Positions 1-64,000 of a DNA stretch of 64,000 nt are shown one piece after another. The notes beneath the pieces are model-generated. The model had not been told where the DNA came from. It worked only from the letters and a program-made list of their open reading frames with translations, and did no database searches. The DNA lies in NCBI GenBank assembly GCA_900095095.1, contig FMBT01000372.1, positions 1 to 64,000 of the forward strand, written 5' to 3'. The DNA comes from Fragilariopsis cylindrus CCMP1102. Taxonomy: Eukaryota > Bacillariophyta > Bacillariophyceae > Bacillariales > Bacillariaceae. Position 1 is the first letter of the stretch. Every line of letters begins with the position of its first letter. The position numbers were made by a program, and so were the translations under genes.

Positions 1-300
1 CCGTTCGCTTCTGGGATTTAAGAAAGCAGAAAGTCGTTGCGACGTTCAGGGATGAAAAACTCGAATCCATTAATACCGTTACGTTCGACAAGGCCGGGAA
101 ATATGCTGCCATGGGAGGTAAGGGAGGAATCAGAATCACAACCGTGAAGAAATGGGATACAACCGCTACTTTAGAAACCAAGAACCCAGTCTCTGCTATT
201 GGTTTGGAGCAAGTCTACGTTGGAGGCATCCTGCGATAAGGAACGGGCGGTTCAATACTACGGGGTCCCTCCTGAGGCTGATGAAAAAATGGAGGAATAA
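1..300 (+). CDS. PRP19: PRP19-like splicing factor, C-terminal WD40 end (5' part outside window)
   Basis: This is the last WD40 blades of a pre-mRNA-processing factor 19, the U-box ubiquitin ligase scaffold of the spliceosomal NTC complex. Reading from base 3 gives VRFWDLRKQKVV, then a GKYAAMGGKGGIRI strand pair and KKWDTTATLETKNPVSAIG, in the order of PRP19 C-termini (human VRVWDLRKLKN, CKQWTEILHF). The first frame stops at 237-239. A frame displaced by one base carries the expected ending (DKERAVQYYGV, then PPEADEKMEE) to a stop at 298-300. One extra base in the T run near 203-205 explains this, giving AIGWSKST at the joint. The split is either a consensus error or a real frameshift. Family assignment rests on the terminal 95 residues only; another WD40 protein is possible but less likely. 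Confidence 0.7.
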
Positions 301-1478
301 AAAGGAAAGTATTCCTATTATTTGTTAATTAAAAAAGAAAGATTACGTAAGATCCGAACTAAATAATATGATGTTAATTTAATCTAATTGAATCGAATTG
401 AATTGAATTCATTATTATTTAATCAAACGGTTATTGCGTAAAAAGCAACATTAGATGTTGTAGACATGTGTTTTTTAAACATCAACCATGATTCGATTCC
501 ATCGACGTGTATTTCCTTGTACATCGCAACAATCATTCCATATTTGTGTCACAACATAGATAGATGCCCAAGAAATGAATGATTTGGGAAGCATAATATG
601 TTGGCCATTAATTTGGTTCCTTAACCACACCATACATACACCATACGCCATACGCCATACACCATACACACAAAGGAGAATGCCAGAGCTCCAAAAAGAA
701 GAGGAAATTAAAGGATGAAATGTTGACAAAGAAAAATTATAGGAATTAGACCATTCAATAATATGTGGATGAAACTAACAAACTCATTTTCTTCTGACAA
801 ATAAAAGTAAGTAGTCACAGTAGTTTTGCGCTTCTTTAAAAGTCTGGTTGTATTATATTAGCCTTAGTATCCAAACCAGCCTGCTGTATTGCATGTCTTT
901 GCTATGATCCCACAATAGCTAGCAATGACAATTTTACTAATGATGGGGTTGACTACTGATTGCTTCTATCTGCTACCATGCCTGCCTCTACAGTATAGTC
1001 TATTAGTTCTGTTCACTTACTTGTAAATTGTAAAGCATTGACTGACTGACTCACTCACTGTATTTCAGTCACGTATTCTCCGTCATTTCCGGTTCGCGGA
1101 GAAAAATATAAATAATGATGACAGCAGTGTTCCAAATTATCCGTTGCATTTACATAACGTGTGCTTACCGTAGTTTTTTGCCACCGCATAAATACAAAAG
1201 CATTAAACGCTTATATTTTTCTCAAAGCACGACCCAATTTCAAGACACAAAAACCAACGACGCTCTCTTGTTCTCACGTCACTTTCTTCCAATAAAACTA
1301 AATTTTTTGTTGTGTCATTACCATTTGACGACGACACGACACGACACGATCAATAACAGCGTACATACAATACACCGACAAACACACTTTTCTCACAATC
1401 AAAGTATTCTAGTAATACTGTATAAACTAAACAGAACTAATATCCGAGGATCATTATTATCCCGACAATAAAGCCAAG
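301..1478. other. Intergenic, no gene seen
   Basis: AT-rich spacer between PRP19 and the next plus-strand gene. It holds GAATT/GAATC pentamer runs at about 380-410, an imperfect CATACGCCATACACCATAC-type repeat at about 630-670, and the probable 5' leader of the next gene. An open stretch at 1115-1471 has no coding character. I see no RNA gene. Confidence 0.5.
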
Positions 1479-2489
1479 ATGGTATTAAAAATGAAGACAG
1501 ATTATTTCTCTCCCAATAATAATAACAACCCGAACAACAATAGCAACAATATCATCATCCGTCCGATTTCGATGAATATTGTGGATGGTGGTGATGTTGA
1601 GCATGTGATTGATGTGAACTACTTGAAACGTGGATCCTGTGAGCATCGTGATTCCTTTTTGTCTACTATTACCAGTAGTTGTAGGAAAGTAGAGGAGGAA
1701 GAAATTGAAATTCAACAGCAACATAACAAGAAACAGGCTTTAGAATGTGAATGCAACAACATAAGCATCACCGTCAAAGATGATGACGACGGCAATGACG
1801 ATGATACGAGTACGTGTATAGATACTAGTACTGCGACAAGTACAAGTACAAGTACAACCACATCGCCACGGGTAGTGGTAGTAGTACCAACCACAAAAAA
1901 AGCTAAAAACAATAATAAAGTAGTACGATTTACATCTGAATGCGAGAATGTTATGTATAGATATCCACGACCAACAAAAGAGGAAAAACTTGATATGTAT
2001 ATGAGTAAGGATGATTATGAACGTATTATAATGAATGTCGTAAAAGGGATTCACAAGAAGCAAGAAAGTAATAACGATGATAACAATAATAATAGTGAAG
2101 ACACAGATACAAATAATAATAATGATAATGAAAATGAATTATGCATTGAATGTATTTTAGTACAACAAAATTCAGATCGGATTGAACGAGTCAAATCTGC
2201 TATATCTACTATTCTGAAACGTCAAAAACAACAGAAATATCAGAAACAAATGATGACGACGATGAATATGAATATGTATATTATCGACGATGACGACAAC
2301 GATAACGACAATGACAATGACAATGACAATAGACATATTGATGATAATGATTATGAAAGTTGGCTTGAGAAATATTATCGACAACCATATTCAAAATTAT
2401 CATTAAAATTAGCAGGAAATAGAGGTTTACGTGATCAAGAAGTTATACTATCATCATTAAGTCCAAGAAAGATTGTGATGACAAGATAA
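1479..2489 (+). CDS. Low-complexity Asn/Asp-rich protein of an uncharacterised diatom type
   Basis: I do not recognise a named family. The 336-residue frame starts at an ATG (MVLKMKTDYF). It is mostly runs of N, D and T from AAT/GAT/ACA microsatellites. A more conserved-looking core lies near residues 148-190: VVRFTSECENVMYRYPRPT, then EEKLDMYMSKDDYERII. The tail is WLEKYYRQPYSKLSLKLAG. The arrangement (VRF, an aromatic stretch, a T-x-E-E-K helix, then a DY helix) resembles short proteins of unknown function that are abundant in diatoms. There is no signal peptide or membrane segment and no intron. A GAATC pentamer run follows the stop. The gene is probably real because the core is not explained by simple repeats. 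Confidence 0.6.
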   Translation: MVLKMKTDYFSPNNNNNPNNNSNNIIIRPISMNIVDGGDVEHVIDVNYLKRGSCEHRDSFLSTITSSCRKVEEEEIEIQQQHNKKQALECECNNISITVKDDDDGNDDDTSTCIDTSTATSTSTSTTTSPRVVVVVPTTKKAKNNNKVVRFTSECENVMYRYPRPTKEEKLDMYMSKDDYERIIMNVVKGIHKKQESNNDDNNNNSEDTDTNNNNDNENELCIECILVQQNSDRIERVKSAISTILKRQKQQKYQKQMMTTMNMNMYIIDDDDNDNDNDNDNDNRHIDDNDYESWLEKYYRQPYSKLSLKLAGNRGLRDQEVILSSLSPRKIVMTR

Positions 2490-2499
2490 TAGTATGAAT

Positions 2500-2540
2500 G
2501 AAAATCGAAGCGAATCGAATCGAATCGAATCGAATCAGAC
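2500..2540 (+). repeat. GAATC pentanucleotide microsatellite
   Basis: About five copies of a GAATC/CGAAT pentamer lie immediately 3' of the stop at 2487-2489, probably in the 3' untranslated region. Confidence 0.8.
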
Positions 2541-2720
2541 TAACTAAGCGAATAAAATGAAAATGAAAGTGAATGACCTATAAAGAAGGTCAAAAATAGA
2601 AATAGAAATACAATACAATATAATATAAATAATGATTATGGTAAACAAAGATTGACTTAGATAGTAAATATATATCCAACTTTTAGTTAGTAACGTTTAA
2701 TAGTCTTCACTTAATTTAAC

Positions 2721-4274
2721 TTATGGGATTTCTCCTTTTTTCAAAAGACTATTGTATCGATCCAGTAAACGTCGTTCACGTTTATCTAAACGTGATGGAC
2801 CTTGAAAGGGTTGGAATGTATTACTGTCATTATCATTATCATTCTCTATACCATCACCATCATTATTATCAATACTATTGACAGGAGAGAGATTCGAATG
2901 ACGATGATTATGATATCCTCGTTCTACTTGTAATTCTTCAAGATATTTTGTAAAAAATAACACATTGTCATCTTGAGATGATGGTGTTGATAGTGATGAC
3001 TGTTGCTGTTGCTGTTGTTGTTGTTGTTGAAGAAGAAGAGAACGACGAAATATTTCTGCTTGTATACAACGTTCCCATGTTTTTTCTCTTCGTGGATTCA
3101 ATTTGTATCCCCCACCACCACCACGACTTTGTTGTTGGTTTGATAATTTTATGAACCGAACAATGGATTCTTTTGTTTCCTTCAATGATGTTAGTGTTCT
3201 TTGATCGTAGTAATTATCAGTAACAATACTAATACCAATGTTATCATCATCACTGTTATTATATTTTGGAAGTTCTTCCAGTAATTTCACGAATCCTGTC
3301 GAATCACAAAACATTGGACACTCTTTCTTGTTGAAAGATTTGCTGCTGTCACTGTATTTATTTGTTTCGATAGTATCACTAGTAATATTTCGATTGTGGT
3401 AAATACCATTATCATTGTTACTGTTGTTACTGTTGTTGTCGTCGCCGCCGTTGTCGTTATCGCTGTCAAGAAGTAGTCTTTTTGTATCAGTAGTAACAGC
3501 AAAACCCTTCGCCCTTTTCCTACGACTGAAACGAATTGTGGATGGTTCGTTATTATTGCTCACTGTAGTAGAAATTGATTGACGACGGAGTTTATAATTC
3601 AACTCTCTATCGTTAGTAACAAATGCCATTGAGGACCAATCCATTGACGAAGACGACGATGATGATGATGATGATGATAACGAAATGAGATGTTTCGATT
3701 CCGCAACAATAACATCATCTGCTCTCTGCCTCAATCCAGAAAAGAGAATGTTAATATTGACGGTAAAATTATTACTGTTACTACTATTATTATTATTGTT
3801 ATTATTGTTGTTGCTGCTGCAGTTATAGTGCTGTGTACAGGCAAATTTTTCACTACCATGATCCCATACTATCATTACATTTGGTATTCTATATTTGTAA
3901 CAGAAACGAACCACCTGATGTTGTAATTCTAAAGGATTTAATTCAAATTTTCCAATCCCACGTACATTATTCCCATCGACTACTAACAGACGTAATGGTG
4001 GTGGCAATGCTAATGAATTTTCTACTTCGTCTTTATGTTCCTCCTGATGCCTTTGTTCGTTGTTGTCTCCGTTGTTATAATATGTACTAGCTGTATTATC
4101 AGCCCAATTGACGAATTTATCATGAGTTTTGTTCGTTGTTCCTTTATTTTTACTTTTTTGTATTTGTATTTGTTGTTGTTGTTTTCTTATTTGTTGAAGA
4201 GCAAATGAATGATGAGGTATTACTGCTGTGAAATAGCAAATAATACTTACTATTACAAAACGACAAATTGTCAT
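2721..4274 (-). CDS. Secreted or organellar NYN/PIN-like domain protein
   Basis: About 517 residues from the ATG at 4274-4272; a longer reading would need a TTG start. The N-terminus is a hydrophobic leader (TICRFVIVSIICYFTAVI) ending near HHSFALQ, so entry to the secretory or plastid route is likely. The core matches the NYN/YacP-like PIN fold: LLVVDGNNVRG with its first acidic residue, then VMIVWDHGSEKF, then RADDVIVAES with a second acidic pair, then FVTNDRELNYKLRR. These are the places where PIN/NYN nucleases keep metal-binding Asp residues, so an RNase role is plausible. The domain is interrupted by N, S, D and Q runs encoded by microsatellites. The C-terminus SRLDKRERRLLDRYNSLL looks helical. 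No intron is needed. Confidence 0.65.
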   Translation of the reverse strand: MTICRFVIVSIICYFTAVIPHHSFALQQIRKQQQQIQIQKSKNKGTTNKTHDKFVNWADNTASTYYNNGDNNEQRHQEEHKDEVENSLALPPPLRLLVVDGNNVRGIGKFELNPLELQHQVVRFCYKYRIPNVMIVWDHGSEKFACTQHYNCSSNNNNNNNNNSSNSNNFTVNINILFSGLRQRADDVIVAESKHLISLSSSSSSSSSSSMDWSSMAFVTNDRELNYKLRRQSISTTVSNNNEPSTIRFSRRKRAKGFAVTTDTKRLLLDSDNDNGGDDNNSNNSNNDNGIYHNRNITSDTIETNKYSDSSKSFNKKECPMFCDSTGFVKLLEELPKYNNSDDDNIGISIVTDNYYDQRTLTSLKETKESIVRFIKLSNQQQSRGGGGGYKLNPRREKTWERCIQAEIFRRSLLLQQQQQQQQQQSSLSTPSSQDDNVLFFTKYLEELQVERGYHNHRHSNLSPVNSIDNNDGDGIENDNDNDSNTFQPFQGPSRLDKRERRLLDRYNSLLKKGEIP

Positions 4275-4283
4275 GATGATCAA

Positions 4284-4753
4284 TCTGAAATCGTTGTTGA
4301 CTGTTGCGCTTAAATTATAGCAAATTACCCAGAATTCTGTCGATTTCTGCTTCGCTTCCCCCGTTGCTGTTTAAATACGCAATCAAATAATAGGTAGCCT
4401 ATTATTGCAATTGGAGATTATTAGCAGCAAGAGAGATATGAATTGAATCCTGATCTTTGATCTTGTTCATTAAATTGATATCTTTTATCTTTCTTCGTAA
4501 TGATGATGGTTGAATCAGTCAATGATCAGTCGTGGATGGTGGATGGTGGATTGTGGAAAATTATAAAAATCAAAAAATCGCATCCCCCCATGAAAAAAAT
4601 TCAAAATTATAGAGTCCTATTTATTATTTATTACTTGAAGTACTCCTACTTGAAGTAAGTTACAGAAGATAAAATCAATTCTTGTTGCCATACTACCATA
4701 ATGTACTGATAGTAGACTTCTTATACTGTACTAAATTTATTACGAAACGCAAG
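4284..4753. other. Divergent intergenic region, no gene seen
   Basis: AT-rich spacer between the NYN gene (minus) and the channel gene (plus). It probably holds both promoters. I recognise no element. Confidence 0.4.
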
Positions 4754-7700
4754 ATGACGATGACGAATCCTGCTTCCTCGAGACCAACTTCGTTGATGAC
4801 GGGGGTGATTGCAAGTCCGAACAGCACCGATGCAGCAGAAGAAGGGCAGGTTTCGATCGTGATCAGTCTACCAGCAGGAGGCGCTACTGATGATGTCGAT
4901 TACGTCCGAAGTGGTGGCGACGACGACGGCAACTTCGAGGATACAGTCAGTGCTGTCAGCCTCGAACGTAACGATGAAAAAATGACTATCGATTTCTTAA
5001 AAGACGAAAGGAAACATATGACATACGGACGTCGTATCGCGTTAAGTTTGATGGATAAATCATGGTACAATCCTATGGCAGGTCAAAAAGATGATGACAA
5101 CAGCAACAACAACAACAACGACGTCGCTGGCGAAAACTTCGATGATGCAAGAGAAGTAGATAACAGCGATTTAGATGAGAAGGACAACAACAATCACGAC
5201 GTAATGAAAGAAGCTAGTATCGATCCTACGAATAATACTGGTCGTTGTATTATGGATGATTTTGATGAGGATAATAAATACGAGAAACCAGATCTGAGGA
5301 AGGGATGGGCCTACTTCGAACACGTGGCGCTCAACCGATATCTAGTTCTGGATGAGATCAAGAATAAGCCGCCGAAGGAAGATATTTTTACGAGGACTTT
5401 CCGTAAGTTAGTCATGAATGCACACAAGAAATTTGACAGAGCTGAGGCAGGAGAAGATGATGTTCCGACAAGATTGTATTCCCCAATATGGACTCCACAC
5501 AAACAGCTTGGTGACTTTGGATTGGGCGTCGGCTTGTACTTTTCTACGCTTCGTGCTATCATCGTTATTACTTTTTTCTGTGGACTTTGTTCGTTGTACA
5601 ACATTTTCTATTTTGCCAGTGCGGAGTACGACCCTGCTGACAATTCAACAGGCTTTTTTGAGAAAGGGTCCGCCATTTGCAGTACAACATCATGGGTTCC
5701 TTGTCCTACCTGTAATTGTACTGATAACGACGCATCATTTACTGCTTATGGAATTCTTCCGCCACAACGCTGTGCCATTTCAGAAAATGATTCTTCTAAA
5801 CTCTTTGCTCTTAAGAATGACTGTGATGGAACGCATTGGCAACTTGCGGCTACCAATTTTGGTACGGTGATTTTTATGGTATTTGCTGTGATGTTGCTAG
5901 GCGTTTACATGCGACGAGAAGAAATTCAATTTGACGAAGACGAGCAAACTGCTCAGGATTATTCAATTCAGATCACCAATCCTCCCGGCGATGCCAAAGA
6001 TCCGGAGGAATGGCGTCGTTTCTTCAAAGAAAATTGCGATGGCGCACAAGTCACCGTATGTACCTGCGCTGTTCATAATGACTTGTTAGTGAAGACTCTA
6101 GTGGAACGCAGAGAACGTATTCGAGCTATCCAAAGCATACAACCTGGTGAAAGTACGGATACGCTCGATATTGCTCGCGTTGCCGCAGAAACTGAGCGTG
6201 GGAGAAAATTTATTCCATCACTCCTTGCGATGTTTTCACCTGGAATTCCCGAACACTTTTCTCGACTCGTTGCTCTAAATGCCAAAGTTGAAGGATTGTC
6301 CCAGCTTAATTATCCTGTTACTAATGTCTTCGTGACGTTTGAGACTGAAGAGGATCAACGACACGTTCTTGAAAAGTTAACTGTTGGATCAGCGAAATCA
6401 AGTAAAAATGATACCAGTGCACTTTCTGACCCTAAATATCTGTTTCGGGGAAAATATGTTCTCAGTGTGTGCGAACCCGAAGAGCCCAACGCGATCATAT
6501 GGGAAAACTTAAATGCTGGATGGTCGAAACGAATGAAAGAATTGATCCTTACTACATGTTTCACTGTCGCGACCATTGCGCTCGTCGCTTATTTAGTCTA
6601 TTTTGCAAATAATAACAAAAAGTTGGAGAATACGCTAGCAAGTGCTAATATAAATATGTTGGGGTCAGCTCTGACCATTTCTATTGCTAATGCTATCTTT
6701 CCATTCCTTGCAAAAATATTGACAAATATGTGTGAATCACATCGATCGGAGAGCTCTAGACAATCGTCTCTTTACTACAAAATTGCGCTTTTCAGATGGG
6801 TTACCTCGGCTGTTGTGATTTTTATCATCACCCCGTTTACAGCTACACTCGGCACAGGCGATATACAAGCAGCCCTGATCCCGCAAGTGACCACTCTATT
6901 CTTCTCTGATATGATTCTTACCAATATCCTTGCATTGGCTGATCCAGTAAGTTTGAATCGAACCCTTATTTAGAATACTAAAGCTTATCATAGGACACAA
7001 AAATCGTCTCCTACGTACTCTTGATTGTCAATATTATCTCCTGATTTATTCTCAATTTTTTTTTCAAATTTTGCAGGCTGGTCATCTCATGCGCCATTTT
7101 CTGGCCCCGAGAGCAAAAACACAGGATGCTATGAACATTCTTTTCCAAGGGAGCCAGTACGAGCTAGCAGAGCGTTACACTGACATGACAAAGATCTTGT
7201 TTCTGAATCTCTTTTACTGCTCTATTTTTCCTTCATCCTTTTTCCTTTGTGCAATCAGTCTTTGCTTGAAATATCTAGTCGATCGATTCAATTTGTAAGT
7301 CGAAAGTCCATATTGGCATGTCAATGTTCAACAAACGCACAATTGTTGTTTGTATCCAACCACTTTTCATTGTATTTCAAAATTAAATCAACAGCCACTA
7401 TTTCTCCTCAAGTTTCTGTTACAGCAATATTTTTCGAAAAACCACCACGATAATTCTTATTTGCTTCCGCACTTGTCTTACTTTGTTTTTCTTCGTCGCT
7501 TTTTGACATGAAGAATGAGGACCTGGAAGAAAGCGCCGCATACAGGAAACGTGATTTCGCAGATTAGTCGTCATTACTTTTTTTCAGCATCTGTTGCCGT
7601 CATGGCCGTCTTTTCTAGCTACTACTGGAGCGGCTTCCCATTTGATAGCATATGCCAGAATGATTCTATTGATCAGACATATGTGGGCACTTTTACATTA

Positions 7701-8273
7701 TCTCCGTACCTGGGAGATAAAAATAATTTTACAAATGTAACTATCACCCTTACCGAGAACGACGTTGATTACAGGTATTGCAATCAAGATTTCATATCAA
7801 GGGAAACTGGAATTACATTTCCATTCGTCCCTCAAATTGCCAATGAATGGATTGACCCATACGAGTATATGACTGACCAACAACTGATATCTACAACCTA
7901 CTTTGGATGGTCTGCTCTTGGTTTTGTGATTATCATTTTTCTCAAGTACATTGTGTTATGGTGCAGCGCGTACAAAAAAATGAACCATGGCAATTATCAA
8001 GCTGTTGGTGATTCACAAAATATTGCATATAGTGAGGTAGAATCCAGAAGTGCATACATCCCACAAGTTAGTAGTGCCGCTTTCGCATATCCACTCATTG
8101 CCTGCAGAGTTGATGGTATAGATACAGAACTTTTTGATTTCACGGATCAGCGCCGGAGCCATAAATATTATGATTTATCTATAGATGCAAAGAAGCTTTT
8201 GTCAAGGCTGAATTTGGAAAATCCTCAAGGTTTTAGTATCGTGAAAGATTGGCCACCTCAAACAGATAGATGA
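4754..8273 (+). CDS. CSC1/OSCA/TMEM63-type channel protein, three exons
   Basis: Exons 4754-6946, 7077-7294 and 7514-8273 join in frame (2193+218+760 bases) to give 1056 residues; both introns are GTAAGT...AG. The ATG at 4754 (MTMTNPASS) is the first true start. A long acidic N-terminus leads to a first membrane helix near residues 265-286 and a second near 369-386. The cytosolic domain has the RNA-binding-like FVTFETEEDQ near 526 and EPEEPNAIIWENL near 575, the spacing of the CSC1/OSCA cytosolic domain before its 7TM core. Further helices follow from about 596, with FLAPRAKTQDAMN and DRFNLMRTWKKAP in the last third. Known relatives are osmo- or mechanosensitive cation channels, so ion permeation is inferred. 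The C-terminus after the last helix is an acidic tail (DWPPQTDR). Confidence 0.75.
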
Positions 8274-8399
8274 AGCAAGAGCCTATACTCTTTCCCTTTC
8301 CCTGTACCAAATCGGTGTTGCATGGCTTAGTAGAATACTATGAAATCTCAAAAGATATAGTAGTTGGAATAAGTACAGTGCCATTCGATTAAATTAAAT

Positions 8400-9987
8400 C
8401 TATATAACTAGAGGCGTTTGCTCACAAAACAAACGTGCTTCTCGTCTTTCTTCGATTGTAGTCGGTTCTAAACTCTTTGAAAGAATCGAATCCCAGTTGT
8501 CGATACTATTCATTGCTAATATCATCCGTCGATTAACATTACAGAAATGTCGTATCTGACTTTTTCGTTTTCTTTCATCTCGTTCCATTTCGGCAATTTG
8601 TCGACACATACGATCATATGCAACAAGGATCATATATTGACAAAGTAATGCCCAAGAGAACCATTCACGTAAGGTTGTCAAATTTATAGTTGATACAAGA
8701 TTCGGATCGTATTCAATCAATAGTTCATAATACTTTTCTAAAAATAATGGTGAATTCGACACTACTGTATCGTTAGTACTCACTACAAGAAAAAATACTA
8801 AATCGATCATAGGATTATCAAATCCAGTGGTAGCAAAGTCAATCAACACAGGTTTTCTTTGTTGATCATTATTCGTTGGAAATAACCAATTAGCTATATG
8901 ATAGTCTCCATGTACACACGTCACTCGATGTCGATGAACCACTGTTATTCACGATGAACCAATGAATGAATGGATGAATGGATGAATGGATGAAAGAAAG
9001 TTAATCAGAATAATCTCAATGTTAGTCAAAGATGCTAAAATGCATTTATAATAGAGAAAGGATACAGAATTAATTAGAATAGACGGCTGTATACTTACTA
9101 TCATGAATATTTCGAAGTTTGAGAGTAGATAATTTCTGAGATAGATTGGTAATGAAGTCAATAACATCCGTATCCACCAACTCATTCTGTAATCGCAGAT
9201 AATCAATCGTTTCTTGCCAAGATGAAATGAATAGTCCTTCCTTTTGTAAGGGAGGAAGACGTTGTCCCATTCCTGCCGTAGCAACCAAACTGACATTATT
9301 ATTATTATTATTAGCATTATTATTATTGTTATCGAAGAAATTTGATTTTCCCCAAAATGTAGCATGCATACCAGCCATACAACGTAATAGAAAGTCGATT
9401 TTATCAGATGGGCAACCATCCATTAAAGGATATGTTATTACGTCTAATTCTTCTTGTAGGATAAGATATTGATCAGATCCACATAAGAATTTGGGAAATG
9501 CAAATGGTAGACTGTTCGTTGTATCCGCAATACTACTGATACTACTACTACTAATAATACTTGATAAGATGTGATCATAAAATATAATTTCATTTTGACA
9601 CATCCAAGACAAATCAAGATCGGGACGACAAATTTTCACCAACCAGCCTGTCGCCGGTATTATTACTTTTGTTATTGTTGTATCGTCGCCTGCGTCTGCT
9701 TGATTACTTTTATCATTAGTTGACTCATGCTCATCATAGTCAAGATGAACACGATAAACATCCGATAATACACCATGCTCTACTTTTTCCACAGAAATGG
9801 AATTTATTTTTGGGACGACGACCGCGATGTTATTGTCGTTGTAATTACTTATTTCACTGTCATTATCATTGTCATTATCATTGTCATTGTCATTGTCATT
9901 GTTCTGCTTGATCCAGTGATCACGCAGAATATCTGAGAAGAGGTTTGCTGTAATTGATTCGACGTTATCGATTTTAGTAGTGTTCAT
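8400..9987 (-). CDS. APH/choline-kinase-like phosphotransferase, two exons
   Basis: Exon 1 runs 9987-9099 and exon 2 8941-8400 on the minus strand. The join (GAT A|TG GTT CAT) restores the frame, with donor GTAAGT and acceptor CAG, giving about 476 residues. Exon 2 has the kinase-like catalytic loop HGDYHIANWLF and the metal-binding segment PVLIDFATTGFDNPMIDL. Exon 1 has PLMDGCPSDKIDFLLRCMAG followed by HATFWG, typical of the CHK/EcKinase-like branch of aminoglycoside-phosphotransferase proteins. The substrate is a small hydroxyl or amino compound I cannot name. The start at 9987 is the first ATG; a TTG-started extension to 10056 would add a hydrophobic leader. Exon 1 carries a DN hexamer repeat and N runs. 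The intron contains a GAATGGAT repeat at about 8960-8996. Confidence 0.75.
9838..9904 (-). repeat. CATTGT/CATTAT hexamer microsatellite (coding DN repeat)
   Basis: Tandem ATTGTC/ATTATC hexamers encode alternating Asp-Asn in exon 1 of the phosphotransferase gene. Confidence 0.85.
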
Positions 9988-10077
9988 GATGATTGATGTT
10001 ATTGTTGTAATGATAAGGAAGCTTAAAATTGATATTACTCTTCTGCATAACTTCAAACTTCGAACTTCAATCTCATA

Positions 10078-10267
10078 CTTCCTCCAGCGAACGCAAACTT
10101 AGCGTAAGGTTTTACGGTACTAGTACAACTTCCACGCGCAAATTGAAAATATACGTCTATTTAGAGAAAAGAAATTAAAAAAGAATAAAAATTGTTCATT
10201 CGACTCGAATTCACTCAATCTCCGTACTTTTATCTTGTGAAAGTTGTCTCCTAAAAGCTGGAGGAAG
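10078..10267. mobile_element. Short MITE-like element with TA flanks (non-autonomous DNA transposon)
   Basis: A 190-base interval begins CTTCCTCCAGC and ends in its inverse GCTGGAGGAAG. Each end is flanked by TA (10076-10077 and 10268-10269), as expected of Tc1/mariner-type insertion. The inverted repeats are only about 11 bases. The eight outermost bases CTTCCTCC match those of the larger element at 26046-26456, suggesting related ends. There is no coding capacity. A chance palindrome is the alternative. Confidence 0.5.
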
Positions 10268-10546
10268 TATCCTATATAATAATATTATTATGTTCTGCTT
10301 TTTTCAGTTCACGGCTTAATTATAATCGAGTCTCGGGACTAACTTTTCTTTCCGTTGTCGTTAAGGAGCTAAATACCGTCTCAAGTTAATTAACCAGGAT
10401 GAGAATGAGCTGAAGATGAATGCGGAAGAGAGGAAACTTCGAGACGACGCGGACAAAGAAACATCACCTATTGACGATGGTAGTTCGACCATGGCCATGG
10501 AAACAGCGTGCTGAGTAATGAAGAAGGATTTTACAGTACAGTTTAA

Positions 10547-10579
<33 letters not shown>

Positions 10580-10882
10580 CCCGTATAAACTTGAACATCT
10601 GATGATGGAGCATAATCAGCATTTATCTATTATCTGCGTGGAAAGAATAACATAATCATACCCTAGTTCAGACAGAACTGCGTGTCACTTCACTCTGATA
10701 GAGAACAGTTTATGAACGAAGATTACTTTGCTTCTTATCTTGGAAAAATCAATTGGTCGTGTCGATCTTGCTTGGTCGTTATATTCTTATCGTATTATTT
10801 GCTATACTAATAGAAGAACTAAGACAAAAGGAAGAGGTTTTGTTTTAATAGCAAGGAGGCTTCCCTTCTCTTATTTTTTTTA
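10268..10882. other. Intergenic with a TA microsatellite and a short charged open frame
   Basis: The spacer contains (TA)n at about 10551-10580. A plus-strand frame of about 49 codons ends at the TGA near 10512-10514. It encodes a charged peptide (RLKLINQDENELKMNAEERK, then LRDDADKETSP) and is GC-richer than its surroundings. It could be a gene remnant or a small exon; I cannot link it to a gene. Confidence 0.3.
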
Positions 10883-12259
10883 CTACGCGTTGTCCGCTAG
10901 AAATTCTTTCAATTTTGTCATTGCTATCCCTAATTCTTCAATACTTGTTGCATAGCTCAGTCGAATTGTGCCCGGGGCGCCAAAACTAGATCCAGGAACT
11001 ATAGCCATTTTTTTTGCTTTAAGCAACTCTAAACATAATTTGGTATCATCTCCATCAAAATACGCTGATACGTCGGGTAGAACGTAGAATGCGCCATTGG
11101 GTGGCATAGAAATACTAACGCCGGGAATTTTTGATAATTCATCTAGAACATAGTCTCGCTTTTCTCTCATTATTTCTACATTTGCGTCCAATTCTTCGTC
11201 GGTAACTAGAGTCAATGCAGCAACTCCTGCTGCTTGTGATAAAGACCCGGCACAGGATGTGAGCTGCGATTGGATGGTAGTGATCGCTCTTGCCAAAGGT
11301 TGGGGGGCAGCAACATATCCAAGTCTCATACCCGTCATGGCATATGCTTTACTAAAACCATTCACCGTCATGGTACGAGAAAACATACCGTCTACGCTTG
11401 CAAAGGCAGGACAGTCTCCCTCGTAGACAAGTCTTTCATAGATCTCGTCAGCTAATACAAGAACCTTGGGAAAATCTTTTAGAACATTAGCAAGTGCTTG
11501 TAATTTTTCAAGTTGATAAACGCCACCTGTGGGATTCGATGGATTGCAAAGAATTATTAATTTGATCTCAGGATTTTCCTCCAATGAAGATCTAAGAACT
11601 TCGGGTGTGACTAAATATCCATCATCGGCTTTAGTTTCTACAATAACAGATGTCGCACCACATAATGATACCATTTCCGGATAGGATGGCCAATAAGGTG
11701 CAGGAACCAATACCTTATCTCCCTTACCGCATGTTGCAAGCACACCCTGATAGACACATTGTTTGGCACCATTTCCAACAACGATTTCGTTCGCGGGGTT
11801 ATATTCCACACCTTTTCGTCGTTTTAAATCTGCGGCGATAGCATTTCTCAAATCAGCCGTTCCTGTAACGGCAGTATACTTTGTATCACCAGCAATGACT
11901 GCAGCTATGGTAGCATCCAATACCGCTTGTGGTGGTAGGAAATCTGGTTCTCCTACACATAGCGAGGTGACTATTTCACCCGCGGCCTCCATCTCTTTCA
12001 CTAAAGAGAATATTTCAACCGTTTTACTTGGCTTGACAGACGCAATAATAGGATTCAAGAAGGAAGAGGGTACTGCCACGGCATCGTCACTGTTAATCAT
12101 GCCGATGCTAGTACTGATACTAGAAGTGGTGGCCTCCGATAACGCTGTTATCATCTTATGGGAACCAAAAGCAAACGCAGGCTTGGAAGAATACGCCAAA
12201 ATGAGGCAGATCGCTACCATTGACAGGAACGGTTTTCTTGGGCTTATTGACGTCATCAT
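10883..12259 (-). CDS. Plastid aspartate/prephenate aminotransferase (class I, type Ib)
   Basis: A single-exon, 458-residue PLP enzyme of the class I aminotransferase fold. Visible are CVGEPDF near 101, the substrate and cofactor loop NPSNPTGG at 239-246, DEIYERLVYEG at 271, and the Schiff-base lysine K304 in NGFSKAYAMTGMRLGY. These features fit the type Ib aspartate aminotransferases, which in plants and algae also transaminate prephenate to arogenate for Phe/Tyr synthesis. The N-terminus is a signal peptide ending PAFA|FGSHK, the form of the diatom ASAFAP plastid-import motif with Phe at +1, followed by a Ser/Thr-rich transit region to about residue 65. Plastid stroma is therefore inferred. 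Which of the two substrates dominates cannot be read from sequence alone. Confidence 0.88.
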   Translation of the reverse strand: MMTSISPRKPFLSMVAICLILAYSSKPAFAFGSHKMITALSEATTSSISTSIGMINSDDAVAVPSSFLNPIIASVKPSKTVEIFSLVKEMEAAGEIVTSLCVGEPDFLPPQAVLDATIAAVIAGDTKYTAVTGTADLRNAIAADLKRRKGVEYNPANEIVVGNGAKQCVYQGVLATCGKGDKVLVPAPYWPSYPEMVSLCGATSVIVETKADDGYLVTPEVLRSSLEENPEIKLIILCNPSNPTGGVYQLEKLQALANVLKDFPKVLVLADEIYERLVYEGDCPAFASVDGMFSRTMTVNGFSKAYAMTGMRLGYVAAPQPLARAITTIQSQLTSCAGSLSQAAGVAALTLVTDEELDANVEIMREKRDYVLDELSKIPGVSISMPPNGAFYVLPDVSAYFDGDDTKLCLELLKAKKMAIVPGSSFGAPGTIRLSYATSIEELGIAMTKLKEFLADNA

Positions 12260-12763
12260 TTCTTTTTCGTATAGTTTGACTTTTGTCCAACTTCTTAAAG
12301 CCTCCTAGCGTGTGTTGTGTTGCTTCTATGTGCTTGGAAAAGATATGATACTTAATAACCGGTCAATTATAAGTCGTTGTGTTGCTTGTTTATTTGTCTT
12401 TTTTGAGAGATTTCATTTTGATGTAAGAAATAATCAATCTCCTCGGCAGTCAGACAATGATACATACCTCTCATACCGTCGAACCGTACGCGCGCTTTTT
12501 TATCCACGTATGAAACTGAAGATCAGCACAATATCTAACATTTCACATTTTCTCAATTTTTTCAGCCAAATAATAACAACATATCAAACATTGTGGATAA
12601 TAATAGCGCCAGATAGCTATTGACATTGACATGATGAAGTAGAGGTAACCAAAGAGAGATAGTCAGATAGGTAACCACGTTGCAAAAATAGCCGCTCCAG
12701 CTACCTGATACTGATGGTGTAGACAGGACATTGCTAGCAGACATGTTGTTGTGAACGAAGAGG
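12260..12763. other. Divergent intergenic region
   Basis: Spacer between the aminotransferase (minus) and the CRAL-TRIO-like gene (plus). Short open frames on both strands lack coding character. It probably holds two promoters; I see no defined element. Confidence 0.4.
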
Positions 12764-14297
12764 ATGAATCCAAAATTTGACGGCGACGACGAATCCTTGC
12801 TAAGCTCCTTTTGGGAATATGTCAGTCCTACATCGAATACAAATGAATTATTTGCTTCAGGTATTAGATCTAGTAGGAGTACCAGTAATAATGATCCACA
12901 TAATGTTGTTGCTAATGAACGGACGGGTCTCCTTGACGGCAATAGGACAAAAGATCTAAGATCGACAACAACTAGTAGTACTTTTGCAGACAGCAATAAT
13001 GATGTTATCTATGAAAGTTCACAATTGGTTCAAAGTTCCTTAGATCAATTAGAACGAGAATTACGAATCATCGAAAATAATAATCTAGGTTCAGCTGTAG
13101 CATACCATAAGGCATGTCGACAATCTTATGAATACGTACAAAGTTTACGAATATCATTTTTACGTGCTGAATGTTTTAATGTATCAAAAGCTTCCCTTCG
13201 GATGACAAGTTTTTGGGAAGAAAAGGAACGATTATTCGGTGGTGGTGGTGGTGGTGGTGGCGGTTGTTCGTCATCATTATCCGATAACAATAGCAATGAC
13301 AATATCCTTGGACGTCCAATACGATTGTCTGATCTGGATGTCGATGACTTAACGGCATTACGATCTGGTGCGTTACAATTATTGATGCCACAACAACAAC
13401 AACAACAACAACAACCTCAACAACATCAGGACCAGCCAACGAATAGTAATAATCATAATATGAAAAGAACAACAACATTGGATTCTCACAATCGAGGTGT
13501 TTTATGTTACTTTCCTAAGTACGATGTTTCCAAAACACCTGACAATATGACCCGAGCATGGTGGTATTATGTACAATGTCTACTGTTTGACGACGACAAC
13601 TACGGCGACGACGACAGCAACAACAAGAATATTGATAATGATTTTCGTGGTGGAAGGGAAGGAGTTCATCATCAGAAACATGGTTTTGTTGTTATAACGT
13701 ATCATGTCGGTGATGTTAGTCTTTCTGAAATGGATCGATCAATGAACTTGAACTGTCAAGGATTAAATTCACTTAAACAATTACCTATAAGATTCAATGG
13801 TAAAATCCATTATTGTTTCAATGATTATAAAATTCGACAAGCATTGAATTTGTATAGAATTTATGCTACTACCGGTAGAAGGTATTGGTACAGCAGTGGC
13901 GACGGAGGTGGGGATGGGGGTGCTACTAATAATGAAGACGATAGTGATGAAGACGAAGAAGAATCATGGTATTTGCATGATGGTGAGTGCTTATTTATAT
14001 TATGACAGTATCAGCCTATCCTTTTCTACCTTTTTTGTTTGTTTAGGCCTCTGCTTTGGTAGCAGCTGCCTCTCGATATGATCGCGACACGACCGACTCA
14101 ATAACAATACGATTTTTTTACATTCTTTTTATTATCATTGCCACTTATCAGGTTCTCTCATTGAATGCAAATATCGGTTACGTGTTCAATATGGTATCCC
14201 GTCAGATGATTTACCATTAACAATAGAAGGTGAATTGATTATATCTCAACACATTGAATGGGTGAACCAAAGGAACAAATTGGAATCATCTACGTAA
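12764..14297 (+). CDS. CRAL-TRIO/SEC14-like protein, diatom type, two exons
   Basis: Exon 1 12764-13982 and exon 2 14152-14297 join as GAT G|GT TCT with a GTGAGT donor and CAG acceptor, giving 454 residues. The middle has the N-terminal helix pattern of SEC14-type proteins (SLRISFLRAECFNVSKAS, then FWEEKERLFG) and LSDLDVDDLTALRSGALQLL. A lipid-pocket-like strand series follows (GFVVITYHVGDVS, LPIRFNGKIHYCFND). The C-terminus has YRLRVQYGIPSDDLPLTIEG, a segment I associate with diatom CRAL-TRIO proteins. Lipid or retinoid-like ligand binding is inferred from the family only. Poly-Gly, poly-Gln and Asp/Asn runs are inserted between blocks. The N-terminal 90 residues are low complexity and not informative. 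Confidence 0.55.
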
Positions 14298-14322
14298 CGA
14301 TGATAGTATGTTGTATTTTAAT

Positions 14323-14360
<38 letters not shown>

Positions 14361-15047
14361 ATATATAAGAATCATGATTTTGAAACATGATTTGCGTGTA
14401 ATCAATCTACGTCTGATCTATGACATTGTTAACTTGACCACGGCGGAAAATAATAATGAAGAACAATGAGATATGGTATAATAGAAGTGTGGTATGTATT
14501 TATAGGTAGTGACTCGATCTCATCAGATACATTCGATCTGTCCATTTTATCCATCACCATGTAACTGGAATTCTCCTCCTATTCTTCCATCCTTGACAGT
14601 AGCGAATTCCTTTGCAATAAAAACACCATCTACAAATCAAGCATAGACCAACATAACCTTCGAGAATGGTGCAAGAATTTGTCTCTGTTAAACAAATATC
14701 ATCACTGGTATTAAATACAACCAACGTGTTGCCATTGTCTTCACCTTGACCATATAGTAGTAGTGGTATACGTACCAACAATAATATAAACAATAACGAT
14801 TTTTTGATGGTAAATTACTATTTACTTTTTTAATGAGGAAAGTAAAGGAAGGTGATGTTTCCCTCCTTCAGCATCACATAAGTACTGATTAGTGAGAACT
14901 TCGTCTGAAGTGTTTCAAAAGTAAGTATGCCGAGTGTATTCACGACCAGTTTCAGTTCCCATTTCATCCATATTTACTTATTTCATGTCAATTCTATTGA
15001 TTCGATCTAATATCGGATCACGTTCGTTTTTTCGTTTGTTCTTTTCT
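14298..15047. other. Intergenic with TA microsatellite and a possible minus-strand exon
   Basis: Contains (TA)n at about 14326-14357. On the minus strand between about 14800 and 14547 there are two open pieces. One starts with a hydrophobic stretch (FILLLVRIPLLLYGQ). The other is the peptide GVFIAKEFATVKDGRIG and then GEFQLHGDG before a TAA at 14549-14547. A GTGAAG donor and TTGTAG acceptor about 115 bases apart could join them in phase, but I find no ATG for the first piece. This may be a small gene, the last exons of a broken gene, or chance. Confidence 0.3.
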
Positions 15048-16009
15048 CTAAATCGCTTCCGGTGTTGATCCAATGTGTACTGTTCCGTCGTGTCTAGCAA
15101 CAATAAATTCACGACGACCTTGACGCAAAGCATCATCGCCGAGAAGTAATAACAATTCTTTGTACTCATCTTTTGGTCGACTCAAACCGAGTTTTTCTCT
15201 TAATGTTTGTAATTCAATAATTTCAGCTGGATCATCTCCACGAGTAATTTTTTATGAATGTTTTTCGCATATGGTTTATGATACGTGTTCAAGATTCGAA
15301 GTTGTTTGCATTCTCCCCTGTGAGTCCCTTCATTCCAATGTCTTAATTGACACTCTTTTCCACAATAAGTATAGAATTTACACTTGTTGCATTGTTGAAA
15401 TTTTCTATCATCAGAATCTTTTTCAGAACAGGTAAAACAAACGTTCCCAAAGAAAACCCTGGCATCATTTCTTTGTTCCTTTCTAATGCCGGATGATAGG
15501 TGTAGAGAATTTAATATCTTCGCCCAGTAATGCTGCAATGCGTTTGGATGTGCTGGCTTGGCATTACTGTAAAATATAACCAGTAAGTCTTTAATATGGA
15601 AGTGACCACGAATAGCTCCCTCTAAAAGCCAAGGTAAGCGTAAGTGGATCATATTTTCCTTCTTTTCCTCAGACAAATAATCAGTATATCTAAGCATACA
15701 AGGAATACAACCAGTTTCAGATCCACGTTGAAATGCATCACCTGCTAGATCGGGTTGATCTGCTTCACGTAATCGCATCCCAACTTTATGAAAGTTTGAC
15801 TTTACTGGGAACGAGTTAAGCATTTCCATGCAGTGTTTCATGTTGTTGATGGTGTCTGCGTCTTCATCGTTGCAATTTTTTTCGGTCCCCAAGTTAATCA
15901 TATCCCTGCAGCGTTTGATTTTGTTGTCGTAGTCCGTATTTACGGTTTTGCCATTTTCGTTCTTGTAATCATTATTATTTTCGGTTTGTTCTTCTATAGA
16001 TGATGCCAT
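15048..16009 (-). CDS. MYND zinc-finger protein (frame interrupted by one base)
   Basis: From the ATG at 16009 the frame reads 252 residues of a soluble protein with a C-terminal MYND finger: C191-x2-C194, C207-x2-C210, YC216-x3-C220, H230-x3-C234. MYND fingers bind proline-rich peptides or support methyltransferases; no SET domain is visible here. After HKPYAKNIHKK the frame runs into a stop. A frame displaced by one base continues the protein (ITRGDDPAEIIELQTLREK, GLSRPKDEY, RQGRREFIVARHDGTVHIG) to TAG at 15050-15048, about 320 residues in all. The shift falls in a T6 run at 15248-15253 (A6 on the coding strand), where one added A restores the frame. Diatoms have many MYND proteins with this kind of C-terminal tail. 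The partner is unknown. Confidence 0.7.
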
Positions 16010-16398
16010 CGTAATCGCTAAATGTTCTTTTTGTCGGATCTTTCTACCGTATGAACAAACTAATTTAGAACTAGCTTTCCCTCTCGGATAAACCGGTTGC
16101 TATTGCTGTAGTCGGTCAAAGAACGGCCGAGTGAAAAAAAACCTGGCTACTTGTAAAAGTAGATCGATTCGCATTGTTGCTTTAATAGCTATAAAAGTAA
16201 TCGTGAAAGCAATCACGAATCAATCACAGAATCACGTAGAACAAGAATTGGGGGATGCGTTGGGGGATCGATTTTTTTCTTAAATCTGTATCTTACAAAT
16301 CGACACAATATACCGTATTCGTAGTATTGTGTAATCAAAAAATGCCGATCGAAAGTCGAAAAATCATAGAATTAATACTGAATTACTTTATTAATAAG
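16010..16398. other. Divergent spacer upstream of the dehydratase gene
   Basis: Spacer between the MYND gene (minus) and the dehydratase gene (plus). In-frame ATGs at 16255 and 16342 would extend the dehydratase N-terminus; I prefer 16399 because it opens a clear hydrophobic leader. No other element is seen. Confidence 0.35.
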
Positions 16399-17898
16399 AT
16401 GAGACAACATTGTCGACACAAGTTGGTTGGATACTTACTACTGTTAGTAGTGACTATCACGACGCCATTATTTATATTTGGGTTTAATTCTCGATCGTCA
16501 TCATCATCATCATCAAAATCAACAATAATGAAATCTAATAACAAAGATGCAGATTTGTCGGAGGGAGCTGAGAATCTTTTTAGTGAAACGCCGTTAATTC
16601 GTTCCGAACCATTAACGGCGTTAGTAGGGAAACCCGTATATCTTAAATTGGATGCTTTACAAGCATCGGGGTCCTTCAAAGTAAGTAATTATTACGTCAA
16701 ACGTGAGTTGCACGTCAACTGGTGATAAAAGTTCTAAAAAAGTCTCTAAATAATTTTTATAACTCTGATTTTTTTTGAACGGTCAATAACAATAAAAGGA
16801 CAGAGGTATGGCTCATTTATGTGCGACATACCAAAGAGAGGGAGCTACTGAGCTTATTAGTTCTAGTGGTGGGAATGCTGGGTTGGCGGTAGCAACTGTC
16901 GGTTCTCGGTTGGGACTCGGTGTATCGGTGATCGTTCCAGAAACGACAAAACCACTTGTTTTAGAAAAATTAAAATCTCTAGGTGCGAAAGTAACAGTAC
17001 ACGGAAAAAATTGGAATGAAGCTGATACCTTAGCACGAAAACGGGTCGACGCTAATCCCGACGACTCGAAATATGTTAGTCCATACGATAACCCACTTTT
17101 ATGGACAGGTCACAGTACTATCGTTGATGAAATATCTGATCAATTGAACATAGATGATGACGACGACAATGCTTCAATCGGGGCTATCGTCGTGTCAGTG
17201 GGCGGTGGGGGATTACTTTGTGGTGTATTAGAAGGCTGCGCTCGACGGAAGCTGCGAACCAAAGTGATTACATCCGAAACGAATGGCGCTTCGTGTTTCG
17301 TGCAAGCCTACGATGCTGGTGGTGGTCCAATCACGTTGCCGGGAATTGATTCAATCGCAACCTCTTTAGGTGCAACCTCGTGTACACCAGTAGCACTCGA
17401 TCGAGCCCGATCACATGATGGTGGATTTGCGGCGACGGCGTGTACTGATGAGGAGGCAATTGACGCCTGTGTGAGGTTCGCTAGAGATCATCGTATGTTG
17501 GTTGAACCTGCCTGTGGTAAGTTTCTTCCAAATTACATTAGAAGTTGTTTGATATTGCTCGTCATGTTCTATGCGATAAATATTTTTCTTCTCTCTCTCT
17601 CGCTTTCTCTCTTAAGTATTCACTCTATTAACTATTGTAAACGATGAGAGTCATGAGAAAGAGAAAATCGAACTCCAATCATCTTTTTCCTCACACCATA
17701 TTCATCATTCTTGACTATCTATTATTTATCATAACATGACACAAAGGCGCGGCATTGGCGGTTGCCTACAGCAAACGACTGCGGGATATACATCTAAAAG
17801 ATGTCGATGGACCGATTGTATTAGAAGTTTGTGGTGGATCTGGTGTCGACTTGGATTTGTTACACAACTGGAAGACAGAATATCTTTCGTCGAAATAA
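16399..17898 (+). CDS. L-serine/threonine dehydratase-like PLP enzyme, three exons
   Basis: Exons 16399-16680, 16799-17516 and 17747-17898 (282+718+152 bases) join in frame to 383 residues. The first intron lies directly after the PLP lysine K94 of SGSFK|DRG. The phosphate-binding loop SSGGNAG is at 116-122 and the glycine-rich VSVGGGGLLCG loop follows in exon 2. Exon 3 ends the fold with GPIVLEVCGGSGVDLDLL. This matches serine dehydratase/serine racemase-type fold II enzymes, which deaminate serine or threonine to pyruvate or 2-oxobutyrate. The N-terminus from Met 16399 has a hydrophobic helix (VGYLLLLVVTITTPLFIFGF) followed by a Ser run, so an ER or plastid route is possible. Two upstream in-frame ATGs leave the start uncertain. 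Confidence 0.8.
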
Positions 17899-18171
17899 TA
17901 ATAATAATAATAATAATAATAAGAGACTTTACTATCTTGACAATATTATATATATTACATGCTAGCTATGTAGCTTTTCTTCTGATTATGTACACCACCT
18001 CCTAATTTAGTATTGACACGGTATTTGTGGAGCTTATTGTCGCCTTAAATGTCGTTTCATCGTCATCGTGCGTAGGTAATAAAATTCTGCTTCTTATCTT
18101 TTCTTACTCTTTCGTATACAATCATGGTATACAATCAATCAATCAGTCAATAAATTCTAGAGATCATCGTA
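17899..18171. other. Convergent 3' spacer with AAT microsatellite
   Basis: An (AAT)n run starts at the dehydratase stop (about 17893-17921). The rest is AT-rich 3' flank of two convergent genes. Confidence 0.5.
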
Positions 18172-19494
18172 TCATCGCCATACAGAACATTCTCCACAGC
18201 ACGGATTTGTGCAGTCTCGGGAAGATCCTTCTTGAAAGTATTGTTTGATTAACTCTTGATTATTGAATTGTTCTTTTTCCCATGATGATGATGATGATGA
18301 TGATGATGATAATAATACTGTGCCATTTTTTTTGTTTTCATATTTTCGTCGAGCAAATTCGTACAACGCATCGTCTAATACTGTCATGAATGGTTCATAA
18401 ACTATAATATTATTATTAGTATCACTGTAATTGTTGTTGTTGTTGTTGTTTTTACCACTACTATTATTGATATTGGCTGTCGTCGTCATGTTCGACAACA
18501 GTCTATTGCTACTTTTACTATTGCTAATGCTGCTAGGTGCTACTATATATTCTTTATTTTTATTTTCATGAACAATTGTTTTTTTGTTCCATCCCATAGA
18601 TTTTCTAAATGTTTCGTATGTATCCTTCATATCCTCCAAAAAGATTACATGAGAAAACAATGATATACGTTGTAATGTATACTCAAATAATTCAGGTGTT
18701 ATTTGGAATTTTGGTATATTCGTACAACGTGTACCACAAATCATTCTAATATTAAAATTATCAGGTTGATAATTAAACCAGGTATTAAAATTCCCTACAG
18801 GAATTTTACCTTGACGTGTAATGTATTTATCATGTACGTCATTAATATTTCGTGGCAGCACCCTCGTTCTTGTTCTACTGTCATTGTGATTGCTGTTTTT
18901 GTTATTGTTTTTGTTATTGTTGTTATTTTTCTTTTCATTGTTGTATTTGTAAAATGGATTTAATACAGCAAGTCTCCTAACATGACTCCAATGAGAAAAG
19001 TATCGACTCATTGATTCTCGTAATGTAACAACATAGTCATAATAATCTGTAACCATCGCATCATACATTTCCTTTTCACATGCAACAAATTCATAACGTG
19101 ATGTTTTCCGATCTAGTGCAAATCGGACTTGTGCATTTATTGAATCTTCATTACCACAACAACGCTGGTCTTTTTGAACATTACAATTCTTCTGATAGTT
19201 AGATCGAAGACGTTGTAACTATGCTTGTTTACACATCGATGAACCACCACTTTTATGTATATGTAAATAGAATATAATCTTGTTATTATTCCTGGACGAC
19301 GACGACGACGACGATGATGATGATGATGATGATCTGAATGACCACGATCTTGGTGATAATCTTGATGGCTTGAGTTGTATTTTTTTCTCTTTTTGTGATA
19401 CTTTTAAATTATTCAATGCTGTAGTGGTAGCTTTATCTGTAGTAGTAGTAGTAGTGTTCGTCTTCAATGAGGTTGTTCCTTTTATCATCGTCAT

Positions 19495-19837
19495 TGTTGA
19501 ATATTGCAGACATCGCTCTACGTATCTAGGTGAATACTAAAACATGATGTAGAGTGTGTTTGCTAATATGAATTGCTTACTAAATTGTTAATTTTAATAA
19601 AAAGTGAGCTTAAGATGTCACATGTGTCAGTCAATTCTAATCACATCATCTTGACATTCTTGTTCTCTATGTTCTTTCATCTGTTCTCTTTGACACTATT
19701 AATGTCACAAGAAGATATCTGATCTCATTGACACTTTCAATGTCACATGAAGATCCCTTATCAATCACAGATTCAATCACAGATCCTATCACAGATCCGA
19801 CGGTATGTTACGATTACACGTGTAACTTATTCCAACA
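19495..19837 (-). repeat. 3' LTR of the copia element
   Basis: 343 bases with 5-base inverted ends TGTTG/CAACA, matching the other LTR throughout by eye. It contains three ATCACAGAT-type direct repeats and repeated TGACA/TGTCA motifs. Confidence 0.93.
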
Positions 19838-19862
19838 CACTCCCGTGATTTGTATGAACTTG

Positions 19863-22800
19863 TTATAGGTCATCCAAATCATCTTCGTTTTCATATAGAT
19901 CATACTTCTTGAGTATTTCAATATACTGTCGTTTATAATCAGCATAATCCTCTGCTCTAATGCCTTGCATTGCATCTCTAAATTCAATGAATTTCGCTCC
20001 CTGTAGTGGCTTAGTACTATAATCAGCTATCATCTTATCAGTTGGACAATAAATCAATTTCAATTCCTTCTTTTCAATTTTATCTGTTACAAAGAAGTAT
20101 CGAATGTGAATGTGTTTACTTCCTTTTCCAACTGAAAATATACCATTTTTCTCCAATAACATAGTACTTTTATTATCTCTCATAAGTATATCTTCAACTA
20201 TCGGTTCTCCTTGAGCAATCCTGAAATATCGAAACCATGTGCACTTCGGCATTCTTTCGCCTGTACATACGATCTCTGTTTCGGTTGAACTATTTGTAAC
20301 TAGTCCTACTTTCTTCGAAACATTAATCATCGCTCCTTTACCTTGAGTTAAAAACAATCCTGAATGTCCCTTACAGTCAGCATGTACTGCATGTGCTCCA
20401 TCGATGTAAATTATTGTTTTCAATCCATCACTCATGATAATTAGTGGAAGGAATCTCGTTGCACGTAAATATTGCATTAGATGATTCAATTTCTTCCAAT
20501 CATGTTCTGTCGGATCCTTTATTCTTGTACAACAGAATCCAACTGCAAGTTGTACATCTGGTCTCGATCTTTGACTCAACCATAGTGTCTTTGCCGTTAC
20601 AGTATGAAATATTTCTTTTCTAATAAGATCCAGTAGACATAATACATCAGTTGTTTTAAATAGATATTCGGGTGCCGCTGTGTTCTTTAAACCTGTACTC
20701 AAACTGACTGGTAAACTATTGAGTAACTTCTTCAAGAAATCGTATTGACTAAAACGTGCTTCTAATTTGACTCTAAAATCGATCGTCATTCCTAAAAATT
20801 CATGAAGCCTTCCTCTTGTCACTGTTAAATTTGCTAATGATCCATATTCTTTCTGTAGTTTCTGAATATAGAACGTTACGATATTAGGACATAGATGCCC
20901 CAACATTAAATCGTCAATGTGAAATAATATTGTAAACTGTTTATCATTTACCATCTTATTCCATACACAAGCATCATACGGATTCATCTTGAAGTCCCAT
21001 GATCGAAATAGCTTAGCTAATTTCTTGTATGCTAATAAAGCAGCATTCATGGTACCGTAAATTGCTTTCTTACATATAACGTATATGACATATTTTCCAT
21101 TTTCATTACGTAAATGCTTTTTCCATTTATTTGGGTCCGATTCCACTAGCAATAAGGCTACAGCGCCTGTTACTTTTAGTAGAATCAATTCATCTTGATC
21201 AGTTTGAAGAAAGAAGCCTGGTAAGTCTACTGTGGCGACGTCTCTTCCCTCTCTTGCTATTACTGCACATACAAATTTAAAAGCATAGAAATCTGGTGTC
21301 GGTGATGACACGTCTTCTTTATTTGTATACAATCGTTGTACACTGCCGTTAGCACATCCTCTTGTCTTTAAAGATCCATTTCGTTTCAATACCATAAACA
21401 TTAGAATAGGTAATGCCTTATCTTTTGCATCTTGACTTAACTTTTCGTATACTGTCTCACCAAAGCAATCATTATCAGTGAGATTGATAATCTCTTTCAT
21501 TGCTGATGCTTTACCTTCATCCTTATATTTTCTCATACCTTCTTGGATACTCATTTGCTTTGCTGCAAACATCATTCCCGTGATATCTTGTTGTTCGACA
21601 TCCATCCACGTGATAGCATCAAGGTAATGTTGATGCTCTTCTTTTACTTTGATTAGATTGATTTTATCTGGACTTTCATCTGAATTGAATGTTGTTTCAG
21701 TTACATTATCAACAAAATACTGATCGCTATAATAATTGCCTTTAGCAAGATGTTCTTCATAATCTTCATCCAAATAATACGGTTTTAAACAACGTCCTGT
21801 TGGTACTTCTCCGTTACTATAGTAAACCCCAGGATATTCGCTTTCTCTATCCATTGGACGACTGATTCTTCCTGAACGTGTACGAATAACATCTTCTTCT
21901 TCTTCATCTTCATCATCGCTAGATGGTGAATCGACTTCATCTTCAGCATTCTCTGGCGCAACCTTCGTTCCTTGACTATCTTCGTCATCACTGGATTCAT
22001 CTTCCACTTGATCTAAGTGTTGTGTTAATGGTGTTGGATCTTGTAATGGTGGTGTATCATCATCATCCTCAATCTGTATATCATACGGATGCTCTTCATT
22101 GATGTTATCATCATTATCATTACTCACTCCCGTGATATCAGTACCATCTTCAAGATCATTATCGATAATATTATTTCGATCTCCAAATTGTAATCCCTTA
22201 ATTCCAGTTTTAGTTAATGATTTAATACGTCTTATGACGTCTTCTGGCATTTTAAGTGGAGTGTAACTATGCTTGTCTCGTTGAAGTATTTTTCCAGTGA
22301 CTAGGCTGTAAAATCTTATACCTCCTTGTAAATTGCCGGTTGGTCCTAGTGCAATCGCTCCTACTGTACGTCGTTTCATTGTATTTGTTGTAACTTCATA
22401 TGTGTGAGCATACTCTCCAAATATGACTTGGAAATGAAGGTTGTAATCAAGTACCACTCCTTCTAATATCGTTAATGGAGATAGAAATGGCGATACGCCT
22501 TTTCTCCATATGAATGCATTAATATAAAACATGACTGTTACTAATAAATGAATAACCATGATTCTTGGTAAATTGTCAAATGGTAACATGGCATAATAGC
22601 ATCTGCAACGTTCCTTTATAACTCTAATGAAACGTTCAATTGCTGGTGCGTGTTCACCCTTACCAACGACGTTTACAATTGCATTCAAATTGCCTCTATC
22701 TTTTATTGCTTTAAACTGAATATCGACCAATATATATTTAATATTGAAACCACGTACAGAGTACATTCTTATGATACGTTTTATTTCTTCTTCTAAAATT

Positions 22801-25160
22801 GGTATTTTCATTGAATCAAGTGCTCGTATTGTACCATAATGTATGTGTTGTGATATGCTAATAAGAAATGGAACCTTATTTACATGCATTATATCAACAG
22901 ATAATGATACGTCGACGTAATAATCTAATATTGTTGTTGGTACAGTCATTGATTCAGTAACTACGGCATTTGGTTGCCTCCGAACTGTTTTACCCTCTAC
23001 TGCATATTTACTTCTTCCTAGCATATTTAATGCCATCTTCACATCTCTTCTTGTGATTGGACTATTTTTAATTCCATTGGTCATCGCAGAATAGATAATC
23101 GTGTCGTCACTTGGGTGTGCTGCCACATGTTGAAATCTTCTTACTCTATTTGCTCTTTGCTGATCACGAGTACTGAAATTTTCTTTACTCTTCTTGATTG
23201 TATCAATAGCATCAGATACATCCGTCTCAGGCACTCCCGTAATATTATGACACATCGCAGTACCATTATTTGTTTCATTATCAATGATTGTTTTACCAAA
23301 TACATATCCTTGTTTACCAACTCCAAAGTAATTGCTACAATCAAGTATGTGCAAACCATCTTTATTCGGTGAGAACGATAACTCTATTCCTTCTGCTGTA
23401 ACACAATTGTATTTCAAATCACGTGTATTACCTGTTTTCTTATACAGCTTGGAGTTATAATCAATATCCCATTTACTGTTGACTACCATTCGATGCTGTG
23501 ATAGTATGTTAGCAACGCCTTCCGGATAGTACCACACGGTACCGACTCCAGGCAAATCAGCTATCATATTAATTCTGCAATTGCCTGCTTGCGTTCGTAG
23601 CAACAAAGTCATTTTACTTCTTCTGATATTAATAACGAATGCTTTGTTTACAATAACATCACACGTCGATTGATTATCACATAACATGTCAAATATTTTC
23701 ATTGATTTGTGACTTCCAGTTTGATTGAATACATGATTCTGTCCTCTCAAATCAATTACCATTGTATCATGCATATATTGTTGCCCATCATGCTCGTCTT
23801 CTTCGATTATTGCCTGTTCGAAATCAGGCAATTCGTCAGTTGCTATCACCTCACTTCCCATGTAGTGCTGGGCTCCAGATGCTGCTGCGGCTGTATCTTC
23901 AGCTGCACCTGCTGCATTCTTCTTTTCTTGATATGCTTTCCACTTTGCCTGTTTTATATCGGCACGTTCTTGGTACAGCTTATCACGTTCTGTCTTGGAA
24001 TTGAGATCATCACCATTTTCTTTCTTATCATACTTGCATTCTTTGGTCAGATGACCAACTCTACCGCATTTGAAACATGATAGATTCGTATTGCCACTTC
24101 CCCCACTACTATCGTTTGAACTCGCTTCGTAGTGTTGTTCAGCAGCTTTCTCATCACCCTGTTGGTGAAACTGCAGACCCTTGTCCTTTGATTCCTCTCT
24201 TGTCCTTGAGACAAATTGTGGTCTCCAATTATCAAGCCGTCGACTTGCCTCAACAGTATCATCTGGAAATTTATCTGTACCAGAATCGAATGCATTCTTT
24301 AAATCGATCCTGAAATTTTCATATTTGAAACCTGCTCTCTTGATGAATACGTATGCCTTGTATTTATCACTACAACAATCCATGCCAATATCAATCTTGT
24401 CTTGATCCGGTGACGAGGATAGAACAGTATTCCTCCAATCCATCAGTTTCTTATATGATGGATGATCTTTCATTCTCTTTTCTTCAAGTTCCTTGATATA
24501 GAGATCTCTTAATTCGCTAGTTGCGAAGGACCATCCTGCCTTGTTGGCAATATCGTATCTTTTATCGAACGCTTCCAGATAGGTTGACGTATCTGCGTAT
24601 TCTTCTCCCTTGATTAGATGAAAGTTATACAATGACTCCATTGCAGCCATGTAACAGTTTTGATGATAAGTAGACCCGTTACAAACGCGTTGAATGATTT
24701 GAAATAGCATCTTAGCGTCGCCTGTATCCATCGAAATGAATTCCTTGTCTCTTTTGATAATAGTTTGAAGAGGAAGATTACATTGTCCCCATAGTATCGA
24801 ATAGCTTTTAGATAGATCTTGGTTGATCGATCTAACGTACTTGCGATAATCAGTATTATCGAGAGCCCATTCGTTTTGCACAGCCCAATCCTCGGCTTCA
24901 AGAGCAGCCTTGGACACATATTGCTTCGGTTTAGTCATTTCTGTAACCGTTAACTTGTTACAATAGATCGACTGCTTCACACTTTCACCAAATTTACTAC
25001 CCACATGAGTTAGGAACGTCTTGGATGAAGTTAGGCACTTCTGTTGCATTCCTCTCCCATAATAGAAGAAATGCGTCTTGATATCTTTCGTACGTCCCTC
25101 AAACACGGGTTCTTGTGAAAAGATCTTGCTGGCTGATTCCTTGGTTTTGTTATCAGTCAT
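19863..25160 (-). CDS. gag-pol polyprotein of the copia element
   Basis: A single frame of 1765 codons from the ATG at 25160. The parts, with rough residues, are gag (1-350), a CCHC knuckle CFKCGRVGHLTKEC (about 360), a protease region with MLCDNQSTCDVIV (about 490), a GAG-pre-integrase segment (about 670), an integrase core (about 750-850), an acidic linker (about 1000-1130), reverse transcriptase (about 1200-1450, with FHIDDLMLG near 1415), and RNase H (YIDGAHAVHADCKGHSG near 1587, STETEIVCTGE near 1623). This is the Ty1/copia order with integrase before reverse transcriptase. Gag and pol share one frame, a common copia layout. Confidence 0.9.
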   Translation of the reverse strand: MTDNKTKESASKIFSQEPVFEGRTKDIKTHFFYYGRGMQQKCLTSSKTFLTHVGSKFGESVKQSIYCNKLTVTEMTKPKQYVSKAALEAEDWAVQNEWALDNTDYRKYVRSINQDLSKSYSILWGQCNLPLQTIIKRDKEFISMDTGDAKMLFQIIQRVCNGSTYHQNCYMAAMESLYNFHLIKGEEYADTSTYLEAFDKRYDIANKAGWSFATSELRDLYIKELEEKRMKDHPSYKKLMDWRNTVLSSSPDQDKIDIGMDCCSDKYKAYVFIKRAGFKYENFRIDLKNAFDSGTDKFPDDTVEASRRLDNWRPQFVSRTREESKDKGLQFHQQGDEKAAEQHYEASSNDSSGGSGNTNLSCFKCGRVGHLTKECKYDKKENGDDLNSKTERDKLYQERADIKQAKWKAYQEKKNAAGAAEDTAAAASGAQHYMGSEVIATDELPDFEQAIIEEDEHDGQQYMHDTMVIDLRGQNHVFNQTGSHKSMKIFDMLCDNQSTCDVIVNKAFVINIRRSKMTLLLRTQAGNCRINMIADLPGVGTVWYYPEGVANILSQHRMVVNSKWDIDYNSKLYKKTGNTRDLKYNCVTAEGIELSFSPNKDGLHILDCSNYFGVGKQGYVFGKTIIDNETNNGTAMCHNITGVPETDVSDAIDTIKKSKENFSTRDQQRANRVRRFQHVAAHPSDDTIIYSAMTNGIKNSPITRRDVKMALNMLGRSKYAVEGKTVRRQPNAVVTESMTVPTTILDYYVDVSLSVDIMHVNKVPFLISISQHIHYGTIRALDSMKIPILEEEIKRIIRMYSVRGFNIKYILVDIQFKAIKDRGNLNAIVNVVGKGEHAPAIERFIRVIKERCRCYYAMLPFDNLPRIMVIHLLVTVMFYINAFIWRKGVSPFLSPLTILEGVVLDYNLHFQVIFGEYAHTYEVTTNTMKRRTVGAIALGPTGNLQGGIRFYSLVTGKILQRDKHSYTPLKMPEDVIRRIKSLTKTGIKGLQFGDRNNIIDNDLEDGTDITGVSNDNDDNINEEHPYDIQIEDDDDTPPLQDPTPLTQHLDQVEDESSDDEDSQGTKVAPENAEDEVDSPSSDDEDEEEEDVIRTRSGRISRPMDRESEYPGVYYSNGEVPTGRCLKPYYLDEDYEEHLAKGNYYSDQYFVDNVTETTFNSDESPDKINLIKVKEEHQHYLDAITWMDVEQQDITGMMFAAKQMSIQEGMRKYKDEGKASAMKEIINLTDNDCFGETVYEKLSQDAKDKALPILMFMVLKRNGSLKTRGCANGSVQRLYTNKEDVSSPTPDFYAFKFVCAVIAREGRDVATVDLPGFFLQTDQDELILLKVTGAVALLLVESDPNKWKKHLRNENGKYVIYVICKKAIYGTMNAALLAYKKLAKLFRSWDFKMNPYDACVWNKMVNDKQFTILFHIDDLMLGHLCPNIVTFYIQKLQKEYGSLANLTVTRGRLHEFLGMTIDFRVKLEARFSQYDFLKKLLNSLPVSLSTGLKNTAAPEYLFKTTDVLCLLDLIRKEIFHTVTAKTLWLSQRSRPDVQLAVGFCCTRIKDPTEHDWKKLNHLMQYLRATRFLPLIIMSDGLKTIIYIDGAHAVHADCKGHSGLFLTQGKGAMINVSKKVGLVTNSSTETEIVCTGERMPKCTWFRYFRIAQGEPIVEDILMRDNKSTMLLEKNGIFSVGKGSKHIHIRYFFVTDKIEKKELKLIYCPTDKMIADYSTKPLQGAKFIEFRDAMQGIRAEDYADYKRQYIEILKKYDLYENEDDLDDL

Positions 25161-25266
25161 GATGCTCGTACTCGGCTTAGTTTTGTTTGATTTGATTTAT
25201 ATTATCGTTCTATCTCTTAAGATTAGATGTAACGTATGTTATTTTAACGCCTTTTTATTAAAATTA

Positions 25267-25609
25267 TGTTGAATATTGCAGACATCGCTCTACGTATCTA
25301 GGTGAATACTAAAACATGATGTAGAGTGTGTTTGCTAATATGAATTGCTTACTAAATTGTTAATTTTAATAAAAAGTGAGCTTAAGATGTCACATGTGTC
25401 AGTCAATTCTAATCACATCATCTTGACATTCTTGTTCTCTATGTTCTTTCATCTGTTCTCTTTGACACTATTAATGTCACAAGAAGATATCTGATCTCAT
25501 TGACACTTTCAATGTCACATGAAGATCCCTTATCAATCACAGATTCAATCACAGATCCTATCACAGATCCGACGGTATGTTACGATTACACGTGTAACTT
25601 ATTCCAACA
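25267..25609 (-). repeat. 5' LTR of the copia element
   Basis: 343 bases and the promoter-side LTR for the minus-strand gag-pol frame. By eye it is identical to the copy at 19495-19837. Confidence 0.93.
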
Positions 25610-25776
25610 GTCATTGTTCCTTCTTGGTCCAAAAAAATATTCGTCATGCTAGCACCTCCAATCAATTGAATGAATATTTCATATGACATCATAAAGAGTA
25701 ACAAGATTCCGATCACTCTTCTACATCTCGTCTGAGGGACAAATTTCGAGTATATTGTATGGCAAATAGTTTTCAT

Positions 25777-26762
25777 ATTATATTACTAGTATTATGATAT
25801 ACGATATACGGTATTGACAAGCCGTTTCGCTTGTTCCTTTCGCTTCCTTTCGTCGTACGAGGATACATTTTGATTGTCCCTTCGTTCTCTACGCTGGTTA
25901 CCGTATGTCTCTTAACAACTGAAAGGAACGGAACATCATGCGTGCACGACAACTCTAGGAACTTATTACACGCGCACGAAATCTTTGTTCAAAACTCTAA
26001 TCCTAATTATATATTAAAATAATCATAAACACTTCGATACCAGTACTTCCTCCGGGTAGCTCTCTTTGTCCACGGGGTTAAGCGCGATAATATCTTAACG
26101 CGCGTAATAACACGTTCAACGGTCAATCATGATTTTTTTAACGTGCATTTCACACATGCTAATTTAGTCTATCAGGTTGCCTATTTCAGCAGGAAATATG
26201 CTAAGTGAAAACTTTAGGATGTTGATATATGAAATCTATGTTGAATAATAGTTTAGATGGAACCTTCAAATTTTGAAAGATATTCTTTATTGATAGAGTT
26301 GCACACAGTTGAATGATGTATAGTTTTAAATTAAATTTACTAGTATTTGCTAGTTGTTTTTTGGGCATTATTTAGTTTTTTGAATGATAGCGTGCATTAG
26401 CGCGCAAAATATTATCGCGCTTATCCCCGTGGACAAAGAGAGCTACCCGGAGGAAGTATCTTATACGACTATCTAAGAATTTACCTAATAATATCTGCAG
26501 TAAGTCTAATAGTAAATGAATTACAGAAATGTTCTGAACAAAAAATATAATGAGGAGATCCCGGGCAGTGGCCCTGCCCTTCTTCATGATGTTCAATGTT
26601 TGCTTAATATTACTGTTACTGTTGAGATAGAGCTTAAACCGGCGAGAGTTCTCTTTTCACAAGTGGTTCTCTTTTGTCTCGTAGATAATACAACAGGATA
26701 AATTAGAACTAGAACTATACAACAGTACATCACCAATTCGATTCGACTGCCCTATTATCCCA
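25777..26762. other. Intergenic region holding a MITE
   Basis: Spacer upstream of the sulfotransferase-like gene and downstream of the O-methyltransferase gene (both minus). It holds the inverted-repeat element at 26046-26456. Short open frames elsewhere look spurious. A GAATC/GAATT run lies near 26737-26755, just 3' of the O-methyltransferase gene. Confidence 0.5.
26046..26456. mobile_element. MITE with long terminal inverted repeats and TA target duplication
   Basis: A 411-base element. The left end CTTCCTCCGGGTAGCTCTCT continues for at least 48 bases that reappear inverted at the right end with one mismatch, and a weaker match goes on to about 70 bases. TA lies directly outside both ends (26044-26045, 26457-26458), which fits a Tc1/mariner-type target. 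Both arms contain GCGCG-rich subterminal palindromes. It encodes nothing convincing, so it would depend on a transposase elsewhere. The ends share CTTCCTCC with the 190-base element at 10078-10267. Confidence 0.85.
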
Positions 26763-28022
26763 TCAAATCTCCACTTCCAAAAGGGTCTGGATGGTACGCA
26801 ACGATGTCACTTTGATATCTTTGGCTCCGCTAAAGCCAGCAGCAGTGAAGAGTTCCTCGTGTTCCGAAACGGTCCGTTCGCGTGATCCATACGGATTGGA
26901 CGCCACCATATTGATCGACATCAATCGTTTGCTTTGCTCCATTGCCGGAGAGGCTCCCGTATCGATGACTTGGTCCACGACGGCGACGCTCTTCTTCGAA
27001 TTCGTCGGTGCGCTTGCTACCGATTCTTTGATATTCTTCAGTAGCAATACGTTCTCTGCATCGGGCCAATCATGGATGATGTATCTAATATGGTATACGT
27101 CGCATTCCGAGAATTTCTCTGGGAAGGGGTCAAAGAAACTGCCACCGACGGCCTCGGCTCGATTCGATAGTCCCCTCTCCTTCAAATACTCGTTTGCGCG
27201 CTTGGCTGACTCCGGTTGGTCGAGAACCATACCCTTCATGTGAGGATAGTGTTCCAACACGTGAGCGAGCACGTGACCGAGACCGCCGCCGATATCACAG
27301 AACATAATGTCTTCGCGCGATGGCTTCCAATCCGAGATCATGGCACCGGTAGGCCCTCCCCCTAGTGACTTCATCGCACGGTCAAATTGCGCTCCCTTCT
27401 CGGGATGGTCGTTGTTGTAGGTCCAAAAATCCTTCCCGCCAAAGCTGGCCTGAAAGCCGCTGACCTTGCCCGACTTGATGACCTTGGTGGATGCTCCCCT
27501 CCACGCATCTCGTGTCTCCTCGTTGATCATCATCAAAAAACTATGGAGGTTGTCCTTGAGATACATATCGCCCACTGGCGTCAACGAGTAAGTAGGAACA
27601 GTACTATCGGATGAATCGTTTTTCTCCATCACATGCAACTGGACTCCGGCCTCCATGTACTGGCAGACGACGAATTCCTGGAGGTCCAACTCGGTTGCAA
27701 CATCACGGCACGTCATGGATCTAGATGCCACCAAATCGAAGATACCGTTGTAGCCAAGACCGTAGACAACCTCCGATTTCCACCACGCGGTAGCAAGTTC
27801 CAGCGCCGCTACATCGGGCGGCGTCGTCACACGTGCCGCGGTGGCAAAGAACGAATTGATTTTGACCGCAACCTTGAAAACTGGCCACGGCGGGATCAGA
27901 CCGGTGAAGCTTCCATCGGGAATATGCGGCGGCGTGACACCATTGGGAGAGGTGGCGATGAGGACGAGAATCGCCAAGACGGGAACGGCGCAAACAGAGG
28001 CAACGGCGGTGATTTTCGACAT
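26763..28022 (-). CDS. SAM-dependent O-methyltransferase (Methyltransf_2 type), membrane-anchored
   Basis: A single-exon, 419-residue protein from the ATG at 28022. A dimerisation winged-helix-like half (ELATAWWKSEVVYGLGYNGI, then MTCRDVATELDL) precedes the Rossmann methyltransferase. The SAM motif is CDIGGGLGHV near 242-251, with VLDQPES closing strand 2. The catalytic His/Asp region IIHDWPDAENVLLLKNI has H317. This fits plant COMT-like and bacterial hydroxyneurosporene-type O-methyltransferases. The first 25 residues are hydrophobic (AVPVLAILVLIATS), so a signal peptide or anchor is likely. The small-molecule substrate cannot be named. Base composition is clearly GC-richer than the neighbours and there is no intron or microsatellite insertion, which may reflect transfer or strong codon selection. 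Confidence 0.82.
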   Translation of the reverse strand: MSKITAVASVCAVPVLAILVLIATSPNGVTPPHIPDGSFTGLIPPWPVFKVAVKINSFFATAARVTTPPDVAALELATAWWKSEVVYGLGYNGIFDLVASRSMTCRDVATELDLQEFVVCQYMEAGVQLHVMEKNDSSDSTVPTYSLTPVGDMYLKDNLHSFLMMINEETRDAWRGASTKVIKSGKVSGFQASFGGKDFWTYNNDHPEKGAQFDRAMKSLGGGPTGAMISDWKPSREDIMFCDIGGGLGHVLAHVLEHYPHMKGMVLDQPESAKRANEYLKERGLSNRAEAVGGSFFDPFPEKFSECDVYHIRYIIHDWPDAENVLLLKNIKESVASAPTNSKKSVAVVDQVIDTGASPAMEQSKRLMSINMVASNPYGSRERTVSEHEELFTAAGFSGAKDIKVTSLRTIQTLLEVEI

Positions 28023-28486
28023 TTTTAGAAAAATTGCGAACTGGAATTGAAATTGTCAGTTGGTAGAATATATGCCATCAACAAGCAAAACAACAAAAAA
28101 AGGGCATGAATTGAAATTTTCCTAACAGTATGTCGAATAATCGTAAAAAGGATATCCTACCCAAAATTACTTACAGTAGTGAAGATATCACGATTCACCT
28201 TGTTCACAAGATAGTTTTGATAAAAACCGAAAAATAAATTAAGCAACCACACCCCTCCCCCAAAATCAAAACAGTCTGTAGTAAAAACGCTCGAGACATT
28301 ATGACTTTACGAATCAATAATAGTGACTAGACTTTTTTTTATTTAACTAAAAAATCGAAACAACAAAGAGAGACATCATACGATTAATCCGATCCAGACT
28401 TTAAATAATATACGAACTCCATACGGTACTTGTTTACAGTAAACGAGCAGAACTTAATAGAAGAGTCCGATAATCATTAGTCTTAG

Positions 28487-28517
<31 letters not shown>

Positions 28518-28616
28518 AAGAGAGAGAGAGAGAGAGAGAGAGATAGATAGAATTAGAGTGAGATAATCGTTATCTGTGGTAAATAAACAAATATATATAA
28601 ACATATTATCTTTAAA
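28023..28616. other. Divergent spacer with CAA/GA microsatellites
   Basis: Between two divergent genes. A (CAA)n run followed by (GA)n at about 28490-28541 lies in the probable 5' leader of the plus-strand gene. Nothing else is recognised. Confidence 0.5.
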
Positions 28617-29741
28617 ATGGCAGAGGTATGTTTTAAGTTGTATGTGTTCATGTGTGCATGCATGCGTCGTCGTCGTCAGAATCTTACTGTTCTTATTACT
28701 CCTACGCCAAAGTGTAATGAATTAACCCCGTAACTTCGATTCCTACGTATCATCTATCATTCAATTTATCCTAACCTACCCCTATTCCTTCCTTATATAT
28801 TCAATTCAATTCAACTCGATAAACAAAAACAAAAACAAAAACAGGACCAACGTTGTATGGCAGATTTGCCACTTACTAAAGAATTGATTGGTTTGAAGAT
28901 CCCGTACGGTGCGTGGGAACCCGATACACTAATAACAGATACGTTCGGCAATCCAATTTTTTCCGTCTTAGATGTACAACATCATGCTATGGGCGCGTAT
29001 GAGGCTATATTCGGTGATGAGAATGGACATAAACTATGTTATGTGAAACGTCGACTTATTACTAAATCATGGTTAGACGGATGGGATTTTTGTACGTACG
29101 CACCTAATTTTCCTGACCAGCCTAAATATAAAGAACGAGATATGTATGGTAAATCTGTATATCCATTCTCTTTCTTATCCGTCCGACCAATGAAATGCCG
29201 ATATGCGTATTCTGTTCACAATGAAGATATGGGTGGCACCGATGTACAATTAGAAGCAATGCATGGCTGGTTGGGTAGTATGACCGTTTGTTGTACACCT
29301 ATGGTCCGATTCGGTAAATGGCAACTAGATTTACACCGTCCCGGTGCAGGTGATCCTGAAATCAATATCGACCAAGCAAAGAATTTACTGGAAGTTGAAC
29401 GAGGGAATGATTTACTTGCAGCACTTTGTATCGCATACGCATTCGACAAGGCATTATGTCAACCTCTTGTTTCTATAATTGGTTATCAAGAAAAGGAACA
29501 CATCGATGATGATGATGATTCCCTAGAGGAATTTGATGCAAGTGTTATTACAGGTGGTACTAAACCAGAATCATGTCGACATCTTCAAAATCAACAGCAA
29601 CAACCAGACGACGGATACCAAGACTACGAAGAGAGCTATAACGATGATGGGGGCTATTACGACGAAGGTTACGATGAAGAAGGATATTACAATGAAAACA
29701 ACGACGAGTATTACGAAGATGATGATGATAACATTACATAA
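28617..29741 (+). CDS. Conserved protein, possibly tubby/LURP-one-like, with acidic Tyr-rich tail
   Basis: A three-codon first exon ATG GCA GAG (28617-28625) is followed by a GTATGT intron ending AACAG at 28844. Exon 2 (28845-29741) begins DQRCMADLPL, for 301 residues in all. The globular part has a strand-rich pattern (FGNPIFSVLDVQ, YEAIFGDENGHKLCYVKRRL, WLDGWDFCTYAPNFP) reminiscent of tubby-C/LURP-one proteins, where a glycine turn precedes a basic strand. I infer this from pattern only. The helix LLEVERGNDLLAALCIAYA near residue 180 would fit the closing hydrophobic helix of that fold. The last 60 residues are D, E, Y and N-rich (DEEGYYNENNDEYYEDDDD). There is no membrane segment besides the buried-looking helix. 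Function is unknown. Confidence 0.55.
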
Positions 29742-31063
29742 GTCAGTCCAATTTAATTTTATTGTTTTTGTTATAAAAAGTATCAACCACATCACAATTA
29801 GAAAGAAATGGATATATGAAACAATGAATGTTATAAAATATCGTACTGCGCACTTATTATTGGAAGGCCATATTATTTCATTGATTATGTGAGATGTGAC
29901 CAAAATCAAGCATTAATTAAAAAGTAACGAGAGGATACATAAATTCAAAGATTTGGAAGATATGTATGTCTTCTACTGCTGCTCAGTTTTTCCAATTCTT
30001 TATAAGGTGCTGATAGGATAATTTTTAAAGTCTAGTAGTCTTTTGAAAAATGTACGAAACATTTGTAATCTTATTTGATTTGGTACTGCCTTTCAAATTT
30101 TGTTACTATAAATCAGCAGGGTCCTGAGCTCCCACATTGTATTTCCTAAATGGCAGGTGTGTCTAGATGTAGGTATATTTCAACATACCATATCTATAAC
30201 CTTCCAACCTTTCCAGGACGATTAGATATTTGACATTATTTATATTACTATTCAATGATATTGTTGAGATTTCTAATTTAACTCTTCAGCTTTTTTGTCA
30301 GCCTTAATTCACTCTTCTTTTTGGTCAATAAGGGTCTCACAGCCTTAATTCAATAGTAGATCTAGTGTAAGGTCAAAATGTTTACCTTTCTTGTTTGCAT
30401 GTGTCACAAGTCACAAGAATGCATCAAATTGTCTAATACACCCTAATAACAATATTCATAACTATATCCTAGCAGGGGTATACACTACTATACTAGTTAT
30501 ATAGTATATTGATAGATATGCTACAATGAATTGTGATCTAAACATCAATCAAGATAATGCGAGAGCATCCTTGGTATATGTTAATCCAGTTCCAGGAAGT
30601 AAGTGTCAGAAGCTAATTTGTGGACTCCCCAAATAGCTGATCAAGTGCTAACTTTCTACAAACTAGGAATGTATAGTCATATGTGACTATCAGCTAGCTG
30701 GCTCCATCTTGTGTCTACTGTATGCAGTAGTAGTACAATGGAGCAGACACCGTATAAAGCAATATACATTCGGAACAAAGATTTGTAAGTAGTTATTCGG
30801 AGTAGCAAATTGCAGGTCGCGCGGTGTTAAGCCTTTTTTTTAACGTTATGTAAAGCATTTTTAAGAATTTTCAATTTGTCGAGGTTCACAAGTAACAAGA
30901 TCGATCAATCAATTTTGCGCAAGAAAGCCAACTTTTATGGAACTCCGAATTGAATTTAGAAAGTTTGCTCGATACTATTCTGTTTGTAATGCTCATTCTT
31001 TTTAAAATACGAGGAATAGTACAATAAATCTTCTTCGTTGAAGAGATATAAACATCCATTAAC
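29742..31063. other. Long intergenic region, no gene seen
   Basis: About 1.3 kb of AT-rich sequence with no convincing frame, inverted repeat or RNA gene. A repeated phrase near 30292-30345 (AGCCTTAATTCA twice) is the only local duplication I noticed. Confidence 0.45.
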
Positions 31064-32101
31064 ATGGCACCAATGGCAATTCGTTTCGAACTTCCCGACC
31101 AAGGCTATGACGATAAATATATCCTCCCTCCCACACATGTATCCTTAAAACGTAAGCCGTCTACCGCTTCGACGCACTGCTCTTCTACTGCATATTCAGC
31201 GTCTTATTCGACGAGTTCGCAAGATGATGACAGTTGTCACAGTAGTATAACAAGTCGTCCTTCGATAGGGTACATGGAGAGATCAAATAGTAATAATAAC
31301 AGTAATAATAATAACCACACAAGAAGAATAGAAGAAGAACGACCTTATGTCGAATTTATAACCAATTACAGCAAAGAGGAAGACAAGAATGATGCTGAAG
31401 ACTATATCGAATCCGAGGCCGAAATAAAGACTCGATCCCTCTCACTTGATTTTCGGGACCATGGTAGTTATAATGTCCAGTCATCATCGAGTAGGATTTC
31501 CAGTACCAATACTAGTGTCACAACCGATGGCGAATTCCAACTACCAATAGGAATTTCAAAGGCCGATATTATGGTTACGATTGATATTGATGACGAAGCT
31601 CGCTCATCACGAGTTGAAGAACTCGACGAAGATAACCTTGATGTGGACGTACTTCATAAACCCCATACTAATAATTCTCATAACAGTCCACGGAAGCAAT
31701 GTCATCGAGGACGACGGCTAGAATTTGAAGAGACTATACGGGACGGTATTCTTGATGATCTTACTAGCGTTTATACAGCAACACCCGAAACTGCAAAGTT
31801 GGTACTTTGTGTCGTCATCTCTATTTTGTCTGATGGGTCACTTGAGCATACATTTTGGAGTGGTGGACGAGTTGGATTAACCGAAATTGCATTGCAATGG
31901 CTGTTGTTTGATGCCGACGACCTTACAGTATACAAGAATGGACGTACCGTCCAAAAGAAGGACCTTGGTTTTGGTCATCTAGAGTTGACCGATACAGAAG
32001 GAGAGCATTATTTGGCTACCACGTTAGCACCACGTGCTGCAAATCACATCATGCGTCAGGTAGGACAGGGTGTGAATCAAGATCTTTTGGTGGAATGTTG
32101 A
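31064..32101 (+). CDS. Unassigned protein with disordered N-terminus and conserved-looking C-terminal domain
   Basis: I do not recognise the family. The 345-residue frame opens with MAPMAIRFELPDQGYDD and then about 200 Ser/Thr/Asn-rich disordered residues. A folded-looking segment begins near 225 (RRLEFEETIRDGILDDLTS) and continues with AKLVLCVVISILSDGSLEH, VGLTEIALQWLLFD, DLGFGHLELTDTEGEHYLAT and LAPRAANHIMRQVGQGVNQD. No signal peptide or true membrane helix is visible and no intron is needed. Even coding composition in the last third supports a real gene. Confidence 0.55.
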   Translation: MAPMAIRFELPDQGYDDKYILPPTHVSLKRKPSTASTHCSSTAYSASYSTSSQDDDSCHSSITSRPSIGYMERSNSNNNSNNNNHTRRIEEERPYVEFITNYSKEEDKNDAEDYIESEAEIKTRSLSLDFRDHGSYNVQSSSSRISSTNTSVTTDGEFQLPIGISKADIMVTIDIDDEARSSRVEELDEDNLDVDVLHKPHTNNSHNSPRKQCHRGRRLEFEETIRDGILDDLTSVYTATPETAKLVLCVVISILSDGSLEHTFWSGGRVGLTEIALQWLLFDADDLTVYKNGRTVQKKDLGFGHLELTDTEGEHYLATTLAPRAANHIMRQVGQGVNQDLLVEC

Positions 32102-32530
32102 ATATATTATATTATCTTGGAAAGTTTTTCTTCTTACAGCTACTACTAGAGGTTTGCCAGGAAGCTTTAATCGTCCTTGAGGCGTATAACTGACCATTGT
32201 TACCCAATAAATAGTTCCAGACTATAATAATTCAGAAATAGAAAACTTGTTGATTGACATAAATTTTTGTTACTTGTACTTTACTCTAATACTACTCTAT
32301 ATTGAGATTTACAATGTAATAAGCAAACATATGAATTGAAGAGATTTGGCCGTAATATTTATTTATGAGGGAAGAATGGCCTCGCAAAGACTGAAACATC
32401 CAGATACGTTCAAAGTTTCAGTTTGATAGTTTTAGATACAAATCAATTCTTTTTTAGCTTCATATCTAATAGATATTATTATGAATCAGAAATCAACTTC
32501 ATATACGCTTTATAGATTCTAGCTAGCTAG
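32102..32530. other. Convergent 3' spacer
   Basis: AT-rich flank between convergent genes. A CTAGCTAG run lies at about 32519-32536, reaching into the last codons of the glycosyltransferase-like gene. Nothing else is seen. Confidence 0.45.
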
Positions 32531-33916
32531 CTAGCTACCTTCTGTAATCTCGCATTTGTTCCATGCTTCTGGAAATTGTCTTTCTGCGTTGTCATTCCAG
32601 TAATTCAAGAACCCACCTGCTTTCTTATTTCGTTTTCCATCTATTTTATTATTGTGAAAAATCTTTAGTTCCACTCCACTCTTGTACATATCCCATGAAC
32701 GTTCCGGTGCTAGTACAAAGGTGGGAACGGTAACAGCTAGTTGATCGTCAAATTGTCGACATAGAAAGCAATCCCCAATCATTGTTTCGGCCCAATGAAT
32801 GACCTGTTCTTGCCTGAAAAAGTCTAAGTCTGTAATATGGAAAAAGCCATGTAGTGTCCAAAGTTGTGACCCACCACATGTATCATCCAAAGTCGTAGAC
32901 ATTTGACCATTTGGTAATTTCCGTGCTCCACAAAGATACTTTCCAAAAACTTCCTTCACTTTGGATTGTGCAGCCTTCGCTCTACCCTGTGGATAATTAT
33001 CAAAATAAATTACCATTTGATTTTTTACTGCAATAGCAATCGGATCTCGATCCCATTTTTGTGTACAAAATGCATCCGTATCTAACCACATCATATATCG
33101 GTATCGTTGTAAACTTTGATGCCGCCAAATATGCCATGAACGAAACTCTGCCTGCCAATTATAACTAATTCTCGATCCAAATCCTTCCTCATAACATACA
33201 GAATCCCATGTTATTTGATCTGGAGATGTTACATTACATCGTTGTAAGAATTTTTGTCGTCGAATTGGTGATAATTTATGTATTTCATTAACGATCCCAA
33301 TATTATCCAAAACAACTGTTATAATGGCTGGTTTTAATATATTACGGATATCAACCAACAAAGTTTCGTTGTCTCCTATTGGTAAAGTAGTGAACAAAAC
33401 GATATCATAATTGACTCTACTATTGTAGGCATAACGGAGCAAACACAAGGACTGTTTCAACAACGCCAATTGATGCGGTCCGTGCACCTTGGTAACAATC
33501 ACACCCCCTTCTTGACGTTGAAATTCTATAACATCTTCGTGATTATTATGGGACTCATTATTTTTTATCGTAATATTATTTGTTGGTATCAATAAGTAAT
33601 TGGTATTATTTTGATCCACCGTTGTAGAGCTTTCCTTATTATCGTTGTTCCGTGTCAATGTTGAAGAAAAAGAAGATTTAGATTTAGATTCTCCTGAGTG
33701 GGGTGTGCGAATAACGCTTATCGCAGTACCAACAATAATCTCCGTATCATTTTTTAGATTAAAAATCTCATGATCTAAAACGTTGTCGCCTTGTACTTGC
33801 TCCAAAACTTTGAGCTGGAGTTTCACGAAAGTTATTGAGAATATTACTCCGAAAAAGATCGTCAAGCAGAAAAGAAAGGTCACGAGACGATTGTTCGTCA
33901 GTCGATAGAATCCCAT
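32531..33916 (-). CDS. Type II membrane glycosyltransferase-like protein (DxD motif)
   Basis: A single-exon, 461-residue protein. A signal-anchor helix (VTFLFCLTIFFGVIFSITFV, about 12-31) follows a short cytosolic end and precedes a Ser/Asn-rich stem to about 125. The catalytic part begins GGVIVTKVHGPHQLALLKQS. It includes YDIVLFTTLP near 170 and a WQAEFRSWHIWRHQSLQ block before the probable nucleotide-sugar and metal site MMWLDTDAFC, with DTD at 279-281. Later Cys-rich pieces (YLCGARKL, CFLCRQFDDQLAV) probably form disulfides. The layout fits a GT-A Golgi glycosyltransferase, perhaps related to fungal KRE2/MNN-type enzymes, but the donor and family number are uncertain. Confidence 0.65.
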   Translation of the reverse strand: MGFYRLTNNRLVTFLFCLTIFFGVIFSITFVKLQLKVLEQVQGDNVLDHEIFNLKNDTEIIVGTAISVIRTPHSGESKSKSSFSSTLTRNNDNKESSTTVDQNNTNYLLIPTNNITIKNNESHNNHEDVIEFQRQEGGVIVTKVHGPHQLALLKQSLCLLRYAYNSRVNYDIVLFTTLPIGDNETLLVDIRNILKPAIITVVLDNIGIVNEIHKLSPIRRQKFLQRCNVTSPDQITWDSVCYEEGFGSRISYNWQAEFRSWHIWRHQSLQRYRYMMWLDTDAFCTQKWDRDPIAIAVKNQMVIYFDNYPQGRAKAAQSKVKEVFGKYLCGARKLPNGQMSTTLDDTCGGSQLWTLHGFFHITDLDFFRQEQVIHWAETMIGDCFLCRQFDDQLAVTVPTFVLAPERSWDMYKSGVELKIFHNNKIDGKRNKKAGGFLNYWNDNAERQFPEAWNKCEITEGS

Positions 33917-34735
33917 GACGATTTCAGTTGTATTGTATTGATAGAGTAACGCGTGTATCTACATCTAGGATAATGTATACCTGTATATTAGTAGATGAAC
34001 TTGGTAATAGTCCTACATATTACGGTATTAGTATTTTCAAAATAGATGTGACATTAAATTTCAAAATTGTGGGACAAACAAAATCATTATTAGACATTTA
34101 TGAAGTCACTTGTGATTGAATCAATCCCGGACCAACATAGCTTTTCCTTTCGTCTACTCAGTTGAATATTCAAATCTAACGATTGTATGTTCATTAGTGT
34201 TGCTGGTCACCAGTAGTCGCTACTAGGTACCACCTACATAAACATTCCAAAGTTGCCCAGTCCGGTTTCACAAATACAAATTGATTCAATAACAATATGA
34301 AGGGAATATAATGGTCAATTACATCACAACACATATATTAGAATTTTGTTGATAGGGAAGATTATGTTGGATATCGCGATGTATGGTGAATCTTTGTCGG
34401 TGACGATAGTTTACAGTTCAGCAACGCAAAGCACATTTAAAAAGATAACGTCATAGATTGTCCAGATAAATAATTTAGAAAACATGACATACATTGTACG
34501 CGAAGGTCGAAAATAGTACTGCAACAAATTCAGTAGTATTAATATACAGATATTAGCGTTGCTATAACAGAAGTATATTACTATAAACTTCCTGACTGCA
34601 AAGTACTCATCATCATCATCTTTTGAAACGTTTTCTCTTTTTGTTCTCCTTCCATAATTTCAGGAATTTCAGTAGTATTTAATATAGAAATTTGCGTTGT
34701 TGTGTAATTGAAGTATATATTTGACGTGTATATAT
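33917..34735. other. Intergenic, no gene seen
   Basis: AT-rich spacer upstream of the glycosyltransferase-like gene and downstream of the sirtuin gene (both minus). The phrase AATTTCAGTAGTATT...AATAT...AGAT/AAAT recurs near 34528-34555 and 34667-34693. No RNA gene or transposon is recognised. Confidence 0.4.
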
Positions 34736-35948
34736 TTATTGTTGACGGCACTCATTAGTGTCATCGTCTTTTGAAGCTTGTTCCTGTTTTTGTTCTTCTT
34801 CACTATTTCCCCCTTCATCGTTTGTGTTGATATGTACCTTCTCATCAAGCTCTTTTTCTTTTACGTCGTCGTCGTCTTCATCTTCATCTTCATCATTATC
34901 TTCCTTGTCAGTATGATTTGTTTGTTCGTCGTTTATTTCGCAACTACCCAGCAAATTGCTCAGTTCTTCTTCATTCAGCTCTTTTTCTTTATCATTATGA
35001 CTTGATACTTCAGTTTCAGTTCCAGTTTGTAGTAAAGTCCAACCGAGTAAACTGGATAATTCTTCTACGTTACTATCACAATCACCAGGAACAAATATAT
35101 CCCCTGATCTGATCTTCATTACTTTATCTCTATTGAATAAAACTCTATTACATCGAACCATATCTGGTATCATTGATACTGGTGCAACTTGAAGTGATGT
35201 TCCCATTACCAATAAAAGATCCGCTTGTGGTATATCCTTTTTCAATAATTTATGAAATCGATCTGGTAAATCTTCCCCAAAGAATACAATATCAGGTTTG
35301 ACATTTCCAATACAATATGTACATGTAGGTGTTTTTCCTTCTTTTGTAATTGTGTCTTTAACACATTCTATATCAGAGGCTTTATTACAATCAATACAAC
35401 AAGCTGAACGAAAATGACCATGACATTCAACCAGTTTATCATCAGGAATACCAGCTAAGAATTCTAATCCATCAATATTTTGTGTGTATATTCGTAATAA
35501 TAATCCCTTATCGGCAAGTACTTTCAGGAAATGATGTGTCATAGTTGGTTTGAACGTAATACCAGGCCATAATTCTTTCGCCAAAGTAACAAACGCATCA
35601 GGTCTTTTACGATAATAATTTACATCGAAAATTGCTTCCGGATATGGTAAATTATATTTTGATAAATTGTCATATAAACCAGTTCCTGGACTTCTAAAAT
35701 CTGGTATCCCAGCTCCTATATTGAATATTTATCCAAGTGAAAGTATAATTTTTAATGAAAAATCAAACTGTTAGAGGTAATTGTACGTTACGTCGTATCC
35801 GTTTTTGATAATTGTACTGTACCAATCATCAATCAAAACACAAAAAACATTAAAAACGCTAAGACGTACCTGTCGAGATACCTGCTCCGCATAGCACAAT
35901 AATCCTCTTGGCTTTGCCATTTTGAATTAATTCTGCCAGTTCTTCCAT
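34736..35948 (-). CDS. SIRT2: SIRT2-type NAD-dependent protein deacylase, two exons
   Basis: Exon 1 35948-35870 and exon 2 35715-34736 join within GAGISTG|AGIPDF (ACA G|GA GCT), giving 352 residues from the first ATG (MEELAELIQ). NAD-binding motifs GAGISTGAGIPDFRS (21-35) and TQNID (104-108) are present, with catalytic His125 in VECHGHF. The zinc-ribbon cysteines are CIDC and, later, CTYC. The segments LYDNLSKYNLPYPEAIFD and KPDIVFFGEDLPDRF are typical of class I SIRT2/Hst2 enzymes, which deacetylate tubulin and histones in the cytosol and nucleus. The last 100 residues are an acidic, E/D-rich tail. Sequence upstream of the ATG stays open without another ATG, so a missed 5' exon is possible. 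Confidence 0.88.
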
Positions 35949-36434
35949 CTTTTCTCGTCTTTTGGAATTGGGTTGTGTATCTATCTTCTTTTGATCAGTC
36001 CCTTTTACAGTATAAGAAAAAAAAATGAGCCAGCATGCAGTGAGCAATGAGAAATGAAGATTGATTTTACTTTTCGAAGCCGTCAAAAGTTCCGACTGAT
36101 TTCTTGTGGGAAGGAAACAAAAGCCATCAAATCTTTTACTCGCTAAAGCGCTGAGCGCCAAAGCATTAAGGCCAGTTTATCAAATTAGGGCGTTAGTCCG
36201 TGATCAAAACCAGTCACGTACAATAATTACATCTCAGTAGTCCCTCCGACGTCGGTTCATCACAGCATTTTTTTATTAACATGTTTTATTGGTTGTTCAT
36301 TGCCGCGGATAATTTGAAAATTTGTTGTAGTTTCTTTTCTTTTATTAACACGACCAGATACAGTACATTAGCAATAGGAACTATTCGCTACAAAGTAAAC
36401 CGGTATTGTTGATAATAGAAAGAATTAAATTAAG
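35949..36434. promoter_or_regulatory. Short divergent promoter region between SIRT2 and CCT2
   Basis: 486 bases separate two head-to-head start codons, so both promoters must lie here. I see no named motif. Confidence 0.4.
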
Positions 36435-38514
36435 ATGGAGAACGCATATTTGTCACAAGGAGTTGAAGTAGACAAGGTAAGTTCTGCCTCTGAATTGTTC
36501 GGACGCGGTGTCCTCTTGAATACCTTACTTGTAGTTTTTCCTCTGTACTGTATGTACCTTTACATTTTCTCATCAAATCGCTTCACTTTTTCTTCTTTTC
36601 TATTCTATTCTATTCTCGTTTGACGTTATTTCTTGTACCATGTGATGAATAAACTCTATAAATGTAACACCACCATTTTCCTACGTTTGCTTCGTGCATA
36701 CTTAATACACGCAACAACAACAACAACAACAACAACAATCAAACTCTAATAATCTAATAACATACCATCAAACAACACAAACACAAAACATTACAACAAT
36801 CATCTAGGGTGAAAATGCTCGTTTGTCGTCATTGATTGGTGCTATGGCAATCTCAGATCTAGTAAAGACCACATTAGGTCCAAAGGGTATGGACAAAATC
36901 TTACAATCGATCGACCCAAATGATCAATCGATTAGTGTGACTAATGACGGTGCGACTATTTTGAGTAAAATTCCTCTTGATAATGCTGCCGCGAAGGTAT
37001 TAGTGGATATGGCAAAGGTACAAGATAAGGAAGTTGGTGATGGTACCACTAGTGTTGCTGTTTTTTGTGGTGAATTATTAAGAGAAGCTGAAACAATGCT
37101 GATGCAGGCACGAATTCATCCCCAAACAATCTGTGCGGGATGGCGATTAGCAACAAAAGTGGCCAGAGAAACCTTAGACAGTATGGCCACCAATACTATT
37201 ACCGATGATGATTTAATGAATATCGCCCAAACAACGTTGTCTAGTAAACTTGTTAATGCAGAAAAGGAACATTTTGCTAAATTGTGTGTTTCGGCTGTAA
37301 AACGACTTGGTGGAAGTGGTAATCTTGATCATATTCAAATTATCAAACTCCCCGGTGGATCACTCCGTAGTTCCTACTTGGAAGAAGGTTTTCTATTAGA
37401 AAAATCGATCGGAGTTGGTCAACCCAAAAGACTTGAAAAGTGTAATATATTGTTAGGAAATACAAGTATGGATACCGACAAAATTAAAATATACGGTTCA
37501 CGTGTACAAGTCGATTCACTGAACAAGGTAGCAGAAATTGAACAGGCAGAGAAACTTAAAATGAAAAGAAAGGTTGATAAAATTATTGGACATGGCTGTA
37601 ATGTATTTATTAATCGGCAACTAATTTACAATTATCCTGAATCGTTATTCGCACAACAAGGTATTATGGCAATTGAACATGCCGACTTTGATGGAATTGA
37701 ACGCTTAGCGGCCGTAACAGGTGGAGAAGTTGCTAGTACATTCGAAAATCCTGAAAAGGTCCAACTTGGTTACTGTGAAGTATTGGAGGAGGTGAGTGAA
37801 TTTTGGCTGGCGCTTCTGTGTGTTTGTGCGTGTGTGCGTGTATGCGAAAGAAATAGAGAGAGAGAAGATCAAACTTTACATATTGAGCAGTCTCTAACTT
37901 ATTTCTTATTCATTCATTTACTCAACGATTATTTTACTAATTACATGTTAATGTTAATGTTGCTGTAGGTCATCATAGGTGAAACTAGAGTCCTTCGATT
38001 TGGTGGTTGCAAATCTGGTGCCGCTTGTACGATTGTGTTGCGAGGGAGTAGCAACCACGTTGTGGATGAGGCTGAACGATCTGTTCATGATGCGCTTTGT
38101 ATCTTAGCCGCTACCCTCAAGCATCCTAGACGGATTTATGGCGGAGGATGCACTGAGGTTGCAATGGCTCAAGCCATTGACAAGGCCGCAATGGAAACTA
38201 CTGGTAAGAAGGCACTCGCAATGTCAGCATATGCGAAGGCGCTGTTACAGCTACCAATGACCGTTGCGGACAATGGCGGATACGATGCGGCTGAATTGAT
38301 TACTCAACTTCGTGCAGCTCATGCGGCGGGTAATAACAGTTGCGGATTAGATATGGACCAAGGAATTGTTGGAAACATGGAAGAATTGGGCATTATGGAA
38401 TCATATAAAAGTAAGTTGCAAGTGGTAACCAGTGCTAGTGAGGCAGCTGAAATGCTTTTACGAGTTGACGATATTATTAAATCCGCACCTCGGCGTCGCG
38501 AAGAGATGATTTAA
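36435..38514 (+). CDS. CCT2: T-complex protein 1 subunit beta (CCT beta), three exons
   Basis: Exons 36435-36476, 36808-37791 and 37969-38514 (42+984+546 bases) are all in phase 0 and yield 523 residues, close to the usual 530-535 of CCT2. Group II chaperonin signatures are present: [38 protein letters not shown] (ATP site) and, in the last third, [10 protein letters not shown] and [14 protein letters not shown] beta is one of the eight subunits of the cytosolic folding ring for actin, tubulin and WD40 proteins. The apical domain [15 protein letters not shown] is typical of the beta subunit. Intron 1 contains a CAA microsatellite (about 36711-36739) and intron 2 GT and GA runs. The gene is intact. 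Confidence 0.93.
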
Positions 38515-38754
38515 AAATAGAAAATATTTACAGTACAATATAATAGGTTCGATGAATGATATGCTTAGTGCAGAACGGGGGACGAAAGCCGGATCAAAGA
38601 TGACACCACGGTGCTGGTGTGTTGGTTGATTAAAAAATAGCAAGTTGACGTGCCACTAAGCAAAGATGTTTCTATGGATTACTATAGAAAAAAGAATATA
38701 ATTGATTTAAAAAAAGAATGAATCCTAGTAGTGGTTTTTTAACCTATTCTTTCT

Positions 38755-40963
38755 TTACTCTATTCCAGGTGGACCAAACAATCCATCTCGTTTTCGTGCC
38801 AATGCTAATACTTTAAACTTTCCACCCATGTGTTCAGGCATGACGAGATACTTCAAGGCATCAGTGAAGGCTTGTGCCTGGTCATCAGTTGTCTCTGGTT
38901 TCTCGATAGTTTTCATTGTTAGGTCTGCGGCACCCATTCTCATAAGGAATTCACCCTGCTGAATGGGACCAAATGCATGAATCGACGTCGCCTCAATACC
39001 TTTAAATGTAGTTTTGCTACTATCTTTAATATCTTCTGTGTTAATATTCTTCTCTTGACCAGCATTACCAGTAGAAAGACAATTTTTTAGAGCAAAAAAA
39101 TCGACATCAGCCGTTACGTCTACCTGTCCAGGACGTGATGTCAATGGAACCTGCTTGTGACGAGAAAATGCACGAAGTGTGTCTGTTGTTCCTTCTTCTC
39201 CATAATCAATGATTAAAGCTGCGCCTTGGCTTTCTTCTAACACCCTTGCAACGTCCTGCGCCAGAAAAATAGCATCCGGACAAATCTCCACGACAGTACC
39301 TTCAGGAAATTGATCGTATTGGTCATAGTTGGAGGACATTAATAATTCTACTGCGGGTGTGACCTGTGGAGCCAAAACTTGTCGCAGTCGAGGAATAAGT
39401 TGTTTTTCTTTGGATTGGTCCTCCCCATCATCTTCCGCCGCCGATGATGAAAAGTGTTCCACTTCTTCTTTGGTAGCGTCCGCCGAAGCGACATCGATCA
39501 TACGTTCTCTCCAACCGTCATCCGTTTTCTGAAATTGGTGGACAGGTAATGCATCGATAAACTCTTGCATTACGACCATGGTTGGTATACTTTTATCGCG
39601 TTTGGATTGAAAGGATGAAAAATCATCGTGCCATTCGATTCGTATCGTATTCACAAAAGAATCTGTTTCCCTTTCTTTACTATCATTTTATTGTCATCGT
39701 TGGTATATCCAGTAAAATCCAAACGGACTAAATGACCCAATACTTTCTTAAGCGTTTGTTGTTGTTCCAGCCGCAATTCTAATGAAGATTCAATTAAATG
39801 AACTGTTCGTATAGATTGACCGAAATCTAACAATAAAGACGAATGTGCCAATTCCAACAAGTCAGCCATAAGAGTACCTCTTCCCGGTCCCAATTCAACG
39901 AATTGGATATCGGATGGTTTTCCTAACGGTTCTTGTTGCCAAACTGTCATAAACCAAACACACAATGAATGTCCAAAGACACTTGAAAGTTCGGGTGCAG
40001 TAACAAAGTCTCCACCGCGACCAAAAATTGTAGATCGGCCGTTACTACTACTAGTAGAATCGTTTAAGGATGAAGAAGAAGAAGTAGACTTTTCTTCGTC
40101 GTCGTCACCGTATTCGTCAACATCGTCCCAATCATCATCACCCGTTTTATTCTGACGTTGTGAGGATGATGTATAGTATCCATGTAGGGATGTGTCAATG
40201 CATGTCGCATATATTCTGCAGTTGTTATAGGTTGTCCACTAACTCCAATCCGTGCCATAAGAAAATCTGTCAAAGGTGTGGCAGGTTCATAACCTTTCCA
40301 ATCTTTTGGTGCATGTGGTAAATGTATGAGAGGATCAAACATAGCATCCCGATCAACGAGGAAACCATCATCGTCGTCATCATGATTTTTCTTGTTTAAT
40401 AATGTACTGCTATTTCGTAACAAAAGCTGACTCGTGGCAGTCGACGTTGATGGTGTGATCAGTTTTTTGTTTGTTTCCCATAATAGAGAAGAATTTTTTC
40501 TACTAGTAGTAGCTGATGTGTTTGTTGAGACGCCGTTATAAATTTCATCGTCATTAAAATAATTGGGATGAATGTCAGAAGGGAGATGCAGCTTGGCTAA
40601 ACCCGTTGTTGTTTGGAATTCAGAAGTTGGCGTCACCGTGGGTTTTATTCCCGTGAAGAAAGAAGTAGTAGGAGAGACAGTGGGAGAAATGTATTTATGA
40701 TTGTTGTTGTTGTTGTTGTTGTCAGCGGATGTCGGTCGTGGCGTCGTCGACGACAATTCGTTGGTGGTCGGATTTAATTGCCTTTGTCGTTGCAACGCTT
40801 GTTTTTTATTTTTTCCTTTCTTATTTCCACCACCACCAGAAGAAGAGCTCATGGCCCTGTGGCACCAATAATTATCCCGACGTCGTACTACTAGTACATT
40901 GTAAAGAGACGAGGATCGTGATTTTAATAACCGAGACGGTATTGTCAATGGAAAGTTACGCAT
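38755..40963 (-). CDS. NDUFAF7: NDUFAF7/MidA-type mitochondrial arginine methyltransferase (two one-base frame breaks)
   Basis: The gene starts at the ATG at 40963 with an Arg-rich, Ser-rich mitochondrial presequence (RNFPLTIPSRLLKSRSSSL). The DUF185/MidA core runs over three frames. PLTDFLMARIG and ITTAEYMRHALTHPY are in the first. GYYTSSS and GRGGDFVTAPELSSVFGH are in the next and lead to the SAM motif ELGPGRGTLMADLL. VNTIRIEWHDDF, MQEFIDALPVHQF and LIIDYGEEG are in the third, to the stop at 38757-38755. The shifts lie near 40184 (one C too few) and at 39686-39689 (one A too few on the coding strand). Correcting both gives about 736 codons. NDUFAF7 methylates NDUFS2 during complex I assembly. 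The family is clear; whether the breaks are real is not. Confidence 0.82.
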
Positions 40964-41428
40964 ATTGTCGATGAGAAATACCAATGCTTTGTATTTTTAC
41001 TTGACTTTCTTGTTCTATCAGAGTCCCGGGTACAGGAGTCAATAAGGTATTCTGACTTAAAATGAATAGCTATTGGAACATGCATTGAACATCATCTTGT
41101 GAATGAATATGATGAATGATGACGAGATTGACTATTTTTATTTTCTTCGAAAGAGCTACCGGTTAAAACACAGAATCATCCTAAAATGTCATTCACGGTT
41201 TTTCAGTCAGAAAAAGAATGAATCAGGGAGTCGAGTGAGTCGAGAATTCACAAAATAGATATATTCAAGATTGACATCATGAAACCTGACAACACGAAAC
41301 ACTTCAACGATAAAGTTACTTGTAGGTTGTAGGTACACAAACTTAACTTTGGCTTGTTACGACTATTACCTTCTATGTCTACCGACCGTAGTAGCTAATC
41401 AGATTAAACGACGAATTAGACAATAATT
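40964..41428. promoter_or_regulatory. Divergent promoter region
   Basis: 465 bases between head-to-head start codons of NDUFAF7 and the ICMT-like gene. No defined motif is recognised. Confidence 0.35.
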
Positions 41429-42514
41429 ATGAGACGCTTGTCAGCAACCAACCTTTTATTAGGAATTACTATTTCTTCCTGTCTGATCTCGTCATTGGGC
41501 TTCCAAACAACATCTCTGAAATCTGCATTGCCACAACATTCGACGCCGTCGTCATTGAAGCTTGCTACATCACCATTTTCTTCTCCTGCTACTGCTACTT
41601 CTACTACTAGATTGGATGCTGTACCTATTGAATTATGGACCAGTATGCTTCCTCCAACGATGGGATTCATTAAGTCAGAATGGATTGTGTCGTATGGTTA
41701 CGGTTTCGGGGTAGCATTAAGTGCACTTTCATTACTATTAAAACAACCACAACAAATGTCCATAGCGACTGTACATGCAGTGGCATTAATATTTTATGGC
41801 TTTCGATTGAATACTTTTCTTTTTATTCGAAATAGATTAAGTTCGACGTATAGAGACATCGGTAAAAAAATCGACGAAAAATCAAAAGAACGATTTAGTA
41901 CACGTATTGCACGTACGCCCTTCGTTGTATCTTGTGGTCTACTTTATTATGGATTATACCTTCCGGTCTTATTAACATCGAAACTTGTTACTGATGCAAC
42001 TGCTATGCAATCTGCTAATGCTGGTGTCGGTATTGGTATGAATGTTATAAAGCTATTAGTTGGATTGCAATGGTTTGGTTATATGGTTGCCGCGGTGGGA
42101 GACTTGACTAAGTCCTATGTGAAAGCGTCCGAAAAGAATGGTAAATTTCTTGTAACATCTGGAATATTTTCAGTCTTACGTCATCCTAACTACACTGGTG
42201 AAATTTTAGCATGGACGTGCAATTCACTTTCTGGAACAATAGCAGCATCGTACCTGTTAAGGAATAAATTTTCATTTAAGATACTTTCATATCTTGGACT
42301 TTCAATGGTAGGTTGGATTGGTATGGTGTTTGTTCTTTTACGTGCAACAACAGGCCTCGAAGAACGACAAAAGAACGAATATGGGACTACCGATACCTAC
42401 AAGGAATGGACTAAAAAGACGTGGTCTGGTTGGAAATTGGGCGCGGAAGATGACAAAACGCACGAAATTACTATGGATGAAGAAACACAAGAAGATTATG
42501 GATCCGGAATCTAA
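41429..42514 (+). CDS. ICMT/DUF1295-like membrane protein, probably plastid-targeted
   Basis: A single exon of 361 residues. The N-terminus is a signal peptide (LLLGITISSCLISSLG|FQ) with Phe after the predicted cleavage point, then a Ser/Thr/Ala-rich transit-like stretch to about 65; this fits diatom plastid import. Five or so membrane helices follow. The C-terminal signature SGIFSVLRHPNYTGEILAW matches the conserved RHPxYxGE block of the isoprenylcysteine methyltransferase/DUF1295/steroid-reductase-like superfamily. It is followed by LLRATTGLEERQKNEYG, the usual second conserved piece with a E-x-x-Q/K-x-x-Y pattern. A reductase or methyltransferase activity on a lipid is inferred from the superfamily only. 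The tail is acidic. Confidence 0.7.
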   Translation: MRRLSATNLLLGITISSCLISSLGFQTTSLKSALPQHSTPSSLKLATSPFSSPATATSTTRLDAVPIELWTSMLPPTMGFIKSEWIVSYGYGFGVALSALSLLLKQPQQMSIATVHAVALIFYGFRLNTFLFIRNRLSSTYRDIGKKIDEKSKERFSTRIARTPFVVSCGLLYYGLYLPVLLTSKLVTDATAMQSANAGVGIGMNVIKLLVGLQWFGYMVAAVGDLTKSYVKASEKNGKFLVTSGIFSVLRHPNYTGEILAWTCNSLSGTIAASYLLRNKFSFKILSYLGLSMVGWIGMVFVLLRATTGLEERQKNEYGTTDTYKEWTKKTWSGWKLGAEDDKTHEITMDEETQEDYGSGI

Positions 42515-43500
42515 GCTTTTTGACCATATTATTACTATTCATCCAAATTTCAAGACAGATTCATTCAATATAAAATAAAAGGAGGCTATTATATTCATCA
42601 ATTATACTAGGACCTACATACAAATCTCTACTAGTAATAGATATCGTTGTTTCTTTGCTAGTTGATTGCTCGGCAAAGTCATATGACGTTTTTGATCATT
42701 ATCATCAAAGCCTTTCACTGTCTTTAGGTCGTGAGAAGAGGTGGCATGTATAGTAGACAGTATGCTTATAGTGGCAAAAAATGAGAAGCATGTCTGAGGT
42801 ACTACACCTTAACTAACTAACTTAAAAGCATCCTGTATTAACATTTTTTTTACTATCTTACTAGGGTTACACGTACTTGGCTTGGTGTCGGAGACAGTAG
42901 CAAAACTGTGGCTAGGGCTGTGCGAAAACTGTTCTACTATCCTAGCTAGTCCATCACAGTAGGTAAGTATCTAACTTCTATAAAGCATCACCACATTTTG
43001 CTTGTCACCACCGTACCACTGCATTGCATTATTTATTGCTTTTCCTGTACAATTATTTCGAATCAATGACACGGCTGTAACCAAATTTTGTATCAGAAGA
43101 ATTCATAACCTACTATATTCGAAAATGGTCATCGGCCGCGGACATTTTTTTGTAGAGAATGCGAAGGGGACGAAAGGGGGGTTGATTTTTATATTTCAAT
43201 TTTTATTATTGCGCGCCTATTATAGTACATAAAAATCGTCGATTGACGCCAAAAATAGTATGGGAATGTTATTATTACACGACTATCGGCTATCGATACA
43301 GTACACTGTTTCATTCATTTAATCATCACGACGATCGAGAGCATACTTCCACATCTGGTAATCGATCGCAGAGGGCCTGAAGTTCAGAATTGAAATATAC
43401 TTCGACTACGATGATCAAAAGTATGCTGAACTGCTGCTACTGCTGCTACCAATAACACAGCCAGAGAATTGTAGGATTCGATTCTTTCGGACTCCGTCAA
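42515..43500. other. Intergenic, no gene seen
   Basis: Nearly 1 kb between two plus-strand genes. The last 150 bases are probably the leader of the repeat protein. No frame, inverted repeat or RNA gene stands out. Confidence 0.45.
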
Positions 43501-46500
43501 ATGTCCTCCCACAGACATGACGATGATGATTCGTCGACCGATACCAGTAGCGACGATGATAGCTCATCATCATCAAGTTCATATTCCAATGATGATCCTG
43601 GCTGGATGCAAAAATTCACAGGAAAATCTAAAAATTCTTCCACCGATCAAGAAGCGTGTAGGACAAAAACAGCCCGCGAGGATATCAACATTGGAGAAGA
43701 TAGTGTATCAAATTTAGATCCAGACTGGATGGGAAAGTTTAATAGGACAAATTTTTCTGCTGCATCATCATCGTCATCTGACAGTAAGCAGGACGACAAA
43801 AAATCAAGAAGAATAAGCAAGGGCGCTGAACGACGAGAAAGAATACGGCAAAATCTCAGTCGTCTAAAAATCCAGGAAAAACAACAACGACGAGGCGATA
43901 ATCGTCCAATTCTCGATGGGAAGGTTAAAAGGGGTGAGAGAAAGACTGCAAGAGTATCGAAACCGTCGAAAGATGATAGAACCGATTCATTGAAACGTAG
44001 TAAGAATGTTGCAATAAATCCAATTACGCCAGCAGCAGTACATAATCAATCTACAGTCAAAAACGACATCAAGACTCCAAAGAAGAATACGAATACGAAT
44101 ACAAATAACAAACCGAATAATAATAAGATAACTAGTCCTACCAAACAATCTCCGTCAAGAGATGATGGAAGAGAATCATTGAAACGTAGTAGGAATGTTA
44201 CAATAAATCCAATTTCGCCAGCAGTAGTACATAACCAATCTACAGTCAAAAACGACATCAAGACTCCAAAGAAGTATACGAATACGAATACGAATAACGA
44301 ACCGAATAATAAAGAAATAACTAGTCCTACCAAACAATCTTTTCCAACACAACAGCACGATTTAGCGAAATCTTCAACAAATAATTCATATTCCAGTCCA
44401 AGTCGCGAGGAAACTCAAGAAAAAAGCACAACAAATACTACTAAAATATACAAATGGAAGAGCAAGAAACCGGTTCCGAAGGAGCCATCCCCGTCACCTC
44501 AAATACGTCGTAACAGTCAAGAAAAAAGCACAACAAATACTACTAAAATATACAAATGGAAGAGCAAGAAACCGGTTCCGAAAGAGCCACCCCCGTCACC
44601 TCAAATACGTCATAACAGTCAAGTTGAGATAGAAACAAGCGTCCCAAGTAATCGGTTTGGGATGTTCGGAGACACTGTCAAGGCGAAGAAGCCATCCAAC
44701 GATGCAGGTGTGATGAGCTACAGAATGATCCAGAATCAAAAAGATAAGGTAAAGGAGAGGATTGAGAAAGCGAGGAAAGAAGCTGCCGGGTTGGAAGATA
44801 CTGATGCAATAGACGAAGAAGAAAATGGGATCCAACTTGATCCAGATGAGTCTTTTTCTCACCTATTCTTTGGTGGAAAAGATAAGAATTTAGATAAAGG
44901 AAAGGATTCAACAAGTATGGATAACTCTGCAGCCGCTTTATTTGGTTCGGGAGCTGCTACTAAGAATAAAAATAAAGATGAAGATGCAATGAATAATTCT
45001 GCAGCTGCTTTATTTGGTTTGCGGGCTACTACTAAGAATAAAAAGAAAGATGAAGAAGGACTGAAATCAGCAAGTGCTGACGATGATGCTGCTGCTGCAC
45101 TTTTCTTTAGAAAACCGACTGCTAAGAATGAAAAGAAAGATGAAGAGCTAAAATCAACAAGGACTGATGATGATGCTGCTGCTGCACTTTTCTTTAGAAA
45201 ACCGACTGCTAAGAATGAGAAGAAAGATGAAGGGCTGAAATCAACAAGTGCTGATGATGATGCTGCTGCTGCACTTTTCTTTAGAAAACCGACTGCTAAG
45301 AATGAAAAGGAAGATGAAGGGCTGAAATCAACAAGTGCTGACGATGATGCTGCTGCTGCACTTTTCTTTAGAAAACCGGCTGCTAAGAATGAAAAGGAAG
45401 ATGAAGGGCTGAAATCAACAAGTGCTGACGATGATGCTGCTGCTGCACTTTTCTTTAGAAAACCGGCTGCTAAGAATGAGGAAGAAGGGAATGAAAAGGA
45501 AGATGAAGGGCCGAAATCAACAAGTGCTGACGATGATGCTGCTGCTGCACTTTTCTTTAGAAAACCGGCTGCTAAGAATGAGGAAGAAGGGAATGAAAAG
45601 GAAGATGAAGGGCTGAAATCAACAAGTTCTGACGATGATGCTGCTGCTCTTTTCTTTAGAAAACCGGCTACTAAGAATGAGGAAGAAGGGAATGAAAAGG
45701 ATAATGAAGGACTGAAACCAACAAGTGCTGACGATGATGCTGCTGCTCTTTTCTTTAGGAGACCGGCCACTAAGAATGAGGAAGAAGGACTGAAAGCAAC
45801 AAGTACTGACGAAGATGAAGAGGGGCTGAAATCAACGAGTGCTGATGATGATGCTGCTGCTCTTTTCTTTCGGAAAGCACCTCCTATTACTAATGAAAAG
45901 GAAGATGAAGAGGGGCTGAAATCAACGAGTGCTGATGATGATGCTGCTGCTCTTTTCTTTCGGAAAGCACCTACTATTACTAATGAAAAGGAAGATGAAG
46001 AGGGGCTGAAATCAACGAGTGCTGATGATGATGCTGCTGCTCTTTTCTTTAGGAAAGCACCTACTATTACTAATGAAAAGGAAGATGAAGAAGGGCTGAA
46101 ATCAACGAGTGCTGATGATGATGCTGCTGCTCTTTTCTTTAGGAAAGCACCTACTACTACTAATGAAAAGGAAGATGAAGATGGGCTGAAATCAACGAGT
46201 GCTGATGATGATGCTGCTGCTCTTTTCTTTAAGAAAGCACCTATTAAGAATGAAAAGGAAGATGAAGAAGGGCTGAAATCAACGAGTGCTGATGATGATG
46301 CTGCTGCTCTTTTCTTTAGGTAAGTACCTTTAGGCAGGTACATATTAAGAATGAAAAGGAAGATGAAAAAGGTCTGATATCAATGAGTGCTGACGATGAT
46401 GCTGCTGCTCTTTCCTTTAGGAATGCACATACTAGGAATAGAAATGACGATGATGCTGCTACTCTTTTCATTGTAACAGATGTTGCTACTAAGAATGATT

Positions 46501-46985
46501 CGAAATCGTCAAATTCTAGTTCTACACAAGGTGATAATGATATTGCTCACAGTGTAGACATGGACGATTCACTGAGTGACGACTCATCCACGGATTCAGA
46601 ATTAGGAATGAAGAAGAAATTAACTCCTTCATCCAAGAAGGATGAAAAGACAAAGAAATCTAAAGACGGAGAAGATAAGGAATTAAAAAAAGGAAACAAG
46701 AAGAAGATAGGTAAGAAAGAAAAATATCGGTCTATCAGTCCAAAGAAAAAGGGGAAGAAGGGGAAAGATAAACTGCAAGCTTCGACAACTTCAATAGATG
46801 AGGGAAGTTTTTCAGACTCTGAATTTCTCGCTGACTTCGGTGATGATGCCGATCCGGTTCATACGAGGAAGAAGAAAAATTACAAACCAAAATCAAAGAA
46901 AAATATGAAGGCTAAGAAATTAGAACAGAAATCTCCGATGAAGTCTCCGAAAAAATCACCGAAGAAGAAGGAAAAGAAGAAGTAG
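43501..46985 (+). CDS. Large disordered tandem-repeat protein; last intron derived from a repeat unit
   Basis: I do not recognise the family. Exon 1 is 43501-46319 and exon 2 46421-46985. The 101-base intron begins GTAAGT and ends CTTTAG; 2819+565 bases give 1127 residues in frame. The N-terminus is acidic and Ser-rich with two related PGWMQKFTGK / PDWMGKFNRT motifs. Next come a 62-residue duplication (about 43967-44340) and two copies of a 34-residue unit with TKIYKWKSKKPVPKEP (44416-44619). About fifteen units of 29-37 residues sharing STSADDDAAALFFRK follow. The C-terminus is Lys/Ser-rich (KSPMKSPKKSPKKKEKKK), like a nuclear or nucleolar basic tail. No signal peptide is present. FxFG-like or aggregation-prone LFFR motifs in an acidic context suggest a scaffold; function is unknown. 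Confidence 0.65.
43967..44340 (+). repeat. Coding direct duplication, two units of about 189 bases
   Basis: Two units each read LKRSxNVxINPIxPAxVHNQ, then STVKNDIKTPKK and an N/T run, with about 80-85 percent identity by eye. Confidence 0.85.
45040..46420 (+). repeat. Coding minisatellite, 87-111-base units
   Basis: Some fifteen tandem units end in a C/T-rich stretch TGCTGCTCTTTTCTTTAG followed by G. Units near the 5' side vary (extra Ala, EEEGNEKEDEG insert). The last five units at about 45840-46319 are nearly identical 87-90-base copies, which points to recent homogenisation. Confidence 0.9.
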
Positions 46986-47232
46986 GATGTTTTCTTAGTT
47001 TGGGTCTTGTTGGGGAGAACAAGCCACGGGTATGGATTATTCAATAATCAGAACTACTTAACAGGTATCAACGAAAATGGCTAAAAACATAAACAGACTT
47101 TAGATGTAGAGGATAGCTGTCTAGCAGATGCTTGTTTATATGCAGTGATAAATTAATTGTACCTTACTATTCATTTCGCAAGTTCGCTGCATTGTTTCTA
47201 GTTCCTTAAAATATAAGTACATTCCGTTCGAG

Positions 47233-50200
47233 TTATTCTTTTTCATTGGAGTTCGAAAGTTTCATGCGCTTCAGAGAGGGCGGAACGCAAGATTCGTCAA
47301 TAATCTTTACCGTTGTGATAACATATTGGTAGTACTCACTCATTTCCCTAAGCAAATCGGAAGGATCCCGAATAACGAGACAGTCATTTTTCCATTTCTT
47401 CTCGCCATCTTCTAGCGGTCTAACATGTTCGGCGTTCATTGCAGAGAAAGGCATCGTCGCAAAAGTTTGTGGTCGCCAAACAAGTCCAATGACTTCTGGA
47501 GCGAGTTCATTGTAGAAGAATAGGGCATATCTACCAAACTTTTCTCTTAGCGACGAAATAACTGACTTGATAGGTTGCCAGAGCAAAATAGTCTCATCGG
47601 AGGTACTATTTTGGATATTTTTGTATACTTTACGACGGAGTCCTTTCGGCCCTTCGATCCTAGCTTTTGTGCTCCTAGTAAAGGAACTTTCCATTATCCC
47701 ATCCTCATTGGGAGAGGGATCCAAATTGCTACCTGTTGAAGAGGCCTCGGTATCCACCACAAAATCCGTATCAACACGCAAAAGGACACTGTAGGACTGG
47801 AACGATGAAGGACTCTCATGAAATATGGCCGACCAATCGCTTGATTTAGCAAAGGACATCTGTTTTTTCATCATAAAAGTATGCGATCGCTTTGCCAATG
47901 CTACAGAGCGAGTCAAACAGACCCATTCCGACGAAATAGTACTTGGCTGCCACGACGTCTGAGTGGACGATTTGACAGCGTTTCGGTCCATTGAATCGTT
48001 TTCGTCTATTTCCTGTTTGTCGTATGGTGCAACGATATACATTGGATGACCCCCTTCTCGATTCTTCCCTCTAGCCTTCTCAAATTGGAGATTGATTTCA
48101 TCGCAATCATCGTCGTCAATGTGACCCCGTGGATCTACAATAAGAGGTTCACTAGCATTAAAAGATTTAAAAAAAACATGAAATCGAGAGGAAAGGTTAG
48201 ATTTATAGTTCCGATAAGAATGAATGCCAAACTTTTTCTGAGACGATGAGACAATACGACAGGCGTGTTTGTGAATCACTTACCCCAACCAATCGTGATA
48301 AGCAAACAAATATAAAAACCTAAGGAAACCCGTAGTCACAGTCGATGGGGTTTCCAATGGTGATTCATCGTCCGAATACACTTTTGCAACCATCAACTCA
48401 ATCACTTCGATGGGAATCAAACCTGAGAGCATGTGATTTGCGACCCATCTTTTTGCCATTCGAACAACACCAGCAGAAGATGGATGTAAGGTGTGTACAG
48501 CATGTACCATGGAGTGGTGTTTTGCTGCAACAATGTGTACTTTAGTTAGCTTTTGGAGGAGGGATGAAGCCATTGGGCTTGGACTTACGAGTCCCTGGAG
48601 CATTTTAATCTCCGGGTCAGCTCGGACAAGGATTCGAAAACAGTACCCACGATATCCTAGATCAAGATAGTTTGGAGTGACCTGCACTGGTCCACCAAAA
48701 TCTTTGTTGTTCACGCCTTCGATAGCATTGGCCAATTGAATCAGCATTGCGGTCTTTGCAGCCCCGATAGCTTTAAGATCCGAAGGCCACTTCGATGACG
48801 CTCCAAACCGAATCTGGATCAAAATAGGATCGGACATTAAGGCACCGGATACCTTCTTACCAGTTGGCGCTGAACCGCCCAGAGACGGATGAGGTGTTGG
48901 AGGGAAAAGCTCCGAATACCTTAAACACGGAGACAAGGGCTCCACGGCGTCTATTGCCAAAGGAAGCTCTAAGAATGTATGATTCTGCTGTCGACCAATA
49001 GTTGGCTGAGTACTCTGGCGAAAAAAATCAGATAAAGAATCAAATGCTTTCATCACATGTTGGTGTGCTAGAAATGGATTCACAAGCTGAGTCGAAGACT
49101 GATGTTTGGTCGAAATCCCGTCGACGACGGAGACGAGATTTGGTAGTGTAAATTCAATTTGTTCTTTCGTATAATGCAATCGCACAATGTGACGTAATAT
49201 CATTTCTACATATCCTCCTGGAGCTTGACTTGATTCTGATAGCGATCTTTACCGTCATCATCATTCCATACAACAGCTTGGACTATAGCTCCATCCTTAA
49301 ATCGGCGGAGTTGAGCTTTTCCTCCCCAAAGTTGACAAAAGACTTTACTTCCTTTGTGTGATCTGAGGGAGGACCACGATCGACTACTCGTTGACTTGTT
49401 TCTGGATTAATGGCGATTCCCAAGATAGTTTCCCCTCTTTGAGAAGGTGGAAGATGCAACGGTCGTTTGTATGTTGAATTACTGTCAATGATAGCAGATG
49501 GAGTTTGATCCGGATCGTTCTTTTCCAATGACATATCTCCATTCCCTGTACTCATCACACGTATTCCACGAATACGATTGCCCAGTGCAAGTTCTAGTTT
49601 CCCAACCAAGCAACGGACGGATGATTCCCACTCATCATTCGACGATAATTCCTTTTGATTGGGATTCTAACATACATATCCCACTGATTCCAAAATCGAG
49701 CATTCTTCATAAACATGTAAGCGAAGGCAGATTTGGATGCCTTTAAACCTTGTAGACCCTGTGTTGCGTGGAATTGTAACAACTTCGTATAATTTGGAGA
49801 AACATCACCGAGGAAATTATACGTCATTGTCGGATCGAGCATGACAGGCCCTAAACCGTAATGATCCTGACTTGCGTAGGCTTCGATGAGGGTAGGCGGG
49901 TCCCTGTCGGTCAGTGGTGATTCCTTGGTCTGTCTCTCATAAAGCCGAGACAGATCAGATTCTCTAATTGTTTCTTTCTCGGAGCTTTCTTCCAATGGTA
50001 AAACAAGAACATCTCGTCGTCGACGTTTTTTCTTAGAGGAGGAATCCTGGCTATTAAATTGTGATGCCTCACTCTGTGATGCGCGAACTTCGGGAATACT
50101 ATTATCATTACTTTTTTCTTTATCATTGATGCCTTTGGATGATGTTCCTAACCAGTTAGTGGTTGACCACATTTGTAGTACGACAGTAAATTGTTGAATC

Positions 50201-51760
50201 GGTGTCATTCGAGGATTCATTCGATTCGTTCGTAACAAATAAAGTAAGAATAACGCAATATTCTCTTTCGACCAACCATCATGATTCCTCCATAGACCAC
50301 GTTGAAGTGCCCAAATTTGAATCAAAACTAATGTAGCTTCAACATTTGGATGATCGATTAATTCTTCTGACATCAAATGTTCATCTTCAAATTCATGTCG
50401 TGCATCAAACAATAAACTTTGATTGTACAATTGATTTTGGATCATCAATCTATTGTCCGATGGAGCAGTTGCTGTTGCTGATACTATCTGTAATTCGTCA
50501 TCGTCGTCATCATTATCAACTTTGATATTACATCGATTCGGTACCAGTCGCAATTGAGGTATCCAATCAATAGATTCCATTCCAAAATGCAAGTGGACTT
50601 GAAATTTTGCTGCACCTCCCTTTTTACCCGTCGTTGATTGATTGTTTGGTGGTACCAGTTCTAGATATGGGGAACGATTCGATCCTTTTGGCCACTTGTA
50701 TTTGACACTACCCAATTTGTTGGTATGCTTTGATAAGTATACAGAAATCTTATCCATAATAAAGTTACGTTTCTGTGTGACAAAAAGGAGAATGATTTTA
50801 AAAGGTGTATATGGGTGAGTGAGTACAAACCTATTTTTCTCTTTATTTGTCGTCGTCGTCGTCGTCGTCGTATCGTAAATTACTATTCAATGGAATAATC
50901 GTATGGCATTTTTTTTCCTTTTTTTCCCCTTTCTTACTTCCTTTTTTGTAAAATCTTTTTAACTTACATCAAAATAACGATAATTCAAATAATCTTTTGA
51001 GGAAATAATTCTGCTGGTAGTTTAATCATCAATGAAAACGTTGGCAACATTTGTGCATTCCCTGATTTTTTCGTCCATCCAAATTGACTCTTTGTACATC
51101 CGATTGGTCTACTGTTAGCACAGTATTATTATTCTTCCTTTCTTCTTGATTATTTTTTCAATATGTACTACCTTATCGGCACGATCCTTGACAGAATAAC
51201 TACTTTCACTTGCCGTTTTTGAATTTTTTGTATCTTCTGAAAATATAGAATCAGATGCATTGGTTATAATTTTTGTTACATCCTGTAAATATTCATGTGC
51301 ATGAGTTGTCCATTTCCTGCCTTTAATATCCAATTTACATTCATCTAATAATTCTTTCACTTGCATTCTCATTAAATTTGTACGATGCAAATCCATAGTT
51401 GATGATAAATCAATTGATTCTAATAAAGCAGCATCCTTCGCTACAAATTATCCTTACTGTCATTATTCTTATCTCTTTTGTTATGGATATTGAAGTTGTC
51501 ACCGACAATATGAATATTGAAGTTGTCTTCATTAGCAACATCCGAATTGTCGTTGGCGGTGGTGTAAGTACTGCTCTTTTTACGTGAATGTTTCATCTTT
51601 GGCTTTGGCTTTGCCTTTGGTTGGATCAAATCAAAACTAAATACTGATGATAAAATTTCAACTTCCTCTTTCTTAGGTATCTCGCTCTTTTTCTTCGTCT
51701 TTCTTCGTCTTTCTCTTTCTGTCTCGAATTGTTCCTCTTGATATAAGATAAAATGAATAA
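47233..51760 (-). CDS. NOL6: NOL6/Utp22 (Nrap) ribosome-biogenesis protein, several frame breaks, 5' end uncertain
   Basis: A U3 snoRNP component of the small-subunit processome. From 5' to 3' on the minus strand, NOL6 blocks appear in order. They are an N-terminal helix (LHRTNLMRMQVKELLDE), then PAELFPQ and DYLNYRYFD, GSVKYKWPKGSNRSPYLELV and WALQRGLWRNHDGWSKENIA. These are followed by KLELALGNRIRGIRV, LRRFKDGAIVQAVVW, KWPSDLKAIGAAK, GVVRMAKRWVANHML, FLRFLYLFAYHDW and the C-terminal GLVWRPQTFATMPFSA. Two clean introns are 50773-50967 and 48152-48283. Between blocks about six single-base shifts are needed, near 51446, 51115-51130, 50996, 49662, 49329 and 49239, mostly in short homopolymers. 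The first exon and start codon beyond about 51750 are not resolved. The family is certain; whether this copy is functional depends on checking the shifts. Confidence 0.85.
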
Positions 51761-52211
51761 AAAATGTGTATTTATTTTTTAATTTTGTTTTTCACATTAA
51801 AATCTAGAAATGCTTTTTCTAAAAAGTTCGTGGTTGGTTGTGAATGCTTTAAGACAGAATTAGTGCTTTCTTATTCGCGCAATTTTGTGAAGCTCAGAAC
51901 CAGATTGAACACCCTCATTCCGAAATTTCAGGAATTCCTTTTTCTCCTTTTTCCGACTCATTCAGATCACAACAAACGTGGTTTCACGATACAATCGCAA
52001 GTTCAAAGTGCCATTAATATTATTGCTATTACCTACTACCAATATTCTTCATCATTTCTATTACATACTAATCTACTATAGAGTACCGGTAGATTCTAAA
52101 CATTATATAAAGTAACGAAGCGAAGATTTGTTTAGCAAATTCACACTAACGACCAAAAACGTTCTCCAAAAATCTCAAATAAATAAATAAATATAAATAT
52201 AAACATAAATC
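51761..52211. other. Divergent region between NOL6 and TIM17
   Basis: AT-rich. It probably contains the unresolved 5' end of NOL6 on the minus strand and the TIM17 promoter and leader on the plus strand. An open plus frame at 51764-52081 looks spurious. Confidence 0.35.
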
Positions 52212-52902
52212 ATGACTCGTCAATCAGGAATGGCCGACAGAGAACCATGTCCATGGAGAGTGGTCGATGATGTTGGTGGTGCATTTTGTATGGGAAATAT
52301 TGGTGGTGGGATGTGGCATTCAATTAAGGGTGCACGGATGGCACCAGCTGGTGCAAGATTTGCTGGTTCATTATCAGCAGTATCGGCCCGGGCACCGGTA
52401 TTAGGTGGACAATTTGCCGTTTGGGGTGGTTTGTTTGCATGCTTTGATTGTTCGTTAACAGCATTACGACAAAAGGAAGATCCATGGAATTCTATTGTTA
52501 GTGGTGCTGCGACCGGTGGTGTATTAGCAGTCCGTGCCGGACCACAGGCAGCTGCAAGTGCAGCATTAATTGGTGGTGTATTATTGGCATTAATTGAAGG
52601 TATGGGTATTATGTTTACTAAAATGACTGCACCGCCATCACCTGATGATATGCTTGCAATGCAACAACAACAATCATTCGATCCAACAGCACCACCTACT
52701 CAGGGTGGATTATTTCCAGTATGCCTCTATGTCATCGCCATCTACTGCAGCACCTCCGCCACCTGATCCATATAGTAATACAAGTACAACCAGTGATGGT
52801 ACCACTACATTTTCAACAGAATCATCATCATCTTCAATGAGCAACACCTCAGATACTTCATCGGATGGTGGATCGTCATGGTGGCCATTTGGAGGTAGTT
52901 AA
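52212..52902 (+). CDS. TIM17: TIM17, mitochondrial inner-membrane translocase subunit (one-base break in tail)
   Basis: The first 170 residues are a textbook TIM17: [19 protein letters not shown], the [12 protein letters not shown] loop, [40 protein letters not shown] and [11 protein letters not shown], with four membrane helices. TIM17 is the channel-lining partner of TIM23 for presequence import. The frame first stops at 52764-52766. A frame displaced by one base carries a plausible Pro/Ser/Thr-rich tail ([18 protein letters not shown]) ending SSWWPFGGS at 52902. One T too many in the TTT at 52713-52715 would unify them to about 229 residues. The conserved domain is intact either way. Confidence 0.9.
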
Positions 52903-53402
52903 AGTTAAAATTATTAATAGAAAAGAAATAAAAATAAAATCGTCTACTCTGATTATATGGTGTATGGTCTCTATGTTCTATTCTATTGAATAAGTGCTTC
53001 AATTTGGAAATATTCATACATAGGTACATCTCTTTCATTCTTGCTGCTATAAAATCCTATGAAGGGCAAAATATTCCTACATGGCCAAGTTATCTTATCA
53101 TCACACAGTGGAAGCTAAATTTAAAATAGTGTAACCAGAGAGTAAATTTGTTCTTAAAGATGATGATTTTGATTATCGCGATCAATCAATCGTTTTTTCT
53201 GCAGAGCCAGTAACTAAACTAATCAAGCGAGTTGATTGAAAATAAACTACACATAATACACACTAGATTGAATGCTGGTGAAATGTAGTAATTAAGATAT
53301 CGTTACTGTAAGACATAATCATTATTTTCGATACTAAGTGCATTCATCTCATAATTTAAAGCCTATTATATGATATTATCGCCAACCAAGTATAGTATTA
53401 TG
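52903..53402. other. Convergent 3' spacer
   Basis: AT-rich spacer between TIM17 and the TMEM14-like gene. No element is recognised. Confidence 0.4.
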
Positions 53403-54098
53403 CTAACTCAGGGATGTCTCTGATGTATTACCTTCTTCCTCTTCTGTATCTGATGACTCGTCTTCCTTTTCTGCATCTGCGCTTGAAGCGTTGTCGTCGG
53501 CACGGCTTCTACTACTAAATAAGATCTTTACTTCGATAAGGTTGTACACTACGTTAGCTGCACTGAGAAATGCCAGTAGGCCTGAAGGCATAAATTTTTT
53601 GGAAGCTAGAAATTTCTTTCCCATAACATACCCCAATAATCCTGCAACCGAAGACCCTAATATGTTTCCTTTTGAACTTCTACTCTTCGATGATTTTGAT
53701 ATAAGATAAGCAGATACCATTAATAATCCACCAAGTGTTGATCCTGCTATAAGACTAGGCTTACTCCCCTTCGTTACATACCCCATTAGTCCTCCAAAGA
53801 ATGTAAGTCCACCAACAGCCGAATTGAGAACAATTCCCCTTGGTCGTGCAGCAGCTTCTTCGTTATTACTACTAGCAAAAGCAGCAGTAGTACGACGAGG
53901 AAGCAATGCATTGTCCAAACGTAAAGGCATCATTAGTCGATTTTTGGTCGTATTGGATAGGATATACTTCCCAGGAAGCTCGAATCCGTTTACATAATAA
54001 TGATGTTGATGGGAAGTTGTCGGCGACGACAGAATCGTTACGAAAAATAATTTATAGCAAATAACTGCGGTTACGACTGTTTGGTAGAGATTCATCAT
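53403..54098 (-). CDS. TMEM14/FAX-like membrane protein, probable plastid or ER location
   Basis: 231 residues, single exon. A hydrophobic leader (YQTVVTAVICYKLFFVTILS) is followed by a NGF|ELPGKY stretch that could be a plastid-type cleavage site. The core contains glycine-rich paired helices of the TMEM14/UPF0136 family: VLNSAVGGLTFFGGLMGYVT, SLIAGSTLGGLLMVSAYLIS, ILGSSVAGLLGYVMG and MPSGLLAFLSAANVVYNLIE. Plant plastid members (FAX) export fatty acids; a similar lipid-transport role is inferred. The C-terminal 40 residues are acidic and Ser-rich. Two adjacent ATGs (54098, 54095) make the exact start trivial. Confidence 0.75.
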   Translation of the reverse strand: MMNLYQTVVTAVICYKLFFVTILSSPTTSHQHHYYVNGFELPGKYILSNTTKNRLMMPLRLDNALLPRRTTAAFASSNNEEAAARPRGIVLNSAVGGLTFFGGLMGYVTKGSKPSLIAGSTLGGLLMVSAYLISKSSKSRSSKGNILGSSVAGLLGYVMGKKFLASKKFMPSGLLAFLSAANVVYNLIEVKILFSSRSRADDNASSADAEKEDESSDTEEEEGNTSETSLS

Positions 54099-54711
54099 GA
54101 TAGCTCGTCAAGAGTGGAATAAATGAATAGTGATCTTCTTTGCCTTAATGAGATAGGTAGAATCTGGACGAGTAGATTTTCTGTTGGTTCTTGCTTCGTT
54201 GTTCCGTTACTATACAGTAAGAGCTCTTCTTTGTCTTCTCGTTCGTTTGAGATATGTGTTGCAACAAGTTTGCATTGTTACAGTAAAATTCAAAATAAGA
54301 AGTGCCGAAGATTGCTTATTTGCTTGGGGTATGTTTGGATCTTCATATCTTTTTTCGGGGGAAATTTGTAAAAATCCCATGTAAAAATATTCGAGATTCA
54401 TTCATTTACTATTACCCCTCTTCAAATGAATAGCCAACCACCTTTTGTGCCAACTTTCAGAAACTTTTATCATGTACAGTAAGTTAGTAAAAGCCGATTT
54501 TTATGTGATGTGTACTTCATTCGTAAGTGTAGGCCGTAATAACAACATCGCTATCATCCCATCCATCCGTCATCAAATTCTGTAAGGACCAGCTACTGGT
54601 AGCTCTATCTCTTGTTATATTGTCAGGTGTAACTGACAGGGATTTCATTAATCCTTGTCGCATTTGTGGGATAAGCATCGAAATAGACAGATAATAGGAT
54701 AGGGGCATATT
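54099..54711. other. Divergent spacer, no firm gene
   Basis: Between the TMEM14-like gene (minus) and Y14 (plus). A minus-strand frame of 63 codons (54708-54517), starting at an ATG only a few bases from the Y14 start, is open but unsupported. Confidence 0.4.
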
Positions 54712-55059
54712 ATGAAAGCTTCAAACCATCACAGCAGCAGTATCAGTAGCAGTCACGACAATCAAATGCCTCCACCTCCACCTGTAGTATCGGGTCCACT
54801 ACGGAGTGTAGAAGGCTGGGTGACGTTCGTTACGGGAGTTAATGAGGAAGCTATAGAAGAAGATATCCGTGAAGCATTTTGTGATTATGGACGAATCAAA
54901 TCTATTGTTTTAAATGCTGATCGAAAAACAGGCCTTGCCAAAGGTTATGCATTGGTAGAATACATGGAACGAAATGAGGCACAAGACGCAATAAATGCAT
55001 TACATGGGAAATCACTGATGGGAAAAAAAATCGGTGTAAGTTTTGCTTTTGGTTATTGA
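54712..55059 (+). CDS. RBM8A: Y14/RBM8A, exon junction complex RNA-binding protein
   Basis: 115 residues with one RRM. A short Ser/His/Pro-rich head precedes SGPLRSVEGWVTFVTGVNEE, almost the canonical Y14 GPQRSVEGWILFVTGVHEE. RNP2 is VTFVTGV and RNP1 is KGYALVEY. DRKTGLAKGYALVEYMERNE and GKSLMGKKIGVSFAF complete the fold. Y14 pairs with MAGO in the exon junction complex deposited on spliced mRNA. The protein is shorter than animal Y14 (about 170) because the acidic N-terminus is missing. An in-frame stop upstream supports this start. Confidence 0.92.
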   Translation: MKASNHHSSSISSSHDNQMPPPPPVVSGPLRSVEGWVTFVTGVNEEAIEEDIREAFCDYGRIKSIVLNADRKTGLAKGYALVEYMERNEAQDAINALHGKSLMGKKIGVSFAFGY

Positions 55060-55327
55060 TGATTTGATGATTCACTGATCTTTTCATCCTAACAATACGG
55101 TTCGGAAAATTCCTACATTCATTATGCATCATAATGCATGGATGGATAATAGAATAACATTACGCATTGTACCGTAAATAATATAATATAAATAATAGTA
55201 ACAATAGTAATAATAGTAGCTAAGATTAAATTGTAATTATTTTCTTAGTTCGACACATTACATTATTGTCGTTCGTAAATTCAAGTGGGATTGTTGGGTA
55301 TATGGAAGGTTTATTACATATACTGAC

Positions 55328-58300
55328 TTAACGTTGTCCCCAGCGACTACCTCCGCCACCTCCACCGCTGCCGCCTCTATCATCACCGCCCGAACGACCT
55401 TCGTAACGGCCACCACCTGGATAACTACTGCCTCCACTACCACCGCCTCGATCGGAACCGAATCGACTACTACCACCACCACCACCACCAGTACCACTGC
55501 GTTGTGATGGGGGTACATATTTACTGTTGGCGGCAGCTGCACCGAATCGCGGACCTCTACTCTCTTGTTGGCGACCCTTTTTGTCTCGTTCAGCATCCAT
55601 TCGATCTGCTTCGGCTTTAAGACGGCTAGCTTCTTCCTCTTCCTTCTTTCGTCTAGCTGCATCCTTCTTCATACGTTCTACTTCGGCCCTACCATCTTCC
55701 TCTTCCTTTCTTTTTAATTCTTCTTCTTCAGCAATTCTCTTCTGCTCGTCTTGTTTTCGTTTACGAGCTCGTTTCATTTTATCTTTTTCGGCCTGTAATT
55801 CGGCGTCTTGTTCTGCTTCTTGGCAATGGACAGTGTGTTGAAGACGTCGTCCCTCCATTACCTTGTCTTCGAATGTTTTCATATGATCAAAGAAGTTATG
55901 GGTTGTCAATTCTTCTTTATCTTTGATATCATTTTCCCATTGTTCTTTGGCACGTTGTGATCCTTCTAATTTATCCTTTTCGTAGTGCTCACGATCGGTC
56001 TTAACCTTCTCACTGTACTTCTTCTTGATTAATGGAAGCTCTTCAATACGGATAGCACGGACTAGATGGTCCAACTTCTTCTCAGTATCCTTTGTTTTAC
56101 GTTCTAACAAATCTTTCTTCTTATTGGTCTTATCTTGATGCTCTTTTTGTAGTTTTGCGGTATCCATAGCAGAAACTTCGGCAGAAGTCATGGCATCGGT
56201 GTTGTGTCCCATGGCCTGAAGAAGTTGTTCCTTTTTGGTGTTCTCAATTTCTTGCTCGATCTTCTTTTTCTTTTCTTCCTCACGGAGTACTTGTTCTCGT
56301 TCGATTCGGCGCTGTTCTTCTGCCTTGCGAGCAGCTGTCTCAGCGGCAACCTTTTGTTGTTTAGCCTTTGTCTCTTCTTGTGCTTTCTTTTCAACTTCTT
56401 CCTTGCGTTGTTCGATGCGCTGCTTTCGCTCGATTAGTTTTTTGTGTTCCTCGGTGCGAACATCACGGACAGATTGGTATAGGTCACAACGGGCTTTACC
56501 TTCCGCCACGGAGGAATCAGGAGCAAGAGCTGAAACAACTGTTTCTAACTGTTGACCTAATATGGTCAATTGGGATCGCATATCATCTGACTCCATTTGA
56601 ACATCTCCAAATCGCAAGCATCCCGAACGGTGATCGATACGGACTGCAAGTCCCTTGTGTGTTTGTGTGAAGAGCACAACGGACTTTTCAACGTCTTCAA
56701 ATGTCATTCCTAATCCATCAGCAAGATCCTTCAAGAATCCAATCTTTACGGTGTAATAGGCAGAACTTAGATTCCACAACAACTTTAACAACAAGACACT
56801 TTGAAGTGGTTGGATGTATCGACCCAACATGGATTCACCTACAGGTCCATCAGTAGTGGATTGAGCTGAAGCAATTTGCTCCAAAAGCGGTTTGCCCATT
56901 TCTACTAAAACGAGAGGATCTGAACCTTGTTCCAACAGAAAGTAAAGTTGTTGTAGGTATTCTGGAACTTGCTTGAAAATGCCCTGACTGTTGATTTCTT
57001 CCAAGAGAGATTCCCGGGTAGGATTGCTCGTCGCAAAGCCTAGTAGGGTTGCCATACGGCCCATCTTCTCTTTCATAACTGAGTCAACAAATCGATGATC
57101 GTTGGGAGATGAAGACGAATTCGAACCGTCTTCTGCCTTTGTGGGCAAGCTTGGAATACACAACGCAGCCAATAGGACTGCACTAGCTTGTTGTGCCTTG
57201 ACATCTTCGCTCATACTCTTATTGTATTCCTTACAAAGCACATAGTACTTGTACCAAGCAAAGGCGTGGAATAGATAGTTTTCCGAAACCCAAAATAGTT
57301 CAATGAGTTGCTCGTAGTATTTTGCCATGAGCTTGGCCTTTGGAGGAGGAAACTCTGGATTGTGTTTTCGGCGATGGTGCGAAATTTGTAAAATATTGTA
57401 AATATCTTCGACCGTACGGAATCCTTCCGTGTACAACTTGAGACTACTCGCGGTTTCAAGTTGAGCGAAACGAGTTTGTAAGTGCAATTCAATGGACTCG
57501 GAGGACCATCCTTCCCATCCACGAACCTGAAAAAATAGAAGTGAAACGCCACAATGGAATTAATAAATAAATCGACAGTGAATATAAAATGTTAGAATAA
57601 AAGAGGACGCAAGTTTAATGCAATATAAAGACAAGTCAACCTTTCCTACAGAAAGATCTTCTTGAACACAATTTATCCCAAAAACATATATAATCCATTC
57701 ATCATAATATCATTTATTCGTACCTTGCTATTTGGTTTGGATGCAGCAGATTCATCTCCGTACTTTTGAAGATTACCCAAATGCATTCTCAACAAGTCGC
57801 AGAGACGACGGAATTCCGTCCGGCGTTGGTAGGCTTGACAAAATTTAAAGGCACTGACGGAAGTGGCATGGTACACATGTTCAAGTTTCGAGTTACTTCT
57901 CAAAATGTCTAATACGGCTCGGTAAATTTCCCATAAGAACTTCAAAGATGGTAACAATAACAAAGAGTCTCGTTGGGTTTTGGCTGGATCTGTGGTCATA
58001 CTCGACAACAAGATAGCTTGCGGTCCGATTCCACTTTCTCCTTCTCCATCCTCATCGTCGGCATCGTCTAACACTGAGAGAGGTGTGGGTGTTTCAGATG
58101 CAGCGGCAGCAGCTGCATCGGCGGCGGCCTTGGCCTTTCTACATTGAGTTTCTGCCTTTTCTAACAGATATCGGATTACCTTTTCTAAACTACCCGGTGC
58201 CTGTGACTGAGCCAAGTTTCGATATTGGTGCAAACCGTCTTTCGCCTCACGAGCTCTGTGCAATTTCAAACACAAATCTAGGTAGGCGATCATAATTTGT

Positions 58301-58446
58301 TCGTATACCGGCGACCATGTTCGATGGCGACGGCTACTCAGTACATCATGCAACAGGGTAATGGCAGCTTCCGACTGATGAATACCCTGTAGTTCGAGGG
58401 CTCGTCGGAGTGCCAACTCGGGTTTGTGAAAAAAAGCATTCGACAT
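55328..58446 (-). CDS. EIF3A: Translation initiation factor eIF3 subunit a, two exons
   Basis: Exon 1 58446-57724 and exon 2 57526-55328 (723+2199 bases) are in phase 0, giving 973 residues. The 197-base intron starts GTACGA and ends TTTCAG. The N-terminus FFHKPELALRRALELQGI and HQSEAAITLLHDVLSSRRHR is typical of eIF3a. The segment near 250 (WEGWSSESIELHLQTRF) leads into the TPR/PCI region to about 500. Then comes a long highly charged coiled coil (for example MKRARKRKQDEQKRIAEEEE), which in eIF3a is the spectrin-like part contacting eIF3b and eIF3g. The C-terminus is a Gly/Arg/Ser-rich RGG-like tail (GGRYEGRSGGDDRGG) that may bind RNA. The gene is intact and the frame clean. Confidence 0.92.
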
Positions 58447-59548
58447 GATGACAAATTCCAATCTATATCTTTATTCTTTATCGTAAATATGCTCGGAATG
58501 CAAACAAGGACAAGGATATTGAATACGATGTTGTTGTTGTTATTGTCTTGTTGTGTCTTTTATACTGTACATTTTGCTGGCAAAATTTTAGTGTGTGCTC
58601 AATGCGTTTTAGTGGTGGCCACTCATTTTCGCGGCAAATGCAAGAAGTTTAACCCTAATATAACCTTAATCGGTGGAACACGTTTGGGACAGGTAATGAG
58701 CCATTTTGTTTGTTACAATTATTAATTGTATTCTTAAAGTTTTAAACTTCAAAGATCATAAGATCATATATATTATATATTATATGAACACTTAGACTGT
58801 CTGGACCAATTATTACCAAATGATGTTTGCCCAAACAGGTCTTGCCTCAATTGCTCCTATAATTCAGTATTTTTGCACTCATTCTTTGCTTCAGAATATT
58901 TGTGTCAACGCAATATCAGTAGATTCTTCAGCCTCCTTGTAACTGCCGTCACCATCGCCATTGTCATCTTCTGCATCTCTAGTAGAGCTAACTTTAAGAT
59001 ACTACAAGGAAAAGGGAATTTTGAGGCGCAACACAACATGAAAAGAGAAAAAAAAGACCTGGCAAAGGAAGAAGAATTACTCACAATCAATGTTGAATTT
59101 TGGCTGGACCACTGCTGGAAGGACTCGGTATAGTGTGTTACAATCTTACTCCCACTAACTATCAGCATCATACTGTTCATCTTGTAATTCACTGCTTTGA
59201 GTTTATTCCTTATTCTTCTATTCTCCATCCAAATCATTGTTGTTCGATCTCGGTAATACAGTACTACAGTAGGTAGTACAAGTGAAATCTTAAGATACAG
59301 TACTTTGAATTTTGACCCCCAAATTGAAAATACAAAATATAATTATCTACGAGCGCGTTGGAACCCCAATTTTAAATTTTAACAATACTAAAGTTACTTC
59401 GAAGTATTAGCACAAATTAAATTAGCCTTTGACAATGGACAATGCGACAATGATTTAAATAAAGAATGTTAATGAACGAATAAAGAATAGCACCATGGAG
59501 ACAAACCAAATGCTAGAAATCTTCGTATAACAAGCCTTCTCATAAGAG
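58447..59548. other. Intergenic, no gene seen
   Basis: About 1.1 kb between the divergent eIF3a and rhamnosyltransferase-like genes. Plus-strand open stretches at 58426-58725 and 58873-59133 have no recognisable domain, and the first overlaps the eIF3a start. No repeat or RNA gene is seen. Confidence 0.45.
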
Positions 59549-61111
59549 ATGAGTGCAGTGCTATTGCAACGTCGGCGTGGTTGTACTGATACTGACGCCG
59601 ATGCTGATCATGCTAGTGCTAATAATAGTACGAAGAACAACGGTAATGATAATGGATACTATGGTTTGGAAGAGGGTAACAGCAGTGGTGGTAGCATTAC
59701 TGATACGATAAAAAGCTCAAAGAAATTGCGAAATCGATGGGGCAAAATATGGAATACATTTTCCTGGTCATTATTCTTTTTCGCTACTACTGCCGCCGTC
59801 GTGATCGTCGTAGTGATATATGTAACGAGACAACCAAGGCCGTTGTCCATTCCTGATCTTCCGAATATTGTTGATATTAAAGGGCGTGTACCGAATACAA
59901 AGGAATGGCCACTTGTTCATATTGTCAATACACGTTTCATGCAAGAGCAGGGTCCATTGGAGACACTAGGAATGGCTCGATTAAAATTGTTTTTAACATT
60001 TTGTCTACCAAGTATGATCAAACAATCGAGTCAAAATTTCTTTTGGATTATTAAAACTGATCCACAATTTACAGCGACATCCGCTTTTATATTGCTGATC
60101 GAATCAGTCCAACCATATCAAAACATATATGTTGTTACTTCCAATAATAATTTTCTGTTCGGATCGGCAGAACGAGAGGGTTCGTGGAGGGATGGGAAGG
60201 AACCATTGGATTTATTGCGATCAAAAATATATACGGGAAATTTCACTAAATTAAGTATAGCTATGGCACTCCGTAATGAACGACCAGTTCTAGAAACTAG
60301 ACTGGATGCCGATGATGGACTATATATGTACTTTATTCAATATATACAGGCTGTAGCTTTGAAAAGATTCCAACCAAATGGAATGGTATTAGGCGAAACA
60401 ACGCAAGAAGAAGATATTACCATCAAAGAAGAAGATACTGTTCCTCGATGGCTGTATTGGTGCTCGAGACGGCATATTGAATGGCATTCTGATACGGATC
60501 CGTCCTTGTCTAAAGAGCATAAGGAAAAGATGGGGAGTACAAAGATAGGTTACATGAACGTCATCCAACACGATAAGCTATGTGTAACTCCAGGTATAAC
60601 GATCGGATATAATGTCAACACAAACAGTGCACCGCAATACGATCATGATAAATTATATCGTAATGTCAGACATTCTCTTGCTTGCTATGAGGATACTATT
60701 ATTATCGAGGATAATAATAGTAATAATAATGGAAACGATGGCGATACGGCAGTAGGAGAGGAAAAAGTGGAGAAAGGCCCATGCTTGGAGTTGGTGGAAG
60801 ATTTTATCTTCTGTGCTATCCGATCACGAACATGGACTTCAGCGGGAATGCAAAACATTGATCTTGGTAATAGAGAAGTGCCCCGTGGGATTGATCAAAA
60901 GGAATTCATTGAAAAACTTTGGAGGTTATCGAAAGACAGGTTTGGTGTAAACATAACTAAAGTAATGGAAACACAAAACTTTTTGATTCAAGAAAAGAAG
61001 ATGATTGCATATGAAAATTTGTTGGGACAATGTACGTCTGGTCATTCTTGTAAGGATACAGCAAAAGCAGAACTGAAACGACTCGCGGAGAAGCTAGACG
61101 ATAAAAAGTGA
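59549..61111 (+). CDS. Putative rhamnosyltransferase-like type II membrane protein
   Basis: 520 residues, single exon. After a disordered N-terminal region a signal-anchor helix lies near 72-92 (SLFFFATTAAVVIVVVIYV). The lumenal domain starts PLVHIVNTRFMQEQGPL. It includes RLKLFLTFCLPSMIKQSSQ, NFFWIIKTDPQFT and ETRLDADDGLYMYFI, where DADD at 252-255 is the probable metal/nucleotide-sugar site. WLYWCSRRHIEWH and CVTPGITIGYN follow. This combination (HIVxTRF, a first-person W-I-I-x-T-D, R-L-D-A-D-D) matches the putative rhamnosyltransferase family (DUF3118-like). Sugar specificity is inferred. The C-terminus has paired Cys (GQCTSGHSCKD). Confidence 0.7.
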   Translation: MSAVLLQRRRGCTDTDADADHASANNSTKNNGNDNGYYGLEEGNSSGGSITDTIKSSKKLRNRWGKIWNTFSWSLFFFATTAAVVIVVVIYVTRQPRPLSIPDLPNIVDIKGRVPNTKEWPLVHIVNTRFMQEQGPLETLGMARLKLFLTFCLPSMIKQSSQNFFWIIKTDPQFTATSAFILLIESVQPYQNIYVVTSNNNFLFGSAEREGSWRDGKEPLDLLRSKIYTGNFTKLSIAMALRNERPVLETRLDADDGLYMYFIQYIQAVALKRFQPNGMVLGETTQEEDITIKEEDTVPRWLYWCSRRHIEWHSDTDPSLSKEHKEKMGSTKIGYMNVIQHDKLCVTPGITIGYNVNTNSAPQYDHDKLYRNVRHSLACYEDTIIIEDNNSNNNGNDGDTAVGEEKVEKGPCLELVEDFIFCAIRSRTWTSAGMQNIDLGNREVPRGIDQKEFIEKLWRLSKDRFGVNITKVMETQNFLIQEKKMIAYENLLGQCTSGHSCKDTAKAELKRLAEKLDDKK

Positions 61112-61333
61112 ATCATTTATAGATAGATTTCTTGTAGAATAGAATTGCGTAGTAAAGTGGATGGGATAACGCTTAGAAATCCACGTCGATTTAATTCATT
61201 TTCAAATGTTTGTGAACTAATAACTACGGAAATAAATACATCTTCTACATACAGTATAGACTCCAAATAGAAAAACCAGGATTAATTATTATTTGTGAAC
61301 ATGAACGATTTTATCGGAGCTATGTCTATTTAT

Positions 61334-62772
61334 TTATAGCAGAACGAGTCCTATATCAGCTGATTTCATGCTAGGAGCCGACCAGTTGTATACATAGTAT
61401 TGAAGATTCCCATCACCTTTTCCAAACTTTAATTCTTCAAGAAACGTTTCGTTTTCCATTAGATTCAAGGCATTGAATACATCAATACCAGTTGCGTTTG
61501 CCAAAATCAAAGCGTCTCGCATTAATTCTGATAAGGTCATAGATGTTGCAACGTTGTAGTAGGAATATGCTGCATACAGCGTCTCATCCTTGTTGAGGAT
61601 CGTAGATGGCAGATGATAGAAACTGACCATATCAGTGACATTTGTTTTGTCGTCTTCGTCCACAACAACGTACGTATTGATCACACCCGTGCGTGGTAAT
61701 AACCAATGAGCAATTTCTTCTTTGGTAAAATTGGCATGCAACGAGAATTTTGATTCCAAATATTTGGTCAATAGTTTGTGTACCCCATCCACGTGTTCTT
61801 CTGTCATGTCTATAAAGGCGTGTTTTGTTGTATCTGCTACCTTATACAATTTTTGCATTCTAGCCATGGTCATTCGAGGGTTTGTACGAGAAAATCCAAC
61901 ACTTACAAGTTTCTTCGGATTAAGAGACCGGTGATAGTATCGTGCCGATGCCACGGGGGTTGGTAATACAACTCCTGCCGTATATACAGCCTGAAAGACA
62001 CCTTTTTGATTAACTCGTCGAGTGATTTCCTTAATTAAAACTGGTGCTAATCGCTTCGATCGAAGTTTTTTATGAACACATAAGAAATTAATTTCTACAA
62101 CATCCAAATTAGATGTAGCTTGGACTTTTACATTTGCAGGAACTGCCGATATAAACGCAACAAGTTTCTTACTTGCACTGGCTCGAACTCCCAATAGGAG
62201 ATCATTTGTATATCCGGGTGGTGTCAACGCCCATTCAAGAAATTGTTTTGAGTAATCAAAACGAAATAAGGCATCATCGTCCTCAACATAATTGTTAGCA
62301 AGTAAAGTGTAAAGTTCTTGACGATCCTCGGTGTCCATTATATCCAACGTACTCCATTCGAATCCATTGGGCATTTTGTATGGTTCCGCACGGACCTCAT
62401 CTTTTGGTTTATTCGGTACAATAGGTCCTTCTGGATGTTCTGGGGACATGGGCTATTTATTAGTATTATATATTATTATGATAGATGATGTGAATATATT
62501 ATGTGGTAAATTTCAAATTTCAAAAATAAACAAACAAACATGAAAATATGATTGTTTAAATGTGTGTATGAGTATGTGAATTAATATGCAATAAGTTTAG
62601 AATAAGAATAGAACAAGATAATCCACACAGTCGTGACACTACTAACCTGTGTATCCCAAAAAGGATGGCTCTCTTCTACTAAGCTTTCTGTAGAGACACC
62701 CGCTTCTTCTAACATTTGGAGAACCTTGTTCTTGTTCTTCTCTACAGGCACTATTTCATCGTTAGAACTCAT
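61334..62772 (-). CDS. NMT: Glycylpeptide N-myristoyltransferase, two exons
   Basis: Exon 1 62772-62647 and exon 2 62452-61334 (126+1119 bases) join in phase 0 as HPFWDTQ|PMSPEHPEGP, giving 414 residues. The HPFWDTQP opening is a hallmark of NMT. The myristoyl-CoA site follows with EINFLCVHKKLRSKRLAPVL and IKEITRR. YYHRSLNPKKLVSVGF, FYHLPST, YYNVATS and the C-terminal FGKGDGNLQYYVYNW also match. The enzyme transfers myristate to N-terminal glycines in the cytosol. The usual C-terminus after the last beta strand ends IGLVLL; the carboxylate of the final residue is catalytic in this family, so the intact end matters. Length equals the fungal and animal core. Confidence 0.93.
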
Positions 62773-63534
62773 GATTGTTATTTGTTACGAGGTAGGATGT
62801 GTAATTGCTGGTGCTAACTATTGCTTCCTGTTTTTGTCCTAGGCGCTTTGGTCACTCTCTTCACTGTAATCGATTGCTGCCGATGCAGAGTGTGAAACAA
62901 TTGAAACAACAACAACAACAACAAACAACAAAAATAATAACGAAAAAATAGTAGCATTTGAGTCTTTTGACTGACGACAGACAGAAATGAGTACGGGGTG
63001 CGCGAATAATCTATCTTTTCAATTTTTCGGATCTTTTTTTACTACTGTAGTGTATTCGGAAGAACTTTATACAGTAGCCTACCTTACTGTAGTAACTCAT
63101 TCCAGATCCGCATATTGTCTTGTGTTTAATATCAGACAAGGTCAACAAGAGTATGAGTACATGGGTATACTAAAAATGTCCACACTTGTACCCATCGACT
63201 GAAATTGATTGAAAAAATTCATAGTAATTATAGTAAGTGCTAAGTCTACTAGCTCTGGGCGAGATAAACAAAAATTACATTGTCAAAGGACTTAAATCAA
63301 TTATAGTGGTGATTCGTGAATTATCTATATAATACATACAATAGAAGCCAACTAAAAAAAAGACAAGAAGATACTGAGTAAGAAATACTTGCTCTTGATT
63401 TAACATCAAATAATGAATGAATAATTTTCATGATGGATTCCTTTATGTTTATTTATTACAGGAATAACTAATTAACGTTACCTGGCCAAAAGCAATTTAG
63501 ACAGGGACGTCTGTCTGAATTTCTTCTGACGAAA
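62773..63534. other. Intergenic, no gene seen
   Basis: Spacer upstream of NMT. It contains a (CAA)n run near 62907-62930 in the probable NMT promoter. The plus-strand open stretch at 62987-63202 is not convincing. Confidence 0.45.
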
Positions 63535-64000
63535 CTATGCAGAAGCTGATGTATTTGATGACATCCTTTCTGACTCTCTCCTACCTATTTCTAACATTAG
63601 ATTCACACCTTGTTCTGTAACAAGTCCTCTTTGTTCCTCCGGATCTGGTAGTGACAACTCTTTTAGTTCTTTTTTGATTCTGTATCGTCTTCCTAAATAG
63701 GTAAGAATGATAGCGGTGGAAAGACTTAGTAATATCATAGCGATACCAATATATCGAAGTATTACTGCAGGCTTTGTAAATTCAAGTTCTGGATCAAGAT
63801 GAATTATATTATCCTCTCCCTCTTCCACCTCGATAGGTGAATTAATTTCATAGAAAGCTTGCCATTCATTTTCGGGAACTGTACCCACGTCCTCCTCGGT
63901 AGGTAGAGTAACTTCAAGAAAATCTTGCGGTTCATTTCTGGAAGCCGTACCTACGTCCTCCACGGTAGGTACATTAATTTCAGGAACAGCATGCCATATA
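63535..64000 (-). CDS. Single-pass membrane protein, C-terminal part (continues beyond right edge)
   Basis: The frame is open to the window edge, so the N-terminus lies outside. The visible 154 residues start with an acidic ectodomain-like region holding two imperfect copies of a phrase VPTVEDVGTASRNEPQDF / LPTEEDVGTVPENEWQAF. A membrane helix ILRYIGIAMILLSLSTAIIL follows, then a basic YLGRRYRIKKE and a short cytosolic tail with an E/R-rich helix. This looks like a type I membrane protein. I do not recognise the family; diatoms have many large secreted or membrane proteins with such C-termini. Confidence 0.55.
   Translation of the reverse strand, partial: IWHAVPEINVPTVEDVGTASRNEPQDFLEVTLPTEEDVGTVPENEWQAFYEINSPIEVEEGEDNIIHLDPELEFTKPAVILRYIGIAMILLSLSTAIILTYLGRRYRIKKELKELSLPDPEEQRGLVTEQGVNLMLEIGRRESERMSSNTSASA

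Follow-up and report, generated by a model that had tools for sequence, protein, structure and literature searches.

A proposed young spliceosomal intron derived from one coding unit of a tandem array in Fragilariopsis cylindrus

Introduction

Has one coding unit of a tandem repeat array been turned into an intron at the point where the reading frame of its gene breaks? This is the question raised by a repeat-protein gene whose open reading frame (ORF1) ends, by direct reading, at a TAA (46321-46323) lying within a perfect GTAAGT (46320-46325), and beyond which a second frame is open from 46320 to 46985, covering one more repeat unit as well as a Lys-rich tail preceded by a degenerate partial unit. 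The origin of new introns is still debated, and intronization by splice-site mutation is said to have been described by Irimia in 2008. Intronization and repeat-derived introns are already known, and the intron proposed here would be one more such case.

We propose that the segment 46320-46420 is probably a young spliceosomal intron that arose by intronization of one coding tandem-repeat unit. The proposal is built on the reading of the DNA, and the segment is recorded throughout as a proposed intron only (Table 1).

Table 1. Features of the repeat-protein gene around the frame break (positions are those of the window)
Feature	Position	Strand	Remarks
Proposed exon 1: N-terminal part and repeat array	43501..46319	+	939 codons plus 2 bases open
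Tandem coding array	44917..46421	+	two LFG-type units, then 15 DDDAAA(A)LFFR-like units; units of 72-114 nt
Coding unit preceding the proposed intron	46234..46320	+	3-nt-shorter linker ATTAAGAATGAA, in common with the intron unit
14-bp duplication, copy 1, TTTAGGTAAGTACC	46315..46328	+	includes stop TAA plus donor
Proposed 5' splice site GTAAGT	46320..46325	+	contains the in-frame TAA 46321-46323
Proposed intron, 101 nt, GT-AG	46320..46420	+	top-scored frame-restoring pair
14-bp duplication, copy 2, TTTAGGCAGGTACA	46329..46342	+	without GTAAGT
Presumed former coding repeat unit	46335..46421	+	29 codons, still open in the frame of the tail
Branch-point-like CTGAC	46390..46394	+	27 nt from the A to the intron end
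Proposed 3' splice site CTTTCCTTTAG	46410..46420	+	pyrimidine-rich; AG at 46419-46420
Proposed exon 2, 188-codon Lys-rich tail	46421..46985	+	opens with a degenerate partial repeat unit

Results

The window and the repeat-protein gene

The window, i.e., the whole stretch of 64,000 bases analysed here, corresponds to bases 1-64000 of contig C205 (186,035 bases), which belongs to a genome assembled into 818 contigs totalling 67.9 Mb. Conserved genes of this genome contain introns, as exemplified by the CCT chaperonin gene, in which positions 1-317 and 319-489 of Pfam PF00118 are split over two exons. Elsewhere in the window a retroelement of Copia-like type, whose open frame runs over 1777 codons, was recognised by eye at 19863-25196 (-), and an O-methyltransferase gene (PF00891, PF08100) was located at 26763-28055 (-). 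The latter sits in the 2-kb bin with the highest G+C content of the window (0.46, the others ranging from 0.33 to 0.44) and is possibly of foreign origin. Scans of the window with Rfam at gathering scores and for tRNAs gave no matches.

The repeat-protein gene starts with the ATG at 43501 and encodes a low-complexity protein; a Pfam search with the ORF1 protein retrieved no family at E<=1. The frame of the proposed exon 1 is the only one with a positive codon score. Nested tandem repeats of 189, 102, 72 and 87-90 bp are found inside the gene; the tandem duplications of 189, 102 and 72 bp, all of them multiples of three, are located at 43963-44340, 44415-44623 and 44917-45056. Between 45022 and 46421 there are 15 full units with DDDAAA(A)LFFR-like ends. 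All of them contain CTGAY at 27 or 30 nt upstream of the boundary, and 12 end with TTTAG, two with TTTCGG and one with TTTAAG. The statement of the preliminary description that every unit ends in a polypyrimidine-AG is consequently valid for those 12 units and has to be withdrawn for the other three. Most units of the array appear to be latent 3' splice sites, missing just a donor. Antisense to the array there is an open frame of 506 codons (44859-46379, -), probably a mere by-product of the repeat composition.

The frame break and its restoration

The break reads TTTAGG TAA GTA CC and is followed by the near copy TTTAGG CAG GTA CA, both belonging to a 14-bp tandem duplication, with 3 of the 14 positions differing between the copies. 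The 101-nt segment consists of this duplication and a repeat unit of 87 nt; it is flanked on either side by coding units from the same array, and its in-frame TAA begins at its second base. The last G (46421) of the 87-nt unit is the first base past the acceptor. All these sequence features, the frame and the array context are directly observed, and they agree with the preliminary description regarding the TAA as the end of ORF1, the GTAAGT, the AG with CTTTCCTTTAG followed by G, and the composition of the 101 nt. GTAAGT is found in copy 1 and is absent from copy 2 (46329-46342), a single case; a pair of such donors separated by 14 nt would be in competition.

Removal of the 101 nt fuses ORF1 to the second frame and adds 188 codons with a Lys-rich end and a stop at 46983-46985. 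This restoration, as previously claimed, is correct; however, it does not single out the 101 nt, because the deletion of only 14 nt (46320-46333) yields an identical restored frame, the remaining 87 nt being 29 codons (3 x 29) that still translate as the repeat unit QVHIKNEKEDEKGLISMSADDDAAALSFR. In fact, an intron finder in which introns of at least 12 nt were permitted took out the 14 nt and left the unit in. A spliceosomal intron of 14 nt is implausible. Since the frame alone cannot favour 101 nt, the case for this length must rest on the splice signals. Stop readthrough at the TAA was also considered and rejected, as it would proceed for 17 codons until a TGA, leaving the tail out of reach.

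Splice signals

The splice sites were compared with a reference set of nine introns, six in the window and three downstream on C205, which were set by hand through protein continuity because the trained finder had misplaced the donor of the dehydratase gene and the acceptors of the sirtuin and GET3-like genes. The names of the CCT, sirtuin and Nrap genes of this set are backed by Pfam, the gene labelled CSC1-like matched Anoctamin above the cut-off and PHM7_cyt below it, and the dehydratase, GET3-like and remaining names are those which we take these genes to bear. The second intron of the CSC1-like-labelled gene was ambiguous and was excluded. Among these nine introns the donors were GTAAGT (5), GTACGT (2), GTACGA (1) and GTGAGT (1), and the acceptors TAG (5) and CAG (4).

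The candidate donor scored 4.18 and the acceptor 1.05, within the leave-one-out ranges of the nine introns (0.77 to 4.55 and -2.16 to 2.79, respectively). Both sites match those of the genome's own introns, as is proper to a spliceosomal GT-AG intron, and the likeness to the donors of the genome is a direct observation. Among the GT-AG pairs restoring the frame, 46320-46420 ranked first of 51 with the nine-intron matrix and first of 30 with a broader matrix, whose training set includes doubtful introns. By the broader matrix, the donor belonged to the best-scoring 0.27% of 15,289 GT sites, and the acceptor to the best-scoring 8.6% of 14,287 AG sites. Donors scoring as high were found at 13 of 12,820 GT sites in 228,000 strand-bases, a count that includes the candidate and some training introns. 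So good a donor within 60 nt of a frame break, together with an equally good acceptor placed 60-250 nt further on in the right frame class, would be expected by chance in about 0.07% of cases, a post hoc estimate with a matrix from nine introns only. The branch-point consensus is YTNAY; the CTGAC of the segment is followed by a pyrimidine run, and the AG at 46419-46420 is the first AG after it.

The nine introns are 123-226 nt long, and the candidate, with 101 nt, is below every one of them. The introns predicted by the finder, some of them untrustworthy, span 53-241 nt and include another of 101 nt at L016:2213-2313 (-), with CAG/GTATGT...TTAG, itself unproven. The G+C content of the segment is 0.39, close to that of its flanks (0.40 and 0.36) and above that of the nine introns (0.28-0.35). 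A low intron-likeness in composition is expected of a young intron, yet it is no evidence for one.

The boundaries preceding the break indicate how the donor could have arisen. The five upstream of it are G/GAAAGCACC-like. GAAAGC is present at all five preceding boundaries of the subfamily (45873, 45963, 46053, 46143 and 46233) versus GTAAGT at the break, and at each of them one A>T change would give GTAAGC and convert AAA into TAA. The unit following these boundaries ends with TTTAG at three (45963, 46053 and 46233), with TTTCG at one and with TTTAAG at one. None of the possible single changes produces GT[AG][AC]G at the eight boundaries spanning 45111-45759, so the notion that a single mutation suffices to make a donor is sustained for the five preceding boundaries and not for these eight. 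The splice site at the break would appear to have been created by mutation inside an exon, as intronization implies.

Coding signal of the tail and of the last unit

Codon scores, trained on ORFs of at least 280 codons, one of them from a retroelement, were positive for the tail when read in the rescued frame (+0.191 per codon), the other two frames giving -0.586 and -0.359. The 87-nt unit scored +0.249 per codon in the rescued frame, i.e., it is coding-like. The time available for decay was measured by the divergence since the duplication, for which 3 changes over 28 sites give a d of about 0.107. In simulations beginning from the present-day tail, an untranslated tail at this divergence was still open in 18% of runs when only substitutions were allowed and in 0.1% when every ten substitutions were accompanied by one indel. 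The corresponding values were 44 and 4.6% at d = 0.05, 71 and 29% at d = 0.02, and 92 and 73% at d = 0.005. The argument from the open tail thus loses force for a younger event.

The last unit, which is the one in the proposed intron, shows the highest core pN of the 15 units (0.120, the next being 0.082) with an ordinary pS, and 10 changes over its 87 bases separate it from its neighbour. The pN/pS ratio was 0.127 within the 14 other units and 0.476 between the last unit and the others. Its private core changes were 4 nonsynonymous to 1 synonymous, a ratio uninformative on relaxed constraint because the 14 other units show 9 to 1. Four private nonsynonymous changes stand against 0.64 on average (P 0.004 by a crude Poisson estimate). 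Only this excess of changes, and not the ratio, points to relaxed constraint in the last unit, and units at the array edge may diverge faster regardless.

The second contig and other copies

In contig C165 (23,233 bases) the locus is present once more, again with the 14-bp duplication and the same site. From 46071 to 50824 of the window there were no substitutions between both contigs and a single 2-base deletion (AA, in the tail). C165 may therefore represent the same haplotype there, and hence no independent allele. In its array 8 of 12 indels were frame-breaking, one alignment-boundary row being excluded and the placement within repeats being uncertain. In the N-terminal coding part a single base was deleted and insertions of 138, 9, 3 and 30 bases were present; these insertions, all multiples of three, lie at about 2709-3100 of the C165 copy (L006). 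Upstream of the gene this copy is longer by about 620 bases, at about 1140-1761; the core motif of the array matched 17 times in it and 15 times in the window. Either C165 is poorly polished in the repeats or this copy is decaying, and decay would weaken the case for an intron.

No further copy of the locus was found in the genome than this one, which carries the same site. The exact 14-mer had a third copy in contig C746, which was taken as a chance match, the reversed control pattern having matched four times. A search for a spliced retrocopy through the joined junction, with up to three mismatches, returned two matches, the two genomic acceptors; common words may escape this search. No relative of the tail or of the N-terminal part was detected in the viral_contigs collection, nor any of the ORF1 protein in genome_contigs; these negatives carry little weight, the collections being viral or prokaryotic with few eukaryotes.

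Discussion

Origin of the segment

The origin of the segment from a coding unit is well supported, because it holds a full 29-codon unit, shares the shorter linker with the preceding unit and lies between coding units. The direction would be from coding to intron, since the ATTAAGAATGAA linker matches the intact preceding unit and coding units flank the segment. The last unit is weakly placed in the unit tree (0.41), so that its kinship rests on the common shorter linker. The segment would have formerly been coding exon, as intronization demands. In addition, the stop-driven hypothesis supposes a length that is a multiple of three at the origin, and the segment would have had 87 nt without the duplication, an earlier state that we infer.

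The following course of events is proposed, in which we infer the occurrence of splicing, its efficiency and the order of the changes. The boundaries of the 3' units read G/GAAAGCACC, and the coding sequence of the units itself would supply CTGAY, a pyrimidine run and TTTAG (12 of 15 units) as a 3' splice site already in place. An A>T change in the base with which the next unit begins would turn AAA into TAA and GAAAGC into GTAAGC simultaneously, and a C>T change, possibly earlier than the A>T, would give GTAAGT. Splicing to the TTTAG of the next unit would then excise the new stop and exactly 29 codons, and the protein would lose one repeat and retain its tail. Once the unit was intronic, the 14-bp duplication would have been harmless, extending it from 87 to 101 nt. 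If the donor came first and the duplication second, the tail would be kept at every intermediate, whereas with the duplication first it would be lost at once. That a single A>T acted as a self-rescuing nonsense mutation, giving rise at once to a stop and to the 5' splice site by which this stop is removed, and thereby converting one in-frame unit into an intron, is a tentative suggestion, slightly short of an even chance. The preliminary view of an intron derived from a coding repeat would be upheld in its anatomy and coding-unit origin, while the composition of the segment is not intron-like; a snapshot of intron birth is plausible, although the differences at 3 of 14 positions suggest that the event is not brand new.

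Alternative explanations

The main competitor of the proposed intron is a plain truncation, in which the A>T stop, the 14-bp frameshift or both end the protein after codon 940, the tail being a decaying 3' UTR and the GTAAGT a coincidence. The exon-like composition of the segment and the frame-breaking indels of the C165 copy fit with it, the loss could perhaps be tolerated in a low-complexity protein lacking Pfam matches, and the tail would still be open after a recent event (92 or 73% at d = 0.005). However, it requires the donor and acceptor coincidence of about 0.07%, and the 188-codon tail is open and coding-like despite the 3/14 copy differences and the 10 changes in 87 bases; we consider truncation unlikely. 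Quite improbable is that the donor is the same GTAAGT but the acceptor a different one, for instance 46519 (200 nt) or 46435 (116 nt), or that several acceptors are used alternatively, which would leave the repeat origin unchanged. The pair 46320-46519 was the runner-up of the 51 with the nine-intron matrix (4.89 vs. 5.23 for 46320-46420) and its 200 nt are closer to the usual length, yet with the broader matrix it scored 0.68 vs. 4.30, and the TTTAG at 46420 presents the first AG past CTGAC, after the pyrimidine run.

Two other explanations deserve very little credence. The tail could be a separate coding unit starting from ATG 46383, which lies in the tail frame within the repeat unit, with the TAA as the true gene end; but this start would be inside the array, with zero intergenic space, and the first part of the tail is a degenerate unit that belongs to the array as well. 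Likewise, the 14-bp duplication could be an assembly or sequencing error, given that the region is a tandem repeat and that many small indels separate the arrays of the two contigs. Against such an error, the 14 bp are identical in both contigs, the two copies have three differences, unlike a copying artefact, and the in-frame TAA would persist without the duplication.

Comparison with known systems

In fission yeasts, the introns of SPOG_01682 and SOCG_00815 are built of 24-nt tandem exonic repeats (PMC3629103). The present locus would resemble them in having repeated exonic units as intron, splice sites inside the units and repeats running into the exons. Those cases have AGGC proto-splice sites and EST evidence, one of them needing further work (PMC3629103), whereas here there is one 87-nt unit plus 14 bp, with a strong, stop-containing GTAAGT. 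In the same study, 127 of 128 putative fission-yeast intronizations with transcript data, candidates from annotation comparison, were disproved (PMC3629103), and because of this sober base rate we hold our confidence at probable.

Five intronizations are reported for Cryptococcus (PMC2740785). As in that splice-site-mutation route, a point mutation in an exon would have produced a new splice site and changed coding sequence into intron; unlike those cases, the donor alone had to arise here, since the repeat already supplied the 3' splice site. The stop-driven hypothesis (PMC2586383) likewise involves a short stop-containing exonic segment, originally a multiple of three, with frame-keeping splicing, but here stop and donor would be one mutation and the segment has now 101 nt; moreover, the locus is near the gene 3' end, where that model expects fewer such introns (PMC2586383). 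Of these two intronization routes, a 2012 review grants indirect support only to splice-site mutation and not to the stop-driven one (PMC3443670). Another study attributes 2.0% of the deletions within exons to intronization (PMC12457776).

The tandem-duplication intron of potato RdRp also has splice sites from duplicated sequence (PMC4974935); in contrast, the locus here is an array of coding units, and its 14-bp duplication is too short for an intron and probably later. Exitrons are exon-like introns within a coding exon (PMC4484396), and the likeness to them ends at retention: the retained form of an exitron is open through the segment, whereas here a TAA is in frame, retention hits this stop at once and the retained form ends after codon 940. 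Finally, Cryptococcus CNN00420 is also a repetitive gene in which repeats led to new introns; intron-containing repeats multiplied there (PMC2395259), while in the present gene an exonic unit would have become intronic.

Significance

If the intronization of a repeat unit proposed here is true, arrays of this type would be ready-made sources of introns, the same change being possible at five neighbouring boundaries, three of them followed by a unit with TTTAG at its end. The locus would unite the splice-site-mutation and the stop-driven routes in one base change, and its still-coding sister units lie alongside, usable for comparison.
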